Source: an uncultured Polaribacter sp.
GTDB taxonomy: Bacteria > Bacteroidota > Bacteroidia > Flavobacteriales > Flavobacteriaceae
Direction of reading: 5' to 3'
NCBI RefSeq assembly: GCF_947496195.1
Contig: NZ_CANMBY010000002.1
Coordinates: 310,001 to 374,000 of the forward strand
DNA length: 64,000 nucleotides
The position numbers and the translations under genes were made by a program. Under the pieces are notes generated by a model. That model saw only the letters and a program-made list of their open reading frames with translations, did not search any database and was not told the DNA's origin. Shown here one piece after another: positions 1 through 64,000 of this stretch; position 1 is the first letter of the stretch; each line of letters starts with the position of its first letter.

Positions 1-196
1 CTGTTTGATTTGCCATTGTTCCTGATGGAAAAAAAAGTGCACTTTCTATACCAAAAAGTGTAGCTACTTTTTCTTGTAAAGCATTAACTGTAGGGTCCAT
101 ACTAAAAACATCATCACCTACATTTGCACTCATCATAGCATCTAACATACCTTTAGAAGGCTTAGTTACAGTATCTGAAATTAAATCTATTATCAT
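1..196 (-). CDS. ltaE: Low-specificity L-threonine aldolase, N-terminal part (runs off window)
   Basis: Only the first 65 codons are present; the gene continues beyond base 1. The reading begins with ATG at 196 and shows the N-terminal signature of PLP-dependent threonine aldolases: an [10 protein letters not shown] segment, then GDDVF, and later [11 protein letters not shown]. Family members cleave L-threonine or L-allo-threonine to glycine and acetaldehyde in the cytoplasm. The PLP lysine lies outside the window and cannot be checked. The start lies 13 bases behind the stop of the upstream protease gene, so the two are probably cotranscribed, although they share no obvious function. A related beta-eliminating lyase is the main alternative. 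Confidence 0.85.
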
Positions 197-209
197 GTTT
201 CTATTTAAT

Positions 210-2636
210 TTAATTCTTATAATCTGTTCCAATAGGAGATCCATCTGGAATTTGTGGAGCAGATATTTTTTTGAACGAAGTTGGATTCTTTAAATAATTA
301 CTGATCATTTTACTCATAGCATTATCGTAAATTTTTTGAGTACCCTTAGATTTTTTAGTATCTAATAAAGATTTAATATCCTCTAATTTTGATAAAACAA
401 TAGCATTTACTTGTTTATACTGATTTTTATACACACCTAAATAAAACATTTGCTCTAAAACTTCAGAATTAATTATGTTTTGCAGTTCTTGATGATAAGA
501 GTTTTTATGATTCTTTTTGATAGTACTTTCTATTAATTTATCTATCAATTCTTCTAAACCTAATTGTGTATCATTTAAACTTTTATGAGCTATAAGTCTT
601 GACATTCTTTGTGGATTTAACAGCAATTCTAAGCTCATTTCAGAAGCTGTTTCTACAGCAGAAAATGCATCAAAAGCAATACCTGTTTTACTCTTAAAAG
701 ACTCACGACTTCTACTATAACCAATGGCTCTTGGTGGAAATAAGTCTAGTTTTTGTTTAGGTATTGCAATTTCTTGTACATCAATGGTTTTTAAAACTGC
801 TTGTAGAGCATTTCTTTCTGTAGTTCCAGAAATCATTTTTACTGGGTTTTGGATACCTCCTTTAACAGCATAACTATATTCTAAACCACCTATTAATTTT
901 GTAGTAGCTTCTGTTTGATATCTATGAAAAAAATACAAAGGCACAAAAACGTCTTCTAAAACTGAATATGGCTGACCAGCTTTAATATTATCTATTGAAA
1001 AGTTTTCTATAGCCTTTTTTCTAACATTTAAAACGTTGTATAATTCATCATAGATATTATCTCCATTATCCCATAAATGAGCAGCTCCACTTGCACTCCC
1101 TTGTGGTCTTGCATCAGAATCAGATAAATATTTTAATCCGTTAGAAAAAGCATTTTCTAATATTTTATTTAACTCTTCATTTTCATTTTTATCCTCAGGA
1201 AAATCTTGATAAGAATAGGCTACTGTTACTTTGTCCCAAGCTCCAATTTTGGTGTCATAAGCATCAGAAAAATCAATTTTACCGTCTTTTAAACTAATTT
1301 TAGGATGTGGATAATCCATTACAGAAGTTCTACCATTTGTACTCGCAGAAAAATTATGGGCAAACCCTAATGTATGACCAATTTCGTGAGCAGATAATTG
1401 CCTTATTCTTGCAATTGCCATTTCTAAAGCAAATTTATCGTCTACTGAATTATTCTTGTAAGGTGCTTGTAAAGCTTGTGCTATTAAAAAATCTTGACGA
1501 ATTCTTAAACTCCCTAAACTTACATGCCCTTTAATTATTTCTCCAGTTCTAGGATCTGATATACTTGCACCATAACTCCAACCTCTAGTACTTCTATGAA
1601 CCCACTGAACTACATTATACCTTAAATCTAACATATCTGCACCTTCAGGAAGCATTTTAAATTGAAAAGCATTTTTATAACCTGCAGCTTCAAAAGCTTG
1701 ATTCCACCAACGTCCACCATCTAACAAAGCACTCCTTACTGGTTCTGGAGTTCCTCTATCTAAATAGTAAATAATAGGTTCTTTAGCTTCAGATACAGCT
1801 GCATTTGGGTCTTTCTTTTCTAAACGATGTCTATAAATAAAACGCTTTGTAATTGGTTCATTTACAGGTGTTGAATAATCCATATAAGACATTGGAAAGG
1901 ATCCTGAACGTGGATCAAACTTTCTAGGTTTATAATTATTATCTGGTAATTCTACAAAAGAATGATGTTGATGAACAGTTACTGCACTTGCATCTGGAGT
2001 AACACTTCTAATGTTATATCCTCTTGGAGTTCCTTTAAATGTTAACATTACATCAAACTCAACATTTTTAGGAAATGCTTTTGTTCTATCTAAATGAAAA
2101 GCGCTTCTACTTTTATCTAAACTATAATTACCTTGATTGTTTCTTGCTAAAGTTCTAGCTACACCAAAAGCATCTCTCATAAAAAAAGAGGTGGCATCAA
2201 CTAAAAAAGTATTATTCTTTTCTTCTTTAATTATAAATCCATGTAAAACAGATTTTGCAAAAGCTTCTTTTATAGATTGCTTTTCTTCTTTATTATCTGT
2301 TATTGCTCTATAATCTTGGTTAGGTTGTATTAACAATAACTTATTACCTACTTTTTTAAAATGTACTACTACTCCACCTCCAAGTTTACCTCTATCCAAA
2401 CCAATATCATTTGAACCAATACCTTCAGACAATGCATTTACGTATAAAAATTCGTCATTTAATTTATCTATTTCTAAATAAACTTTATCAGAGTTTTCAT
2501 CATAATAAAAATTAAAGTAACCTTCATATTTGGTAATACCTTTCTTTAATTTAGTAGATGATTTTTCTGTTAAAAATTGAGAATAACTAGAAGTTGTTAA
2601 ACTTAAAAAAGCAATAAGAAATAGTAATTTTTTCAT
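210..2636 (-). CDS. Secreted zinc-dependent metalloprotease (DUF5117/DUF4953 type)
   Basis: 808 residues with a signal peptide (about residues 1-19, ending SSYS), so exported. The metzincin-type zinc motif [11 protein letters not shown] occupies residues 417-427 (ligands H417, H421, H427; catalytic E418), followed by an SVMDYP Met-turn about 15 residues later. The long N-terminal beta-rich part and the overall length fit the Bacteroidetes family usually annotated as zinc-dependent metalloprotease with DUF5117 and DUF4953 domains. No C-terminal T9SS sorting domain is evident, so the protein may stay in the periplasm or reach the outer membrane another way. The physiological substrate is unknown. 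It is the first gene of a minus-strand unit that continues into the threonine aldolase gene. Confidence 0.88.
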
Positions 2637-2706
2637 GAATAAATTATTTTCTATAAAACTATGAAATAAGGTTTAGTTTTAAAACACGAAATCTTAAAAA
2701 TTCATT

Positions 2707-2714
2707 TATTTTTG
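2707..2714 (+). promoter_or_regulatory. -7 promoter element of prfB
   Basis: TATTTTTG matches the Bacteroidetes -7 consensus TAnnTTTG. The prfB start codon follows after only 8 bases, so the predicted mRNA has almost no 5' leader. No TTG is seen at the usual -33 distance. Confidence 0.6.
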
Positions 2715-2722
2715 CTCAACTT

Positions 2723-3820
2723 ATGATTACACAAGACCAACTTAAAGATATATCTACAAGAATTAGCAAGCTTAAAGGTTATTTAGAAATTGATAAAAAA
2801 TTAATTGAAATAACTAACGAAGAAGAAAAAACTGCTAACCCAGATTTTTGGAATAATCCAAAAGAAGCAGAAAAGTTGATGAAAGATTTACGTTTTAAGA
2901 AAAAATGGGTAGAAGATTATAATAAGGTTATTACATTTAATGAAGACTTAAATGTTTTGTATGATTTTTACAAAGAAGACGAAGTTGATGAAAAAGAATT
3001 AGAAGAACAATTTGATAAAACTATTTCTTTTTTAGAGGATATTGAATTTAAAAATATGCTTTCAGATGAAGGTGATTCTTTATCAGCAACATTACAAATA
3101 ACAGCTGGAGCTGGAGGAACAGAAAGTTGTGATTGGGCAGAAATGTTATTTAGAATGTACACAATGTGGTCAGAAAAACAAGGCTTTAAATTAAAAACAC
3201 TTAACTATCAAGCAGGTGATACTGCTGGTATTAAAACAGTTACTGTAGAAATAGAAGGCGATTATGCTTTTGGTTGGTTAAAAGGCGAAAATGGTGTGCA
3301 CAGATTGGTACGTATTTCTCCTTTCGATTCTAATGCAAAACGTCATACAAGTTTTGCTTCTGTTTATGTTTATCCTGTTGCAGATGAAAGTATAGAGATT
3401 GATATAAATCCTGCAGATATAGAAATAACTACAGCTCGTTCTTCTGGTGCAGGAGGCCAAAATGTAAACAAAGTAGAAACTAAAGTTCAATTATTACATA
3501 AACCAACAGGTATACAAATACAGTGTTCAAACTCAAGATCTCAGCATGATAATAGAGCTACAGCTTTACAAATGTTAAAATCTCAATTGTATGAAATTGA
3601 ATTACAAAAACAACAAGCTGCAAGAGATGATATTGAAGCTAACAAAATGAAAAATGAATGGGGAAGCCAAATAAGAAACTATGTAATGCATCCTTATAAA
3701 TTGGTGAAAGATGTTAGAACTGCTCATGAAACAGGAAATGTAGATGCTGTAATGGATGGTAATATTCAACCATTTTTAAAAGCATATTTAATGTTAAATG
3801 GACAAAAAACAGAAGATTAA
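2723..3820 (+). CDS. prfB: Peptide chain release factor 2
   Basis: Class I release factor that reads UGA and UAA at the ribosomal A site and triggers peptide release. The 365-residue protein carries the RF2 recognition tripeptide SPF at residues 199-201 and the catalytic GGQ at 244-246, inside the conserved [11 protein letters not shown] segment. The N-terminal region ([10 protein letters not shown]) corresponds to the place where many bacteria have the autoregulatory in-frame UGA and +1 frameshift; here the frame runs straight through with a sense codon, so that control is absent. A -7 promoter element ends 8 bases before the ATG. The arsC-like gene follows after 13 bases and is probably cotranscribed. 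Confidence 0.97.
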
Positions 3821-3833
3821 AAGCTAAAATAAA

Positions 3834-4175
3834 ATGATTAAAATATACCACAATCCACGTTGTAGAAAATCTAGAGAAGGACTACAAATCTTAGAAAACT
3901 CAGGAAAAGAATTTGAAATAATTAAATATTTAGAAGATATTCCTTCAGAAGAAGAATTAGCTAAAATTATAAAAAAACTAAATATTAATCCTATACAATT
4001 AGTACGCAAAAACGAAAAAGTTTGGAAAGAAAACTATAAAGGAAAAGATTTATCTGATCATGAAATTGTAAAAGCAATGATAGAAAATCCTAAGCTAATA
4101 GAGCGTCCAATTGTAATTAATAACAATAAAGCAGTTATAGGAAGACCACCAGAAACTATCTTAGATTATATCTAA
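3834..4175 (+). CDS. ArsC-family (arsenate reductase-like) thioredoxin-fold protein
   Basis: A 113-residue protein of the glutaredoxin-linked ArsC/Spx superfamily. The N-terminal HNPRCRKSR carries the single catalytic cysteine C10, and the arginines that bind the oxyanion in Escherichia coli ArsC have clear counterparts at R58, R91 and R104 (the last in IGRPPE). These residues support a working arsenate reductase fold using glutathione/glutaredoxin-like thiols. No other arsenic gene (arsR, arsB, acr3) is nearby, and such solo copies downstream of housekeeping genes may have another thiol-redox role. It lies 13 bases after prfB and shows no promoter of its own. Confidence 0.88.
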   Translation: MIKIYHNPRCRKSREGLQILENSGKEFEIIKYLEDIPSEEELAKIIKKLNINPIQLVRKNEKVWKENYKGKDLSDHEIVKAMIENPKLIERPIVINNNKAVIGRPPETILDYI

Positions 4176-4269
4176 ATAATGTAACTTAAAATTGTTTAAC
4201 TTTTTTTTAACCATTTTAAACTAAACTAAAAAGGAAATTTGCAGTCAAAATAAAAAAACCCAACTAGTT

Positions 4270-6717
4270 TTGACAAAAAAATACACTTTATTTAGTTTAG
4301 CTTTTTTCTTCGTATTAACAGCTTTTTCTCAAAAACCAATTACTATAAGTGGTAAAGTTATTGATGCTTTATCTAAACAGCCTTTAGAGTATGCTACTAT
4401 TGTAATTAAAAATACAGAAACCCAAAAAATTTCTGGAGGTATTACAGATGCTAAAGGTATTTTTAGCGTAAAAACACCTGCTGGATTTTATGAAATAAGT
4501 GTAGAATTTATCTCATTTAAATCAAAAAAATACCCAAAACAAAATATTACTAAAGATTTAGATTTGGGTACAATTACTTTATCTGAAGATTCTAAATCTT
4601 TAGATGAAGTTGTAATTATAGCAGAAAAAACAACTGTAGATATAAGATTAGATAAAAAGGTATTTAATATAGGTAAAGACCTTTCTATTAGAGGAGGAAA
4701 TGCAAGTGATGTTTTAGGAAATGTACCTTCTGTGCAAGTAGATGTAGAAGGAACAGTTAGTTTACGTGGTAATGAAAATGTAACTATTTTAATAGATGGT
4801 AGACCAAGTGCTTTAGTAGGTTTAAATGGTGCTGAAGCTTTAAGACAAATACCTGCAGAAGCAATCGAAAAAGTTGAAGTAATAACCTCTCCATCAGCAA
4901 GATATGATGCAGAAGGTACTGCTGGAATTTTAAATATTATTTTAAGAAAAAATAAATTAACTGGTTTTAATGGATCTTTACAATTAGATTTAGGATATCC
5001 TGAAAGATTAGGTACAGCTTTTAATGCAAATTGGAGAACAAAAAAATGGAATCTTTTTACAAATACTGGATTTAGATATAATGAAACTCCAGGTAATGCT
5101 TTAAGCGAATCTAATTTTTTATCATCAAATGCTCAGAATGCGTTAGTAGTTGAGCAAAGAAATTTTGGTAGATTAGGTAGATCTATTTTTACAAGTTTTG
5201 GTGCAGAATATTATTTATCACAAAATTCAAGTATAATTGGTAATATCGTCTTTAATGGTGGTAATGATGATGATGTAAACACTAATGATATTGATAGATT
5301 TGATGCCAATGGAAATATCAATGAAGCTACTTTTAGAACAGAAGCTGAGGGAGAAGATGAAAACAGACTTCAATATACTTTAGATTATGTAAATACTTTT
5401 GATGGCAAAGGAAAAAAGCTTTCCATTAATTTACAATATTCTACAGAAATGGAAGATATTTTAAATAATATCACAGAAATAGATACTCAATCAAATATTT
5501 TAAATGATTTAGAGCAAGTTATTGAAGAACAGAATGAAGATAGAGCTCTGTTACAAATAGATTATGTACATCCTGTAGGTGAAAACATTCAATATGAAGC
5601 TGGTTATAGAGGAAATTATAGAGACATCTTTAACAGCTTTTACTTAGCAGAAAGACAAGTTTTTCCTGATGGACCTTTAGTACCAGATGCAGGTCTAAAT
5701 AATTCTTTTAATTATGAAGAATTTGTAAATGCTGCATACTTTCAATATGGTCAAAAATTTAATAAAATATCTTTCTTAGGAGGTTTACGTTATGAATATA
5801 CCACAACTGAAATTGTTCAGCAAACATCTACCACTAGCAGTAAAAGAAATTATGGAAACTTATTTCCTACTGTAAATCTTGGTTATGAGTTTAGAGATGG
5901 TGAAAACATGACTATTGGTTATAATAGAAGAATTAGAAGACCTAGAGGAAGAAATTTAAACCCTTTTCCAAGTAGATCTAGTGAAGCTAATATTTATACT
6001 GGTAATGTAAATTTAAACCCTGTAATTACAGATGCTTTTGACATTGGTTATTTAAAAAGATGGGACAAATTTACTTTAAGTACCTCTTTATACTATAACA
6101 TAAGTAATGATAATTGGGAAAGAATCCAAGAAGACACAGGAGATGTAACAGATAATGGAGACCCAATTACTAGAAGATTTCCTATAAATTTATCGACTGA
6201 AGAAAGACTTGGTTTAGAGTTTACTTTAAATTATAGACCTTTTAAGATTTGGAATATTAATAGTGATTTTAACCTTTTTAGAGTTACAACAGATGGTGAT
6301 TATACAAATCCAACAACTAATGTTACACAAAGTTTCGATTTTGAAAACACAGCATTTTTTATCAGATTAAATCAAAAAATAACTTTACCTGGTAAAACAG
6401 ACTTACAAATTAATACAAACTATAGAGGTCCATCACAAAATGCTCAAACTAAAAGTCAAGGTGTTTTTAGTATGAATCTCGCAGCTAGTAAAGACTTATT
6501 TAATGAAAAAGCTTCAATAAGTTTAAACTTTAGTGATGTATTTAATAGTAGAATAAGTAGAAGAACTACAAACATCCCAGGTTTCTTAGACCAATATTCA
6601 GAATTTCAATGGAGAGAACCACAATTTAGAGTAAGTTTTGTTTACAGGTTTAATCAGAAAAAAGAAAGATTTAAACCACAAAGAGAAGATAATGGTGGTG
6701 AAGATTTTGAAGGATAG
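4270..6717 (+). CDS. TonB-dependent receptor / outer-membrane beta-barrel protein with carboxypeptidase-like N-domain
   Basis: 815 residues. A signal peptide (residues 1-21, ending AFSQ) leads into a carboxypeptidase-regulatory-like beta-sandwich (about 23-105, starting ISGKVIDA), a plug domain (about 115-225, with SLRGNENVTILIDGRPS and the ARYDAEGTAGILNIIL end typical of the plug) and a long beta-barrel of the outer-membrane-beta-barrel-3 type. The barrel ends FRVSFVYRF and is followed by a short charged tail. The role is outer-membrane import or export of an unknown ligand, or barrel remodelling; no SusD partner is adjacent. Translation starts at TTG: the signal peptide begins exactly there and no in-frame ATG lies nearby. 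A terminator follows. Confidence 0.88.
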   Translation: MTKKYTLFSLAFFFVLTAFSQKPITISGKVIDALSKQPLEYATIVIKNTETQKISGGITDAKGIFSVKTPAGFYEISVEFISFKSKKYPKQNITKDLDLGTITLSEDSKSLDEVVIIAEKTTVDIRLDKKVFNIGKDLSIRGGNASDVLGNVPSVQVDVEGTVSLRGNENVTILIDGRPSALVGLNGAEALRQIPAEAIEKVEVITSPSARYDAEGTAGILNIILRKNKLTGFNGSLQLDLGYPERLGTAFNANWRTKKWNLFTNTGFRYNETPGNALSESNFLSSNAQNALVVEQRNFGRLGRSIFTSFGAEYYLSQNSSIIGNIVFNGGNDDDVNTNDIDRFDANGNINEATFRTEAEGEDENRLQYTLDYVNTFDGKGKKLSINLQYSTEMEDILNNITEIDTQSNILNDLEQVIEEQNEDRALLQIDYVHPVGENIQYEAGYRGNYRDIFNSFYLAERQVFPDGPLVPDAGLNNSFNYEEFVNAAYFQYGQKFNKISFLGGLRYEYTTTEIVQQTSTTSSKRNYGNLFPTVNLGYEFRDGENMTIGYNRRIRRPRGRNLNPFPSRSSEANIYTGNVNLNPVITDAFDIGYLKRWDKFTLSTSLYYNISNDNWERIQEDTGDVTDNGDPITRRFPINLSTEERLGLEFTLNYRPFKIWNINSDFNLFRVTTDGDYTNPTTNVTQSFDFENTAFFIRLNQKITLPGKTDLQINTNYRGPSQNAQTKSQGVFSMNLAASKDLFNEKASISLNFSDVFNSRISRRTTNIPGFLDQYSEFQWREPQFRVSFVYRFNQKKERFKPQREDNGGEDFEG

Positions 6718-6731
6718 AATCTTCATCAAAT

Positions 6732-6767
6732 AAAAAAAGCGCTAATTTAAAAATTAGCGCTTTTTTT
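6732..6767. terminator. Bidirectional intrinsic terminator
   Basis: Perfect 10-base arms (GCGCTAATTT and its complement, 6739-6748 and 6751-6760) around a two-base centre, flanked by seven A on the left and seven T on the right. It serves the receptor gene on the plus strand and the small membrane protein gene on the minus strand. Confidence 0.9.
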
Positions 6768-6795
6768 ATGATATATTTTTTAAGTAAATACTTAC

Positions 6796-6975
6796 TTACT
6801 TACCTTCAGCAGCTTTTTTAGCTTCTCTTTTTAATTTCATATTTTCCCAAATTGTTCCTCCAATCCAATATGGAACAACAAATGTTAATAAGAATATTAA
6901 CAACCAAAAACCAGCTGTAAAAATAAACATGAATAAAACTAAACCTGAAAACTCTGAAAATTCTAACATTGTCAT
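6796..6975 (-). CDS. Small membrane protein, 59 residues, unknown function
   Basis: A short coding region between the terminator and fumC. It starts with ATG at 6975 (a second in-frame ATG at 6969 is possible) and ends at TAA 6796-6798. The protein begins MTMLEFSEFSGLVLF, has one long hydrophobic stretch (about residues 11-37, rich in F, L and W), a PYWIGGTIW turn, then a lysine-rich tail ending KKAAEGK. This looks like a single-pass or hairpin inner-membrane peptide with a positive cytoplasmic tail. The organised hydrophobic-then-basic layout and the terminator just behind the stop support a real gene. Function unknown. Confidence 0.7.
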   Translation of the reverse strand: MTMLEFSEFSGLVLFMFIFTAGFWLLIFLLTFVVPYWIGGTIWENMKLKREAKKAAEGK

Positions 6976-7089
6976 TAATATTTAATGATGCAAAAATAAA
7001 ATATATTTTTTTAAAATCACAATGTCTTTGCAAATATTTATGATACTCTTTTAAAAGAGTAATTTTCTAAAAAATCATCTCATATTTTG

Positions 7090-7097
7090 TAAATTTG
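7090..7097 (+). promoter_or_regulatory. -7 promoter element of fumC
   Basis: TAAATTTG matches TAnnTTTG exactly and lies 22 bases before the fumC ATG. No good -33 TTG is seen. Confidence 0.6.
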
Positions 7098-7119
7098 TAA
7101 AAATTAAATTTCATCTAAA

Positions 7120-8520
7120 ATGACACAATTTCGAGTAGAAAAAGACACAATGGGTAAAGTTAAGGTTCCTGCAGATAAATACTGGGGAGCCCAAACAGAA
7201 CGTTCTCGTAATAATTTTAAGATTGGGGCACCTGCTTCTATGCCTTTAGAGGTAGTTTACGGTTTTGCCTACTTAAAAAAAGCTGCAGCTTATACCAATT
7301 GTGAATTAGGTGTACTATCAGTAGAAAAAAGAGATTTAATTGCACAAGTTTGTGATGAAATTTTAGAGGGTAAACATGATGATCAATTTCCTCTTGTTAT
7401 TTGGCAAACTGGCTCAGGTACACAATCTAACATGAATGTAAATGAGGTTATTGCTAACAGAGCTCATGAAATTGCAGGAAAAGTAATTGGTGAAGGAGAG
7501 AAAACCATTCAACCAAATGATGATGTAAATAAATCACAATCTTCTAATGACACTTTTCCTACTGGAATGCATATTGCAGCTTACAAGAAAATTGTAGAAA
7601 CTACAATTCCTGGAATAGAACAACTTAGAGATACTTTAAAAGCAAAATCAGAAGCTTTTAAAGATGTTGTTAAAATAGGAAGAACTCACTTAATGGATGC
7701 TACTCCACTTACTTTAGGACAAGAATTCTCAGGTTATGTAGCTCAATTAAACTTTGGTTTAAAAGCATTAAAAAATACTTTAGAACATTTAAGTCAATTA
7801 GCTTTAGGAGGCACAGCAGTAGGTACAGGTTTAAATACACCTGCTGGTTATGATGTTTTAGTTGCTAAATATATTGCTGAATTTACAGGAATGCCTTTTG
7901 TAACTGCAGAAAATAAATTTGAAGCTCTAGCAGCACACGATGCATTAGTAGAAACGCATGGAGCTTTAAAGCAAATTGCAGTTTCTTTAAATAAAATTGC
8001 TAACGATATTCGATTAATGGCTTCTGGCCCAAGATCTGGAATTGGAGAAATTATAATCCCTGCTAATGAACCAGGTTCTTCAATTATGCCTGGTAAAGTG
8101 AATCCTACACAGGCTGAAGCAATTACAATGGTTTGTGCTCAAGTTATGGGTAATGATGTTGCAGTTACGATTGGTGGTACACAAGGTCATTATGAATTAA
8201 ATGTGTTTAAACCAATGATGGCTGCAAATGTTTTACAATCTGCACAATTAATTGGTGATGCATGTGTTTCTTTTGATTTAAATTGTGCTGCTGGTATAGA
8301 GCCAAATCATTCTAGAATTAAAGAATTAGTAAATAATTCTTTGATGTTAGTAACTGCTTTAAATACAAAAATTGGGTATTATAAAGCTGCAGAAATAGCA
8401 AATACAGCTCATAAAAATGGAACCACTTTAAAAGAAGAAGCAGTAAATTTAGGTTATGTAACTCCAGAAGAATATGATGAGTGGGTAAAACCAGAAGATA
8501 TGACAGGTAGTTTAAAATAA
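7120..8520 (+). CDS. fumC: Class II fumarate hydratase
   Basis: Iron-independent fumarase interconverting fumarate and L-malate in the TCA cycle. The 466 residues match the usual length. The superfamily signature [10 protein letters not shown] occupies residues 319-328, and the upstream [14 protein letters not shown] and [10 protein letters not shown] segments supply substrate-binding residues typical of FumC rather than aspartase; the three conserved regions are intact. A -7 promoter element lies 22 bases upstream and an intrinsic terminator 27 bases downstream, so fumC appears to be a single-gene transcription unit. Confidence 0.97.
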
Positions 8521-8546
8521 AATTTATTGAAACCACACAATATAAT

Positions 8547-8570
8547 CGAAGTTTTTAACTTCGGTTTTTT
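8547..8570 (+). terminator. Intrinsic terminator of fumC
   Basis: CGAAGTT (8547-8553), three-base loop, AACTTCG (8557-8563), G, then six T. Confidence 0.85.
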
Positions 8571-8653
8571 GTTTTAATCAATTTAATTTAAACAAGTTCA
8601 TTTTAAATATATTTTGTAATTTTAAATCCTTTTACCCTTAGAAAATAAATAAG

Positions 8654-9394
8654 ATGACAAAAACCTACGAAAACACACTAAAACAAATTATAATAACAAT
8701 TCTTGGTGCTTCTGATGATATAGATTATAATATTTCTAATGAATTAAAACGTAGGTGGCTAGAAAAAAGAAATCATGAAAAAGAAAAGAATGATGGCTTT
8801 TTATTTGAAAAAAGAATTTTGTTTTATGCCGATTTTATAGATCTAAGAACTATTGTTGAAAAAAACTGGAATGCTTTTGAAAAAGTATTTAAAAATAAAG
8901 ATCGTTTTTTTGTGTTTTTTGATGAAGTCTATCAATTCAAAAATACTTTAAATTTAGGAAACAGTCTCACAAAAAGTCAAGAAGAATTATTATCTGGTAT
9001 TACAGCAGATTTAAAAAATAGCTTCACTATTTTCTCAAATAAAAACAATAATACTAACGAATATTTTATTGCTATTAATAAGGTTTCTGATAACCTAGGA
9101 ACTACTTGGTTTAGTAATAATTCAGATAACCCTAATAAACCAACTTTAAGAGTTGGTGATGATTATGAATTACTTATAGAAGCTAATGATCCAAAAGACA
9201 GAGAAATAGAATATGAAGTTTATCACTTTGCAGGTTCTTTAAGAATCAAACAAGAAAGCAATCGATTTAATTTTAAAATTACTGAAGATTTAATTGGCCT
9301 AAATACAATGTTAGTTGTTAAAGCAAATACACCAAAATCTGAATATAAAAATGAAAGATCTATAAAGATTTTCATGACAGTTCTTCCTAAGTAA
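8654..9394 (+). CDS. HEPN-like (Swt1-type) N-domain fused to a beta-sandwich; unknown function
   Basis: A 246-residue protein without signal peptide or membrane segment, so probably cytoplasmic. Residues about 1-120 are helical and resemble Swt1-type HEPN domains: a DLRTIVEKNWNAFEKVF helix followed by FFDEVYQFKNTLNLGNSLT, which aligns with the usual RNxxxH-containing helix. Here the motif reads KNTLNLG (residues 96-102), so the catalytic arginine and histidine of ribonuclease HEPN domains are missing. Residues about 145-246 look like a beta-sandwich (a LRVGDDYELLIEANDP start resembling cadherin/Ig folds). The domain calls are by eye. It stands alone after fumC and converges on the DinB gene 8 bases away. 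A non-catalytic RNA or protein binding role is possible. Confidence 0.55.
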   Translation: MTKTYENTLKQIIITILGASDDIDYNISNELKRRWLEKRNHEKEKNDGFLFEKRILFYADFIDLRTIVEKNWNAFEKVFKNKDRFFVFFDEVYQFKNTLNLGNSLTKSQEELLSGITADLKNSFTIFSNKNNNTNEYFIAINKVSDNLGTTWFSNNSDNPNKPTLRVGDDYELLIEANDPKDREIEYEVYHFAGSLRIKQESNRFNFKITEDLIGLNTMLVVKANTPKSEYKNERSIKIFMTVLPK

Positions 9395-9402
9395 TGCTAG
9401 TT

Positions 9403-9912
9403 TTATAGATATCTTTCTTTATAAACTTTTAAATGATGCAATTGATGTCCAGAGAAAAGAAATCCTAATGCTCTAACAGACATATCATTTCCAGACGCAT
9501 TTCCAATTCTTTGCAAGGCTTCTTCAGTAAAACTTTTATATAATTGAATTGTAGAGTTTCTTAAAGTCTGCATTTCATCTAGTAAATCTCTAAAATTACG
9601 ATCATTAGCATTATCATAACTTACAAATAAATCCTGATCAAAACCTGGTAAATGGGTTTTATCATTTCTTGCAAAACATAATGCTCTATAACAAAAAACA
9701 CGTTCTGTATCTATAATATGCTGTATTAATTCTTTGGTAGTCCATTTACCCTCTGCATATGCAAAATCTTGTTTATCAATTGATAATTGTCTAAATAATT
9801 CGTCAAATTGAGTTTGGCTATCTTTAAGATTTTCAATAATAGAATTGCCGTTTTTCTCTACTAGATTTATGTACATTGCATAATAAGGTGCATATTCGTT
9901 TTTAGGAATCAT
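9403..9912 (-). CDS. DinB-family (DfsB-like) protein
   Basis: 169 residues forming the four-helix DinB/YfiT fold, a family of metal-dependent enzymes that often act with low-molecular-weight thiols. Likely metal ligands are H65 (in ELIQHIIDTE) and H156 and H160 in the C-terminal GHQLHHLKVYKER. The W-T-x-K-E-L-x-x-H pattern at residues 57-65 is characteristic. The gene diverges from hutI, with 46 bases between the two starts, and converges with the HEPN-like gene. Substrate unknown. Confidence 0.85.
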   Translation of the reverse strand: MIPKNEYAPYYAMYINLVEKNGNSIIENLKDSQTQFDELFRQLSIDKQDFAYAEGKWTTKELIQHIIDTERVFCYRALCFARNDKTHLPGFDQDLFVSYDNANDRNFRDLLDEMQTLRNSTIQLYKSFTEEALQRIGNASGNDMSVRALGFLFSGHQLHHLKVYKERYL

Positions 9913-9927
9913 TTTCTAGAATTTACG

Positions 9928-9935
9928 TAAGTTTG
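9928..9935 (+). promoter_or_regulatory. -7 promoter element of hutI
   Basis: TAAGTTTG matches TAnnTTTG and lies 23 bases before the hutI ATG, inside the 46-base divergent spacer shared with the DinB gene. Confidence 0.55.
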
Positions 9936-9958
9936 TTTTGCTAAAATAATCATTTTTA

Positions 9959-11191
9959 ATGACGCAATTATTTATCAATATAAAAGAGTTAATTCAAGTT
10001 AGAGACTTAGAAGTTTTGAAAGTTTCTGGTACTGCAATGAAGATTTTACCAACTCTAAAAAATGCCTTTTTACTAGTTGAAGATAATATAATTATCGATT
10101 ATGGTTTAATGCAAAATGCTCCTAATTCTATTGATAATGTTATTGATTGTAATGGAAAAATGATTTTACCTACTTGGGTAGATTCACATACACATATAGT
10201 ATTTGCAGGTAATAGAGAACAAGAATTTGTAGACAGAATCAAAGGTTTAACCTATGAAGAGATTGCTAATAAAGGAGGTGGAATTTTAAATTCTGCTAAA
10301 AAACTACAAGAAACCTCTTTTGAAGATTTATATCAGCAATCTGCAAATCGATTAGAAGAAGTCATGACCCTAGGTACAGGTGCTATTGAAATAAAATCTG
10401 GTTATGGCTTAACTGTTGATTCAGAAATAAAAATGCTTAGCGTTATTAAAAAACTAAAAAAAAATTATAGTATTCCTATAAAATCTACTTTTTTAGGAGC
10501 TCATGCATTACCAACTGAATTCAAAAATAACAAACAAGGATATATTGATTTGATAATCCAAGAAATGTTACCTAAAATTACCAAAGAAAATCTAGTAGAT
10601 TTTATAGATATTTTCTGTGAAAAAGGGTATTTTTCAGTTGAAGACACTGAGCAAATTATAGAAGCTGCAAAGAAATATGGATTAAGATCAAAAATTCATG
10701 TGAATCAGTTTCATAGTATTGGTGGTATTAAGATTGCTACAAAACACAATGCGCTTTCTGTTGATCATTTAGAAATTTTAAATGATGATGATTTACATTA
10801 TTTAAAAAATTCTGAAACAATGCCTGTTGCACTTCCCTCCTGTTCTTTTTTCTTAGGAATTCCTTATACACCAGCTAGAAAAATAATTGATAATGGTTTG
10901 CCATTAGCCTTGGCTTCAGATTATAACCCAGGTTCTACACCATCAGGAAATATGAATTTTGTTGTGGCTACTGCTTGTATAAAAATGAAATTAACACCAG
11001 AAGAAGCTATAAATGCAGCTACAATTAATGGTGCTTATGCCTTAAATATTTCTAACAAAGTAGGAAGTATAACTAGAGGAAAATTAGCCAATTTTATTAT
11101 TACCAAGAAAATTCCATCTTATGGATTTATTCCTTACAGTTTTGGTTCTAATTTAATTGATTCAGTATTTATTAACGGACAGAAGGTTTAA
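9959..11191 (+). CDS. hutI: Imidazolonepropionase
   Basis: Amidohydrolase of histidine catabolism that opens 4-imidazolone-5-propanoate to N-formimino-L-glutamate. The 410 residues match the family. The metal-binding HTH is at H77 and H79 (VDSHTHIVFAGNREQEF); further family blocks are EIKSGYGL, TFLGAHALP, IHVNQFHSIGG and ALASDYNPGSTPSGN, the last carrying the metal-binding aspartate. The other hut genes (hutH, hutU, hutG) are absent from this window, so the pathway is dispersed. The next gene's ATG overlaps the hutI stop by one base, which indicates translational coupling. Confidence 0.95.
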   Translation: MTQLFINIKELIQVRDLEVLKVSGTAMKILPTLKNAFLLVEDNIIIDYGLMQNAPNSIDNVIDCNGKMILPTWVDSHTHIVFAGNREQEFVDRIKGLTYEEIANKGGGILNSAKKLQETSFEDLYQQSANRLEEVMTLGTGAIEIKSGYGLTVDSEIKMLSVIKKLKKNYSIPIKSTFLGAHALPTEFKNNKQGYIDLIIQEMLPKITKENLVDFIDIFCEKGYFSVEDTEQIIEAAKKYGLRSKIHVNQFHSIGGIKIATKHNALSVDHLEILNDDDLHYLKNSETMPVALPSCSFFLGIPYTPARKIIDNGLPLALASDYNPGSTPSGNMNFVVATACIKMKLTPEEAINAATINGAYALNISNKVGSITRGKLANFIITKKIPSYGFIPYSFGSNLIDSVFINGQKV

Positions 11192-11685
11192 TGCTATTTC
11201 AACTTTTTTCAAGAATAAAATTTTTACTTAGCTCTACAAACCAACATGGAGTTCACTCCCCTTTTGTCTTTGACTTTGTCACAAAAGGGTTATACAAAAA
11301 GTCAATATTCACAAATGAAATAGATAAATATCTTGAACTTAATTCTCTTCCTAAAAAAGAGAAAAAAATTCTTTCTAATATCATTACTTACTTTAATGTA
11401 AAAGAATTTTATTTTAATAATAAATCACAAATAAGCACTTTAAATAACGAATTTAAATTGCTTTATTTCAGAAACATAACTGAAGAAGAAATTATTAATT
11501 CTAATTTATTAAATGAAAATACAATTCTTATTTTTCATCATATTTATAAGAGTGATAAATCTTTAAAATTGTGGAATAATTTCCTTAAAAAACAATCTAA
11601 TATAGTAAGTATAGATTTATATTATTTTAGTTTACTTTTCTACAGACCACAACAAGCAAAAGAGCATTTTAAAATAAGAGTTTAA
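11191..11685 (+). CDS. Degenerate class I methyltransferase-like protein
   Basis: 164 residues translated from an ATG overlapping the hutI stop by one base. The N-terminus (STNQHGVHSPFVFDFVTKGLY) and C-terminus (SIDLYYFSLLFY, then QAKEHFKIRV) match a flavobacterial family usually annotated as SAM-dependent methyltransferase and, from memory, longer. The middle, where the glycine-rich SAM-binding loop and acidic residue would be expected, has no such motif, and the protein is very rich in N, K and I. I infer a shrunken copy that has lost methyltransferase activity but kept its ends. Confident as a coding gene, unsure of function. Confidence 0.65.
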   Translation: MLFQLFSRIKFLLSSTNQHGVHSPFVFDFVTKGLYKKSIFTNEIDKYLELNSLPKKEKKILSNIITYFNVKEFYFNNKSQISTLNNEFKLLYFRNITEEEIINSNLLNENTILIFHHIYKSDKSLKLWNNFLKKQSNIVSIDLYYFSLLFYRPQQAKEHFKIRV

Positions 11686-11709
11686 CACTTTCTTAAATAT
11701 TTAAGTTTG

Positions 11710-11717
11710 TATTTTTG
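11710..11717 (+). promoter_or_regulatory. -7 promoter element of the cobalamin adenosyltransferase gene
   Basis: TATTTTTG with only five bases before the ATG at 11723. A transcript starting at the usual distance would begin at or next to the start codon, so the mRNA is predicted to be leaderless. Confidence 0.6.
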
Positions 11718-11722
11718 CTCTT

Positions 11723-12295
11723 ATGAAAATTTACACAAAAACAGGAGATAAAGGTACAACTGCTTTATATGGAGGTACTAGAGTAAAAAAGTACAATCTT
11801 AGAATAGATAGTTATGGAACTGTAGATGAGTTAAACTCATATATTGGCCTTATAAAAGATCAAGAAATTAGTGATACTGTTAAAGAAGTATTGTTAAGAA
11901 TTCAGAACGAGCTTTTTACTTTAGGTGCTATGTTAGCAACTCCACCAGAAAAAGAAACTCTAAAGTCTGGTAAAGAGCGTTTAAACATTCCAAAAGTAAA
12001 TGAAAACAGCATAACATTCTTAGAAAATGAAATCGATAAAATGGATGAGGAATTGCCTCAAATGACACATTTTATACTACCTGGTGGTCATCAAGCAGTG
12101 TCATTCTGTCACGTTGCAAGGTGTGTTTGCAGACGTGCAGAACGTTTATGTGTAGAGTTAAATGATGAAGAAAATATTAATAGTGACATATTAAAGTATT
12201 TAAACAGACTTTCTGACTTTCTTTTTACGTTGGCACGAAAGTTGTCTAAAGACTTATCAGTAGAGGAAATTAAATGGATTCCTCAAAAAAATTAA
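11723..12295 (+). CDS. Cob(I)yrinic acid a,c-diamide adenosyltransferase, PduO type
   Basis: Transfers adenosyl from ATP to cob(I)alamin to make coenzyme B12. The 190-residue protein has the PduO-type N-terminal ATP-binding signature (KIYTKTGDKGTTALYGG, residues 2-18), the YGTVDELNSYIG helix and the C-terminal RCVCRRAERLCVEL segment with its conserved arginines. No corrinoid biosynthesis gene lies beside it, so it probably serves adenosylation of salvaged cobalamin, for example for methylmalonyl-CoA mutase. The -7 promoter element ends five bases before the ATG. Confidence 0.95.
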   Translation: MKIYTKTGDKGTTALYGGTRVKKYNLRIDSYGTVDELNSYIGLIKDQEISDTVKEVLLRIQNELFTLGAMLATPPEKETLKSGKERLNIPKVNENSITFLENEIDKMDEELPQMTHFILPGGHQAVSFCHVARCVCRRAERLCVELNDEENINSDILKYLNRLSDFLFTLARKLSKDLSVEEIKWIPQKN

Positions 12296-12413
12296 CGTTC
12301 TTTTTTTTATTGATATTTAAAGATATTATATTTTTTTTTAATTCACACACCTCTGATTACAAGTGACTTAAACAATACTGAAATATCTTTAATGTATATT
12401 TCTTAAAAAAGAC

Positions 12414-12443
12414 TTGCATAATTAAGTAAAAAAATTATTTTTG
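12414..12443 (+). promoter_or_regulatory. Promoter of the DUF2795 gene
   Basis: TTG (12414-12416), 19-base spacer, TATTTTTG (12436-12443): a full match to the Bacteroidetes consensus TTG-N17-23-TAnnTTTG, 21 bases before the ATG. The 169-base gap in front of this gene otherwise holds only AT-rich sequence with an 11-base inverted repeat. Confidence 0.7.
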
Positions 12444-12464
12444 CACCAAATTAAACAGTAAGAA

Positions 12465-12686
12465 ATGTATTGGACATTAGAATTAGCATCTTATTTAGCA
12501 GATGCACCTTGGCCAGCAACCAAAGATGAGTTAATAGATTACGCTATTAGAACAGGTGCTCCACTAGAAGTAGTAGAAAACCTACAAGATATCGAAGATG
12601 AAGGTGATGCATATGACTCAATTATCGAAATTTGGCCAGATTATCCTACAGAAGATGATTATCTCTGGAATGAGGATGAATACTAA
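12465..12686 (+). CDS. DUF2795 domain protein
   Basis: A 73-residue, very acidic protein matching the DUF2795 family of small bacterial proteins: the pattern YLADAPWPATKDELIDYAIRTGAP and then VVENLQDIEDEGDAY is typical. The C-terminal third is rich in D, E, W and Y (IEIWPDYPTEDDYLW). Function unknown; its position directly in front of secA, and the lack of a clear separate secA promoter, raises the possibility of partial cotranscription. It has a consensus promoter and is followed by a terminator hairpin. Confidence 0.88.
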   Translation: MYWTLELASYLADAPWPATKDELIDYAIRTGAPLEVVENLQDIEDEGDAYDSIIEIWPDYPTEDDYLWNEDEY

Positions 12687-12708
12687 ATGAAAACATCAAA
12701 AATATAAA

Positions 12709-12733
12709 AGTCTCAAAAGAGGCTTTTTTTTTT
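12709..12733 (+). terminator. Intrinsic terminator after the DUF2795 gene
   Basis: AGTCTC (12709-12714), AAAA loop, GAGGCT (12719-12724, with one G-U pair), then nine T. Because secA lacks an obvious promoter of its own, some read-through is likely. Confidence 0.75.
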
Positions 12734-12734
12734 G

Positions 12735-12824
12735 GTTTTATAAGACATAAAACTATTAAAATTTTTAGTTTTATAGCTCTTAAAATAATAATCAAACATA
12801 CAGTTATTTAATAACTGATAAAAC
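12735..12824 (+). promoter_or_regulatory. secA leader with mutually exclusive inverted repeats
   Basis: Two copies of GTTTTAT (12735-12741; 12768-12774, inside TAGTTTTAT) and two copies of its complement ATAAAAC (12747-12753, inside ATAAAACTA; 12818-12824) alternate in the 100 bases before secA, together with a separate hairpin CAGTTAT-TTA-ATAACTG (12801-12817). The second element can pair with the first or the third, and the last, only seven bases before the start codon, can pair with the third. The repeats are read directly; a regulatory role is inference. The sequence is AT-rich, so chance pairing is possible. Confidence 0.4.
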
Positions 12825-12831
12825 ATATAAA

Positions 12832-15800
12832 ATGAGCATTTTAAACTCTGTAATTAAACTTTTTGTAGGTGATAAGCAACAAAAAGATTTAAAGATTTTA
12901 CAACCAGTAGTAGAAAGTACCAAAAAATTTGAAGCAGAATTTGCAAAACTTTCTCATGACGAATTAAGAGGAAAAACCATTGAGTTCAAAAATAAAATTG
13001 CAGCAGCTACTGCAGAATTTAACTCAAAAATAGAAACTTTAGAAGAAGAAGCTAAATCTGCAGAAATAGATCGTCAAGAAGATATTTATGCTGAAATAGA
13101 TAACTTAAAAGATGAAGCTTATAAAATTTCTGAAGAAGTATTATTAGAAATAATGCCAGAAGCTTTTGCTGTAATGAAAGAAACAGCAAAACGTTTTGTA
13201 GAAAATGAAGAAATAGAAGTTACTGCAACTCCTTTTGACAGAGAATTATCTGCAGAAAGAGATAACATAACATTAGAAGACGATAAAGCTTATTGGGCTA
13301 ATTCTTGGGATGCAGCAGGTAAACCTGTTACTTGGGACATGGTTCATTATGATGTACAATTAATTGGTGGTTCTGTTTTACATCAAGGTAAGATAGCAGA
13401 AATGATGACAGGTGAAGGTAAAACTTTAGTATCTACACTCCCTGTTTACTTAAATGCTTTAACAGGTAATGGAGTTCATGTAGTAACCGTAAATGATTAT
13501 TTAGCAAAACGTGATAAAGCTTGGATGGGTCCAATTTTTGAATTCCATGGCTTATCTACAGACTGTATAGATTATCATCAGCCAAACTCAGATGCAAGAA
13601 GAAAAGCCTATAATGCAGATATTACCTATGGTACAAATAACGAATTTGGTTTCGATTATTTACGTGATAACATGGCTAGCTCTAAAGATGATTTAGTTCA
13701 AAGAGCTCCAAATTATGCAATTATTGATGAGGTTGATTCTGTTTTAATTGATGATGCAAGAACACCTTTAATTATCTCAGGACCAGTACCAAAAGGAGAC
13801 GTTCATGAATTTAATAAATTAAAACCTTTGGTTGCTGATTTAGTAACTCTTCAAAAACAACATTTAGTTAGTGTATTAGCTGAAGCTAAAAAGTTAATTG
13901 CTGCTGGTGATGATAAAGAAGGTGGTAAACTTTTATTAAGAGTATACAGAGGTTTACCAAAAAATAAAGCGTTAATTAAATTCTTATCTCAAGAAGGAAT
14001 TAAACAAATCTTACAAAAAACAGAAAACTTCTACATGCAAGACAACAATAAGTTGATGCCTGAAGTTGATGAAGATTTATGGTTTGTTGTTGAGGAGAAG
14101 AACAATCAAATTGATTTAACAGATAAAGGAATTGCACATTTATCAGAAAAAACAAATAACGATACTTTCTTTGTTTTACCTGATATTGGAGTAAAAATTG
14201 GAGAAATTGATGAATCTGAAGATGCTCCTGAGAAAAAAGCAGCACTAAAAGAAGAATTATACAAAGACTTTAGTATTAAGAGTGAGCGAATTCATACTAT
14301 GAATCAACTATTAAAAGCATATACTGTTTTTGAAAAAGATGTTGAGTATGTAGTGATGGATAATAAAGTAATGATTGTTGATGAGCAAACAGGACGTATC
14401 ATGGATGGTCGTCGTTATTCAGATGGATTACATCAAGCCATTGAAGCAAAAGAAAATGTAAAGATTGAAGATGCTACACAAACTTTTGCAACTGTTACTT
14501 TACAAAATTACTTTAGAATGTATCGTAAACTTTCTGGGATGACAGGTACTGCCATTACAGAAGCTGGTGAATTTTGGGAAATTTACAAATTAGATGTTGT
14601 TGAGATTCCTACAAACAAGCCAATAGCAAGAGATGATAAAGAAGATTTAGTTTACAAAACTGCTCGTGAAAAATACAATGCTGTTATAGATGATATTGTA
14701 AAACTTGTAGAACAAAAAAGACCTGTTTTAGTAGGTACAACTTCTGTAGAAATATCAGAATTATTAGGAAGAATGTTACAAATGCGTAAAATTCCTCATA
14801 ATATCTTAAATGCAAAATTACACAAACGTGAAGCAGATGTAGTTGCAGAAGCTGGAAAACCTGGGCAAGTAACTATTGCAACAAACATGGCTGGTCGTGG
14901 AACAGATATTAAATTAACAGAAGAAGTAAAAGCTGCTGGTGGTTTAGCTATTATTGGTACAGAAAGACACGATTCTAGACGAGTAGATAGACAGTTAAGA
15001 GGACGTGCAGGAAGACAAGGTGATGTGGGTTCTTCTCAGTTTTATGTAGCTCTAGATGATAATTTAATGCGTCTATTTGGTTCTGATAGAATTGCCAAAA
15101 TGATGGATAGAATGGGATTAAAAGAAGGTGAAGTAATTCAGCATTCTATGATTACCAAGTCTATTGAAAGAGCTCAAAAGAAAGTTGAAGAAAACAACTT
15201 CGGAATCAGAAAAAGATTATTAGAGTATGATGATATCATGAACGCTCAACGTGAGTTTGTTTACAAAAGAAGAAGACACGCTTTAGATGGTAAACGCTTA
15301 CAAGTTGATATTGCTAATATGATTTATGATACCTGTGAATCTATCGTAAATAGTAATAAAGGCGTAAAAGATTTTCAAAACTTTGAGTTTGAATTAATTC
15401 GTTTTTCTTCTATGACCTCTCCTTTCTCTGAAGAAGAATTTGAAAAGTTATCAGAAAAAGAAATTACAGATAAATTATACGAAATTATTACAGAACATTA
15501 CAAAAACAAAATTGCTAGAAATGCAGAAATTGCATTTCCAGTAATTAAAAATGTTTTTGAAAATGAGGGTGATAGATACGAACGTATTGTTGTGCCATTT
15601 ACAGATGGTATAAAAACATTACAAGTAGTTACTAACTTAAAAGAAGCTTACGAAAGTAATGGTAAATCATTAATAAATGATTTTGAAAAGAACATTACTC
15701 TAGCAATAATAGACGAAAACTGGAAAGATCATTTACGTAAAATGGATGATTTAAAACAGTCTGTACAAAATGCTTCTTATGAGCAAAAAGATCCTTTATT

Positions 15801-16170
15801 AATCTATAAGTTCGAGGCATTTGAATTGTTTAAAACTACTGTAGATGAAATAAATAAAGAAGTATTATCATTCTTGTTTAAAGGAGAATTACCAACACAA
15901 GATACTTCTCAAATATCTGAAGCTCGTCAACAAAAAAGAGAAAAATTAAATTTAAGAAAAGATGATGTTCAGAATTCTACTGAACAAGCTATTTCTAATT
16001 CTCGCCAACAACAACATGAGCCTGTAGAAACTATTGTACGTGAAAGACCAAAAATTGGTAGAAACGAACGAGTTACTATAAAAAATGTAATGAGTGGTGC
16101 TGAAAAAGAAGTAAAATATAAACAAGCCATTCCTTTAATTGAAAAGGGAGAATGGGTTTTAAAAAGCTAA
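12832..16170 (+). CDS. secA: Protein translocase ATPase SecA
   Basis: Motor of the Sec pathway that pushes unfolded preproteins through SecYEG. At 1112 residues it has the long Bacteroidetes form, with extra sequence in the N-terminal region and in the preprotein cross-linking domain (about residues 340-470). Walker A GEGKT is at 194-198 and the Walker B DEVD at 299-302; [18 protein letters not shown] and [12 protein letters not shown] mark the two nucleotide-binding folds. The C-terminus keeps the RPKIGRNE stretch that normally introduces the zinc-binding cysteine tail, but instead of the cysteines it continues [18 protein letters not shown] and ends WVLKS. A terminator follows 5 bases after the stop. 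Confidence 0.97.
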
Positions 16171-16174
16171 AAAT

Positions 16175-16209
16175 AAAAACCGTTTAGAAAATTCTAAACG
16201 GTTTTTTTT
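16175..16209. terminator. Bidirectional intrinsic terminator after secA
   Basis: Perfect 10-base arms CCGTTTAGAA (16180-16189) and its complement (16192-16201) with a two-base centre, five A on the left and eight T on the right. It also serves the converging minus-strand operon. Confidence 0.9.
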
Positions 16210-16233
16210 GGTTGAATAATTAATTTTTAATAA

Positions 16234-17214
16234 TTATTTTTTTCTAAGAAACACTTCACCAAAACCAGCATTCAATTTCATTTTAGTTTTTCCTACTCCA
16301 AATTTTAGTTTCATTTTGGTAGTTTTTTGCCAAACATCATTTACTTCTTCTTCCTCTAAAACTTTAAAATCTACATCACTATAAACAGACTTACCAATTA
16401 CATCTACCATTAAACTTGATTTATTTGGAATTTGCATATCTATAAACCCGTTATTACTATAAATTGAATATAAATTTTTTGGATATTTCTTTTCGAATTC
16501 TACAGTTACATTACCTCCAATTGTGTTTACTACAACTGGCCCTGTAACATCTTTTAGTTTTATATTATTTACACTTGATGATATTTCTGTTTCACCATCA
16601 AAATTACTTAACGAAGATGGATTTTTACTAGAGAAAAATCGATACTCTCCTGACCTATCTCTATCTGTACAATTATTTGTTTTCCAATTTAATTTTAAAG
16701 TGTTAGGTATTTTTACCAAATAACTTTCATTACTAGTCATTATAAACCCAACTTGACTTTGGTCTTTAAATAATAATTCATCACCATTTTGTTCTATAGT
16801 AAAATAAATCCCTAAATCAGAATTATTACTTTTAGTACCTAGTTTTTTTAGTCCTTTTTTACGTTCAGAATTATTACTTCTAAAAACTAATCTTCCTTTT
16901 ACAATAGAGTCAGATGAAGAACTACTAATTGATTGCGCTTTACCTACTCTTGCCAATTTATTTTTAGAAGAATTACTATAAGAGTATGTACCATTATTTC
17001 TAAAACCATTTACAACATAAACTGAGTTTTCTCCTTTTTTTTCATGTAAACTTTTTATAATTACTTCATCTCCATCATAACCTTCTATTTGAAAGTTTTT
17101 AGAAGAGCATATTTTTAAAGTTCCTTTGTTAAATTTTATTTTCTTTTCTTGGGCATTTAGTCCTAAAAAGGCAAATGCAATTAAGATTACTGTTATTTTT
17201 TGTAAATATTTCAT
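16234..17214 (-). CDS. Secreted DUF4097-like putative adhesin / envelope protein
   Basis: 326 residues with a signal peptide (1-21, ending LNAQ). The mature part is predicted beta-rich with repeated short strands and the pattern EGYDGDEVIIK near the start, resembling the DUF4097 beta-helix family found beside sigma/anti-sigma pairs in Bacteroidetes. The C-terminal half carries a run VVVNTIGGNVTVEF followed by further strand repeats ending KMKLNAGFGEVFLRKK. It is the last gene of a three-gene unit with an ECF sigma factor and a membrane HEAT-repeat protein, 4 bases behind the latter, so it is probably a regulated envelope component or sensor. Function inferred only from context. Confidence 0.65.
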   Translation of the reverse strand: MKYLQKITVILIAFAFLGLNAQEKKIKFNKGTLKICSSKNFQIEGYDGDEVIIKSLHEKKGENSVYVVNGFRNNGTYSYSNSSKNKLARVGKAQSISSSSSDSIVKGRLVFRSNNSERKKGLKKLGTKSNNSDLGIYFTIEQNGDELLFKDQSQVGFIMTSNESYLVKIPNTLKLNWKTNNCTDRDRSGEYRFFSSKNPSSLSNFDGETEISSSVNNIKLKDVTGPVVVNTIGGNVTVEFEKKYPKNLYSIYSNNGFIDMQIPNKSSLMVDVIGKSVYSDVDFKVLEEEEVNDVWQKTTKMKLKFGVGKTKMKLNAGFGEVFLRKK

Positions 17215-17218
17215 TGTA

Positions 17219-17830
17219 TTATTTTTTAATTTCTGCCATAGCTAAAGTTGCATTGTTTTTAACTATTGGAAAGGTTTGTTCACTATTTATAATTTTTTCA
17301 AGAGATTTTTGTGCACGGTTTTCTCTTAAAAAACTTACTGCTTTTATTAATTTTATTTGAACTAAAGGAACGTCTTCCTTTTCTAATGCTTTTATAAAAC
17401 TTTTTCTAATAGACTCATTTTTAGGAAATTTAAGTAATGCATCTATTGTTGCTATTTTTACATTAGTATTTTCGTCTTTATGTAAAATACTTAAAAGTGT
17501 TTCTATAATTTTATCATCTTCTTTAGCATATTCATCATTAAAAGTATAAACCCCTTCTAATCGTTTTCCTACAGATTCGTTTTCTAAATTAGAGAGTAAT
17601 TGTTGTTGCTTTTTGTTAATTTCTGGTTGATGATTAAACCAAACAAAAGTGGCTATTAATAATCCTAAAGAAGCAGCAACTGCTATGAATTTTAAGAATA
17701 CTACCTTTTGCTTTTTAGGTTGATGCAACTTATCTTTTAATAATTGCTCAAAATTAGCATCTGCTTTAGAAGACATTTTTTCCTCTTGGATTGCTGTTTT
17801 ATTTTGATGGATAAATTCTTTTAATTTCAT
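17219..17830 (-). CDS. Putative anti-sigma factor: single-pass membrane protein with HEAT-like repeats
   Basis: 203 residues. An N-terminal cytoplasmic segment of about 43 residues is followed by one transmembrane helix (about 44-65, FLKFIAVAASLGLLIATFVWF) and an extracytoplasmic helical region with HEAT-like repeats (about 90-200; for example NVKIATIDALLKFPKN and LVQIKLIKAVSFL). Its start overlaps the stop of the ECF sigma gene by four bases. Position, topology and coupling point to an anti-sigma factor that holds the sigma factor at the membrane; the N-terminal part does not show the classic zinc anti-sigma motif, so the assignment rests on context. Confidence 0.65.
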   Translation of the reverse strand: MKLKEFIHQNKTAIQEEKMSSKADANFEQLLKDKLHQPKKQKVVFLKFIAVAASLGLLIATFVWFNHQPEINKKQQQLLSNLENESVGKRLEGVYTFNDEYAKEDDKIIETLLSILHKDENTNVKIATIDALLKFPKNESIRKSFIKALEKEDVPLVQIKLIKAVSFLRENRAQKSLEKIINSEQTFPIVKNNATLAMAEIKK

Positions 17831-18360
17831 AATTCTTTATTTTTTATCAATTTTAAAAGCTGCTGCTTTCCTCTTCTAAATTGATTTCTAACTGTACTTT
17901 CTTTGATGTTTAATAGCTCTCCTATTTCTCTATGATTATAGTCTTCTATTAAATACAAAGACAATACTGTACTATATTTATCTTTTAGTTTATAAATGCA
18001 ATTTTTAATATCTACTACTGTTGTTGAAATAGAAATCTCATCTTCAACATCTTCTGGTTCATTTTCTAAGATTTCTAATTCATCAGTAATTATAAAATTA
18101 TATTTAGATCTTGCTATATCTAAAGATTTGTTTATTACTATTCTTTTTAACCAACCCCCTAAATTTGCATTTTCTTTTAATTGATGTATTTTTTCAAAAG
18201 CTTTTATAAAACAATCTTGCACAATATCTTCTGCCTCTTCTCTATTCTTTAGAATTCTTAAAGCTGCTCCTAACATCATATTTTTATAAGCATTATAAAC
18301 TTCTATTTGAGCTTTATAATTATTCTGTTTGCATTGTTTAATAAGTTGATTTGTATTCAA
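17827..18360 (-). CDS. RNA polymerase ECF sigma factor
   Basis: 177 residues with sigma region 2 (about 20-75: EAEDIVQDCFIKAFEKIHQL, then GGWLKRIVINKSLD) and sigma region 4 (about 115-170: DYNHREIGELLNIKESTV followed by RNQFRRGKQQL, a helix-turn-helix). It directs core polymerase to a small regulon. The frame starts with TTG at 18360; there is no in-frame ATG at the N-terminus. It is the first gene of the sigma - anti-sigma - secreted protein unit, an arrangement expected to be autoregulated. No RsiW-type gene is elsewhere in the window. Confidence 0.92.
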   Translation of the reverse strand: MNTNQLIKQCKQNNYKAQIEVYNAYKNMMLGAALRILKNREEAEDIVQDCFIKAFEKIHQLKENANLGGWLKRIVINKSLDIARSKYNFIITDELEILENEPEDVEDEISISTTVVDIKNCIYKLKDKYSTVLSLYLIEDYNHREIGELLNIKESTVRNQFRRGKQQLLKLIKNKEL

Positions 18361-18424
18361 AAGTTGGTTAAAGTTTGTTTACACTATAAGAACGGAAAAA
18401 TTTTAATTGTGTCGCAAAAAAAAT

Positions 18425-18454
18425 AAAAAAAACCGTTAAGAAAAATCTTAACGG
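18425..18454 (-). terminator. Intrinsic terminator of folE
   Basis: Arms CCGTTAAGA (18433-18441) and TCTTAACGG (18446-18454), AAAA centre; read on the minus strand it is followed by eight T. It separates folE from the sigma factor operon. Confidence 0.85.
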
Positions 18455-18483
18455 CTTTATTTGCTATTGTAATTAATTGATTA

Positions 18484-19173
18484 TCAATCGAAATCAGTTT
18501 CTAATTTAAGGTAATCTAAAAATTCTCTTTTGGTATCTTTTTCTTTAAACTTACCACCAAATTCAGCAGTTACTGTAGAACTTTCAATGTCTTTTATTCC
18601 TCTAGAATTTACACATAAGTGCTTTGCATCTATTACACATGCAACATCTTGAGTGCCTAATGCTTCTTGCATTGCTTGTACAACTTGCATCGTTAAACGT
18701 TCTTGAACCTGTGGTCTTTTAGAAAAATACTCAACAATTCTATTCATTTTAGAAAGACCAATTACTTTACCATCAGAAATGTAAGCAACATGTGCTCTAC
18801 CAACAATGGGTAATAAATGGTGCTCGCAAGTAGAATAGACAACTATGTTCTTTTCTACTAACATTTCACCATAATTATAGTTATTCTCGAAAGTAGATGC
18901 AGATGGTTTATTCTTAGGGTTTAAGCCCATAAAAATCTCATTTACAAAGGCTTTTGCTACTCTTTTTGGAGTACCTTGTAAGCTATCATCTGTTAAATCC
19001 ATACCTAAAGTGTGTAAAATATCTTTAACACTTTCTTGAATTTTACTAATTTTTTCTTCGTCAGAAATATCAAAAGCATCTGCTCTTAATGGAGTTTTTG
19101 CAGAAGTCCCTACATGGTTTTCTCCTATTTCTTCTAACCTTTCGTCATTCATTTTGCTGCTTATTTCAAACAT
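18484..19173 (-). CDS. folE: GTP cyclohydrolase I
   Basis: Converts GTP to 7,8-dihydroneopterin triphosphate, the first step of tetrahydrofolate (and queuosine-type) synthesis. The 229 residues include an N-terminal extension of about 45 residues, then the family core: STCEHHLLP with zinc and catalytic residues, GLSKMNRIVEYFSKRPQVQERLT, and the zinc cysteine in KHLCVNSRGI. A perfect -7 element lies in the 40-base gap behind hisS, and a terminator follows, so folE can be transcribed alone as well as from the hisS side. Confidence 0.97.
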   Translation of the reverse strand: MFEISSKMNDERLEEIGENHVGTSAKTPLRADAFDISDEEKISKIQESVKDILHTLGMDLTDDSLQGTPKRVAKAFVNEIFMGLNPKNKPSASTFENNYNYGEMLVEKNIVVYSTCEHHLLPIVGRAHVAYISDGKVIGLSKMNRIVEYFSKRPQVQERLTMQVVQAMQEALGTQDVACVIDAKHLCVNSRGIKDIESSTVTAEFGGKFKEKDTKREFLDYLKLETDFD

Positions 19174-19195
19174 TTCAATCGTAATTTTGAGAATG

Positions 19196-19203
19196 CAAAT
19201 TTA
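19196..19203 (-). promoter_or_regulatory. -7 promoter element of folE
   Basis: On the minus strand this reads TAAATTTG, an exact TAnnTTTG match, 22 bases before the folE ATG and inside the short hisS-folE gap. Confidence 0.6.
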
Positions 19204-19213
19204 CGTTTTATTT

Positions 19214-20578
19214 CTAATGTAATTCGTTAATTAATTCTGAAAGCGAACATTTTGTTTGCTCACCAGAAATCATATTTTTTAAAGTATATACTTCGTTATC
19301 AATTTCTTGAGACCCTACAATAACTACAAATTCAATTTCACGCTTGTTAGCATAATTCATTTGTTTTTTCATTTTTGCAGCATCAGGAAACAATTCTGAT
19401 TTTATGCCTTTTGCTCGTAATTTAGAAATTGCTTTCATAGAATACAAAGCTTCATTTTCTCCAAAATTAACAAACAATACTTTAGGCTTAGGTAAATCAA
19501 CAGATTTAAACAAACCTAACTCTTCTAAAACCAAATAAATTCTATCTAACCCAAAGGAAATTCCTACACCAGACACATCTTTCATTCCAAAGATTCCTGT
19601 TAAATCATCATATCTTCCTCCACCACCAATAGAACCCATTTTTACTCCTTTAGGGGCAGCTACTTCAAAAATAGCTCCTGTATAATAGTTTAATCCTCTT
19701 GCTAAAGTTACATCTACTTCTAAATTAGCAGATTGTAAACCTAAATTTGTAACAGTATTAATAACAAAACGTAACTCCTCTACTCCTTTTGTACCTTCTT
19801 CTGATGTAGCTAGCATTAGTGCTAAAGCATCTAAATTTTCTGAGTTTGTACCATTAAAAGAAAATAAAGGTTGTACTTTTTCTATAGCCTCTTCAGTGAT
19901 TCCTTTAGAGAGCATTTCTTCTTGTACTTTTTGCTGACCAATTTTATCTAATTTGTCTAAAGCAACAGTAAAATCGATTAATTTATCTTGAGCACCAATA
20001 ACTTCTGCAATTCCTGATAATATTTTTCTGTTATTGATTTTAATGGTTGTTTCTGATAAACCTAATTTTGTAAAAACAGTATCATACAATTGAATAAACT
20101 CGACTTCTTGCCATAAAGATTGACTACCAACCACATCTGCATCACATTGATAAAACTCTCTAAAACGACCTTTTTGTGGTCTGTCTGCTCTCCAAACTGG
20201 TTGTACTTGATAACGTTTAAAAGGAAATGTAATTTCGTTTTGATGTTGTACTACATATCTAGCAAAAGGTACAGTTAAATCGTAACGTAAAGCTTTTTCT
20301 GAGATTTGTGAAGTTAATTTTAAGCTATCTTTTTCTTGAATAAGTTTATCATCTGCCTTAGCTAAAAAATCTCCAGAATTTAAAATTTTAAAAATCAAAC
20401 GATCACCTTCATCACCATATTTACCCATTAAAGTATCTGAATTCTCAAAACTTGGTGTTTCAATAGGTTGAAATCCGAAAGTTTCAAAAGCAGTTTTAAT
20501 CGTATTTATAATATATGTACGATTTGCGACTTCTGTTGGTGAAAAATCTCTTGTTCCTTTTGGGATGCTTGGTTTCAT
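19214..20578 (-). CDS. hisS: Histidyl-tRNA synthetase
   Basis: Class II aminoacyl-tRNA synthetase charging tRNA-His. The 454 residues show motif 1 near the N-terminus, motif 2 around [28 protein letters not shown], the histidine-specific [11 protein letters not shown]-type loop (here [16 protein letters not shown]), motif 3 with [18 protein letters not shown], and the C-terminal anticodon-binding domain (about 365-454). It has a leader of roughly 55 bases with a G-A-n-n-TTTG element near 20638. It precedes folE on the same strand. Confidence 0.97.
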
Positions 20579-20650
20579 GTATAATCTTTAGATTTTCTCT
20601 TTAGGTGTATAAACACCTTTAAATTTAAAGCTGCAAATATCGTGAAAATC

Positions 20651-21595
20651 TTACAAATTATCTGATGTAGAAATAGTTTTATTTCTTTTACGTAAAGTAG
20701 CAATAGAAGCATTTAACTCAAAGCCTAAGAGTAAAATTATTGCATTTAACCAAATGAATAACATTAAAATTAACAATGTTCCTATAGAACCATACAACTC
20801 ATTGTATTTAGCAAATTCATTTACATAAATACCAAATAAATAAAAAGTGAGAATAGAAAGAATAGTCGTTAATACTGCTCCTGGAGAAAAAAATCGAGAT
20901 TCTTTACCCTCTTTAACTCCATAATGATATAACATAGATACTGTAATAAAAATCATAGTTAAGAATATTAAAGCTCTACCAATTTGTAACCAAATTAAAT
21001 TATCTTCTAACCATTGTAAACCTCCTCTTTCTTTAATGTAAAGTTCTAAAAATGTTATGATAACAACTGTAATGATTAAAAACACAACAATAATTAAAGA
21101 CACTAAAACTGCTATAAAATACGCTCTAAACACATTTCGAACTTCTTTTATATGGTAAGAATATTCAAAACCACCAAAGATTGCATTTACACCATTTGCC
21201 ATAAGAAAAAGTGATACTATAAAACCAAAAGAAAGTAAGCCTGAATATTGATTTTTAATAATATCTTCTATAACTGGCCCAATTAAATCATAAGTTTTTG
21301 GAGGTAAAACATCTGTAATAATAGAAAGTAATCCTTCTTGAAAACCATCTATTGGGATATAAGGTATTAATGTAAAAATAAATAATAAGAAAGGAAAAAT
21401 AGCCATAAAGAAGCTATAAGCAATACCACTTGCTCTTGTGGTTAAAGCTCCCTCAATAATTCCAATAAAATACATTTCTAAAACATCATAGAGAGACATC
21501 CCTTCTAAACCAGGAATTTTAATTTTTTTTCCTATTCTTACTAAAACGCAAACAATTGGAATTTTATCTAATTTATCTTCTATTTCTTTAGTCAT
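20651..21595 (-). CDS. YihY/BrkB-family inner-membrane protein
   Basis: 314 residues with about six hydrophobic helices and the family signature TTRASGIAYSFFMAIFPFLL near residue 55, followed by LIPYIPIDGF. YihY/BrkB proteins are polytopic inner-membrane proteins of debated function, once confused with RNase BN; no enzymatic residues are known. It is the last gene of the nadC unit, 24 bases behind the lipoprotein gene. Confidence 0.88.
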   Translation of the reverse strand: MTKEIEDKLDKIPIVCVLVRIGKKIKIPGLEGMSLYDVLEMYFIGIIEGALTTRASGIAYSFFMAIFPFLLFIFTLIPYIPIDGFQEGLLSIITDVLPPKTYDLIGPVIEDIIKNQYSGLLSFGFIVSLFLMANGVNAIFGGFEYSYHIKEVRNVFRAYFIAVLVSLIIVVFLIITVVIITFLELYIKERGGLQWLEDNLIWLQIGRALIFLTMIFITVSMLYHYGVKEGKESRFFSPGAVLTTILSILTFYLFGIYVNEFAKYNELYGSIGTLLILMLFIWLNAIILLLGFELNASIATLRKRNKTISTSDNL

Positions 21596-21619
21596 ATAAA
21601 TTGTCTTTCAGACAGTTAC

Positions 21620-22090
21620 TTATTTTGAAATTCTATTTAATTCTAAAATTATTTCTTTAAAAATAGCTTCGTTTTTAATGGCTGATAAAGAATCTTTTAA
21701 TATTAAAAAATCAGCTCCTAAAGCTGTACTTGATAAAAGTCCATAATTTTTATTGAAAACCAAAGTTCTATTATGACTTTTTACAACTTTTTGTTGATAC
21801 ATTTTATAACTAAAGTCACTTGTATTGTATTCTCTACGAATAGAATAAAAAGAATCTTTATCAGAAATTAGAATATCATTATTTACATTAAAAACCACAT
21901 GTAGATCTTTAATGGTATCTTTTTTATTAGAATACTTGTAATAAATATTTCCTTTTTCTTTTTTTATGTTTACAATAAATTTATCTGTTTGAGTTCTTTG
22001 AAAAGAATGAATATAAACAAGTGATGAACTTTCATTTTTACATGAAAAAAGGAATAGAGATAAAAGAAGATATATTTTTAAAAATTTCAT
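21620..22090 (-). CDS. Putative lipoprotein, unknown function
   Basis: 156 residues with a lipoprotein signal peptide whose lipobox ends at LFLFSC (C17), followed by KNESSS. The mature part is predicted beta-rich with no recognised domain. The start overlaps the stop of the pentapeptide repeat gene by four bases, so it is translationally coupled. No similarity recognised; function unknown. Confidence 0.75.
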   Translation of the reverse strand: MKFLKIYLLLSLFLFSCKNESSSLVYIHSFQRTQTDKFIVNIKKEKGNIYYKYSNKKDTIKDLHVVFNVNNDILISDKDSFYSIRREYNTSDFSYKMYQQKVVKSHNRTLVFNKNYGLLSSTALGADFLILKDSLSAIKNEAIFKEIILELNRISK

Positions 22091-22659
22091 TCTATAATAA
22101 TTTCATATTTACTTAATAAACCAACCACATTATTCTTATTAAAAGTTGCTCCTTTTAATTTATTCTCTTCAGGATTTATAGAAAAATTATAAGCTGATGA
22201 AAAATTAACATTTTCTAAATTACTTCTTTCAAAAACAGTTTTACTTAAATCACAATTATCAAATTTCGAGTTTAATAATACAGTTTCTGTAAAATCTGCT
22301 TCTTGCAAATTACAATTTTCAAAAATAGTGTTAGGTATATTTAATTGATAAAATGAAGCATAATTTAATTGACAGTCTTTAAAAAAGAATTGTAATAAAA
22401 AAGTATCTACTTCATGAAACTTAACCCCAATTAATTTACAGTTTTTAAAGTTGACATTTTTAAAAGCTGTGTTTTTAATAGTGGTATTACTAAAATTACA
22501 ATTGATAAAATCACATTCTATAAATTGGATATTTGACGCATGTATATTTTCAAAGTTACAATTGGTAAAAGTGCAATTATCATATTCCCCTTTTTTAATT
22601 TTAGTTTTTGTAAAGTCTAGTTTAACAAATGCTTCACTATCAAAATAATTGTCAACCAT
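22087..22659 (-). CDS. Pentapeptide repeat protein (cytoplasmic)
   Basis: 190 residues without signal peptide. A regular five-residue period of F/L residues (NCTFTNCNFENIHASNIQF and onward) indicates a right-handed quadrilateral beta-helix. The C-terminal end (INPEENKLKGATF followed by VVGLLSKYEIIIE) resembles the tail of the Qnr/McbG-like branch of the family. Qnr proteins protect DNA gyrase; whether this one does is unknown. It lies 3 bases after nadC and overlaps the lipoprotein gene, so it is part of the nadC unit. Confidence 0.88.
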   Translation of the reverse strand: MVDNYFDSEAFVKLDFTKTKIKKGEYDNCTFTNCNFENIHASNIQFIECDFINCNFSNTTIKNTAFKNVNFKNCKLIGVKFHEVDTFLLQFFFKDCQLNYASFYQLNIPNTIFENCNLQEADFTETVLLNSKFDNCDLSKTVFERSNLENVNFSSAYNFSINPEENKLKGATFNKNNVVGLLSKYEIIIE

Positions 22660-22662
22660 TTA

Positions 22663-23520
22663 CTAAATAGCTTTAAGGCTTAAATCCATATTATAAACTG
22701 AATGAGTTAAAGCACCAGATGAAATAAAATCTACACCACATTCTGCATATTCTCTAATGGTTTTTTCATTAATACCTCCAGAAGATTCTGTAAAGCAAGT
22801 ATCACCAATTAAAGCCACAGCTTTTTTGGTGTCTTCGTAATTAAAATTATCGATTAAAATTCTGTAAACTCCTTTATTTGAAAGTATTTCTTTAATTTCT
22901 TCTAGACTTCTAGCTTCAACAATAATTTTAATATCAAGATTTTTTTCTGCCAAATATTTTTGAGTTTTAGTAATTGCAGCTGTGATGCCACCTGCAAAAT
23001 CGATATGATTATCTTTAATCATAACCATATCATATAAAGCAAATCTATGATTTTCTCCACCTCCAATTTTTACTGCCCATTTTTCTAAAGCTCTTATACC
23101 TGGTGTTGTTTTTCTAGTATCTAAAACTTTAGTTTTTGTGCCTTCTAATAAATCTGCAAAAAATTTAGTTTTGGTTGCAATAGCAGACATTCTTTGCATA
23201 GCATTTAAAACCAAACGTTCTGCCATTAAAATAGATTGCGACTTTCCTGAAACATGAAAAACAACATCTCCGTATTTTACTTTTTCACCATCATTTATAA
23301 AAGTTTCTATTTTTAAATCTTTATCTACATATCTAAAAACTTGTTTTGCAAACTCAACACCTGCAATAACTCCATCATCTTTTACCAATAATTTTGCTTT
23401 ACCAACTGCATTTTTAGGAATACAAGATAAAGAAGTATGGTCTCCATCACCAATATCTTCTCTTATTGCATTTTTAATGATGATATCTAATTCTTTTTGA
23501 AATTGTTCTTCTGAAATCAT
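22663..23520 (-). CDS. nadC: Nicotinate-nucleotide pyrophosphorylase (carboxylating)
   Basis: Quinolinate phosphoribosyltransferase of de novo NAD synthesis. The 285 residues show the N-terminal EDIGDGDHTS signature, KLLVKDDGVIAG, the core DTRKTTPGIRALEKWAVKIGG block binding quinolinate, and the C-terminal SSGGINEKTIREYAECGVDFISSGALTHS. It is the first gene of the unit nadC - pentapeptide protein - lipoprotein - YihY and diverges from rlmH across 62 bases. A TATTTTTA element on the minus strand, about 20 bases before the ATG, may be its -7 box. Confidence 0.96.
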   Translation of the reverse strand: MISEEQFQKELDIIIKNAIREDIGDGDHTSLSCIPKNAVGKAKLLVKDDGVIAGVEFAKQVFRYVDKDLKIETFINDGEKVKYGDVVFHVSGKSQSILMAERLVLNAMQRMSAIATKTKFFADLLEGTKTKVLDTRKTTPGIRALEKWAVKIGGGENHRFALYDMVMIKDNHIDFAGGITAAITKTQKYLAEKNLDIKIIVEARSLEEIKEILSNKGVYRILIDNFNYEDTKKAVALIGDTCFTESSGGINEKTIREYAECGVDFISSGALTHSVYNMDLSLKAI

Positions 23521-23570
23521 ACTTTAGATTTATTCTGACGTAAAAATAGGAATTCATACTACATAATTTG

Positions 23571-23578
23571 TAATTTTG
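23571..23578 (+). promoter_or_regulatory. -7 promoter element of rlmH
   Basis: TAATTTTG matches TAnnTTTG and ends four bases before the rlmH ATG; the transcript is predicted to be leaderless. Confidence 0.55.
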
Positions 23579-23582
23579 AGCT

Positions 23583-24056
23583 ATGAAAATTAAACTTCTT
23601 GCTATTGGAAAAACTGACAATAAGCAGTTAATTCAATTAATTGATGAATATCAAAATCGACTAAAACACTATGTTAAGTTTGAGTTAGAGATTATTAATG
23701 ATATTAAAAATGCGAAAAATCTTAGTGAAGATCAGCAGAAAGAAAAAGAGGGAGTATTAATTTTAAATAGATTACAAAATACAGACCAGTTAGTATTATT
23801 AGATGATAAAGGCAAACATTTTACATCTATTGAATTCTCTAAATACTTACAAAAAAAGATGAATTCTGGCATTAAACAATTAGTTTTGGTTATTGGTGGA
23901 CCTTATGGTTTTTCTGACACTGTTTATCAAAAAGCACAAGGTAAAATCTCTTTATCTAAAATGACATTTTCACATCAAATGATTCGTTTGTTTATCGTAG
24001 AACAAATCTATAGAGGTTTTACAATTTTACGAAACGAACCTTATCATCATGAATAA
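23583..24056 (+). CDS. rlmH: 23S rRNA (pseudouridine-1915-N3)-methyltransferase
   Basis: SPOUT-fold methyltransferase that modifies helix 69 of 23S rRNA in assembled ribosomes. The 157-residue length and the blocks LLDDKGKHFTSIEFS, LVLVIGGPYGFSDTVY (SAM-binding knot), ISLSKMTFSHQMIRLFIVEQ and the terminal ILRNEPYHHE are diagnostic. It has a -7 element four bases before the ATG and converges on the XRE gene with only three bases between the stops. Confidence 0.97.
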   Translation: MKIKLLAIGKTDNKQLIQLIDEYQNRLKHYVKFELEIINDIKNAKNLSEDQQKEKEGVLILNRLQNTDQLVLLDDKGKHFTSIEFSKYLQKKMNSGIKQLVLVIGGPYGFSDTVYQKAQGKISLSKMTFSHQMIRLFIVEQIYRGFTILRNEPYHHE

Positions 24057-24059
24057 GTT

Positions 24060-24878
24060 TTACGATTTTTCTTTTAAAGACGATAAAACCTTATAAATTA
24101 AAATAATTTCAAAAATTTCTACTACAGCTTGTGTAAATAAACCTATAGGCGCAAGTATAATTAATAGCCAACAAACTCCTGTTACAATTTCAAAAATCCC
24201 TGTCCATTTTGTAATATCTCCAAATTCTTTAAGTCTTAAAAAAGCAATTCCTAAAATAACACTGAGAGCTCCAAACGTAATTAGTTTAGAGAAACTAATA
24301 ACACCAGTAAAATCGTCAGAAAAATATAAAGCGCTAATATCTAATATTGTAAAAACTAAGCTAAATACTATAATTAAAAAAGTACTAATTTGTAAAAGAT
24401 AATTTTTGTGTAAACCAGAAATTATGATAAAACCTCTAAAGAAAAATACCAAAGAGATAAAAGAAATAGATTTTGTAAAAACATATATTACATTAAATAG
24501 CCAATCATCTTTAAATGCTAAAAAATCAACAAAGATTTCTAAAAAACCAGCAATAAAGTAAATAATACCAAAAACAAAAGCAGTTTTTAATTGTTTAGAA
24601 ACTTTTTCTGATTTTACTCCTAAAATATTATCAAACTTACTAGGCTCGTATTTTTTGTCAAAAACTTCTTCAAAGTCTACACCAAGTACTTCTAAAATTG
24701 CTTTAATTGTATAGCTTCTTGGAGACACATCTCCAGCTTCAATTCTTTGTATGGTTCTAACATTAATATTGCATTGTTCTACTAATTCTTCTTGGGTTAA
24801 TCCTTTTAATTTTCTTAACTCTAAAATTTTCTTTCCTAACTCTGGTTGTTTCATAAGATAACGATTTTTAAATTCCAT
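24060..24878 (-). CDS. XRE-type membrane-anchored transcriptional regulator
   Basis: 272 residues. Residues about 14-70 form an XRE/Cro helix-turn-helix (GKKILELRKLKGLTQEEL, then NVRTIQRIEAGDVSPRSYTI). The remainder holds about five or six hydrophobic segments (for example FVFGIIYFIAGFLEIFV and FISLVFFFRGFIIISG), so this looks like a DNA-binding domain fused to a membrane domain, a design seen in Bacteroidetes regulators that may respond to membrane state or a small ligand. Target genes are unknown; the adjacent rdgB-ABC unit is transcribed divergently across 201 bases and is one candidate. Confidence 0.85.
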   Translation of the reverse strand: MEFKNRYLMKQPELGKKILELRKLKGLTQEELVEQCNINVRTIQRIEAGDVSPRSYTIKAILEVLGVDFEEVFDKKYEPSKFDNILGVKSEKVSKQLKTAFVFGIIYFIAGFLEIFVDFLAFKDDWLFNVIYVFTKSISFISLVFFFRGFIIISGLHKNYLLQISTFLIIVFSLVFTILDISALYFSDDFTGVISFSKLITFGALSVILGIAFLRLKEFGDITKWTGIFEIVTGVCWLLIILAPIGLFTQAVVEIFEIILIYKVLSSLKEKS

Positions 24879-25052
24879 ACAATGTTAGTTTAGTAAATTA
24901 AATTGACAAATTTTTACAGCCCTTTTTAACCCGACATTTTCACGACAAACCAATGATAACAAAGGTTTCAGGATTTTTATACTTTAGCAATTTACAGTAT
25001 ATTTTTTAGAATTGATTAAAAAAGAACGCAAAAACTTCATAAAGAAATTGAT

Positions 25053-25060
25053 TACATTTG
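25053..25060 (+). promoter_or_regulatory. -7 promoter element of the rdgB unit
   Basis: TACATTTG, exact TAnnTTTG match, 19 bases before the rdgB start at 25080. It lies in the 201-base divergent region shared with the XRE regulator, where I see no other clear element. Confidence 0.55.
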
Positions 25061-25079
25061 TTAAAAATTTTTCTTTTAA

Positions 25080-25658
25080 ATGAAACTCGTTTTTGCCACA
25101 AACAATTTAAATAAATTAAAAGAAGTACAACAAATGCTTTCCTCATCATTTGAAATTTTGAGTTTAAAAGACATCAATTGTTTTGAAGAAGTTGAAGAAA
25201 CTGAAACTACTTTAGAAGGCAATGCAAAATTAAAAGCAAATTATATTACTACTAATTTCGGTTATAGTTGTTTTGCTGATGATACTGGGTTAGAAGTTGA
25301 TGCTTTAAATGGTAAACCAGGAGTTTATTCTGCACGTTTTGCAGGCGAGCCAAGAGATGCTGAAAGAAATATGCAGAAATTACTAACTGAGCTTAAAAAT
25401 GAATCAAATAGAAAGGCTCAATTTAGAACAGCCATCTGTTTAAATATTAATAATGAACAATTTCTTTTTGAAGGTATTTGTGTGGGAGAAATTTTAACAG
25501 AAAAAAAAGGTGAAAAAGGTTTTGGTTATGATCCTGTTTTTAAACCAGAAGGTTTTTCTACTTCGTTTGCAGAAATGAGTGCAGAAGAAAAAAACAAAAT
25601 TTCTCATAGAGGTTTAGCCATTCAAAAATTAGTAACTTTTTTAAAAAATAATTACTAG
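25080..25658 (+). CDS. rdgB: Non-canonical purine NTP pyrophosphatase (ITPase, HAM1 family)
   Basis: Hydrolyses dITP, ITP and XTP to monophosphates and keeps deaminated purines out of DNA and RNA. The 192 residues show the family start [15 protein letters not shown], the catalytic [24 protein letters not shown] segment, the [12 protein letters not shown] substrate loop and the closing [10 protein letters not shown]. The ABC permease gene follows after 17 bases, so they are probably cotranscribed. Confidence 0.96.
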
Positions 25659-25675
25659 TAGATTAGTTTAAAATA

Positions 25676-26704
25676 ATGACGCAAAAAAACTACACAAAAC
25701 ATTTTTTACTTTTATCAATATTACTGTTTGTATTATTTTTTGTGAATATTAGTTTAGGCTCTGTAAATATTCCCTTTAAAGATATTTTTAATGCTCTATT
25801 TGGTAATGTTGATGTTAAAGAAAGTTGGCAAACCATAATATTAAACTTTAGATTACCAAAAGCTTTAACAGCAATAATGGTTGGGTCTGGATTATCTATT
25901 TGTGGTTTATTAATGCAAACCTTATTTAGAAATCCGCTTGCAGGCCCTTTTGTTTTAGGTATTTCTTCTGGTGCAAGTTTAGGAGTTGCTATACTTATTT
26001 TAGGTTCATCTGTTTTTGGTGGGTATTTTCTATCAAATACATTATCTAACTGGTCTTTACCTATTACAGCAAGTTTAGGAGCATTTTTAGTGTTATCTGC
26101 AGTTATTATTGCAGCAAATAAAGTTAGAAATACAATGTCGATATTAATTATTGGTTTAATGTTTGGCAGCTTAACCTCTGCTATTATAAGTGTACTGTCT
26201 TATTTTGCAGAAGCATCTAAAATTCAACAATATATTTTCTGGAATTTTGGGAGTTTAGGAAATTTAAGCTGGCAAGAGTTAAGTGTTTTTGGATTATTTT
26301 ATATTATCGGAATTATAGCTTGTATTGCTATTATTAAACCATTAAACAGTTTTCTTTTAGGTGAAAATTATGCTAAAAGTTTAGGTGTAAATATTAAAAA
26401 AAGCAGAAATGTTATTTTATTAATTACTAGTGTTTTAACAGGAGTAATTACAGCTTTTTCTGGACCTATTGCTTTTATTGGATTAGCAGTACCTCATGTT
26501 GCAAGAATGATATTTAATACATCTAATCATAAAATTTTAATTCCAGCTACAGCAATTATTGGAGGTGTTATTTTATTAATTTGTGATAGTATTGCACAAC
26601 TTCCTTTTAGCGAATTTACACTACCATTAAATGCAGTAACTTCTTTATTTGGAGCTCCTATTGTAATTTGGCTATTAGTTAGGAAAAAGAAAATTTTTAT
26701 ATAA
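25676..26704 (+). CDS. FecCD-family ABC transporter permease
   Basis: Polytopic permease (342 residues, about nine to ten membrane helices) of the BtuC/FhuB/FecCD family, which imports iron-siderophores, haem or cobalamin across the inner membrane. Family blocks include FRLPKALTAIMVGSGLSICGLLMQTLFRNPLAGPFVLGISSGA near the first helices and AFSGPIAFIGLAVPHVARM. It is coupled to the ATPase gene 4 bases downstream. No periplasmic binding protein gene is adjacent, so the substrate cannot be told; siderophore-iron or cobalamin are the candidates. Confidence 0.92.
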   Translation: MTQKNYTKHFLLLSILLFVLFFVNISLGSVNIPFKDIFNALFGNVDVKESWQTIILNFRLPKALTAIMVGSGLSICGLLMQTLFRNPLAGPFVLGISSGASLGVAILILGSSVFGGYFLSNTLSNWSLPITASLGAFLVLSAVIIAANKVRNTMSILIIGLMFGSLTSAIISVLSYFAEASKIQQYIFWNFGSLGNLSWQELSVFGLFYIIGIIACIAIIKPLNSFLLGENYAKSLGVNIKKSRNVILLITSVLTGVITAFSGPIAFIGLAVPHVARMIFNTSNHKILIPATAIIGGVILLICDSIAQLPFSEFTLPLNAVTSLFGAPIVIWLLVRKKKIFI

Positions 26705-26708
26705 TATT

Positions 26709-27506
26709 TTGAGTAATAAAGCAGATAATATCATTTTAAAAACCGAAAATTTAAGTATAGGTTATCAACAAAAAAAACAAAATATTGTTGTGGCATCTGC
26801 TATAAATTTATATTTAGAAAAAGGAAAACTCATAACTGTTTTAGGTAAAAATGGAATTGGAAAATCAACATTTTTACGAACAATTGCTAATGTACAAAAA
26901 CCACTTTCTGGAGCTGTTTTTATTAAAAAACAACTAATACAGAATTATGAAAATATTGAGTTTGCTAAATTAGTTAGCATGGTATTAACAGAAAGACTGC
27001 CAGAAAGTCAACTCACTGTTTTTGAATTAATTGCTACAGGTAGACAACCTTACACAAATTGGATAGATTCACTTACTAAAGAAGATATTGAAAAAATAAA
27101 TTGGGCTATAGAACAAACTGGGATTCAACATTTAAAACATAAAAGATTTTACGAATTAAGTGATGGGCAATTACAACATGTACTTATAGCTAGAGCTTTG
27201 GCACAAGACACTCCAATTATTATATTAGATGAACCTACTGCTCATTTAGATTTACATAATACTATAAAGATTATTCAGCTTTTAAAAGAATTAGTTCATA
27301 AAACTGGTAAAACTATAATAATGTCTTCTCATCAAGTTAATCTTTCTATTCAACTTGCAGATGAAATTATACTTTTTAAAGACAAAAATATTGTAAAAGG
27401 AATACCTTCGAAACTTATAGAAGAAGGAGCTTTTGATGATTTATTCTCCTCTAAAATTATTTATTTTAATAAAGAAGTACAACAGTTTATTGTTAACACA
27501 AAGTAA
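26709..27506 (+). CDS. FecE/BtuD-type ABC transporter ATP-binding protein
   Basis: 265-residue ATPase partner of the preceding permease. Walker A is LGKNGIGKST, the signature motif is the variant LSDGQ (followed by LQHVLIARAL), Walker B is IIILDEPTAHLD and the H-loop is in IMSSHQVNLS. Translation starts at TTG (26709), 4 bases after the permease stop; no in-frame ATG is available. It ends the rdgB - permease - ATPase unit; the M28 peptidase gene downstream has its own promoter. Confidence 0.92.
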   Translation: MSNKADNIILKTENLSIGYQQKKQNIVVASAINLYLEKGKLITVLGKNGIGKSTFLRTIANVQKPLSGAVFIKKQLIQNYENIEFAKLVSMVLTERLPESQLTVFELIATGRQPYTNWIDSLTKEDIEKINWAIEQTGIQHLKHKRFYELSDGQLQHVLIARALAQDTPIIILDEPTAHLDLHNTIKIIQLLKELVHKTGKTIIMSSHQVNLSIQLADEIILFKDKNIVKGIPSKLIEEGAFDDLFSSKIIYFNKEVQQFIVNTK

Positions 27507-27508
27507 TT

Positions 27509-27539
27509 TTGATTAGACTCTTTCTTTTTGTTACTTTTG
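27509..27539 (+). promoter_or_regulatory. Promoter of the M28 peptidase gene
   Basis: TTG (27509-27511), 20-base spacer, TACTTTTG (27532-27539): full Bacteroidetes consensus, 35 bases before the ATG. Confidence 0.65.
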
Positions 27540-27574
27540 ATATTTTAACAATAAAATTAATACAAATTTAATAC

Positions 27575-28618
27575 ATGAAAAAAATAGTATTATTCGCAAG
27601 TGTTTTAAGCTTTATAGCTTGTGGTTCTAGCAAAAATGCAATAGACGAAAATATAGACCAAGCAGTAAAATATGCTTCAACAATAACTGCAAAAGACCTT
27701 GGAGCACATTTATTTACTTATGCTTCAGATGATTTCGAAGGAAGAAATACAGGTGAACCTGGTCAGAAGAAAGCAGTTGAATACTTAAAAGACTTTTATA
27801 TAACTCAAGGTATAAAATCACCTATGGGTAATAATGATTATTTCCAAGAAGTACCAGAAGAATGGTTAGCTAAAAATTCACGTCGTGGAAAATTAAAAGC
27901 ATCCGAAAATGTGCTAGCTTTTATAGAAGGTTCAGAAAAACCAGAAGAAATTATTGTTATTTCAGCTCACTTAGATCATGTAGGTGTTAATAATGGTGAA
28001 ATTTACAATGGTGCAGATGATGATGGATCTGGAACAGTAGCACTTTTAGAAATTGCTGAAGCTTTTAAAATGGCAGCAGATGCTGGTAAAGGCCCAAAAA
28101 GATCAATTTTATTTTTACATGTAACTGGAGAAGAAAAAGGTTTATTAGGTTCTAAATATTACACACAAAACCCAACTTTTCCACTAGCTAATACAGTTTG
28201 TAATTTAAATATTGACATGATTGGAAGAATTGATGCTAGACACAAAGAAGATCCAAATTATGTGTATTTAATTGGTTCAGATAAGTTAAGTACAGAGTTA
28301 CATACTTTATCAGAAAATATCAATAAAAAATATATGAACATTAATTTAGATTATAAATATAATGATGAAAATGATCCAAATCGTTTTTACTACAGATCTG
28401 ATCATTACAACTTCGCAAAAAATAATGTGCCAATCATTTTTTATTTTAATGGAACTCATGTAGACTATCATCAACCAACTGATACTCCAGATAAAATTAA
28501 TTATGAATTACTAGAAAACAGAGCAAAATTAGTTTTTCATACAGCTTGGGAAATTGCAAATAAAGAAACTAGAATTATTGCTGATAAAGCTGAAGTTAAA
28601 AAAGAAACTACAAGATAA
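27575..28618 (+). CDS. M28-family zinc aminopeptidase lipoprotein
   Basis: 347 residues with a lipoprotein signal peptide (lipobox ending SFIAC, C16), then an M28 peptidase domain. Metal-binding and catalytic segments are visible: VISAHLDHVG (H132, D134), NGADDDGSGT (about 146-154), HVTGEEKGLLGS (E186, E187), a NLNIDMIGR segment and the closing H in THVDYHQPTDTPDKI. It presumably trims N-terminal residues from peptides in the periplasm or at the outer membrane. It has its own consensus promoter and is followed by a terminator, so it is a single-gene unit. Confidence 0.92.
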   Translation: MKKIVLFASVLSFIACGSSKNAIDENIDQAVKYASTITAKDLGAHLFTYASDDFEGRNTGEPGQKKAVEYLKDFYITQGIKSPMGNNDYFQEVPEEWLAKNSRRGKLKASENVLAFIEGSEKPEEIIVISAHLDHVGVNNGEIYNGADDDGSGTVALLEIAEAFKMAADAGKGPKRSILFLHVTGEEKGLLGSKYYTQNPTFPLANTVCNLNIDMIGRIDARHKEDPNYVYLIGSDKLSTELHTLSENINKKYMNINLDYKYNDENDPNRFYYRSDHYNFAKNNVPIIFYFNGTHVDYHQPTDTPDKINYELLENRAKLVFHTAWEIANKETRIIADKAEVKKETTR

Positions 28619-28632
28619 TTAAGTATTTAATA

Positions 28633-28664
28633 CAAAAAAAACCTCACAAAAGTGAGGTTTTTTT
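28633..28664 (+). terminator. Intrinsic terminator of the M28 peptidase gene
   Basis: AACCTCAC (28640-28647), AAAA, GTGAGGTT (28652-28659), then T run; A run on the left side. Confidence 0.9.
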
Positions 28665-28740
28665 ATTTTTGAGATATTCTAAATATTATCATATTCGTAA
28701 TTAATTTAACTAATTATAACAATAATATATTTAAATTAAT

Positions 28741-28748
28741 TATTTTTG
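28741..28748 (+). promoter_or_regulatory. -7 promoter element of the small basic protein gene
   Basis: TATTTTTG, exact TAnnTTTG match, five bases before an ATG at 28754 and 29 bases before the preferred start at 28778. Confidence 0.55.
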
Positions 28749-28777
28749 TATTAATGATAATTTTTAAAATAAAACCA

Positions 28778-29071
28778 ATGAAAAATTTAGTTTTAGTATT
28801 TTTTATTTTTTTAACAACATCTTTAATAGCTCAATCAAAAGAACAGCCAAAAAGTAAGGAAGTAAAAAATCAAAAAGTTTGGAAATTAAATAAATCGAAT
28901 ACTTTACTTGTGATAGGAAATCCTGAAAAATTAAAATTAAGAAGTAAAGATTTTAAAAACTACAAACCTTGGCAAAGAAAAAATTATAGTGAAAAAGTTT
29001 CTTTAACTAGAAAAAAAGAAAAACAAGAATATGGTGGAAAGGCAAAAAACAAAAAAGCCTGGAATAATTAA
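28778..29071 (+). CDS. Small basic secreted protein, unknown function
   Basis: 97 residues beginning MKNLVLVFFIFLTTSLIAQ, a typical signal peptide, followed by a very lysine-rich mature part (for example KLKLRSKDFKNYKPWQRK) without cysteines or a recognised domain. An in-frame ATG eight codons upstream (28754) would add MIIFKIKP; I prefer 28778 because it gives a standard signal peptide, an A-rich region before the ATG and a normal leader after the -7 element, but the longer form could be made from a leaderless transcript. The gene is bracketed by two terminators with near-identical stems. Function unknown; an envelope or DNA-binding role would be guesswork. Confidence 0.65.
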   Translation: MKNLVLVFFIFLTTSLIAQSKEQPKSKEVKNQKVWKLNKSNTLLVIGNPEKLKLRSKDFKNYKPWQRKNYSEKVSLTRKKEKQEYGGKAKNKKAWNN

Positions 29072-29072
29072 T

Positions 29073-29105
29073 AAAAAAAAACCTCACTTAAAGTGGGGTT
29101 TTTTA
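29073..29105. terminator. Intrinsic terminator between the small basic protein gene and recG
   Basis: AACCTCAC (29080-29087) and GTGGGGTT (29093-29100) around TTAAA; the plus-strand RNA has one G-U pair, the minus-strand RNA one C-A mismatch, but the minus side has the longer T run. It lies between converging genes. Confidence 0.8.
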
Positions 29106-31202
29106 TTAGCTTATATTTCCCCAAATTTTAGAAGATTTACTCATTTTAGAAAAAGTATTTCTTATAGGTAAATTTTCTTTTTTAGACAAATTAGGATCTT
29201 CTTGTAATAATGAAATTGCTGTATTTCTTGCAGAAACTAAAACTTTTGAATCTTTTACAATATCAGCTATTTTAAGATTTAATACGCCACTTTGTTGTGT
29301 ACCCATTATATTTCCTGGACCACGTAATTTTAAATCTACTTCAGCAATTTTAAAACCATCTGCAGTATCTACCATAGTTTTTAATCTTGTTTTTGCATCA
29401 TCAGATAATTTAAAACTCGTTAATAAAATACAATAACTTTGATCTGATCCTCTACCTACTCTACCTCTTAATTGATGCAATTGACTTAATCCAAAACGTT
29501 CTGCACTTTCAATAATCATAACACTTGCATTAGGTACATTTACACCAACTTCAATTACAGTAGTTGCTACCATAATTTGAGTTTCACCTTTTACAAAACG
29601 CTGCATTTCAAAATCTTTATCTGCAGGTTTCATTTTACCATGCACAATACTTATTTGATATTTTGGTGATGGAAATTCACGAGAAATACTTTCATAACCA
29701 TCCATCAAATCTTTATAATCCATAGCTTCAGATTCTTGAATTAATGGATACACAATATATACTTGTCTGCCTTTTGCAATCTCATCTTTCAGAAACTTAA
29801 ATACAGACAATCTATTACTATCAAAACGATGTACAGTTTTTACTTCTTTTCTTCCTGGTGGTAATTCGTCTATTACAGAAATATCTAAATCACCATAAAC
29901 AGACATTGCCAATGTTCTCGGAATTGGAGTGGCTGTCATTACTAAAATATGAGGAGGTAATGTATTTTTAGACCACAATTTTGCTCTTTGCTTTACACCA
30001 AATCTATGCTGTTCATCAATAATTGCAATGCCTAAATTTTTAAATTGTACTTTATCTTCTAACAATGCATGTGTGCCTACTAAAATATGTAAACTTCCAT
30101 CCTCTAAATTCGTATGAATTTCTCTTCGTTTTTTTGTTTTTACAGAACCTGTTAAAATATCAACAGAAATATTCATCCCTTTTAACAATTCTGAAACAGC
30201 TACATAATGCTGATTTGCCAATATTTCTGTGGGTGCCATAATTGTGGCTTGAAATCCATTGTCTATAGCTAAAAGCATAGACAATAAAGCAACTATAGTT
30301 TTTCCTGAACCAACATCTCCTTGTAAAAGTCTATTCATTTGAGCACCAGAACCAACGTCTTTTCGAATTTCTTTTAAAACCCTTTTTTGAGCATTTGTAA
30401 GCTCAAAAGGTAATTTATTTTTATAAAAATGATTAAAATGCTCTCCAACATTATCAAAAACAAATCCTTTAATTTTTGTTTTATTGATTAGTTTTTTTCT
30501 TACTAATTGTAATTGGATAAAAAAGAGTTCTTCAAACTTTAAACGAAATTGAGCTTTTGCTAATGCTTCTTGACTTTTTGGAAAATGTACATTTAATAAT
30601 GCCTCTCTTTTACGTATTAGTTTAAAATCATCTATAATTTCTTGAGATAAACTCTCTTCAATAGAATCATAAACTTGTTGTAATAAATTCTGAATGTAAC
30701 CTCTCATCAACTTATTAGAAACTCCAGAATTTGATAACTTTTCTGTTGATGGATAAACAGGCTGCATTTTACTTTGTAGTTTTTTCTTGTATTCAGAAAC
30801 TAGTTCCATTTCTGGATGAGGAATACTAAAAGAACCATTGTAATGATTTAATTTACCATAAACTACATAAGGTGTATTTATTTTTAGAGCATCTTTTATC
30901 CATTTTTGTCCTTTAAACCAAACCAATTCCATGCTTCCAGAAGCATCTTGAAAAGTAGCTACTAAACGACTTCCTCTTTTCTGTGCAACAGACTTAATAT
31001 GAGTTATTTTGCCTACAATTTGCACCTCAGAAGAATTAGGTTGTAATTCTTTTATTTGATAAAATTGAGTTTTATCTATATATCTAAAAGGAAAAAAATT
31101 TAATAAATCATTACAATTTTTTATACCCAATTCTGTGTACAATAAAGTAGCCCTTTGTACACTTATACCTTTAATATATGTTATTGGGTAATCTAAATTC
31201 AA
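29106..31202 (-). CDS. recG: ATP-dependent DNA helicase RecG
   Basis: Superfamily 2 helicase that remodels stalled forks and Holliday junctions. The 698 residues hold the N-terminal wedge/OB-fold region (about 1-200, including GKITHIKSVAQKRGSRL), Walker A LLQGDVGSGKTIVALL, the DEQHRFG box, MTATPIPRTLAMS, and the C-terminal helicase lobe with TTVIEVGVNVPNASVM and QLHQLRGRVGRG. The reading frame starts with TTG at 31202 (MNLDYPITYIKG), and no in-frame ATG is close. It diverges from the rRNA methyltransferase gene across 78 bases. Confidence 0.96.
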   Translation of the reverse strand: MNLDYPITYIKGISVQRATLLYTELGIKNCNDLLNFFPFRYIDKTQFYQIKELQPNSSEVQIVGKITHIKSVAQKRGSRLVATFQDASGSMELVWFKGQKWIKDALKINTPYVVYGKLNHYNGSFSIPHPEMELVSEYKKKLQSKMQPVYPSTEKLSNSGVSNKLMRGYIQNLLQQVYDSIEESLSQEIIDDFKLIRKREALLNVHFPKSQEALAKAQFRLKFEELFFIQLQLVRKKLINKTKIKGFVFDNVGEHFNHFYKNKLPFELTNAQKRVLKEIRKDVGSGAQMNRLLQGDVGSGKTIVALLSMLLAIDNGFQATIMAPTEILANQHYVAVSELLKGMNISVDILTGSVKTKKRREIHTNLEDGSLHILVGTHALLEDKVQFKNLGIAIIDEQHRFGVKQRAKLWSKNTLPPHILVMTATPIPRTLAMSVYGDLDISVIDELPPGRKEVKTVHRFDSNRLSVFKFLKDEIAKGRQVYIVYPLIQESEAMDYKDLMDGYESISREFPSPKYQISIVHGKMKPADKDFEMQRFVKGETQIMVATTVIEVGVNVPNASVMIIESAERFGLSQLHQLRGRVGRGSDQSYCILLTSFKLSDDAKTRLKTMVDTADGFKIAEVDLKLRGPGNIMGTQQSGVLNLKIADIVKDSKVLVSARNTAISLLQEDPNLSKKENLPIRNTFSKMSKSSKIWGNIS

Positions 31203-31251
31203 ATTGTAAAATATATGAATAACGAAAATACAAAAACCCTTTAATTTAATG

Positions 31252-31259
31252 TACCTTTG
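31252..31259 (+). promoter_or_regulatory. -7 promoter element of the RsmB-like gene
   Basis: TACCTTTG, exact TAnnTTTG match, 21 bases before the ATG. Confidence 0.55.
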
Positions 31260-31280
31260 CAGACTATTATCAATTAAAAA

Positions 31281-32492
31281 ATGAGATTACATAGAAATTT
31301 AACTTTTGCAGTTATAGATAGTATTAGAGATATCTTTAATGAAGGTGTTTATGCAGATAAAGCAGTAGAAAAAGCTTTAAAAAGAGATAAACGTTGGGGA
31401 GCAAGAGACCGAAAATTTGTGGCTGAAACAATTTATGAAATTGTACGTTGGAACAGATTATATGCTGAAATAGCAGAAGTAAAAACACCTTATAAAAGAG
31501 ATGATATTTGGAGAATATTTTCAGTTTGGTGTATTTTAAGAGGTATTGCTTTACCAGATTGGAATCAGATTGGTGATGTACCTGTTCGTAGAATTAAAGG
31601 TCGTTTTGATGAATTATCTAAAATTAGAAAATATAGAGAGTCTGTTCCTGATTGGATGGATGAGCTAGGTGTTTCTGAATTAGGTGAAGCACTTTGGAGT
31701 AAAGAAATAGCTGCACAAAATCAACAAGCAGATGTAATTTTAAGAACAAATACATTAAACATTTCTAAAGAAATGTTACAAAAAAAATTACGTACAGAAA
31801 ATGTAATTACTGAGTTTATTCCTAATCACCCAGATGCTTTAAGATTAACAGAAAGAGCTAACGTTTTTAAAACTGAAGCTTTTCATAATGGTTTTTTTGA
31901 AGTGCAAGATGCTTCTTCTCAATTAGTGGCAGCATTTTTAGAAGTAGAACCAGGTATGAAAGTAGTAGATACTTGTGCTGGTGCAGGTGGTAAAACCTTA
32001 CATTTAGCTTCTTTAATGGAAAATAAGGGGCAAATAATTGCTATGGATATTTACGAAAGTAAATTAAAAAAATTAAAAGTAAGAGCAAGAAGAAATAAAG
32101 CGCATAATATTGATATGCGAGTAATAGATTCTACAAAACCTATTAAAAAATTGTACAATAAAGCAGATAGAGTTTTAATTGATGCTCCATGTTCTGGTTT
32201 AGGTGTTATTCGTAGAAATCCAGATTCTAAATGGAAATTGCAACCAGAATTTATAGAGAATATTAAAAAAGTACAGCAAGAAGTTTTACAAAGTTATTCT
32301 AAAATGGTAAAACCTGGTGGTAAAATGGTTTATGCTACATGTTCTATTCTTCCTTCTGAAAATAGAAAACAAGTTGATAAATTCTTAACATCAGAATCAG
32401 GAAAAGAGTTTACTTTTGTAAAGGAGAAAAATGTTTTTGCTCATATTTCTGGTTTTGACGGTTTTTATATGGCATTACTGGAAAAAAAATAA
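31281..32492 (+). CDS. RsmB/RsmF-type RNA m5C methyltransferase
   Basis: 403 residues of the NOL1/NOP2/Sun family. An N-terminal NusB-like helical part (about 1-130) precedes the class I methyltransferase domain with the SAM loop DTCAGAGGKTLHLAS, the motif IV DAPCSGLGVIRRNPDSKW and the catalytic-cysteine motif YATCSILPSEN. It adds a methyl group to C5 of a cytosine in RNA, most likely 16S rRNA; whether position 967 or another is modified cannot be told. It has its own promoter; the next gene starts 48 bases on behind a small hairpin. Confidence 0.92.
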   Translation: MRLHRNLTFAVIDSIRDIFNEGVYADKAVEKALKRDKRWGARDRKFVAETIYEIVRWNRLYAEIAEVKTPYKRDDIWRIFSVWCILRGIALPDWNQIGDVPVRRIKGRFDELSKIRKYRESVPDWMDELGVSELGEALWSKEIAAQNQQADVILRTNTLNISKEMLQKKLRTENVITEFIPNHPDALRLTERANVFKTEAFHNGFFEVQDASSQLVAAFLEVEPGMKVVDTCAGAGGKTLHLASLMENKGQIIAMDIYESKLKKLKVRARRNKAHNIDMRVIDSTKPIKKLYNKADRVLIDAPCSGLGVIRRNPDSKWKLQPEFIENIKKVQQEVLQSYSKMVKPGGKMVYATCSILPSENRKQVDKFLTSESGKEFTFVKEKNVFAHISGFDGFYMALLEKK

Positions 32493-32517
32493 CTCTCTTT
32501 AATTGCTGAAAAAGAAA

Positions 32518-32536
32518 TTGTTTAAAACATAAACAA
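32518..32536 (+). repeat. Short inverted repeat before the endonuclease gene
   Basis: TTGTTTA (32518-32524), AAACA, TAAACAA (32530-32536): a perfect 7-base stem ending three bases before the ATG at 32540. Without a T run it is not a terminator; it could be an operator or could affect translation. Chance is possible in AT-rich DNA. Confidence 0.4.
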
Positions 32537-32539
32537 TTT

Positions 32540-34732
32540 ATGATTAAAAAAATTACACTTTTTATTTTACTGATATCATCAGTAAGCATCTTTAGTCAAC
32601 AGACTTATTATAACGATGTCAATTTAAACCTTACTGGAACAACCTTAAAGGAAGAATTAGCAACTAAAATTATAAGTACTCACAAAAGATTTTTGTTTTA
32701 CGATCAAATTTGGGATGCTTCTAAAGCAACAGATGTAAATCCTAACAACAATCAAGAAGTACTGCTAATTTATGGTTGGGAAAATGGCACAGATGCAGAT
32801 GCAACTAATGATAGAACCAGAGGAATTGACAACAATAGTGGTAATGTTGGTGATTGGAATAGAGAGCATGTTTACTCACAATCTTTAGGTACTCCTCCTC
32901 TATCAGATGAAGGTCCAGGATCAGATGCACATCATTTAAGACCTGCAGATACACAAAGAAACTCATCTAGAAATAATAGAAAATTTACTGCTGGCTCAGG
33001 TTTCTCTGGTGCTCAGAGTAATGGAGGTTGGTATCCAGGTGATGAATGGAAAGGTGATGTTGCTAGAATGATGATGTACATGTATGTTAGATATGATGAT
33101 AGGTGTTTAATTTCTAACATAGGTATTGGAGATAATTCTAATACACCTGATGATATGATAGACTTGTTTTTACAGTGGAATGCTGAAGACCCTGTTTCTG
33201 AAATCGAAAAACAACGAAATGATTATCACGAAAATTTATCAAACCAAAATGCACAAGGAAATAGAAATCCTTTTATAGATAACCCAAGATTAGCTACAAG
33301 AATCTGGGGAGGCCCAGAAGCTGAAGATATTTGGGGAATTTACACTAATTCAGATACTGAAGCACCAACTGTACCAACAAATTTACAAGCATCTAACATA
33401 ACTACTTTCTCTATAGATTTATCTTGGACTGCATCAACTGATAATGTAGGTGTTACTAGTTATGATATTTATGTAAATGGTAATTTAGAAGTTGCAACCT
33501 CTACTACTTCTATAACTATTTCAAATTTATTACCAGATTCTAATTACTCATTTGCTGTTTTAGCCAAAGATATTGCAAATAATGCTTCTCAACTAAGTAC
33601 ACCTTTAAACACAAAAACTTTAAAAGACGAAGAACCACCAACTATACCTCAAAACTTGGTAATTAGTAATGAAACTGAATCTACTTTTATTATTTCTTGG
33701 GATGCTTCTACAGACAACACTAAAGTTGGTATTTATGAAATTTATGTAGATGATGTTTTATATGGATCTAGCAATAATGAAATGTTTACAGCAAACGGTT
33801 TAGCACCCTCTACAACTTATAAAGTACAAGTATTAGCTGTTGACGAAGTTGGTAACAAATCTGCGCTTTCAACTCCTGTTAATGGAACAACCACTAATGG
33901 TTCTGCTACAGCAACAGAATTATTTTTCTCAGAATATTTAGAAGGTTCATCAAATAATAAAGCTGTAGAAATTGTAAACTTAACAAACTCAGATATCGAT
34001 TTAAGCTCATATAGTTTAAAAAGGCAAAGTAATGGGGGTTTAAATGGTGCAGATTGGGAATGGGAAATGTCTTTAGCTGGAAAAACAATAAAATCTCAAA
34101 ATGTTTTTGTCATTGTAAATGAAGCAGCTGGTGAGCATACTGATTCAAAATCTCAAAAAGCAAGAGATGCAGGAGATTTTTTAATTTCTATTGCAGATAC
34201 AATTAGAGTTCATGATGGAGACACAAACTTTGGTGCTCCTATTAATTTTAATGGAAATGACCCAGTTGGACTATTCAAAAACGGAATACTTATTGATATT
34301 ATAGGTACTTATAATGGTGGTTCTGCAAACTTTGGTAAAGACAGAACATTAAGAAGAAAAAGTGGGGTTTCTTCACCTAATGTAAATTTTGATTTAGATA
34401 ACGAATGGGAAATTGTTAGAGTTAATGGTGTCATTGACAAAGACAATGCTGATGATTTTGGAAAACACAGTGCTATTGTGCTCTCTACAAATAATTATAA
34501 TACTAGTGGCGTAAGTTTTTATCCAAATCCTGCAGACGATTATTTAAAAATTAAAAACACCACTAATCAAAAGGTTTCTAATGTTCAAGTATTTACTATT
34601 TTAGGTAAGAGTGTATTTCATCAAAAAGAAAATATTAAAGAAATAAACACTAAACAATTATCTAAAGGCATTTACATTCTTAAATTTGAAATCAATAATA
34701 AATTATATTCTACAAAATTTATCAAAAAATAA
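32540..34732 (+). CDS. T9SS-secreted endonuclease I with two fibronectin III domains and a lamin-tail domain
   Basis: 730 residues. Signal peptide (1-20, ending SIFSQ); endonuclease I / His-Me finger nuclease domain (about 22-270) with catalytic WNREHVYSQ (H110), GSDAHHLRPAD (H131-H132) and a closing NRNPFIDNPRLATRIWG; fibronectin type III domains at about 274-361 and 365-452; a lamin-tail domain (about 458-640, LFFSEYLEGSSNNKAVEI); and a type A T9SS sorting domain from about 655 (VSFYPNPADDYLKI) to the terminal YSTKFIKK. It is predicted to be exported and held at the cell surface or released, degrading extracellular DNA or RNA. It overlaps the following endonuclease gene by one base. Confidence 0.92.
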   Translation: MIKKITLFILLISSVSIFSQQTYYNDVNLNLTGTTLKEELATKIISTHKRFLFYDQIWDASKATDVNPNNNQEVLLIYGWENGTDADATNDRTRGIDNNSGNVGDWNREHVYSQSLGTPPLSDEGPGSDAHHLRPADTQRNSSRNNRKFTAGSGFSGAQSNGGWYPGDEWKGDVARMMMYMYVRYDDRCLISNIGIGDNSNTPDDMIDLFLQWNAEDPVSEIEKQRNDYHENLSNQNAQGNRNPFIDNPRLATRIWGGPEAEDIWGIYTNSDTEAPTVPTNLQASNITTFSIDLSWTASTDNVGVTSYDIYVNGNLEVATSTTSITISNLLPDSNYSFAVLAKDIANNASQLSTPLNTKTLKDEEPPTIPQNLVISNETESTFIISWDASTDNTKVGIYEIYVDDVLYGSSNNEMFTANGLAPSTTYKVQVLAVDEVGNKSALSTPVNGTTTNGSATATELFFSEYLEGSSNNKAVEIVNLTNSDIDLSSYSLKRQSNGGLNGADWEWEMSLAGKTIKSQNVFVIVNEAAGEHTDSKSQKARDAGDFLISIADTIRVHDGDTNFGAPINFNGNDPVGLFKNGILIDIIGTYNGGSANFGKDRTLRRKSGVSSPNVNFDLDNEWEIVRVNGVIDKDNADDFGKHSAIVLSTNNYNTSGVSFYPNPADDYLKIKNTTNQKVSNVQVFTILGKSVFHQKENIKEINTKQLSKGIYILKFEINNKLYSTKFIKK

Positions 34733-35832
34733 TGGTTAAAAAATTACCTTTTTTACTTAGTTTTTTTATTTTTTTATCAGGGTTTTCTCAAATTCCTTCT
34801 GGTTATTATTCTAGTGCTACTGGTTCAGGATATACTCTTAAAACTCAACTAAAAAACATTATATCAAATGGTCATATAGATCAAGGATATGGTGCTCTTT
34901 ATACAGCCTATCAAACATCTGATACAGATATTTTTTATGAAAATGATAATACTGTTTTAGATATGTACTCAGAAAATCCAAATGGATCAGATCCTTATAA
35001 TTATACACATGGCTCTAGACAATGTGGAAATTACAATTCTGAAAATGATTGTTATAATAGAGAACATATTTTTCCTCAAGGATTTTTTAATAGCCAGACT
35101 CCTATGAGAACTGATATTCATCATGTTGTACCAACTGATGGTTCTGTAAATGGCAGAAGAAGTAATTACCCTTTTGGTGAAGTCTCAAATCCAAGTCATA
35201 CTTCTCAAAATGGTTCTAAAGTTGGTTCAAACACTTTTGATTCATTTACAGGAATAGTTTTTGAACCAATAGATGAATTTAAAGGTGACATAGCAAGAAT
35301 GCTTTTTTATTTTGCAACACGTTATGAAAATGAAGTTACAGATGCTACTTGGGATTCACCTAACTCATCAACGAGTAATCCTTTAAATGGAACTAACAAT
35401 CAAGTTTACGAAGATTGGTATATTAAACTTTTATACAAATGGCATACTCAAGATCCAGTAAGTCAAAGAGAAATTGTTAGAAATAATGAAGCTTATAAAT
35501 TTCAAGGAAATAGAAATCCTTTTATAGATCATCCAGAATACGTGAATCAAGTTTGGGGTAATGTTTTATCTACGGATAATATTGTTAGTTTAAAAAATAT
35601 AAAAGTCTATCCAAATCCTTCATCAACAAATAGTATCACAATTACCATTCCTAATGAATTAAGTATATCAAAAATTTCATTATACACAGTAATTGGTTCT
35701 AAAATTTATGAAGAAAAAAACGCTAATTTTATAAGTAATAAAATTAGAATTAAAGATTTAAAAAGTGGAATTTATCTTTTAAAAATCGATAATGATAAGA
35801 CTAGTATTACTAAGAAAGTTATTATAAGATAA
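34732..35832 (+). CDS. T9SS-secreted endonuclease I, compact form
   Basis: 366 residues. Signal peptide (1-20, ending SGFSQ), endonuclease I domain with the catalytic CYNREHIFPQG (H112), DIHHVVPTDGSVNGRRSNYP and NRNPFIDHPEYVNQVWG, then directly a T9SS sorting domain (about 287-366, KNIKVYPNPSSTNSI to TSITKKVIIR). Unlike the preceding nuclease it lacks fibronectin and lamin-tail domains. Its ATG overlaps the upstream stop by one base, so the two nucleases are translationally coupled. Two cysteines just before the active site (C98, C107) could form a disulphide. Confidence 0.93.
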   Translation: MVKKLPFLLSFFIFLSGFSQIPSGYYSSATGSGYTLKTQLKNIISNGHIDQGYGALYTAYQTSDTDIFYENDNTVLDMYSENPNGSDPYNYTHGSRQCGNYNSENDCYNREHIFPQGFFNSQTPMRTDIHHVVPTDGSVNGRRSNYPFGEVSNPSHTSQNGSKVGSNTFDSFTGIVFEPIDEFKGDIARMLFYFATRYENEVTDATWDSPNSSTSNPLNGTNNQVYEDWYIKLLYKWHTQDPVSQREIVRNNEAYKFQGNRNPFIDHPEYVNQVWGNVLSTDNIVSLKNIKVYPNPSSTNSITITIPNELSISKISLYTVIGSKIYEEKNANFISNKIRIKDLKSGIYLLKIDNDKTSITKKVIIR

Positions 35833-35865
35833 AAAAAGACGGCAGTTTTAGCCGTCTTTTTTTTT
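35831..35865. terminator. Bidirectional intrinsic terminator
   Basis: GACGGC (35838-35843), 7-base loop, GCCGTC (35851-35856), flanked by seven A and nine T. It ends the endonuclease unit and the converging peroxidase gene. Confidence 0.9.
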
Positions 35866-35880
35866 ACAATATTTTTAAAA

Positions 35881-37278
35881 TTATTCTTTTATAAAGTTTT
35901 TTCGATACATTTTGTTAGTATTTAAATCTACAATATTTAGCAAATAAACTCCTTTTTGTAAATTATTTAAATCCAAAGATTTAATAGTAGTTATTTTCTC
36001 TTTTACAATTTGTTTCCCCAAGTAATTATATACAAAAACTTCATAACTTCCATCTTCTACGTTTATATATAAATTTTCTTTTACTGGATTTGGATAAATA
36101 GAAATATGTTTACCAAAACTAATCTCTTGAGTAGATAAAGAGCTACCTGTTAAAGTAATATTACCATTACTATCAAAAGGATTAGACCATTTTTCATTAG
36201 TGTAAACATCTACCCCTGTTAAGGTTTTTAAAAATGCTTCTAAAGCTAACTTTTCATCATTCGTTAAGTTTAATTGCTGTGGATTTCCTCCTGGTCTTAG
36301 TCTATTATCTAATTGTACATTTAAAGATGAATTTGGTATGGTATTATAATGATTTATGACATCTAATAGAGTTGTTAAACTTCCATCATGCATCATTGGT
36401 CCATTTAAATTTCCATCAGGATTTACCAAATCTCTTAAAGTAGGTGCTCTAAAATTAGTTAAATCTGTATCAGTTGTGCTTCCTGCAACACCTATAATTC
36501 CATTATTTCTAGAGTTTGGATCAATATCAAATTCATCACCCCTATGACATCCTGCACAACCAGCTCCATTTAAATTTGGCGGATTTATAAACAAACGTTT
36601 TCCTAAATTTTCTTGAGCTGTAAAATTCGGAAAATCAACATTAGGATTATTAACTTGTGCTCTTCCCATATCATATTTAGAATCAAAAGATTGAATACTT
36701 CTAATAAATTGAGATAAAGCTAATTGTATTTTTTCTTCAGTAATGATAGCGTCTCCAAACGCAAAGTCGAACAATTGTTCATAATAGTCAATTGCTAATA
36801 TCTTTGTAATTAAATCATTAATATCTCCATCTCCATTGGTTCCACTAAAACCCATTTCTACATGATCTTGAATTGGTTGAGTAGTTTGATTTTCTAAAGA
36901 TGTGGCTCTTTCATCCCAAAAGAATTTCTCTTCATCAGAAAATCTAGAATTTATTAATCGCATAGAATGTCTACCTGTTAAACCTTCAGAAAGACCAATA
37001 CTCTGAGTGGCATCATCTCCAAAAGCTTTTTCTTGTTTATGACAACTTGCGCAAGCGATAGTATTATTTGCTGATAATTTTTTATCATAAAATAAAACTC
37101 TTCCTAAAGTTGCTATTTTATTATCTATGGCATTATTAGCAGGTGTATTGTCTTTATTAATGTAGTTAGGGATACTTTGATTTGCGTAATCAAACAAGTT
37201 ATCTAAATCTATTGTACCACTAATAAGTACAAATACTAGCCCTAAAATGGCTACAAAGTTTGGTAGTTTACTTTTCAT
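35881..37278 (-). CDS. Di-haem cytochrome c peroxidase with T9SS sorting domain
   Basis: 465 residues of the MauG/cytochrome c peroxidase family. Two c-type haem motifs are visible: CASCH (C76, C79, H80) and CAGCH (C241, C244, H245). An N-terminal hydrophobic export segment (about 8-22) is followed by the peroxidase core (about 45-365, including LGRVLFYDKKLSANNTIACASC and a DGSLTTLLDVINHY helix) and a C-terminal T9SS sorting domain (about 390-465, ISIYPNPVKENLYI to MYRKNFIKE). The enzyme probably reduces peroxides or oxidises an unknown substrate; the sorting domain would place it at the cell surface rather than in the periplasm, which is less usual. Confidence 0.9.
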   Translation of the reverse strand: MKSKLPNFVAILGLVFVLISGTIDLDNLFDYANQSIPNYINKDNTPANNAIDNKIATLGRVLFYDKKLSANNTIACASCHKQEKAFGDDATQSIGLSEGLTGRHSMRLINSRFSDEEKFFWDERATSLENQTTQPIQDHVEMGFSGTNGDGDINDLITKILAIDYYEQLFDFAFGDAIITEEKIQLALSQFIRSIQSFDSKYDMGRAQVNNPNVDFPNFTAQENLGKRLFINPPNLNGAGCAGCHRGDEFDIDPNSRNNGIIGVAGSTTDTDLTNFRAPTLRDLVNPDGNLNGPMMHDGSLTTLLDVINHYNTIPNSSLNVQLDNRLRPGGNPQQLNLTNDEKLALEAFLKTLTGVDVYTNEKWSNPFDSNGNITLTGSSLSTQEISFGKHISIYPNPVKENLYINVEDGSYEVFVYNYLGKQIVKEKITTIKSLDLNNLQKGVYLLNIVDLNTNKMYRKNFIKE

Positions 37279-37320
37279 AATATTGGTTGATTATTATTGA
37301 ATTTATTTATTAGACCTTAA

Positions 37321-37403
37321 AGATTTATAATAGTTTGATTTAAATATTAAATTTTAAAAATAATTTGTAAAACAACATTAACTCATTAAAGTATTATAAA
37401 TCT
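37321..37403. repeat. 12-base inverted repeat in the peroxidase-purL spacer
   Basis: AGATTTATAATA (37321-37332) and TATTATAAATCT (37392-37403) are exact complements separated by 59 bases. They lie in the 245-base region between the divergent peroxidase and purL genes, which otherwise holds a terminator-like hairpin (37426-37453) and the purL promoter. Confidence 0.45.
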
Positions 37404-37425
37404 ATAATTAGAATTAAACAATGTT

Positions 37426-37453
37426 AAAAAGATAGTGTATAACTATCTTTTTT
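37426..37453 (+). terminator. Orphan terminator-like hairpin upstream of purL
   Basis: AAAAAGATAG, seven-base loop, CTATCTTTTT and one further T. The stem has little G+C. The two neighbouring genes diverge, so neither needs a terminator here; either a short plus-strand transcript ends at this point or it is a leader hairpin. Confidence 0.4.
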
Positions 37454-37490
37454 CATTGGTATAAATCCAACTATTTTTAAAGAAAAGAAC

Positions 37491-37498
37491 TAAATTTG
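37491..37498 (+). promoter_or_regulatory. -7 promoter element of purL
   Basis: TAAATTTG, exact TAnnTTTG match, 25 bases before the purL ATG. Confidence 0.6.
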
Positions 37499-37523
37499 CA
37501 TTTTAAATTTAATCAATTCTAAA

Positions 37524-40500
37524 ATGATTCATTTCTTCGGAAACCAAAACAGCAAAGTATTTGCAGTTCAAGCAACAAAAGAATTTTCAAAAGATACTAT
37601 TTCAAAATTAACTTGGTTATTTGGCAATCAGCCAAAAATAAATGCAGCGTCTTTAGACGCTTTTTTTATTGGACCAAGAGCAGCAATGATAACTCCTTGG
37701 AGTACAAATGCGGTTGAAATAACTCAAAATATGGGAATTTCTGACATTATTAGAATTGAGGAATTTAATGCTGTATCAGAAAATTTTACAGATTTTGACC
37801 CAATGATTTCTGAAAAATTCAATGGCTTAAATCAAAATTCATTTACAATTGATATTACTCCAGAATCTATTTTAGAAATTGATGATATAGCAGCATACAA
37901 TATTAAAGAAGGGCTTTCTTTAAGTGATGAAGAAGTTACATATCTTGAAGGTGTAGCCAAAAAAATAGGAAGAAAATTAACAGACTCAGAAGTGTTTGGT
38001 TTTAGTCAAGTAAACTCAGAACACTGTCGTCATAAAATTTTTAATGGAACTTTTATTATTGATGGAGAAGAGCAACCTACTTCTTTATTTAAAATGATAA
38101 AAGAAACCTCTAAACAAAATCCTAATGACATTGTTTCTGCCTATAAAGACAATGTAGCTTTTATAAAAGGTCCAAAAGTGGAACAATTTGCTCCAAAAAC
38201 AGCTGATAAGCCAGACTTTTATGAAACTAAAGATTTCGAATCAGTAATTTCATTAAAAGCAGAAACACATAACTTCCCAACAACTGTAGAACCATTTAAT
38301 GGAGCTGCAACAGGTTCTGGAGGAGAGATTAGAGATAGACTTGCAGGTGGTAAAGGATCTTTACCATTAGCTGGAACTGCAGTATATATGACTTCTTATT
38401 CAAGATTAGAAGAAAATAGACCTTGGGAGCAAAAATTCGAAGCAAGAAAATGGTTGTATCAAACTCCAATGGATATTTTAATCAAAGCTTCAAATGGTGC
38501 ATCAGATTTTGGAAATAAATTTGGGCAACCTTTAATTAGTGGTTCTGTGTTAACTTTTGAGCACGAAGAAAATCCAGCTTCAAGCAATGCAAAAGCAAGA
38601 AAACTTGGTTTTGACAAAGTTATTATGCAAGCTGGAGGAATTGGTTATGGAAAAGCAGAACAAGCCATAAAAGACACACCTAAAGAAGGTGATAAAATTG
38701 TAATTCTTGGTGGTGAAAACTACAGAATTGGAATGGGTGGTGCTGCTGTATCCTCTGCAGATACTGGAGAATTTTCTTCAGGAATCGAATTAAATGCTGT
38801 ACAACGTTCTAACCCAGAAATGCAAAAACGTGCTGCAAATGCAGTTCGTGGAATGGTAGAAAGTGATGAAAACTTTATTGTTTCTATTCACGATCATGGT
38901 GCAGGTGGCCATTTAAATTGTTTGTCAGAATTAGTTGAAGATACAGGTGGTAAGATAGATTTAGACAAATTACCTGTTGGTGATCCTACTCTATCAGCTA
39001 AAGAGATTATTGGTAACGAATCTCAAGAAAGAATGGGATTAGTTATCGCTGAAAAGCATACAGAAACTTTACAAAAAATTGCAGAACGTGAGCGTTCTCC
39101 AATGTATACTGTTGGTGATGTTACTGGTGATGATCGTTTTACTTTTGAATCTAAAACCAATGGTGCAAAACCAATGGATTTAGCTATGGAAGATATGTTT
39201 GGTTCTTCACCAAAAACCATTATGACAGATAAAACTGTTGAAAGAAAATACAAAAACCCACGTTATAAAAGTAAAAATTTACAAATCTACTTAGAACAAG
39301 TTTTACAATTAGAAGCTGTAGCTTGTAAAGATTGGCTTACAAATAAAGTGGATAGATGTGTAGGTGGTAAAGTGGCTAAACAACAATGTGTTGGTTCTTT
39401 ACAATTACCATTAAATAATGTAGGTGTAATGGCTTTAGATTATAATGGAAAAGAAGGTATTGCTACTTCAATTGGGCACTCTCCTATTTCAGGATTAATT
39501 CATCCAGAAGCTGGAAGTAGAAATTCGATTACAGAAGCCTTAACGAATATTATTTGGGCACCATTAAAAGATAATTTACAAAGTGTTTCTTTATCTGCAA
39601 ATTGGATGTGGCCTTGTAAAAATGAAGGTGAAGATGCTCGTTTATTTAAAGCAGTAAAAGCTGTTTCAGAATTTGCAATTGATTTAGGCATTAACGTTCC
39701 TACAGGTAAAGATTCTTTATCTATGAAGCAAAAATATCCTGATGGTGATGTGATTTCTCCTGGTACAGTTATTATTTCTGCTGCTGCTAATTGTAATGAT
39801 ATCAATAAAGTTGTAGAACCTGTTTTACAAATTGATGGAGGTAATATTTATTATATAAATATTTCTCAAGACGAATTTAAATTAGGAGGTAGTTCTTTTA
39901 ATCAAATACTAAATACAATTGGTAATGAAGCTCCAGATGTAAAAAATTCATCCTATGTAAAAACTGTTTTTAATACCATTCAGCAATTAATTAAAGATGA
40001 TAAAATTACAGCTGGTCATGATGTTGCTTCTGGAGGATTAATTACTACTTTATTAGAAATGTGTTTTGCTGATGTTAATTTAGGAGCAGATTTTGATATA
40101 TCTTCTTTAAATGAAAGTGATTCTATAAAAGTGCTTTTTGCTGAAAACTCAGGTATTGTTTTTCAAGCAGATAGTTCTGTTGAAGGTGAGTTATCCAAAT
40201 ATAATATTGAGTTTCACACTATTGGAACTGCAAATAATTCTGGTAAGGTAACTATTAAAAACAATGAAGAAATTTTTAATTTTAGTGTTACTGAAGTTAG
40301 GGATGTATGGTATAAAACTTCTTATTTATTAGACAATAAACAAACTGCTAATAATTTAGCTAAAGAAAGATTTGATAATTATAAAAATCAGCCTTTAACT
40401 TATAAATTCCCAGCACATTTTACAGGTAAATTACCTTCAAAAAATACTATAAGACCTAAGGCAGCCATCATTAGAGAAAAAGGTTCTAACTCAGAGCGTG

Positions 40501-41195
40501 AAATGGCAAACGCAATGTATTTGGCTGGATTTGATGTGAAAGATGTACATATGACAGATTTAATATCTGGTCGTGAAACTTTAGAAGATATACAATTTAT
40601 AGGTGCTGTTGGTGGATTTTCTAACTCAGATGTTTTAGGTTCTGCAAAAGGATGGGCAGGCGCTTTTAAATACAATGAAAAGGCTAATGCTGCTTTAAAA
40701 AAGTTTTTTGAAAGAGAAGATACTTTATCTGTAGGTATTTGTAATGGTTGTCAACTTTTTATGGAATTAGAGTTGATAAATCCAGAACATAAAGTTCATG
40801 GAAAAATGCATCATAACAATTCTAATAAACACGAAAGTTCTTTTACATCTGTAAAAATTCAGGAAAATAATTCTGTTATGTTATCTACTTTAGCAGGCAC
40901 AGAATTGGGGGTTTGGATTTCTCATGGAGAAGGTAAATTTAATTTACCAGAGGCAGAAGACAACTATCATATTGTTGCTAAATATGGCTATGAAGGTTAT
41001 CCAAATAATCCTAATGGCTCTGATTATAATACTGCTATGATGTGTGATAAAACAGGTCGTCATTTAGTAACAATGCCACATATAGAACGTTCTACTTTTC
41101 AATGGAACTGGGCTAACTATCCAAAAGGTAGGAAAGACGAAGTAACACCATGGTTAGAGGCTTTTGTAAATGCTAGAAAATGGATTGAGAATTAA
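37524..41195 (+). CDS. purL: Phosphoribosylformylglycinamidine synthase, large single-chain form
   Basis: Fourth step of purine synthesis: FGAR + glutamine + ATP to FGAM. At 1223 residues it is the fused (proteobacterial-type) PurL, with an N-terminal PurS-like part, linker (GFSQVNSEHCRHKIF), two synthase half-domains (KAETHNFPTTVEPFNGAATGSGG; DHGAGGHLNCLSELVED; PTGKDSLSMKQ) and a C-terminal glutamine amidotransferase with the nucleophile in GICNGCQLFMEL and the HIERSTFQWNWANYP block. No separate purS or purQ is needed. It stands alone between the peroxidase and the AraC regulator. Confidence 0.97.
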   Translation: MIHFFGNQNSKVFAVQATKEFSKDTISKLTWLFGNQPKINAASLDAFFIGPRAAMITPWSTNAVEITQNMGISDIIRIEEFNAVSENFTDFDPMISEKFNGLNQNSFTIDITPESILEIDDIAAYNIKEGLSLSDEEVTYLEGVAKKIGRKLTDSEVFGFSQVNSEHCRHKIFNGTFIIDGEEQPTSLFKMIKETSKQNPNDIVSAYKDNVAFIKGPKVEQFAPKTADKPDFYETKDFESVISLKAETHNFPTTVEPFNGAATGSGGEIRDRLAGGKGSLPLAGTAVYMTSYSRLEENRPWEQKFEARKWLYQTPMDILIKASNGASDFGNKFGQPLISGSVLTFEHEENPASSNAKARKLGFDKVIMQAGGIGYGKAEQAIKDTPKEGDKIVILGGENYRIGMGGAAVSSADTGEFSSGIELNAVQRSNPEMQKRAANAVRGMVESDENFIVSIHDHGAGGHLNCLSELVEDTGGKIDLDKLPVGDPTLSAKEIIGNESQERMGLVIAEKHTETLQKIAERERSPMYTVGDVTGDDRFTFESKTNGAKPMDLAMEDMFGSSPKTIMTDKTVERKYKNPRYKSKNLQIYLEQVLQLEAVACKDWLTNKVDRCVGGKVAKQQCVGSLQLPLNNVGVMALDYNGKEGIATSIGHSPISGLIHPEAGSRNSITEALTNIIWAPLKDNLQSVSLSANWMWPCKNEGEDARLFKAVKAVSEFAIDLGINVPTGKDSLSMKQKYPDGDVISPGTVIISAAANCNDINKVVEPVLQIDGGNIYYINISQDEFKLGGSSFNQILNTIGNEAPDVKNSSYVKTVFNTIQQLIKDDKITAGHDVASGGLITTLLEMCFADVNLGADFDISSLNESDSIKVLFAENSGIVFQADSSVEGELSKYNIEFHTIGTANNSGKVTIKNNEEIFNFSVTEVRDVWYKTSYLLDNKQTANNLAKERFDNYKNQPLTYKFPAHFTGKLPSKNTIRPKAAIIREKGSNSEREMANAMYLAGFDVKDVHMTDLISGRETLEDIQFIGAVGGFSNSDVLGSAKGWAGAFKYNEKANAALKKFFEREDTLSVGICNGCQLFMELELINPEHKVHGKMHHNNSNKHESSFTSVKIQENNSVMLSTLAGTELGVWISHGEGKFNLPEAEDNYHIVAKYGYEGYPNNPNGSDYNTAMMCDKTGRHLVTMPHIERSTFQWNWANYPKGRKDEVTPWLEAFVNARKWIEN

Positions 41196-41250
41196 GCTCA
41201 TCTAAAGAAAAGTGTTATTCATCTAAGCTTTTTGGTCTTTTACTTTTAGA

Positions 41251-41283
41251 TTAATCGATTAAAACGAAATTTATTTAATTTCG
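41251..41283. promoter_or_regulatory. Palindromes in front of the AraC-family gene (possible operator)
   Basis: A perfect 12-base palindrome TTAATCGATTAA (41251-41262) is followed at once by CGAAATT / AATTTCG (41265-41271 and 41277-41283). The last bases read TAATTTCG, a near match to the -7 element, 14 bases before the ATG at 41298. Position and symmetry suggest an operator, possibly autoregulatory; this is inference. Confidence 0.4.
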
Positions 41284-41297
41284 ACAAAATTGATTGA

Positions 41298-42104
41298 ATG
41301 AATCTTACATATTTTGATGTAAAAGAAACTTCTCATTTAGTAGAAGAATTTTATCACATTTCTTACACTAAAGAAAAAACACCTTTAAAAACAACTATGA
41401 TACCTTATGGGGTTTCTGGTTTAACATATATTTTTGGAAAAGGGCAAAAAACATTAAATAATAATGTTGAAACCAAATTAGAAAATTTAGTTATTAATGG
41501 TCAGTTCACTAAATCTTATGATTTTATTGTAGACGAACCAGGCTTCTCTATAGGTGTAAACTTTAAACCAACAACTCTACACAAAATAACAAATGCAGAT
41601 TTGTCGACATTTACTAATAAAAATAGCTCTTTTAAAATTTTAAATGAACAATTATCAACCAATCTTGAAAAGATATTTTTAACCTATAAAGAAGATAAAA
41701 ATCTACTCTTTTCTAAATTAGAAGAATTATTCTTAACGTTAAAATTGGCAAACAATAAAAAAATAGAAATTGTAGACGAAACACTAGAAATGATAAAAGA
41801 AGAAGAAGGATTATTAAGTGTAAACGATCTACTAAAAAAAGTTCCTTTTAGCCAAAAAACATTAGAAAATAATTTTAAAAAAATGGTTGGATTAACACCT
41901 TCTAAATATATCCGAATTCAAAGATTCTTAAATCTTATGAAAAAATATGAAAACAATACAATAGACTTTAAAGATTTAATTTATATGTATAATTATTATG
42001 ATGAGTCTCACTTTGCTAAAGACTTTAAGTCTTTCACTTCTAAATTACCTAAAGATTATTTTACAGAAGACTTTTCTATAATGAAAGAAGCTTTCAAAAA
42101 ATAA
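41298..42104 (+). CDS. AraC-family transcriptional regulator
   Basis: 268 residues. The N-terminal part (about 1-150) resembles the DUF6597/AraC-type ligand domain of flavobacterial regulators (YGVSGLTYIFGKG, then FSIGVNFKPTTLHKI). The C-terminal AraC DNA-binding domain (about 165-260) has two helix-turn-helix units: SVNDLLKKVPFSQKTLENNF with a GLTPSKYIRIQRFL linker, then the second around YYDESHFAKDFKSFTSKLPKDYF. Inducer and targets unknown. Palindromes lie just upstream, and the candidate small RNA is immediately downstream. Confidence 0.88.
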   Translation: MNLTYFDVKETSHLVEEFYHISYTKEKTPLKTTMIPYGVSGLTYIFGKGQKTLNNNVETKLENLVINGQFTKSYDFIVDEPGFSIGVNFKPTTLHKITNADLSTFTNKNSSFKILNEQLSTNLEKIFLTYKEDKNLLFSKLEELFLTLKLANNKKIEIVDETLEMIKEEEGLLSVNDLLKKVPFSQKTLENNFKKMVGLTPSKYIRIQRFLNLMKKYENNTIDFKDLIYMYNYYDESHFAKDFKSFTSKLPKDYFTEDFSIMKEAFKK

Positions 42105-42144
42105 AAAATACGAAAATTTACAAAAATATAATTTCAAATAATTT

Positions 42145-42233
42145 TAAATTTACGTGTAAGTTATCAAATAGTTTTGGGGGAAACTATAATTGATATATGA
42201 AGAGTTGGTTTTTAAAACCAACTCTTTTTTTTT
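42145..42233 (+). ncRNA. Candidate small RNA: G-rich-loop hairpin plus intrinsic terminator
   Basis: A -7-like TAAATTTA (42145-42152) is followed by a hairpin whose lower stem is TATCAA / TTGATA (42162-42167, 42190-42195) and upper stem ATAGTTT / AAACTAT (42168-42174, 42181-42187), with a two-base bulge and a TGGGGG loop. Six bases later comes a strong terminator: AGAGTTGGTTTT and its complement (42201-42212, 42214-42225) then nine T. The predicted transcript of about 75 nucleotides contains no open frame. It lies 40-130 bases after the AraC gene and before an independent gene. Structure is read from sequence; transcription and function are inference, and it could instead be the AraC 3' end. 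Confidence 0.5.
42201..42233 (+). terminator. Intrinsic terminator of the AraC gene / candidate small RNA
   Basis: Twelve-base perfect arms (42201-42212 and 42214-42225) followed by nine T. Confidence 0.9.
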
Positions 42234-42296
42234 GCAAAAGTGTCACATTAGAAGTTTCTTTTTGTCTTTAAATAAAAGAATTAAAAATAATATAAC

Positions 42297-43079
42297 ATGA
42301 AACTAAAAATTACTTTAATAATTTGCTTTTTAACTACCACAGTTTTTTTAGCTCAAAAAACAGTAAATGCTTCAGATATTTTAAATGATATTAAAGCAGG
42401 AAAATCTATTACTTATAAGAATGCAAAAATTGTGGGTATATTAGATTTTACTTATATGGATGAAGCAATGCAAAAACTACCAAAGAAGAGAAAAAATAGT
42501 TGGTGGGGTAACAACAATACTAATGAAATTAAAAAACTAATAGAGGTAGGTGTGTCTTTTGAAAACTGTACATTCGAAGATGACGTTTTAGCCTACATCC
42601 CAGATGAAGATTCAGGATATACTTTTACTGCAAGTTTTGAAGATATTGTAATTTTTAAGAACTGTAATTTCGAAAGAAAAGCTATGTTTAAGTACTCTCG
42701 TTTTGAAAGAGATTCAGACTTTTCTGGGTCTACTTTTAATGATGATAGCACATTTAAATATGCAAAATTTGATAGAGATATTAGTTTTGCTAACACTAAA
42801 TTTGTAGAAGTAGCAACATTTAAATATTCTAAATTTAGAAATAATGTAAGTTTTGCAAATTCAGTTTTTGAAGATTCAGCAATATTTAAATACACTCAAT
42901 TTAATGATGGAGTTTCTTTTAGAAACACAGATTTTCAAGAAGATTTAAATATTAAATATATGAACGTTTCTGGTGAATTTGATATCACAAAAATGAAAGT
43001 AGGTTATGATGTTGACTCAAAGTACACTAAAATAAATGGTAAGAGTTTTAATAAATATTTACTTTCAAGTAAAAATTAA
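42297..43079 (+). CDS. Secreted pentapeptide-like repeat protein with an 11-residue period
   Basis: 260 residues with a signal peptide (1-20, ending VFLAQ). From about residue 85 aromatic residues recur with alternating spacings of five and six (FKYSRF, six on to F, then five), giving units of 22 residues that start FKYS, FKYA, FKYS, FKYT. This suggests a right-handed beta-helix built on 11-residue half-turns rather than the uniform five-residue pentapeptide coil. The N-terminal part (SDILNDIKAGKSITYKNAKIVG) resembles the cap of similar Bacteroidetes proteins. Periplasmic or surface location; function unknown. A terminator follows. Confidence 0.8.
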   Translation: MKLKITLIICFLTTTVFLAQKTVNASDILNDIKAGKSITYKNAKIVGILDFTYMDEAMQKLPKKRKNSWWGNNNTNEIKKLIEVGVSFENCTFEDDVLAYIPDEDSGYTFTASFEDIVIFKNCNFERKAMFKYSRFERDSDFSGSTFNDDSTFKYAKFDRDISFANTKFVEVATFKYSKFRNNVSFANSVFEDSAIFKYTQFNDGVSFRNTDFQEDLNIKYMNVSGEFDITKMKVGYDVDSKYTKINGKSFNKYLLSSKN

Positions 43080-43103
43080 ATAAAGAATTATTTAAATAAA
43101 AAA

Positions 43104-43130
43104 GGGTGACTTTAAGTCATCCTTTTTTTT
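43104..43130 (+). terminator. Intrinsic terminator of the repeat protein gene
   Basis: GGGTGACT (43104-43111) and AGTCATCC (43115-43122) with one G-U pair, then eight T. Confidence 0.85.
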
Positions 43131-43169
43131 ATGATCAAAATTTGTAAATTGTAGACAAATAAATTACTT

Positions 43170-44933
43170 ATGTCTAATACTATCTCTAGAATATTTGATT
43201 TTGCTAATTATCAATTAGAAAATTATGCTCAAGAAAAATGTCTTAATTATAAAGAAGGTAACGTTTGGAAATCTATCTCTACTCAACAATTTATTAAAGA
43301 TTCTAATAGAGTTAGTAGCTCATTGATAGAATTAGGGTTAAACCCAAATGATAAAATTGCTGTTATTTCTACAAACAATAATCCAAACTGGCATATTTTA
43401 GATATAGGTGTATTGCAAATAGGTGCTCAAAATGTTCCTCTATATGCTACACTATCTGCAAAAGATTATGCATATATTTTACATCATTCAGATGCTAAAT
43501 ATTGTTTTGTTTCTGATATAGATTTGTTTCAAAAAGTAAAATCTGTACAAAGTCAAACGAAACTATTAGGTGTATTTTTTTTAGAAGAAAACGATACAGA
43601 TTTTAAATGGAGTTCATTCTTAAAAATTGGAGATAATAAAGACAATAGTAAAGAAATTGATAAAAGAAAAAATGAAGTAAAGGCAGAAGATTTAGCAACA
43701 GTAATATATACATCTGGAACTACTGGTACTCCAAAAGGTGTTATGCTTTCTCATAAAAATATTGTATTTACAGTTTTTAAAACAGCAAAAAGATTAAACT
43801 TAGAGGGTAATAAAAACAGAATAATAAGCTATTTACCAATATCTCACATTTTTGAAAGAACAGCTTCTTATTATAATTTATATAAAGGATTTGAAATTTA
43901 TTTTGCAGAAAGTATCGAAAAAATTGGAGATAATATTAGAGAAGTAAAACCAAATTATTTAGCTGTTGTTCCAAGGCTATTAGAAAAAATATTTGACAAA
44001 ATTGTAGATAAAGCAAATCAATTATCTGGTGTAAAAAAAGGATTATTTTTCTGGGCTTTAGAATTAGGAGAAAAATATGAGGCTTATCACAAAAATGGTA
44101 AACTTTATGATATAAAACTTAATATAGCACGTAAACTAATCTTTTCTAAATGGCAAGAAGCTTTAGGTGGTCATCTAAAATTTATGGTTTCTGGTAGTGC
44201 TCCTCTTCAACCAAAATTAATTAGAGTTTTTACAGCTGCAGGTATAGATATATTTGAAGGTTATGGAATGACAGAGTCTTCTCCTGGTGGAACACTTAAT
44301 GACATCAGAAATAGTGGTTTAAAAATTGGTTCTGTAGGTAAACCTTTAGAAGGTATAGAAGTAAAAATTGCAGAAGATGGTGAAATCTTAATGAAAGGTG
44401 ATAATGTAATGATGGGATATTATAAAAATGAAGAGCTTACCAAAAAAACAATTATTAATAACTATTTACATACAGGTGATATTGGTGAGTTAGATAAAGA
44501 TGGTTTTTTATTTATTACAGATAGAAAAAAAGAAATTTTTAAAACATCTGGAGGAAAATACATTGCACCAGCAGCATTAGAAAGCGATTTAAAACAATCA
44601 CGTTTTATAGAACAAGTAATGGTTATTGGTGAAGGACAAAAAATGCCTGCAGCTTTAATTCAACCAAACTTTGAATTTTTAAAAGACTGGGCTAAAATTA
44701 AAGGATATGAAGTAAAAGATTTTAGTACAGATGAAAGAGTCATCAAAAGAATTGAAAAAGAAGTGAGTTTTTATAACCAAAATTTCGGAAAATGGGAACA
44801 AATCAAAAAGTTTGAAATTACTCCTGAAGAATGGACTATAGAAGATGGCTTACTAACGCCAACAATGAAAATGAAAAGAAAAGCAATAAAAGAAAAATAC
44901 AATAATTTATACGATAAAATATACAATTCGTAA
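43170..44933 (+). CDS. AMP-forming long-chain acyl-CoA ligase, copy 1
   Basis: 587 residues of the FAA1-like branch of the ANL superfamily, activating fatty acids to acyl-CoA via an acyl-adenylate. The ATP P-loop YTSGTTGTPKGVMLSH is at about 183-198, the acyl-binding/A5 region reads FEGYGMTESSPGG, and HTGDIGELDKDGFLFITDRKKE with the later GGKYIAPAALES form the hinge and C-terminal lid. The substrate chain length cannot be told. The next gene is a full-length paralogue with a very similar start (ISRIFDFANYQLENY against ITRLFDFPYYQLETY), a tandem duplication. Confidence 0.93.
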   Translation: MSNTISRIFDFANYQLENYAQEKCLNYKEGNVWKSISTQQFIKDSNRVSSSLIELGLNPNDKIAVISTNNNPNWHILDIGVLQIGAQNVPLYATLSAKDYAYILHHSDAKYCFVSDIDLFQKVKSVQSQTKLLGVFFLEENDTDFKWSSFLKIGDNKDNSKEIDKRKNEVKAEDLATVIYTSGTTGTPKGVMLSHKNIVFTVFKTAKRLNLEGNKNRIISYLPISHIFERTASYYNLYKGFEIYFAESIEKIGDNIREVKPNYLAVVPRLLEKIFDKIVDKANQLSGVKKGLFFWALELGEKYEAYHKNGKLYDIKLNIARKLIFSKWQEALGGHLKFMVSGSAPLQPKLIRVFTAAGIDIFEGYGMTESSPGGTLNDIRNSGLKIGSVGKPLEGIEVKIAEDGEILMKGDNVMMGYYKNEELTKKTIINNYLHTGDIGELDKDGFLFITDRKKEIFKTSGGKYIAPAALESDLKQSRFIEQVMVIGEGQKMPAALIQPNFEFLKDWAKIKGYEVKDFSTDERVIKRIEKEVSFYNQNFGKWEQIKKFEITPEEWTIEDGLLTPTMKMKRKAIKEKYNNLYDKIYNS

Positions 44934-45007
44934 TATAAAAGTACTTTAAATGAGTATTTGTGAAATCAAGGGTTTTTTACTATTTTGCATTATATAAAAT
45001 AGAATGT

Positions 45008-46780
45008 ATGCCAATCGAAATTACAAGGTTATTTGATTTTCCTTATTACCAATTAGAAACATATAATTTAAAGAGAGCTTTCTCTACTAAATACAATGGA
45101 AAATGGGAAACCATTTCTACTCAAGAATATATAGATAAAGCCAATCAATTAAGTAGAGGCTTACTAAAATTAGGGGTACAACCAAATGAAAAAATAGCAA
45201 TAATTTCAACAACAAATAGAACTGAATGGAATATTTGTGATATTGGTGTTTTACAAACTGGTGCACAAACTGTACCTATTTACCCAACAATTTCTAAAGA
45301 AGATTATGAATATATTTTAAATCATTCAGAATCTTCTTACTGTATTGTTTCTGATATAACCATTATCGAAAAATTAAATCAAATTAAAGGTAATACCAAA
45401 TTAAAGGGTGTTTTTACATTCGATGAAATAAAGGGAGAGAAAAACTATACAGAAATTTTAGAACTTGGTAAAAGTGATGAAAATCAAAAAGAGGTAGAAG
45501 CTAGAAAAGAAGCTATTAAACCATCTGATTTAGCAACAATTATTTATACTTCTGGAACTACTGGTAGACCAAAAGGAGTTATGCTTTCTCATCATAATAT
45601 TGTTAGTAATGTAATTTCTTCTAAAAAAAGAGTTCCATTAGATTATGGTAATTCTAAAGCGTTAAGTTTTTTACCAGTTTGTCATATTTTTGAAAGAATG
45701 ATTTTATATCTATATCAATATTGTGGTGTAGATATTTATTTTGCAGAATCTATTGAAAAGCTTACAGAAAATGCACAAGAGGTAAAACCTGAGGTGATGA
45801 CAGCTGTACCTCGTTTGTATGAAAAAATATATGATAAAATCATTTTAAAAGGAGAAGATTTATCTGGTATAAAAAAGAAACTATTCTTTTGGGCTGTAAA
45901 CTTAGGCTTAAAATACGAACCTTATGGAGCTAATGGTTGGTGGTATGAAAAACAACTTGGTTTAGCTCGCAAGCTAATTTTTTCTAAATGGCAAGCTGCT
46001 TTAGGTGGTGAGTTAAAATTAATGGTATCTGGTAGTGCAGCTTTACAACCTAGACTAACAAGAATTTTTGCAGCAGCTGGAATGCCAATTATGGAAGGTT
46101 ATGGTCTTACAGAAACATCACCAGTAATATCTGTTAATGACCAAAATGATGGTAATTTTAGAGTTGGCACTGTTGGTAAAGTAATTGAAAATGTAGAAGT
46201 TAAGTTTGGTGAAGATGGTGAACTAATGGTTAAAGGACCAAATGTAATGCAAGGCTATTATAAAGATCCTGAAAAAACTGCCTCTGTAATGAAAGATGGA
46301 TTTTTCTGTACAGGTGATAAAGGTGAATTTGATAAAGATGGCTTCTTAAAAATTACTGGTAGAACTAAAGAGATGTTTAAAACTTCTGGTGGTAAATATG
46401 TTGTACCACCATTATTAGAAGGTCAATTAAAACAATCTCTTTTTATAGAACAAGTTATGGTTGTTGGTGAAGGAGAAAAAATGCCTGCTGCAATTATTCA
46501 AACAAACTTTGAATATTTAAGAGATTGGGCAAAAGACAATGAAATTAACTTTTCTTCTAATGAAGATCTAGTATCAAACCAAAAGGTTATAGATGCTATT
46601 CAAAAAGAAGTTGATGAATGTAACTGCCATTTTGGAAAATGGGAACAAATAAAACGTTTTGAACTCACACCAGACGAATGGACTATTGATGGTGGACATT
46701 TAACACCAACTATGAAAATGAAAAGAGCCGTAATTAAAAAAATATATCAAAATTTATATGATAAAATTTATAGACAATAA
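45008..46780 (+). CDS. AMP-forming long-chain acyl-CoA ligase, copy 2
   Basis: 590 residues from the ATG at 45008, chosen because it aligns with the start of copy 1; a GTG at 44960 would only add an unrelated 16-residue extension. Same motifs as copy 1: YTSGTTGRPKGVMLSHHN, MEGYGLTETSPVIS, CTGDKGEFDKDGFLKITGRTKEMFKTSGGKYV. The A5 motif here ends SPVIS, the more usual form, where copy 1 has SPGGT, so substrate preference may differ. Seventy-four bases separate the two genes and no terminator is seen between them, suggesting cotranscription. Confidence 0.93.
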   Translation: MPIEITRLFDFPYYQLETYNLKRAFSTKYNGKWETISTQEYIDKANQLSRGLLKLGVQPNEKIAIISTTNRTEWNICDIGVLQTGAQTVPIYPTISKEDYEYILNHSESSYCIVSDITIIEKLNQIKGNTKLKGVFTFDEIKGEKNYTEILELGKSDENQKEVEARKEAIKPSDLATIIYTSGTTGRPKGVMLSHHNIVSNVISSKKRVPLDYGNSKALSFLPVCHIFERMILYLYQYCGVDIYFAESIEKLTENAQEVKPEVMTAVPRLYEKIYDKIILKGEDLSGIKKKLFFWAVNLGLKYEPYGANGWWYEKQLGLARKLIFSKWQAALGGELKLMVSGSAALQPRLTRIFAAAGMPIMEGYGLTETSPVISVNDQNDGNFRVGTVGKVIENVEVKFGEDGELMVKGPNVMQGYYKDPEKTASVMKDGFFCTGDKGEFDKDGFLKITGRTKEMFKTSGGKYVVPPLLEGQLKQSLFIEQVMVVGEGEKMPAAIIQTNFEYLRDWAKDNEINFSSNEDLVSNQKVIDAIQKEVDECNCHFGKWEQIKRFELTPDEWTIDGGHLTPTMKMKRAVIKKIYQNLYDKIYRQ

Positions 46781-46824
46781 TAGCTAAGAAGAAAAAAATA
46801 TTGATGTTAATATAAAACTAGAAT

Positions 46825-47250
46825 TTGATTAAAAATAATTTAATACAGAAAGTATATTACTCAATCTCAAATTTCGAAGCTTCCCCTGAGTTTATTAAAA
46901 ATATTTTAGAACCAGCAAGAATAGCAAATCAGAAACAAGACATTACAGGATGTTTAATCTATCATAATAATGTTTTTTTGCAATTACTTGAAGGTGATAA
47001 AAATAAAGTAGAAAATCTATTTAATATAATTAGTAAAGATAGCAGGCATAGAGAAGTAACGTTAATTTTTGAAGAGAATATAAACGAAAGGATATTTCCA
47101 AGTTGGAGTATGGCTTTTCATGAATTTGATGATAATAACGAGGAAGTAGAAAAGTTCATTAAAAGTGTTCAGTTTTTCTCAGAAAATAACGAAAAACCAT
47201 CAGAGGCTGTTGAAATGTTTTGGAATATGGCAAAACATATTGTTAATTAA
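46825..47250 (+). CDS. BLUF-domain blue-light photoreceptor, single domain
   Basis: 141 residues starting at TTG (no early in-frame ATG). The whole protein is one BLUF (blue light using FAD) domain plus a C-terminal helical tail of about 40 residues. The photochemical residues are all present with the AppA spacing: Y11 (AppA Y21), N35 (N45), Q53 (Q63), W94 (W104) and M96 (M106), with the family stretch DITGCLIYHNNVFLQLLEG. There is no fused output domain, so signalling must be through a partner protein. It follows the acyl-CoA ligase pair and converges on holA with four bases between. Confidence 0.93.
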   Translation: MIKNNLIQKVYYSISNFEASPEFIKNILEPARIANQKQDITGCLIYHNNVFLQLLEGDKNKVENLFNIISKDSRHREVTLIFEENINERIFPSWSMAFHEFDDNNEEVEKFIKSVQFFSENNEKPSEAVEMFWNMAKHIVN

Positions 47251-47254
47251 TAAA

Positions 47255-48256
47255 TTAATGAAGTATTTTAAAAATTAATTCTTTTAAAATATCTTCTTGA
47301 GTTTGGCTAGCACCTACTCCTTTACTTTTAACATCTGCATCTCTTAAATAGCCAATTACTTTGGCTACTTTTCTCATGGTATAGTTTTTAGCTGCTAAAA
47401 AATAATCATCTACAAAATAAAAACCAACACCTAAAGATTTAGAAACAGAACTTTTAGATTTATCTTGAAGACCATGAAAAAGTAATAATTTTGTAAAAAA
47501 ATTATTTAATAAAGAAATAGTCATTACTGTTGGATTGTTCTTTGGGTTTTCTACAAAATAATTAATAATTCGATTTGCTTTTACAACATTAACACTACCA
47601 ATAGCTTTTAAAAGTTCAAAATTATTAAAGTCTTTAGAAATTCCTATATTTTCTTCTATATGATGGTCTGTAATTATAGTTTCTTTTGGTAATATTAGCA
47701 TAAGTTTCTTAAGCTCATTTGCTATTTTACTTAAATCTGTGCCTAAAAACTCTACAAGCATTTGAGCTGCTTTAGGTTCTATTTTATAATTTTTACCACT
47801 TAAAACCCTTCTTATCCAATCTGCAACTTGGTTATCATATAACTTTTTACTATCAAACAACACTCCTACTTTATCAATTGCTTTATAAAGTTTTTTACGT
47901 TTATCTAACTTTTTGTATTTGTAGTTAAATACTAAAACTGTTGTAGGCTGTACATTTTCTGCATAAGAAACTAATTTTTCTATACTTCTACTTAAATCTT
48001 GTGCCTCTTTAACAATAAGCACTTGCTTTTCTGACATCATTGGATATCTTTTAGCAGCAGAAATTATATCATCAATTGCAACATCTCTTCCATACATTAC
48101 CTGTAAATTAAACCCTTTTTCTGTTTCATCTAAAACATTATCTTCTATAAAATCAGAAATCTGGTCTATGTAATAAGGCTCCTCTCCCATTAAAAAATAA
48201 ATAGGTTTGGTGTTTCCTTTTTTAATATCAGCAACTATGGCGTTAATTTCGTTCAT
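47255..48256 (-). CDS. holA: DNA polymerase III subunit delta
   Basis: Clamp-loader subunit that opens the beta sliding clamp. 333 residues with the HolA N-terminal fold (PIYFLMGEEPYYIDQISDFIED), the region PMMSEKQVLIVKEAQDLSRS and the C-terminal helical collar domain (about 210-333). It diverges from the HsdR_N-domain gene with only 17 bases between the two start codons, so the promoters must overlap or lie within each other's coding regions. Confidence 0.93.
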   Translation of the reverse strand: MNEINAIVADIKKGNTKPIYFLMGEEPYYIDQISDFIEDNVLDETEKGFNLQVMYGRDVAIDDIISAAKRYPMMSEKQVLIVKEAQDLSRSIEKLVSYAENVQPTTVLVFNYKYKKLDKRKKLYKAIDKVGVLFDSKKLYDNQVADWIRRVLSGKNYKIEPKAAQMLVEFLGTDLSKIANELKKLMLILPKETIITDHHIEENIGISKDFNNFELLKAIGSVNVVKANRIINYFVENPKNNPTVMTISLLNNFFTKLLLFHGLQDKSKSSVSKSLGVGFYFVDDYFLAAKNYTMRKVAKVIGYLRDADVKSKGVGASQTQEDILKELIFKILH

Positions 48257-48261
48257 TTTAG

Positions 48262-48269
48262 TATTTTTG
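48262..48269 (+). promoter_or_regulatory. -7 promoter element of the HsdR_N-domain gene
   Basis: TATTTTTG, exact TAnnTTTG match, four bases before the ATG at 48274 and inside the 17-base spacer to holA. A leaderless mRNA is predicted. Confidence 0.6.
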
Positions 48270-48273
48270 ATTG

Positions 48274-48717
48274 ATGCAAAAACTCAATCTACCAACGTAT
48301 AATTTTAAACTCAAAAGTAAAGAAAATAAGACGCTTATTTTTGATAAATTCAGAAAAAAATACATTGTGTTAACACCAGAAGAATGGGTTCGTCAGCATT
48401 TTTCTTATTTTTTAGTTGAAGAAAAAAAATATCCAATTTCTTTAATTGCCATAGAAAAACAATTATCAATAAATAACATCCAAAAAAGAAGTGATATTTT
48501 AGTATTTAATAATAAAGGAGAACCAGATATTATTGTCGAATGTAAAGCGCCTTCTGTAACTATAAATCAATCTACTTTTGATCAAATTGCTAGATATAAC
48601 TTAAAATTAAAAGCTAATTTTTTAGTAGTCACAAATGGATTACATCATTTCTATTGTAAAATGGATTTTGAAAATGAAACTTATATTTTTTTAAAAGATT
48701 TACCAAGTTATAACTAA
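48274..48717 (+). CDS. Stand-alone HsdR_N-type PD-(D/E)XK nuclease-fold protein
   Basis: 147 residues from the ATG at 48274 (a TTG one codon earlier is also in frame). The middle reads KRSDILVF then EPDIIVECKAP, the D and ExK pattern of the PD-(D/E)XK fold found at the N-terminus of type I restriction subunit HsdR. Nothing else of a restriction system is present: no ATPase, HsdM or HsdS. Similar solo proteins next to holA occur across Bacteroidetes as far as I recall, which points to a conserved DNA transaction role rather than defence. Activity untested. Confidence 0.85.
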   Translation: MQKLNLPTYNFKLKSKENKTLIFDKFRKKYIVLTPEEWVRQHFSYFLVEEKKYPISLIAIEKQLSINNIQKRSDILVFNNKGEPDIIVECKAPSVTINQSTFDQIARYNLKLKANFLVVTNGLHHFYCKMDFENETYIFLKDLPSYN

Positions 48718-48761
48718 ATACTTTTGTTTTAAATTAACTTTTAAAATGTAAATTCGTACTC

Positions 48762-49760
48762 TTGAAAACAGCAATTATCATATTAAATTGGAATGGAGAA
48801 AAACTATTAGAACAGTTTTTACCATCTGTTGTAGAATTTACTGCAAAACAAGCAGAAATTTATATTGCAGATAACAATTCAACAGATAATTCTATTGATT
48901 TTATTACAGAAAACTTTCCTTCTGTAAAAATTATTAAAAATGCTATAAATGGTGGTTATGCAAAAGGGTATAATGATGCTTTAAAGCATATAGATGCAGA
49001 TATATTTTGCTTAATTAATTCTGATATTGAGGTTACAGAAAATTGGTTAAATTCTATTTTAAATGAGTTTGAAAATGATGAAAATATAGGTGTTTTACAA
49101 CCTAAAATTTTAGATTTTAAAAATAAAACTAAGTTTGAATATGCAGGTGCAGCTGGTGGTTTCTTAGATTTTTTTGGATATCCTTATTGCAGAGGAAGAA
49201 TATTTAATGATATTGAAGAAGATAAAAATCAATTTAATAAAATTAGTGATATTTTCTGGGCTTCTGGTGCTTGCTTTTTTATAAAATCTGATCTTTTTAG
49301 AGAATTAAATGGTTTTGATGAAGATTATTTTGCACATCAAGAAGAAATTGATTTGTGTTGGCGAGTTCAGAATGCTGGTTATAAAATAAAATACATTCCT
49401 AATTCTATTGTATATCATGTTGGAGGTGCAACTTTAAGTAATTTAAATCCAAAAAAGACTTTTTTAAATTTTAGAAATAGTTTACTAAATATTTTAAAGA
49501 ATGTTCCTAATCGTTATTTGGTTTTTTTAATTCTATCACGATTAATTTTAGACGGATTTGCTGGAATTAAGTTTTTAATAGAACTAAAACCTAAACACAC
49601 TTTTGCTATTTTAAAGGCTCATTTAAGTTTTTATAGTTTGTTTTTTAAATTTCTTAGGAAAAGAAAAAATAGAAAGAAGAAAACTGATTATTACAACCAC
49701 AAGAGTATTGTTTGGCAATATTTTATACTAGGCAGAAAGAATTACCATCAACTTAAATAG
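48762..49760 (+). CDS. Family 2 glycosyltransferase
   Basis: 332 residues with the GT2 GT-A fold at the N-terminus (IIILNWNGEKLLEQFLPSV, then ADNNSTDNS and a LINSDIEVTENW metal-site segment), an acceptor-site block FDEDYFAHQEEIDLCWR, and a basic C-terminal region that may lie on the membrane (FLKFLRKRKNRKKK). It probably adds a sugar, rhamnosyl-like by family, to a polysaccharide or lipid; the substrate is unknown and no cluster surrounds it. Starts at TTG (48762) with TAAATTCG, a -7-like element, five bases before. It converges on the Sua5-like gene with two bases between stops. Confidence 0.9.
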   Translation: MKTAIIILNWNGEKLLEQFLPSVVEFTAKQAEIYIADNNSTDNSIDFITENFPSVKIIKNAINGGYAKGYNDALKHIDADIFCLINSDIEVTENWLNSILNEFENDENIGVLQPKILDFKNKTKFEYAGAAGGFLDFFGYPYCRGRIFNDIEEDKNQFNKISDIFWASGACFFIKSDLFRELNGFDEDYFAHQEEIDLCWRVQNAGYKIKYIPNSIVYHVGGATLSNLNPKKTFLNFRNSLLNILKNVPNRYLVFLILSRLILDGFAGIKFLIELKPKHTFAILKAHLSFYSLFFKFLRKRKNRKKKTDYYNHKSIVWQYFILGRKNYHQLK

Positions 49761-49762
49761 TC

Positions 49763-50383
49763 TTATAAAATATCTAAACTTCCTTTTCCTTCTCTTATAA
49801 CTTCTGGGTAAGAGTCTGTTAAATCTACAATTGTAGAGCCTTCATTACCTCCATAACCACCATCTATAACAACATCCACTAAGTTATTCCATTTTTCAAA
49901 AATTAATTCAGGGTCTGTAGTATATTCTAAAATATCATCATCATCTCTAATTGAAGTAGAAACTATTGGATTACCCAGCTCTTTAACTAAAGTTCTAATT
50001 ATATTATTATCTGGAATTCTAATACCAACTGTTTTTTTCTTTTTAAAGATTTTTGGCAAATTATTACTACCAGGTAATATAAAGGTATATGGACCAGGTA
50101 AAGCTCTTTTCAAAATTTTAAAAGTTGGTGAATCTATCTGCTTAACATAATCAGATAAATGACTTAAATCATTACAGATAAAAGAAAGTTTTGCCTTTTC
50201 TATCTTTATTCCTTTAATCTTAGCAATTTTTTCTAGTGCCTTAGAATTCATAATATCACATCCCAAACCATACACTGTATCTGTTGGGTAAATTACTAAA
50301 CCACCTGCTTTTAAGACCTTTACAACTTTTGCAATTTCTTTAGCATTTGGGTTTTCATTATAAATTTTAATAAAATCTGCCAT
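49763..50383 (-). CDS. tsaC: L-threonylcarbamoyladenylate synthase (Sua5/YrdC/YciO family)
   Basis: 206 residues. Makes threonylcarbamoyl-AMP for the t6A modification of tRNAs reading ANN codons. Family signature: LKAGGLVIYPTDTVYGLGCDI near residue 28, KAKLSFICNDLSHLSDYV, then RALPGPYTFILPGS and later IVSTSIRDDDDI. I start it at 50383 (MADFIKIYNENP); an upstream ATG at 50407 would lie in the terminator hairpin of the preceding response regulator. A -7-like TATCTTTA four bases before the ATG supports this and predicts a leaderless mRNA. The YciO branch is hard to exclude by eye. Confidence 0.88.
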   Translation of the reverse strand: MADFIKIYNENPNAKEIAKVVKVLKAGGLVIYPTDTVYGLGCDIMNSKALEKIAKIKGIKIEKAKLSFICNDLSHLSDYVKQIDSPTFKILKRALPGPYTFILPGSNNLPKIFKKKKTVGIRIPDNNIIRTLVKELGNPIVSTSIRDDDDILEYTTDPELIFEKWNNLVDVVIDGGYGGNEGSTIVDLTDSYPEVIREGKGSLDIL

Positions 50384-50387
50384 AGTA

Positions 50388-50395
50388 TAAAGATA
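50388..50395 (-). promoter_or_regulatory. -7-like element of the Sua5-like gene
   Basis: Minus strand TATCTTTA (TAnnTTTG with A at the last base), four bases before the ATG. It touches the T run of the preceding terminator. Confidence 0.4.
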
Positions 50396-50427
50396 AAAAA
50401 AACTCAACTTAAATAGTAAGTTGAGTT
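50395..50427 (-). terminator. Intrinsic terminator of the response regulator gene
   Basis: Arms AACTCAACTTA (50401-50411) and its complement (50417-50427) with a five-base loop; on the minus strand followed by eight T. Confidence 0.88.
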
Positions 50428-50450
50428 TATTATTTGGGGAAGTTTATTTT

Positions 50451-51152
50451 TTAAGTTTTATCTACTAGCCTAAAACCTTCTCCATGAATGTTTAAAATTT
50501 CTACATTCTCATCAGACTTTAGGTACTTTCTTAATTTTGCAATATATACATCCATACTTCTAGATGTAAAGTAATTATCATCTCTCCAAATTTTTGTTAA
50601 TGCCAATTCACGTGGCATTAAATCATTCTTATGAATAGCTAACATTCTTAATAATTTGCTTTCTTTTGGAGATAATTTTGTTGGCTCACCTTCTTCTCCT
50701 TTAGAAAGATGTCTTAATTTAGAATTAAAGAAGAAAGAACCAATATTAAATTCAAATTGTTCTGATTCTGCAGTTGTATCTTTTTCTTTACGTTGTAAAA
50801 TTGCTTTTATTTTATGTAATAAAACTTCAGAGTCAAAAGGCTTATTTAAATAATCGTCTGCACCAACAGCATAACCTTTTAAAACATCTTCTTTTAAAGT
50901 TTTAGCCGTTAAAAAGATAATTGGAATATCTTTATTGGTAGATCTAATATCTTGTGCTAAAGAAAAACCATCTTTACGTGGCATCATAACATCTAAAATA
51001 CATAAATCATAATCGCTATTTTTAAACATTATTAAGCCTTCTATACCATCTTTGGCATGTGTAACATTATAATCATTTAACGCTAAATAATCTTTTAAGA
51101 CCGTTCCAAAATTTGGATCATCTTCAACTAATAAAATCTTTTTACTTCCCAT
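50451..51152 (-). CDS. OmpR/PhoB-family response regulator
   Basis: 233 residues: receiver domain (about 4-120) with the acidic pocket E10 D11 D12, phosphoacceptor D54 in LCILDVMMPRKDG, T82-like switch in IFLTAKT and K in NKPFDSEVL; then a winged-helix DNA-binding domain (about 135-230, LSPKESKLLRMLAIHKNDLMPRE and RSMDVYIAKLRKYL). It pairs with the histidine kinase gene 10 bases upstream in the same operon. Targets unknown. A terminator closes the unit. Confidence 0.95.
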   Translation of the reverse strand: MGSKKILLVEDDPNFGTVLKDYLALNDYNVTHAKDGIEGLIMFKNSDYDLCILDVMMPRKDGFSLAQDIRSTNKDIPIIFLTAKTLKEDVLKGYAVGADDYLNKPFDSEVLLHKIKAILQRKEKDTTAESEQFEFNIGSFFFNSKLRHLSKGEEGEPTKLSPKESKLLRMLAIHKNDLMPRELALTKIWRDDNYFTSRSMDVYIAKLRKYLKSDENVEILNIHGEGFRLVDKT

Positions 51153-51162
51153 TTTTATTGTT

Positions 51163-52731
51163 TTAAATTAAAGGTAATTTCACTGTAAATATGCTTCCTT
51201 TTCCTTTTTCACTTTCTACAAAAACTGTTCCATGATGTTTGTCTACAATTTCTTTAACGTAAGCTAAACCTAAACCATGACCTTTAACATCATGTATGTT
51301 TCCTCTTTGTTCTCTGTAGAATTTATCAAAAACATGCTTTTGTACATTTTTGCTCATTCCTATACCTTCATCTTTTATTTTTATGATGAAGAATTTATTT
51401 GTACTCTCTGTATACACATCTATAATTGGTGCACCTTCTGAATACTTTATACTGTTTTCTAAAATATTTACTAAGACGTTTGTAAGATGAAAATCGTTAC
51501 CTGGCAATTCTGTTGTAATTGCTTGAAAATGTGTTTTAATTGTCCCTTTTTTATCGTTTATAATTAAACTAACGTGATTGATTGCATCATCTATTACGTC
51601 GTGAATATCTATAATTTCCTTACTAATTTCTAATTGATTTTTTTCTAATCTAGATATTCTTAATACATTTTCTACTTGAGTATGCATCCTTTTATTTTCA
51701 TCTCTTATCATTTTTACATAACGCATCACTTTTTCATTATCACTAATGATTTTTGGATTTTTAATCGAATCTAAAGCCAAATTAATTGTTGCAATTGGCG
51801 TTTTAAATTCATGTGTCATATTATTGATAAAATCTGTTTTTATTTCTGATATTTTTTTCTGCTTTATTAACTGATATAATGATCCTGAAAAAGCTACTAT
51901 TATGATGAATATGAAAAATAGAGATAGTAATAAAATATTAGAAATACCAGATAAAATATGCTTATTCTTCTTAGGAAAAGTAACATACAATATGAATTCT
52001 GGATCATTATCATAATTAAAAAACAATGGATATTGATAACTATCTGCTTTACTAACTGTATAATAACCAGACTTTAATTTTGTAGCTAAACCATCTGAAC
52101 CATAAACTCCATATTTAAAATCTAAATCTATATTTCTTTTTCTTAATTCATCTTTTATTGTTGCATTTAATTCTCTATTGCTAATTCTTTGATGAATAGG
52201 TTTTATATTGTTATAGTCTTTAAAATAATCATCTATTTGACTTTGCTCCATATTACTTAAACGCTTTGTAAATGAATATTTTTTTTCATCTACACTAGCA
52301 AATAAGTTATCAGGTCCTTTTATTAATCTTGTTTGAAAAAAATCTTTTTTACCAGTAACTCTTTTGTAAATAATGGTGTCATTATCTAAAAAATCTACAG
52401 GTATTTCAAAATTCTCTTCTAAAATGGTAGAACCAAATGATAATTTTTGTTTGTTTACGGTATCTATTTCTTGAAAAAATAAACTCTTAATTTGAGCCTC
52501 GCTCGCAAGAATTTGTTTGCTTAAAATTCCTTCTAATTTTTTTTCGAAAAGATCTTTTTCTTTAGTATTAATTCTTTCAGCTACACTACCTAAAGATTTT
52601 TGAACTTCATTCTTAAATTGTTCTTTTTTACTTTCTACTGCATTATTAATCCAATACAGTTGCACAGCAATAATTCCTATTAAGGAAATGCTCATTAAAA
52701 TAACAATAAGGATAAACATTTTCTTACCCAT
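51163..52731 (-). CDS. Membrane sensor histidine kinase
   Basis: 522 residues. One membrane helix at the N-terminus (about 5-27), a long extracytoplasmic sensor region without recognised domain (about 30-270), a second helix (about 270-290), then the dimerisation domain with the phosphoacceptor H307 (NMTHEFKTPIATI) and an ATPase domain with N box ENSIKYS, G1 DEGIGMS and G2 GHGLGLAY. First gene of the unit with the OmpR-type regulator. The sensor region resembles those of other flavobacterial kinases; the signal is unknown. Confidence 0.94.
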   Translation of the reverse strand: MGKKMFILIVILMSISLIGIIAVQLYWINNAVESKKEQFKNEVQKSLGSVAERINTKEKDLFEKKLEGILSKQILASEAQIKSLFFQEIDTVNKQKLSFGSTILEENFEIPVDFLDNDTIIYKRVTGKKDFFQTRLIKGPDNLFASVDEKKYSFTKRLSNMEQSQIDDYFKDYNNIKPIHQRISNRELNATIKDELRKRNIDLDFKYGVYGSDGLATKLKSGYYTVSKADSYQYPLFFNYDNDPEFILYVTFPKKNKHILSGISNILLLSLFFIFIIIVAFSGSLYQLIKQKKISEIKTDFINNMTHEFKTPIATINLALDSIKNPKIISDNEKVMRYVKMIRDENKRMHTQVENVLRISRLEKNQLEISKEIIDIHDVIDDAINHVSLIINDKKGTIKTHFQAITTELPGNDFHLTNVLVNILENSIKYSEGAPIIDVYTESTNKFFIIKIKDEGIGMSKNVQKHVFDKFYREQRGNIHDVKGHGLGLAYVKEIVDKHHGTVFVESEKGKGSIFTVKLPLI

Positions 52732-52834
52732 AAATCAAAATTAAACTAATTAAAAATTGAAGTTATTTTTTTTAACGTTGATTAACAATTTCTCTATGGT
52801 TTTAAGAGAAATTTAACAAATTGATTGAATATAT

Positions 52835-53431
52835 TTAAACCAATTTACGATTATTTGTTAAAATATTATGGATTTTTTTAACTTGAAGTTGTGTTTTTGT
52901 TAAATCATCATTCCAAATAACGTAATTTGATAACAATATTTTTTTGCTTTCATCCCATTGATTTTGCATTCTATTTTCCACTTCATATTTAGAGATATTA
53001 TCTCTTTGCATTACCCTTTTTAAACGAGTAGTTTTATCTGTAAAAACAGTAATTATTTTATCACAAAGTAAATCAGCTTTTGCTTCAAATAAAATTGCAG
53101 CTTCGTATACAATGTAGCTTTTATTTACATTTATTTTTTTAAAATTTAAAAAATGATTTCTAACTTCTGGATGTATGATTTTATTTAATTTTTGAAGTTT
53201 CTCTGGGTTTTTAAAAACAATATTAGAGATATACTCTCTATTTAAAATATTCTTATTGTAAGCCTTATCTCCAAATTCATCAATAATTTTAGTTTTGATT
53301 GTTTTAGAGGAGTTTACTAACTCTTTTGCTTCTTTATCTGCAATATAAATAGCCACATTATTATGCTCAGCAAACATTTTTGCTACAGTGCTTTTACCAC
53401 TTCCAATACCTCCTGTTAAACCAACTATCAT
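52835..53431 (-). CDS. coaE: Dephospho-CoA kinase
   Basis: Last step of coenzyme A synthesis, phosphorylating dephospho-CoA at the 3' hydroxyl. 198 residues with P-loop GLTGGIGSGKSTVA (about 4-17) and the nucleotide-monophosphate-kinase-like blocks YIADKEAKELV, KLNKIIHPEVR and YEAAILFEA. It lies 3 bases after the YbbR-domain gene, in the conserved flavobacterial order nusB - DUF1573 - yajC - YbbR - coaE. Confidence 0.95.
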   Translation of the reverse strand: MIVGLTGGIGSGKSTVAKMFAEHNNVAIYIADKEAKELVNSSKTIKTKIIDEFGDKAYNKNILNREYISNIVFKNPEKLQKLNKIIHPEVRNHFLNFKKINVNKSYIVYEAAILFEAKADLLCDKIITVFTDKTTRLKRVMQRDNISKYEVENRMQNQWDESKKILLSNYVIWNDDLTKTQLQVKKIHNILTNNRKLV

Positions 53432-53434
53432 AAG

Positions 53435-54373
53435 CTATTTACGTATTAAAAAATCAATTTTATTTGGTATTATTTTATAACTTTTAATATAATCTGGTTT
53501 AAAAATAAGTTTAGGTATTAAATAATTTAAATTATCTTCTTTTGTAGCTAAATAATCACATTCAATTTTTAAAGAATTCTCAGAAATTTTATTAAAATTA
53601 GAAAGTGCAGTAACAAATTTTACATTAACTTTTTCAGAAAGTGTAGTAATATTGATACTATCTGGTACATTTTTAATTGTAAATGGTACAGTTAAAGAAC
53701 CTTCTGTAAACTTATCTACTTCTCCTGAAATACTTGCCTTTTTTAACCTTAATTTCAGTCCAGATAAACTACTTGGAATTTCTATATCAACTGTGTTTGT
53801 AAAATCATTTTTTACATCTAATAAAGAAAGTTCTTTTAAATTTAAATAGCGTAAAGTATCTATTTGATTTTCTGGACCAGAAACTAAAACAGAATCTGGA
53901 GTTATTTTTATTTCATTCAATAAATCATAACCAATATGAAACTCTAAATCTAAATTAGGCTTTAAGGCAATTTTTTTAGATTTTAAAGATCCTAAATTCA
54001 AATAAATTGTATCTATTTCTATGTTTAAAACCTCTATACCAGAAGGAACCTGATTCTTAATAGAAGTAATCTGATTTTTTAATAAAAAATAATATTTAGA
54101 GTTACCTCTGCTTATTAATTTAGAGGCATCTAAAGTTATTGATTTTTTATTTATGTTAGAAGTAAGTATCTTAAAACCAGTCCCTTTAATAGCAAGAGTT
54201 AATTCTTTTAAAGGCTTTTCTTGTAATAGTTTGTTTTGTGGAATTTTACTGTAATTAATATTGTAAGTTATTCTACTAGAATATTCTTTAGAGAAAGTAA
54301 TTAAAAGCCAAATAAAGCCAGAAGCAATAAGAAATATAAAAAAGGTTTTTGGTATTTTATTTTTAGCTTTCAA
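53435..54373 (-). CDS. YbbR-like domain protein
   Basis: 312 residues with a single N-terminal membrane helix (about 11-27, FFIFLIASGFIWLLITF) and a beta-rich extracytoplasmic part with YbbR-like repeats (for example VLVSGPENQIDTLRYLNLKEL). YbbR proteins in other bacteria influence the cyclic-di-AMP synthase; here no such gene is next to it and the role is unknown. Starts at TTG (54373); an ATG upstream leads into a stop. First gene of a unit with coaE, separated from yajC by a strong terminator. Confidence 0.82.
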   Translation of the reverse strand: MKAKNKIPKTFFIFLIASGFIWLLITFSKEYSSRITYNINYSKIPQNKLLQEKPLKELTLAIKGTGFKILTSNINKKSITLDASKLISRGNSKYYFLLKNQITSIKNQVPSGIEVLNIEIDTIYLNLGSLKSKKIALKPNLDLEFHIGYDLLNEIKITPDSVLVSGPENQIDTLRYLNLKELSLLDVKNDFTNTVDIEIPSSLSGLKLRLKKASISGEVDKFTEGSLTVPFTIKNVPDSINITTLSEKVNVKFVTALSNFNKISENSLKIECDYLATKEDNLNYLIPKLIFKPDYIKSYKIIPNKIDFLIRK

Positions 54374-54413
54374 GTTATTATCATTTTAATGCAATCTAAA
54401 CAAAATAGATAAT

Positions 54414-54453
54414 AAAAAAAAGAGCTTTTGTAATATTACAAAAGCTCTTTTTT
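54414..54453. terminator. Intrinsic terminator after yajC, perfect palindrome
   Basis: A 28-base perfect palindrome (54421-54448; half-site AGAGCTTTTGTAAT) flanked by seven A and six T. It ends the nusB - DUF1573 - yajC unit and separates it from YbbR-coaE. Confidence 0.92.
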
Positions 54454-54467
54454 AAAATGTATTTGTT

Positions 54468-54788
54468 TTACTTTTTTGCTTCTGGCAAATATTTTTTACT
54501 CAGTTCCATTGAAATTGCAGAACGTTCAAATTTAATTTTACCTGCTCCTGTTTCTATAGTTACTGTATTATCATTGGTATGTATATCTACAACTTTACCA
54601 TGAATTCCACTAGAAGTTACTACTTTTGATCCTTTTTTTAATTCAGATTGAAAAGACTTTTCTTTCTTTTGTTTTCTCATTTGAGGTCTTAACATAAAGA
54701 AATATAAGACTGCAATCATTGCCAAAAAAGGCAACATGCTAGCTAAGGAACCTGAATCTGCTTGCAATATTAATTTTGTAAAAATCAT
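54468..54788 (-). CDS. yajC: Sec translocon accessory subunit YajC
   Basis: 106 residues with one N-terminal membrane helix (about 15-35, SMLPFLAMIAVLYFFMLRP), then the diagnostic RPQMRKQKKEKSFQSELKKGSKVVTSSGIHGKV. Associates with SecDF near SecYEG. It is 3 bases behind the DUF1573 gene and precedes a terminator. Confidence 0.95.
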   Translation of the reverse strand: MIFTKLILQADSGSLASMLPFLAMIAVLYFFMLRPQMRKQKKEKSFQSELKKGSKVVTSSGIHGKVVDIHTNDNTVTIETGAGKIKFERSAISMELSKKYLPEAKK

Positions 54789-54791
54789 AAA

Positions 54792-55253
54792 TTAGTTTTC
54801 TTTTGGTGAAACCATCCCTTTAAGAGTTAAAATTTCTCTTCCAGATTCAGTATTAGTAATTAATGTAATATTTTTTTGTTGTCTGTTTGTTTTACCACTA
54901 GTATTAAATTTAACTTTAATATCTTCAGTTTGTCCTGGCTTTATTGGTGCTTTTGGCCAAACAGGCACTGTACAACCACAAGTAACTTGTGCGTCTGTTA
55001 TAATTAAATCTGTTTTACCAGAATTAGTTACTTTAAAAACAGTTTCTACTACATCACCTTCTGTAACTGTACCAAAATCATGCACAGATCTATCAAAAGC
55101 AATTAATGCTGCTCCATTTTTAATTTCTACGTCTCTATTTTTTGCGTTTTCTAAATTGTCTGCATTAATTTTTGCTGCTGCTTTACCATTATCGCAAGAA
55201 GTTAATACTAATCCACTAACTAAAAAACATACTAGAATTGCTATTTTTTTCAT
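54792..55253 (-). CDS. DUF1573 lipoprotein
   Basis: 153 residues: lipoprotein signal peptide with lipobox ending LVLTSC (C20), then one DUF1573 immunoglobulin-like domain (about 55-150) with the hallmark FDRSVHDFGTVTEGDVVETVFKVTN and CGCTVPVWPKAPIKPGQ. The CGC pair is typical of the family. Periplasmic or outer-membrane facing; molecular function unknown. Lies between nusB and yajC in the conserved flavobacterial order. Confidence 0.9.
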   Translation of the reverse strand: MKKIAILVCFLVSGLVLTSCDNGKAAAKINADNLENAKNRDVEIKNGAALIAFDRSVHDFGTVTEGDVVETVFKVTNSGKTDLIITDAQVTCGCTVPVWPKAPIKPGQTEDIKVKFNTSGKTNRQQKNITLITNTESGREILTLKGMVSPKEN

Positions 55254-55301
55254 TTTTTAAAAATTTTAGTAAAAATAATAAATTAATTCGCGTTTACAAT
55301 T

Positions 55302-56240
55302 TTATAATAAACCTCTTCCTATTTTTTTAATTTTTTTAAGAGATAAATAATCTTTTGATAATTTATCTAAAACTCCATTTATAAAGTAACCACTTTTTTG
55401 GGTTGAGTAATCTTTTGCAATTTCTATATACTCATTTATTGTAACTCTAACAGGAATAGATGCAAAGTGTAAAAATTCTGTAATTGCCATTTTAATTAAA
55501 ATCATATCGATCTCTGCAATTCTTTCTTTTTCCCAATTTGGCGTTTTTTCTGCTATATCTTCTTCAAATGTGTGTTGATGTAGCATTGTTTTTTTAAACA
55601 AATCAGAAACAAAATCTTCATCATCTTTATCTTTATATAAAGACCCTAACAAAAATGGTTTATTAGGTTTTTGTTTACTTAAACTTTTTACAACCCAAGT
55701 ATTTACAAATGGAATGTCATCTACCCAAGAAATCATTTTATCCTCATAATACTCAGCTAATTTTTCATTAGGAGCTATTATTTCTTTAAAAAAGTCAATT
55801 ACAAAAGCTTTATCTACTTTAAAAGAGTTTTCTACAGTATCTAAATATTTTTGATACAAATCACTCTTTTGTAATTCTTCAAAAATAATTTTTACATACT
55901 CATCATCTAAATCCCAATTTTCTAATTTATTAACATGTAAATAACTTTCTAAACTAACACTTTCTCTTATTGCATTAATAATTGAGTTGTTTACAAATTT
56001 TGTATTGGGCTTTAAATCTTCTGCTGTTGCTAAAATTTTCTTCTTAGAAAGTTCAATCTTTTTAGCTGCTAAATCTTGTACTTTAACTAAAAGTTGAATG
56101 TTTAGTACGTATAAATCAAACATTTTTAAAATACTATGCTTCAAAAACTTTTCCTCTTTTAAAAGGTCATCATTTTTAGATTGCTGCATAGCATATACAG
56201 ATTGCATTACTTTTACACGAATGTGTCTTCTGTTTATCAT
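55302..56240 (-). CDS. nusB: Transcription antitermination protein NusB (long Bacteroidetes form)
   Basis: 312 residues. The conserved NusB core is at the C-terminus (about 205-305: LFKKTMLHQHTFEEDIAEK, RIAEIDMILIKMAITEFLHF, RVTINEYIEIAKDYSTQKSGYFINGVLDKLSK) after a longer N-terminal helical part starting RRHIRVKVMQSVYAMQQS. The core binds boxA RNA with NusE for rRNA antitermination. First gene of the nusB - DUF1573 - yajC unit, diverging from the ABC exporter gene across 147 bases. Confidence 0.93.
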   Translation of the reverse strand: MINRRHIRVKVMQSVYAMQQSKNDDLLKEEKFLKHSILKMFDLYVLNIQLLVKVQDLAAKKIELSKKKILATAEDLKPNTKFVNNSIINAIRESVSLESYLHVNKLENWDLDDEYVKIIFEELQKSDLYQKYLDTVENSFKVDKAFVIDFFKEIIAPNEKLAEYYEDKMISWVDDIPFVNTWVVKSLSKQKPNKPFLLGSLYKDKDDEDFVSDLFKKTMLHQHTFEEDIAEKTPNWEKERIAEIDMILIKMAITEFLHFASIPVRVTINEYIEIAKDYSTQKSGYFINGVLDKLSKDYLSLKKIKKIGRGLL

Positions 56241-56387
56241 CTTATAAAGAACTTATAGAATTGCTTTTTAATTTTGCGAGACAAAAGTACTATTATTTTA
56301 AATTTAGACCTTAATTTTTAAGTCTTTTTTAAGTAAAAAATTCTTTTTTAAACTTGTATCTTCGTTGTCTATTTTAAAACTTTTTAA

Positions 56388-58142
56388 TTGAAAGCTTTAC
56401 AGTATCTAAATAAATACTTTTCTAAATACAAATGGCGAATTCTTTTAGGGCTACTAATTACAGTACTCTCTAAGTTATTGGCATTAAAAATTCCTCAAAT
56501 TATTCGTAACTCTCTAAACACAGTAGACGAATATAAAAACGGAGCAAATATTACTATTGATGAAGTAAAACACGATTTACTTATTAATGTTCTTATTATT
56601 ATAGGTGTTGCGCTTTTAAGTGGGTTTTTTACCTTTTTAATGAGACAAACTATAATAGTAACATCTAGATTAATTGAGTTTGATTTAAAAAATGAAATCT
56701 ATGCTCAATACCAAAGACTATCTCTTAATTTCTATAAACAAAATAGGACTGGAGATTTAATGAACAGAATTAGTGAAGATGTTTCTAAAGTAAGAATGTA
56801 TGTGGGGCCTGCAATTATGTATAGTATGAATATGATTGTGCTTTTCGTAGTTGGTTTTACACAAATGGTTCAAGTTGATTTAAAGCTTACTTTATATACA
56901 CTTATTCCTTTCCCTTTATTGTCTGTTTCTATATTTATTTTAAGCAGAGTAATACATAAAAGGAGTACAATTGTACAGCAATATTTATCTAAACTTACCA
57001 CTTTTAATCAAGAAACTTTTTCTGGAATAGGTGTATTAAAATCTTATGGAATCGAAACTTCTATCATTAGAGATTTTGATGAAATTGCCAATGAAAGCAA
57101 AGAGAAAAATATCGATTTACAAAAAGCTAATGCATTGTTTTTTCCAACAATGATTTTACTAATTGGTATTAGTAACCTAATAGTAATTTATGTTGGTGGT
57201 ATGCAATACATTAATAACGAGATTAAAATTGGTGTAGTTTTAGAATTTTTACTTTATGTAAACATTTTAACTTGGCCTGTTGCTGTTGTTGGCTGGGTAA
57301 CTTCTATGATTCAACAAGCTGAAGCTTCACAAGCAAGAATTAATGAATTTTTAGACGAAAAACCAGAAATCAGCAACACCAATCTAAATGCCTCAGAAAT
57401 AAATGGTAAGGTTGAATTTAAAAATGTTAGTTTTACTTATGATGATACTAACATAACTGCCTTAAAGAATATAAATCTTATAGTTGAATCAGGAGAAACT
57501 TTAGCCATTTTAGGAAAAACTGGTTCTGGTAAATCAACCATTATAGAGCTTGTAGCTAGACTTTATGATACTACTGAAGGAGAAATATTTTTGGATGACA
57601 TTAGTATAGAAAAAGTAAATTTAAACGATTTAAGAAATCAAATAGGCTTTGTACCTCAAGATCCATTTTTATTTTCTGATTCTATAGGAAACAATATAAA
57701 ATTTGGTAAGCAAGATGCAACAGAAGAAGAAATAATTACTGCAGCTAAAAATGCTGATGTACATAAAAACATTGTTGAATTTTCTAAAGGATATGAAACT
57801 GTTTTAGGTGAAAGAGGTGTTACACTTTCTGGAGGTCAAAAACAAAGAGTCTCTATAGCTAGAGCAATTATTAAAAATCCAAAAATTCTAATTTTTGATG
57901 ACTGTTTATCTGCTGTAGACACAGAAACCGAAGAAAAAATACTTTCAAATTTAGAAAGAGTTTCTAAAAGTAAAACAACGTTTATCATAAGTCATAGAGT
58001 GTCATCTGCTAAAAATGCAGATAAAATAATTGTTTTAGACGATGGTAAAATTATACAACAAGGAACTCACAATCAATTAGTAAACCAAGAAGGATACTAT
58101 AAAGATTTATATGAACAACAACTTTTAGAAAAAGAAAATTAA
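56388..58142 (+). CDS. ABC exporter, fused membrane and ATPase domains (MsbA-like)
   Basis: 584 residues: type IV exporter membrane domain with six helices (about 1-315) and an ATPase domain (about 340-575). Walker A LGKTGSGKST, signature LSGGQKQR, Walker B IFDDCLSAVD and H-loop IISHRVSS. In Walker B the catalytic glutamate is replaced by aspartate (D505 after D504), as at the degenerate site of heterodimeric exporters, yet no partner half-transporter gene is next to it. Starts at TTG (56388) with TATCTTCG about 23 bases before. Substrate unknown, lipid or drug by family. Confidence 0.92.
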   Translation: MKALQYLNKYFSKYKWRILLGLLITVLSKLLALKIPQIIRNSLNTVDEYKNGANITIDEVKHDLLINVLIIIGVALLSGFFTFLMRQTIIVTSRLIEFDLKNEIYAQYQRLSLNFYKQNRTGDLMNRISEDVSKVRMYVGPAIMYSMNMIVLFVVGFTQMVQVDLKLTLYTLIPFPLLSVSIFILSRVIHKRSTIVQQYLSKLTTFNQETFSGIGVLKSYGIETSIIRDFDEIANESKEKNIDLQKANALFFPTMILLIGISNLIVIYVGGMQYINNEIKIGVVLEFLLYVNILTWPVAVVGWVTSMIQQAEASQARINEFLDEKPEISNTNLNASEINGKVEFKNVSFTYDDTNITALKNINLIVESGETLAILGKTGSGKSTIIELVARLYDTTEGEIFLDDISIEKVNLNDLRNQIGFVPQDPFLFSDSIGNNIKFGKQDATEEEIITAAKNADVHKNIVEFSKGYETVLGERGVTLSGGQKQRVSIARAIIKNPKILIFDDCLSAVDTETEEKILSNLERVSKSKTTFIISHRVSSAKNADKIIVLDDGKIIQQGTHNQLVNQEGYYKDLYEQQLLEKEN

Positions 58143-58151
58143 TCTTACGCT

Positions 58152-58180
58152 TTGCCAAGTAAAATATTTTATTAGATTTG
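58152..58180 (+). promoter_or_regulatory. Promoter of the DUF3276 gene
   Basis: TTG (58152-58154), 18-base spacer, TAGATTTG (58173-58180): full consensus, 39 bases before the ATG. Confidence 0.7.
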
Positions 58181-58219
58181 TGTTTGTAACTGATTAATGA
58201 TAACGATTATTTAAAAATT

Positions 58220-58579
58220 ATGGCTGAGAGAGTTGAACAGGAAGAAATTTTTTCACAAGTTTTAAGAGCTGGAAGAAGAACCTATTTTTTTGATGTAAGA
58301 GCAACAAAAGCAGAAGACTATTATTTAACTATAACAGAAAGCAAAAAATTTACTCACGATGATGGTTCTTTCCATTATCAAAAGCATAAAATATATCTTT
58401 ATAAAGAAGACTTTACAGACTTTAAAGAGATGTTAAAAAAAGCAACAGATTATATTGTTGATGAAAAAGGTGATGAAGTAATTAGCGAACGTCATCAAAA
58501 AGACTTCAAAAAAGAAGAAACATCAACAGAGCAAAAATCTACAGAAAGTTTTACAGATATTTCTTTTGACGATATTTAG
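58220..58579 (+). CDS. DUF3276 / PUR-domain nucleic-acid-binding protein
   Basis: 119 residues. The DUF3276 family has a PUR-alpha-like fold (as in Borrelia BpuR) that binds single-stranded nucleic acids. Family pattern: EEIFSQVLRAGRRTYFFDVRATKAEDYYLTITESKK, then HYQKHKIYLYKEDFTDF. The final 35 residues are charged, low complexity and probably disordered. Small, cytoplasmic, with its own consensus promoter and terminator; likely an abundant RNA/DNA-binding regulator, target unknown. Confidence 0.92.
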   Translation: MAERVEQEEIFSQVLRAGRRTYFFDVRATKAEDYYLTITESKKFTHDDGSFHYQKHKIYLYKEDFTDFKEMLKKATDYIVDEKGDEVISERHQKDFKKEETSTEQKSTESFTDISFDDI

Positions 58580-58635
58580 TCTTCAAGAAAATTTTCTATA
58601 TAATTTTACGTATTAATTCAAATTCGATTTACACT

Positions 58636-58668
58636 AAAAACCGTAAGCTTAATTGCTTGCGGTTTTTT
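58636..58668. terminator. Bidirectional intrinsic terminator
   Basis: AACCGTAAGC (58639-58648) and GCTTGCGGTT (58655-58664) with one G-U pair, five A to the left and six T to the right. The T run overlaps the stop codon of the converging isochorismate synthase gene. Confidence 0.85.
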
Positions 58669-59719
58669 ATTGTAATACGTTTTTCATTGTGGCAGTTTTA
58701 GAAATAGTTTCTTGCCACTCTTTTAAAGGGTTACTATCTTTAGTAATTCCACCACCAACATAAATAAAAGCGATATTGTTAGTTACCTCCATACATCTTA
58801 AATTTACAAAAAGATGAGATGAATTTTGGTCATCTACATTATTAATTTCACCTAAAAAACCAGTGTAAAAGCTTCTTGTATAATTTTCATTTTGTAAAAT
58901 AAATGCTTTTGCTTTTTCTCTTGGCAAACCACAAACTGCTGGTGTTGGGTGCAATGCTTTTATTAAACTAATAAAAGACGAACTTTTACGCAGTTCTCCT
59001 TTAACTTTTGATTTTAAGTGTAGTAATGTTCCTGCTTTTACTGTTTTCGCTTTTTCTATAAATATATTTTCTGCTATGTCTTTAATTTGATTTTCTATAA
59101 AATCTGTAACTAATTGCTGTTCTTCAATTTCTTTATTTCCCCAAACTACATTTTCTTCATTCTTATAGGGTTGAGTGCCAGCTAAAGACATGGTTTTAAA
59201 ATTATTATCTTTTATTTCTAATAACGTTTCTGGTGTAGCTCCAAACCATAAACCTATTTTTGGATGATACCAAACATATACAAAAGCAGTTTTATATTTA
59301 TCAAGTAGTTTTTGATAGATCGTAATAATATCAAATTCTTTTAATTGTAATTGTTCTTTTCTAGAAACTACAATTTTTTTAAGATCCGAATTTTCAATTT
59401 GCTTTATTGCTTTCTCTACTAATGCTATATGTTCTTCTTTAGATGCATTATTTTCAGTAAAAGAAAAATTTTCAAAAGTATTTGCAGAACCAATATATTC
59501 CTCTTCATAAGATTCAGTTTCTTTGTCTAAAAAAAGTATTGTATTTCTTTGATCATCAAAAGGAGCAAAAACAAAACCAGACTCAGTAAAAGAAGATGTA
59601 AAAACTAAATCATCGGTTTTTAAAAATTTACCTAAAACCTTATTTTTGTTAGGTTTCCTGTAGGCTACAAATGGTAATTTTAGATGATAGTTTTTATTAA
59701 TTTTATCAAAAATCTTCAA
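58667..59719 (-). CDS. menF: Isochorismate synthase
   Basis: 350 residues of the chorismate-binding family. Converts chorismate to isochorismate, first committed step of menaquinone synthesis. Diagnostic blocks: KIVVSRKEQLQL, GATPETLLEI, SLAGTQPYK, HPTPAVCGLPREKA, FYTGFLGEI, and the closing YVGGGITKDSNPLKEWQET with the catalytic region. No siderophore genes are near, so MenF rather than EntC is the likely role. It lies 17 bases behind the hotdog thioesterase gene, which fits a menaquinone pair. Confidence 0.92.
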   Translation of the reverse strand: MKIFDKINKNYHLKLPFVAYRKPNKNKVLGKFLKTDDLVFTSSFTESGFVFAPFDDQRNTILFLDKETESYEEEYIGSANTFENFSFTENNASKEEHIALVEKAIKQIENSDLKKIVVSRKEQLQLKEFDIITIYQKLLDKYKTAFVYVWYHPKIGLWFGATPETLLEIKDNNFKTMSLAGTQPYKNEENVVWGNKEIEEQQLVTDFIENQIKDIAENIFIEKAKTVKAGTLLHLKSKVKGELRKSSSFISLIKALHPTPAVCGLPREKAKAFILQNENYTRSFYTGFLGEINNVDDQNSSHLFVNLRCMEVTNNIAFIYVGGGITKDSNPLKEWQETISKTATMKNVLQ

Positions 59720-59736
59720 ATCAATAATTTTTCTAA

Positions 59737-60153
59737 TTAATTTTTATCTAAAACTATATTGGTTAGTTTACATAAAGAAATAAGATTTTGTGCTTCATCT
59801 TCTATTCTAATTTCCCAAAGATGAGTAGTTCTTCCTTTATGAATAGGTTTTGCAATACCAAAAACAGTACCTTCTTTTTTACTTTTTAAATGATTTATAC
59901 TTAGCTCAATACCTTTAACTATTTTGCTTTTTGTATCTATAAATAAAGCTGAAGCACAGCTTCCAACAGTTTCTGCTAAAGCAGCTGTTGCTCCACCATG
60001 TAAAATTCCATAAGGTTGATGTACTTTAGCATTTACAGGCATTTTAGCCTTAACCATATTTTCATCAACATCTACAAACTCAATACTTAATGTTTCCATT
60101 AACGTATTTTTGTTCATATTATTTAAAATAGAGAGTGTTTTTTGTTTATCCAT
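59737..60153 (-). CDS. Hotdog-fold thioesterase, candidate DHNA-CoA hydrolase
   Basis: 138 residues of the PaaI/YdiI hotdog family with the active-site helix QPYGILHGGATAALAETVGS (catalytic E in AETVG) and the strand GIELSINHLKSKKEG. Pairing with isochorismate synthase in one unit suggests it hydrolyses 1,4-dihydroxy-2-naphthoyl-CoA in menaquinone synthesis (MenI role); the family also acts on phenylacetyl-CoA and other aryl-CoAs, so this is inference from context. First gene of the unit, diverging from the pRiA4b-like gene across 71 bases. Confidence 0.85.
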   Translation of the reverse strand: MDKQKTLSILNNMNKNTLMETLSIEFVDVDENMVKAKMPVNAKVHQPYGILHGGATAALAETVGSCASALFIDTKSKIVKGIELSINHLKSKKEGTVFGIAKPIHKGRTTHLWEIRIEDEAQNLISLCKLTNIVLDKN

Positions 60154-60193
60154 TTATAAAGATTTACAGAGTAAAAATACGCATAAAATGTTG

Positions 60194-60201
60194 TATTTTT
60201 G
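60194..60201 (+). promoter_or_regulatory. -7 promoter element of the pRiA4b ORF-3-like gene
   Basis: TATTTTTG, exact TAnnTTTG match, 23 bases before the ATG. Confidence 0.55.
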
Positions 60202-60224
60202 TTAACTAATTCCCAACAAAAAAT

Positions 60225-60713
60225 ATGTATAAAGTACGCGTTATTTTAGATACTAAAGAAGATGTTATAAGAACTATTTTAGTTGATGATTATATAAATC
60301 TTGAAACTTTACACAATACAATTACCAATGCTTTTGGTTTTGATGGCCAAGAAATGGCTTCTTTTTATAAAACTGATGATGAATGGAACCAAGGTGAAGA
60401 AATTCCTTTGTTTAATATGGCTGAAGCAGGTGAAGAAGTTTCTATGCAAAACTGTATTTTAAATGAAACTTTACCTCTTGAAAATGATAAGCTAATTTAT
60501 GTTTATGATTTTCTAAATATGTGGACATTTTATGTAGATGTTGTAGAAATAAATTCCGAAAAAAGAGAAGATTTACCACAAACTATATTAACAGTGGGTG
60601 AAGTACCAGAAACTGCACCAGAAAAGGAATTTAAAGCCGAAAGTTTAGAAGAGGAAGATGATTTAACTGACGAATTTGACCCTTTTGATGATTTTGATTT
60701 TAATGAGTATTAA
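60225..60713 (+). CDS. pRiA4b ORF-3-like (IS1096 passenger TnpR-like) protein
   Basis: 162 residues. The first 120 match the pRiA4b ORF-3 fold: VILDTKEDVIRTILVDDYINLETLHNTITNAFGFDG, then MASFYKTDD and LIYVYDFLNMWTFYVDVVEI. Members are found both in mobile elements and as solo chromosomal genes; no transposase or terminal repeats are seen here. The last 35 residues are strongly acidic (EEEDDLTDEFDPFDDFDF). Function unknown. A heptanucleotide tandem repeat begins 3 bases after the stop codon. Confidence 0.85.
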   Translation: MYKVRVILDTKEDVIRTILVDDYINLETLHNTITNAFGFDGQEMASFYKTDDEWNQGEEIPLFNMAEAGEEVSMQNCILNETLPLENDKLIYVYDFLNMWTFYVDVVEINSEKREDLPQTILTVGEVPETAPEKEFKAESLEEEDDLTDEFDPFDDFDFNEY

Positions 60714-60715
60714 TT

Positions 60716-60757
60716 ATGTGTGATGTGTGATGTGTGATGTGTGATGTGTGATGTGTG
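60716..60757. repeat. Six perfect tandem copies of a 7-base unit
   Basis: ATGTGTG is repeated six times without error (42 bases), starting 3 bases after the stop codon of the preceding gene. The rest of the 244-base spacer to the ABC transporter is AT-rich with no clear gene; I see no exact TAnnTTTG in it. Such repeats change copy number by slippage. Confidence 0.95.
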
Positions 60758-60957
60758 AAAATTTCATTATATTTTTTAAAATCTATACTCAAAAATAAAG
60801 TTTGCAATAAAATCATATTTCTTTATCAGTATACCTAACATTTTTCTTTTATCATTCAAAATTCATTTCCAAACACCCTGCAACAAACATCTAGCTTTTT
60901 CGTAACAAAATTGTAAATTAGTCGTCTTACAATGTATAACTGACTAAATCAATTTCT

Positions 60958-61857
60958 TTGGAAACAATCTTATCTCTCAAAAATTTAGATAAAAAATACG
61001 GTAAAGTTCATGCAGTAAACAATTTATCTTTTGATATACAAAAGGGAAATGTGTATGGAATTTTAGGTCCTAATGGAAGTGGAAAATCAACCACATTAGG
61101 TATCATTTTAAATGTGGTAAATAGAACATCAGGAGAGTTTTCTTGGTTTGATGGTAAATTATCTACGCATGAAGCTTTAAAAAAAGTAGGTGCAATTATA
61201 GAGCGTCCTAACTTTTATCCATACATGACTGCTGTTCAAAACTTAAATTTAATTTGTAAAATTAAAGGAGTTTCTTCAGATAAGATAGATGAAAAATTAA
61301 AGATTGTAAACCTATATGAAAGAAGAGATAGTAAGTTTAGAACCTATTCTTTAGGTATGAAACAACGTTTAGCAATTGCATCTGCTTTGTTAAATGATCC
61401 AGAAATTTTAATACTTGATGAGCCAACTAATGGTTTAGATCCACAAGGAATTCATGAAATTCGTCAAATCATCAAAAAAATTGCAGCAAATGGAACCACT
61501 ATTTTATTAGCCTCTCACCTATTAGATGAAGTTGAAAAAGTATGTTCTCATGTTGTTGTTATTAGAAAAGGCATAAAATTATATAGTGGTAGAGTTGATG
61601 AAATGACAGCTTCTAATGGTTTATTAGAACTAAAAGTTGATGTTAATGAAGAAAAATTAATAGCGCTTTTAGAAACACATGAAGCTATAAGTAAAGTTAC
61701 CAAAGAACAAGAAACTATTATTGCTACTTTAGGTAAAGAGATTACTGCAACAGAAATTAATAAATTTTTGTTTGAAAAAGGTTTTGTTTTATCGCATTTA
61801 GTAAAACGTAAACCAAGCTTAGAACAGCAATTCTTAGATTTAACCAACAACAATTAA
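60958..61857 (+). CDS. ABC-2 type transporter ATP-binding protein
   Basis: 299 residues: one ATPase domain with Walker A LGPNGSGKST, signature YSLGMKQRLAIASAL, Walker B ILILDEPTNGLDP and H-loop LLASHLLDEVEKVCSH, then a C-terminal extension of about 80 residues. Pairs with the permease gene 18 bases downstream. Starts at TTG (60958). Family members export drugs, peptides or polysaccharides, or act in gliding (GldA-like); the substrate here is unknown. Confidence 0.92.
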   Translation: METILSLKNLDKKYGKVHAVNNLSFDIQKGNVYGILGPNGSGKSTTLGIILNVVNRTSGEFSWFDGKLSTHEALKKVGAIIERPNFYPYMTAVQNLNLICKIKGVSSDKIDEKLKIVNLYERRDSKFRTYSLGMKQRLAIASALLNDPEILILDEPTNGLDPQGIHEIRQIIKKIAANGTTILLASHLLDEVEKVCSHVVVIRKGIKLYSGRVDEMTASNGLLELKVDVNEEKLIALLETHEAISKVTKEQETIIATLGKEITATEINKFLFEKGFVLSHLVKRKPSLEQQFLDLTNNN

Positions 61858-61875
61858 TCAACAAAAAATAAAGTC

Positions 61876-62721
61876 ATGTTTAGACTACTTACTATAGAAT
61901 TTCATAAATTAAAATACAATAAAGCAAGTAAAGTTTTATCTATTATTTATTTTGGCTTATTAACTTCAATTGCATTAATAGCAGCCATTAAATTTGAATT
62001 TGGTGATTTTAAATTACATCTAGCAGATGCAGGTATTTTTAATTTTCCATATATCTGGCATTTTAATACTTACATTGCTGCCATATTAAAATTCTTTTTG
62101 CTTTTAGTAATTGTTTCTATGATGTCTAATGAATATAGTTACAAAACTTTAAAACAAAATTTAATAGATGGTTTAAGTAAAAAAGAATTTATATTATCTA
62201 AATTTTACACAGTAATTGCATTTGCTGCAATATCTACAGTGTTTGTTTTTATTGTTTCATTAGTTTTAGGATTAATTTATTCAGACTATAATGAATTGGC
62301 AATAATAACATCTGACTTAGAATACTTATTAGCCTTTTTTATAAAATTAGTAGGGTTCTTTGCTTTTGGATTATTCTTGGGCATTTTAGTAAAACGTTCT
62401 GCATTTGCAGTAGGTGCTATGTTTGTTTGGCTAATTGCAGAAAGTATGTTTAAAGGCTATTTATATTGGCAATTTAAAGACATAGAAAACACAGGTGATA
62501 GAGTTGATAGTATTATGCAATTTTTACCCTTAGAAGCTATGACAAACCTTATTAAAGAACCATTCTCTAGATTAGGTGCTGTAAGGTCTGCAGCTAATAC
62601 CATGGGTGAAACTTTTACAAAAAGTTACTCTGTAGAATTTACAACAATATTGGTGGTTTCTGTTTGGACATTTATCTTTATTTACTTGTCATATGCATTG
62701 TTAAAAAAGAGGGATTTGTAA
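61876..62721 (+). CDS. ABC-2 type transporter permease
   Basis: 281 residues with six predicted membrane helices (first about 18-37, last about 256-276, separated by a large loop after the first) and the layout of ABC-2/NosY-like permeases; the stretch MMSNEYSYKTLKQNLIDGLSKKEFILSKF after helix 2 is the typical coupling region. Partner of the preceding ATPase. Substrate unknown. Confidence 0.88.
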   Translation: MFRLLTIEFHKLKYNKASKVLSIIYFGLLTSIALIAAIKFEFGDFKLHLADAGIFNFPYIWHFNTYIAAILKFFLLLVIVSMMSNEYSYKTLKQNLIDGLSKKEFILSKFYTVIAFAAISTVFVFIVSLVLGLIYSDYNELAIITSDLEYLLAFFIKLVGFFAFGLFLGILVKRSAFAVGAMFVWLIAESMFKGYLYWQFKDIENTGDRVDSIMQFLPLEAMTNLIKEPFSRLGAVRSAANTMGETFTKSYSVEFTTILVVSVWTFIFIYLSYALLKKRDL

Positions 62722-62768
62722 TACTTTTTAAATATATTTGACGTTATTAAGATTTTGATAACGTCAAC

Positions 62769-64000
62769 ATGAAATTTAAGCACTTACTTTTTATATTCTC
62801 AATATTTTTTTTTGCATCTACATATAGCCAACTTAGTAAAAAACATTACATACCGCCTTTAACTTCTAGTGATGGTTTTACAGATCAATATATTTACATT
62901 TCTACCCCTAAATTAAACAATGTTTCTTACAAAATAACCCCTATTGGAAATCCAGATATAGGTGATTATAGTGGGGTTGTTTCTAATGGTAACCCTGTAC
63001 AACAAGCAGTTTTGGGGTTAGATGGAAATACTGATTTTGATAGTAATACCCAGCTACATATACAAGCTTTTCAAACAAATCAAGTTTTAAATAATAAAGG
63101 TTTTATCATTGAAGCTAGTGATGTTATTTATGTTTCAATTAGAGTGCGATCTAGCTTACAAGGTGTTAATAAATTTCATGCAGGTGCATTAGTAAGTAAA
63201 GGTTCTTCAGCTTTAGGTAATGAGTTTAGAGTTGGTGGATTTATAAGAGAAGTAAATAACGGTGCTGATAATACTTTTGCTTCTATAATGGCTACTGAAG
63301 ATAATACAATTATTACAATCGATGATTTACCAGCTGGAATGAGTTTTGTAAGTTATAATGGTCCATATCCTATAAATATAACTCTTAATGAAAATGAGAG
63401 TTATGTTTTATCAACAAGTGGTACAGTACAAGCTACTAATTTTACTGGTGCTTTAATAAAAAGTGATAAACCTATAGTTGTAAATTCTGGTTCTGCTATA
63501 GGTAGTTTTGGTAACAACACTAATAATGCTGATTATGGTTTTGATCAAATTGTTGGTGCTGATAAAATTGGTACAGAATATATTTTAGTTAGAGGAGATG
63601 GAACTATAGTAGAGAAAGCTTTAGTTATTGCTCATGAAGATAATACTGAAGTTTTTATTAATGGTAATTCTTTTGGAAGTTATGATGCTGGTGATTATTT
63701 AGTAGTTTCAGAAAACATGTATACTGCAAATGGTAATATGTATATAAATACTTCTAAACCTACTTTTATTTATCAAGGTATTGGAGGTATTAGAAATGGC
63801 AATCCAGATCAAGCAAATCAAGGAATGTTTTTTGTTCCACCTTTAAGTTGTGAAAATAAAGGAGACGTAAATGAAATTGCAATTATAGATAGAATTGGAG
63901 GAGCTAATTTTCCTGGAGGTGTAACTATTGTAACTAATAAAGGAGCAAACGTAACAATAAATGATTTAGATATTTCTACATATTCCCCTCAAGGTCCTTT
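62769..64000 (+). CDS. Large surface protein with IgGFc-binding-like domain, N-terminal part (runs off window)
   Basis: The frame opens with ATG at 62769 and runs without a stop to the end of the window (410 codons). It begins with a signal peptide (about 1-21, ending STYSQ), then KKHYIPPLTSSDG and QYIYISTP, a start typical of flavobacterial proteins with an N-terminal IgGFc-binding-like beta-propeller region and a C-terminal type B T9SS sorting domain. Later blocks (GYIPI-like loops, PTFIYQGIGGIRN, FFVPPLSCENKGDVNEI) agree. The C-terminus is outside the window, so the secretion tag is inferred from the family. Likely a large adhesin. Confidence 0.75.
   Translation, partial: MKFKHLLFIFSIFFFASTYSQLSKKHYIPPLTSSDGFTDQYIYISTPKLNNVSYKITPIGNPDIGDYSGVVSNGNPVQQAVLGLDGNTDFDSNTQLHIQAFQTNQVLNNKGFIIEASDVIYVSIRVRSSLQGVNKFHAGALVSKGSSALGNEFRVGGFIREVNNGADNTFASIMATEDNTIITIDDLPAGMSFVSYNGPYPINITLNENESYVLSTSGTVQATNFTGALIKSDKPIVVNSGSAIGSFGNNTNNADYGFDQIVGADKIGTEYILVRGDGTIVEKALVIAHEDNTEVFINGNSFGSYDAGDYLVVSENMYTANGNMYINTSKPTFIYQGIGGIRNGNPDQANQGMFFVPPLSCENKGDVNEIAIIDRIGGANFPGGVTIVTNKGANVTINDLDISTYSPQGP

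Follow-up and report, generated by a model that had tools for sequence, protein, structure and literature searches.

To our knowledge, little has been learned so far about post-transcriptional control in Bacteroidota, bacteria that rely little on Shine-Dalgarno sequences. Among their multicopy families of small RNAs (sRNAs), the one studied best, FopS, belongs to gut Bacteroides. Elsewhere, the LhrC-type sRNAs of Listeria are paralogues with near-identical loop seeds that pair at ribosome binding sites, their C-rich loops being directed against the G residues of the Shine-Dalgarno sequence, while Rsm/Csr sponge RNAs hold GGA in hairpin loops and occur in several copies per genome.

According to the available portion of its description, FopS from Bacteroides thetaiotaomicron comprises multicopy paralogous sRNAs of about 65-70 nt, expressed from house-keeping-type promoters (PMC11697453). 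The same source reports that these RNAs, found in Bacteroidaceae, bind around start codons and block translation, that their seed (R1') lies in the 5' region, and that their targets are mainly susC-like mRNAs, the first genes of PULs (PMC11697453). Further marks of FopS membership would be binding of the RbpB/RRM-1 protein and sequence similarity to GibS R1. Within Flavobacteriaceae, the accessible part of the report on Rfp18 from Flavobacterium psychrophilum presents a conserved structured sRNA whose third stem-loop is predicted to pair with several mRNAs, the targets being metalloproteases (PMC9723704).

The locus analysed here lies in a 64-kb stretch of Polaribacter DNA (the window) at C2:310001-374000 of the genome labelled G000; other G-numbers designate genomes and L-numbers loci. 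Like FopS, it is a short candidate RNA with a promoter-like box of its own and belongs to a family with many paralogues (at least six in G000 and 25 in three genomes, with tandem copies). Judged from sequence, 16 of 70 complementary C5 sites, a share above chance, are situated 7-40 nt before ORF starts, where the RNAs may bind as FopS does. In contrast to the 5' seed of FopS, as far as its description is available, the G5 run of the Polaribacter RNAs resides in a hairpin loop, and a link with an adjacent AraC gene does not figure in that part of the FopS account. Because of the different seed position, the family is kept apart from FopS, a comparison of descriptions rather than of sequences. 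Also by description, and within what is accessible on Rfp18, both are structured Flavobacteriaceae sRNAs that would pair via one stem-loop. Contrary to LhrC, the loops are G-rich and the C5 is in the mRNA; contrary to the Rsm/Csr sponges, each RNA holds a single motif. The features of the locus, together with three complementary leaders encoded in the same genome, are collected in the table.

Features of the candidate sRNA locus in the window and complementary leaders in G000
Feature	Position	Strand	Remarks
DUF6597 + AraC-type HTH regulator	41298..42104	+	Pfam PF20240, PF12833, PF00165; candidate sRNA regulator, linked with upstream motif
Activator-like site ATACGAAAATTTACAA, degenerate TTACGATTTTTTACAA	42108..42123	+	4 mismatches here
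-7 promoter element TAAATTTA	42145..42152	+	TAnnTTTR or near match in every copy, similarly spaced from the hairpin
Predicted sRNA transcript, ~75 nt	42158..42233	+	start inferred; end taken as the terminator T run
Seed hairpin, bulged stem	42162..42195	+	fold and covariation in 13 copies
UGGGGG loop, proposed seed	42175..42180	+	almost every copy has TTTTGGGGGAA; other leaders contain the complementary TTTCCCCCAAAA / TTCCCCCAA
Intrinsic terminator	42199..42233	+	stem 42199-42227, 13 pairs, T run to 42233
Secreted pentapeptide-repeat protein	42297..43079	+	Pfam PF13576; downstream neighbour, outside the sRNA
Complementary leader L115			HEAT-repeat gene
Complementary leader L111			PadR-like gene
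Complementary leader L118			41-aa frame upstream of cbb3 oxidase subunit gene

The layout agrees with the original prediction, which had described a promoter-like box, a bulged hairpin presenting UGGGGG and a strong terminator, with no open frame that fits. In fact, no ORF of at least 40 aa overlaps the element on either strand, the longest small frames having 24 and 23 codons, and the box deviates from the Bacteroidetes -7 consensus TAnnTTTG in its last base alone. Folding of a 96-nt stretch yields -25.9 kcal/mol versus -12.7 for shuffles (z = -5.1), and 2 kb contain two terminator-like sites, where shuffled sequence would lead one to expect 0.3. The loop is best described as a UGGGGG hexaloop closed by a U-A pair, with its G5 at 42176-42180; thermodynamic folding offers as an alternative a U-G pair with a GGGG tetraloop. 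Runs of at least five G or C occur just four times within the window, where covariance models of 4227 Rfam families gave no match at gathering thresholds. The covariance model R1, of which the window sequence is itself a part, matches 42149-42233 with 81.7 bits. The conserved box and the terminator support a separate structured small RNA, as had been claimed, and we are confident, on comparative sequence grounds, that this conserved structured element is real and very likely represents an sRNA gene.

Searching the genus at the DNA level recovered six homologous intergenic loci, and a covariance model run over 166 genomes added further copies. Covariation was analysed in 13 type A copies from 12 genomes, that is, the window copy plus 12 copies from 11 other Polaribacter genomes, in an alignment where 90.8% of the cells are paired and which, having been fitted to the model structure, is biased towards it. 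The covariance search that the original prediction had proposed as a check bears it out within the genus, as 14 of the 23 pairs have changed on both sides and the double-change cells number 42 against 13.4 expected, a result equalled in none of 500 shuffles; sliding the partners by one column makes the score collapse. The terminator stem varies in sequence among species while keeping its pairing (10 of 12 pairs have changed on both sides). In an unfitted MAFFT alignment of seven sequences, 11 of 18 pairs show double changes. Syntenic structured copies with compensatory changes in many Polaribacter species place the element beyond chance.

In the loop, the letters UUUUGGGGGAA hardly vary among the copies. 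Since the model rewards these letters, weight falls on two AraC-linked loci chosen independently of the loop and read by eye: in G001, the AraC gene is followed by TTACGATTATTTACAA, by TTATTAGGGGTAATAA with a GGGG loop, and by a terminator, and in G063 by TTACGTTTTTTTACAA, by TTGAGTTGGGGGGCTTGA with G6, and by a terminator-like hairpin, the G run standing in both cases in a possible hairpin. The adjacent AraC proteins are just 38-57% identical, and the retention of loop and structure despite this divergence implies selection. An exact-pattern scan of 299 genomes of the family Flavobacteriaceae found no true copies outside the genus, and the top matches of model R2 that were inspected are ordinary terminators, except for a cousin in three other Flavobacteriaceae genera (L156, L158, and L159, in G197, G150, and G174). 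This cousin consists of GCTTAATTAATTGGGGAGTTAATAAAAGCGATTG plus a terminator, with a G4A loop replacing G5, and its elements sometimes stand as tandem pairs.

The element is one of several in its genome. G000 contains 23 TTGGGGGA sites and at least six elements with hairpin and terminator: L101, L104, L105, L112 (the window element), L114, and L120. Across G000, G015, and G063, 145 sites were classified by script, and the exclusion of rRNA and palindromic repeats left 70 intergenic ones. A terminator lies downstream of 25 of these 70 on the G strand, and for the C strand the count is 8 (p = 0.002). The flank-shuffled hairpin z averages -2.1 at the terminator-linked sites and is close to 0 at sites in coding or start regions. 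Paralogues elsewhere in the genomes have other neighbour genes. Copies also occur in tandem: three in Polaribacter glomeratus, two in a Polaribacter MAG, three in G063, and three variants (TTTTGGGGGAA, TTTTAGGGGAA, and TTTTGGGAGAA) in G079. The three G063 units (L271, C1:3574477-3577138), each a G5 hairpin with its terminator, are near-identical and stand at a spacing of 727 bases. Copies of a third conserved subtype, made up of GATAGAAAGTTGGGGGACTATCTATCATGAGTGAT and a terminator, can be recognized in G000, G015, and G063 (L101, L213, and L221). The exact sister motif TATAAGTTGGGGGATTTATA was found in 17 stretches, all of them Polaribacter/Flavobacteriaceae records. A single viral match to the type B motif falls inside a coding sequence, has neither hairpin nor terminator, and was taken as chance. 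A literature search found no publication on a Polaribacter sRNA among the results listed. The G5-loop RNAs appear to be an undescribed family of gene-silencing sRNAs in this genus.

Regarding the control of these RNAs, TTACGATTTTTTACAA is near-perfect in the copies of other species that adjoin an AraC gene, 62-76 nt upstream of TTTTGGGGG. Similarly, TTACGATTWTTTACMA appears with 0-2 mismatches in the AraC-adjacent copies of G015, G051, G416, G445, G425, G076, and G462, and in the three of G079, 62-76 nt before the loop, versus 4-6 mismatches in type A copies without an adjacent AraC gene and 4 in the window copy, an association noticed after the fact and covering about a dozen loci. Elsewhere in these genomes, exact TTACGATTWTTTACMA matches are rare and fall mainly in apparent coding stretches. 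G063 is an exception, since there TTACGATTWTTTACMA directly precedes the AraC gene. The motif TTACGATTTTTTACAA is probably the binding site of the DUF6597/AraC regulator.

Sequence context also favours the proposal that the G-rich loop seeds pairing with C-rich targets. Among the 16 sites at which TCCCCCAA precedes an ORF start (at least 40 codons), 13 lie at 7-13 nt. Random intergenic positions give a background of 8.3% (p = 0.0002), and the opposite (G) strand gives 2 sites (p = 0.0007); a single motif, applied to three genomes, served to pick these start-region sites, and those at related loci are not independent. Raw pattern counts against a reversed-pattern control were dropped as evidence, given that the control motif ACTCCCCAA...ATG was likewise "enriched", its matches lying seemingly mostly within coding sequence; the counts were replaced by the context-based tests.

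A recurrent family with such leaders comprises small membrane proteins of 72-75 aa, with C5 in 23 of 33 leaders versus 10 of the 345 starts taken as background (p about 1e-21, a value that overstates independence because the copies are related). The C run in these leaders varies from 4 to 7, and the leader AATTCCCCCAATT of the 72-aa family is able to form a short hairpin, which would make a kissing complex possible. These hydrophobic proteins, without a Pfam match, form unannotated tandem arrays in G009 (C1:1021211-1024770) and G063 (C1:1814550-1816554) and at L122-L127. C5 leaders are also shared by an alpha/beta hydrolase (G015 and G063), a membrane protein of roughly 500 aa (G015 and G079), and a 67-aa protein (G000 and G096); the AraC-type regulator AraC2 has C5 in just 6 of 30 orthologues, that of G000 among them. 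An unsystematic list of candidate targets comprises small membrane proteins, AraC, HEAT, hydrolase, LytTR, and OMP genes. In G000, the window sRNA shares 11-13 contiguous complementary bases with the three leaders of the table, including that of the 41-aa frame upstream of what, going by its sequence, is presumably a cbb3 oxidase subunit gene. Whole-molecule duplex energies are moderately better than those of shuffles (z -1.6 to -3.6), a weak discrimination, and once the cost of unfolding is counted, the ddG is small, between -2 and -6 kcal/mol.

In our analysis, the explanation that fits best, and which we hold to be rather probable, is an sRNA family acting in trans, whose G5 loops pair with C5 at start regions and so block translation. 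The window element would then encode an RNA of ~75 nt belonging to a multicopy family of Polaribacter, whose members have in common the hairpin with its U[UGGGGG]A loop and the intrinsic terminator. As the seed, the exposed G run would pair with CCCCC (TTCCCCCAA) a few nucleotides before the start codons of several mRNAs, where, by analogy with FopS, it would block ribosome access or initiation (PMC11697453). The adjacent DUF6597/AraC protein would probably control the window copy through TTACGATTTTTTACAA, ~40 nt upstream of the start. We infer transcription, pairing, repression, and AraC regulation from these comparisons, as well as a contact between sRNA and target that begins at the loop. 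If this mechanism is true, marine flavobacteria have a large paralogous sRNA family of their own, with a seed (G5) that is simple to read and targets (C5 before ATG) that can be predicted, so that the regulon is directly testable; it would also bear on how sRNAs can shut off translation in bacteria that depend little on Shine-Dalgarno sequences. A bolder version, which we consider conceivable but doubtful, sees in G5 loops and C5 leaders a genus-wide two-part code of loop kissing between U[UGGGGG]A hairpins and CCCCC start regions, in which dispersed and likewise tandemly amplified sRNAs silence the tandem 72-75 aa hydrophobic proteins. The whole would resemble a type I toxin-antitoxin system encoded in trans, or a surface-switch network, and AraC would control one of the copies.

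The element begins about 40-55 nt past the AraC stop, so that a 3' UTR with its terminator, devoid of any separate role, or a processed 3' UTR sRNA would be conceivable. The first of these is improbable given that the copies of G041 and G009 follow purL without AraC, that other sequence separates the element from AraC in G063 and G425, and that the -7 box is conserved, and that the paralogues have different neighbours. Its place directly upstream of the pentapeptide-repeat gene, on the same strand, would likewise suit a leader or attenuator, but a complete terminator intervenes, this gene is preceded by a conserved GTGTCACA...TTGTCTTTA of its own, and the sRNA is found without the gene in G009, G416, and G079, all of which leaves this reading very improbable. 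The copies lacking either neighbour, together with the tandem variants of G079, argue against both a cis leader and a mere 3' UTR.

A real RNA might instead bind a protein through its G-rich/GGA loop, in the manner of a CsrA sponge or with an RRM-type partner, and without base pairing. GGA-containing G runs are indeed kept in the G5, G4A, and G3AG variants, and several copies per genome suit titration; nevertheless, the single loop motif per RNA is unlike the Rsm/Csr sponges, and C5 on the complementary strand just before starts is left unexplained, so we judge this possibility rather unlikely. Unlikely as well is that the C5 leaders are cis elements or homopolymer tracts (a hairpin, a translation element, or slippage) unrelated to the G5 RNAs, whose targets would then differ. 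The variable C run of the small-protein leaders and the hairpin-forming capacity of AATTCCCCCAATT are in its favour, but C5 is the core complement of the conserved loop, the start-region sites are unstructured as a group (z = 0.08), and unrelated gene families share the C5 site at a similar distance to ATG.

The specific target suggested by the original prediction found no support. The sequence at 50431-50445 on the minus strand, CUUCCCCAAA, just before the response regulator's own terminator, offers only four C's, and its duplex (z = -0.7) is no better than shuffled ones. C4 or C5 directly before terminators in 3' UTRs is also seen at L117, L121, and L246, and C5 precedes such terminators at 8 of the 70 sites; these C runs might be sRNA sponges or chance. 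Downstream of the element, the GTGTCACA...TTGTCTTTA motif of the pentapeptide-repeat gene, at 42240-42271, is kept in most orthologues that have this gene, and looks like an alternative-sigma (ECF-type) promoter.
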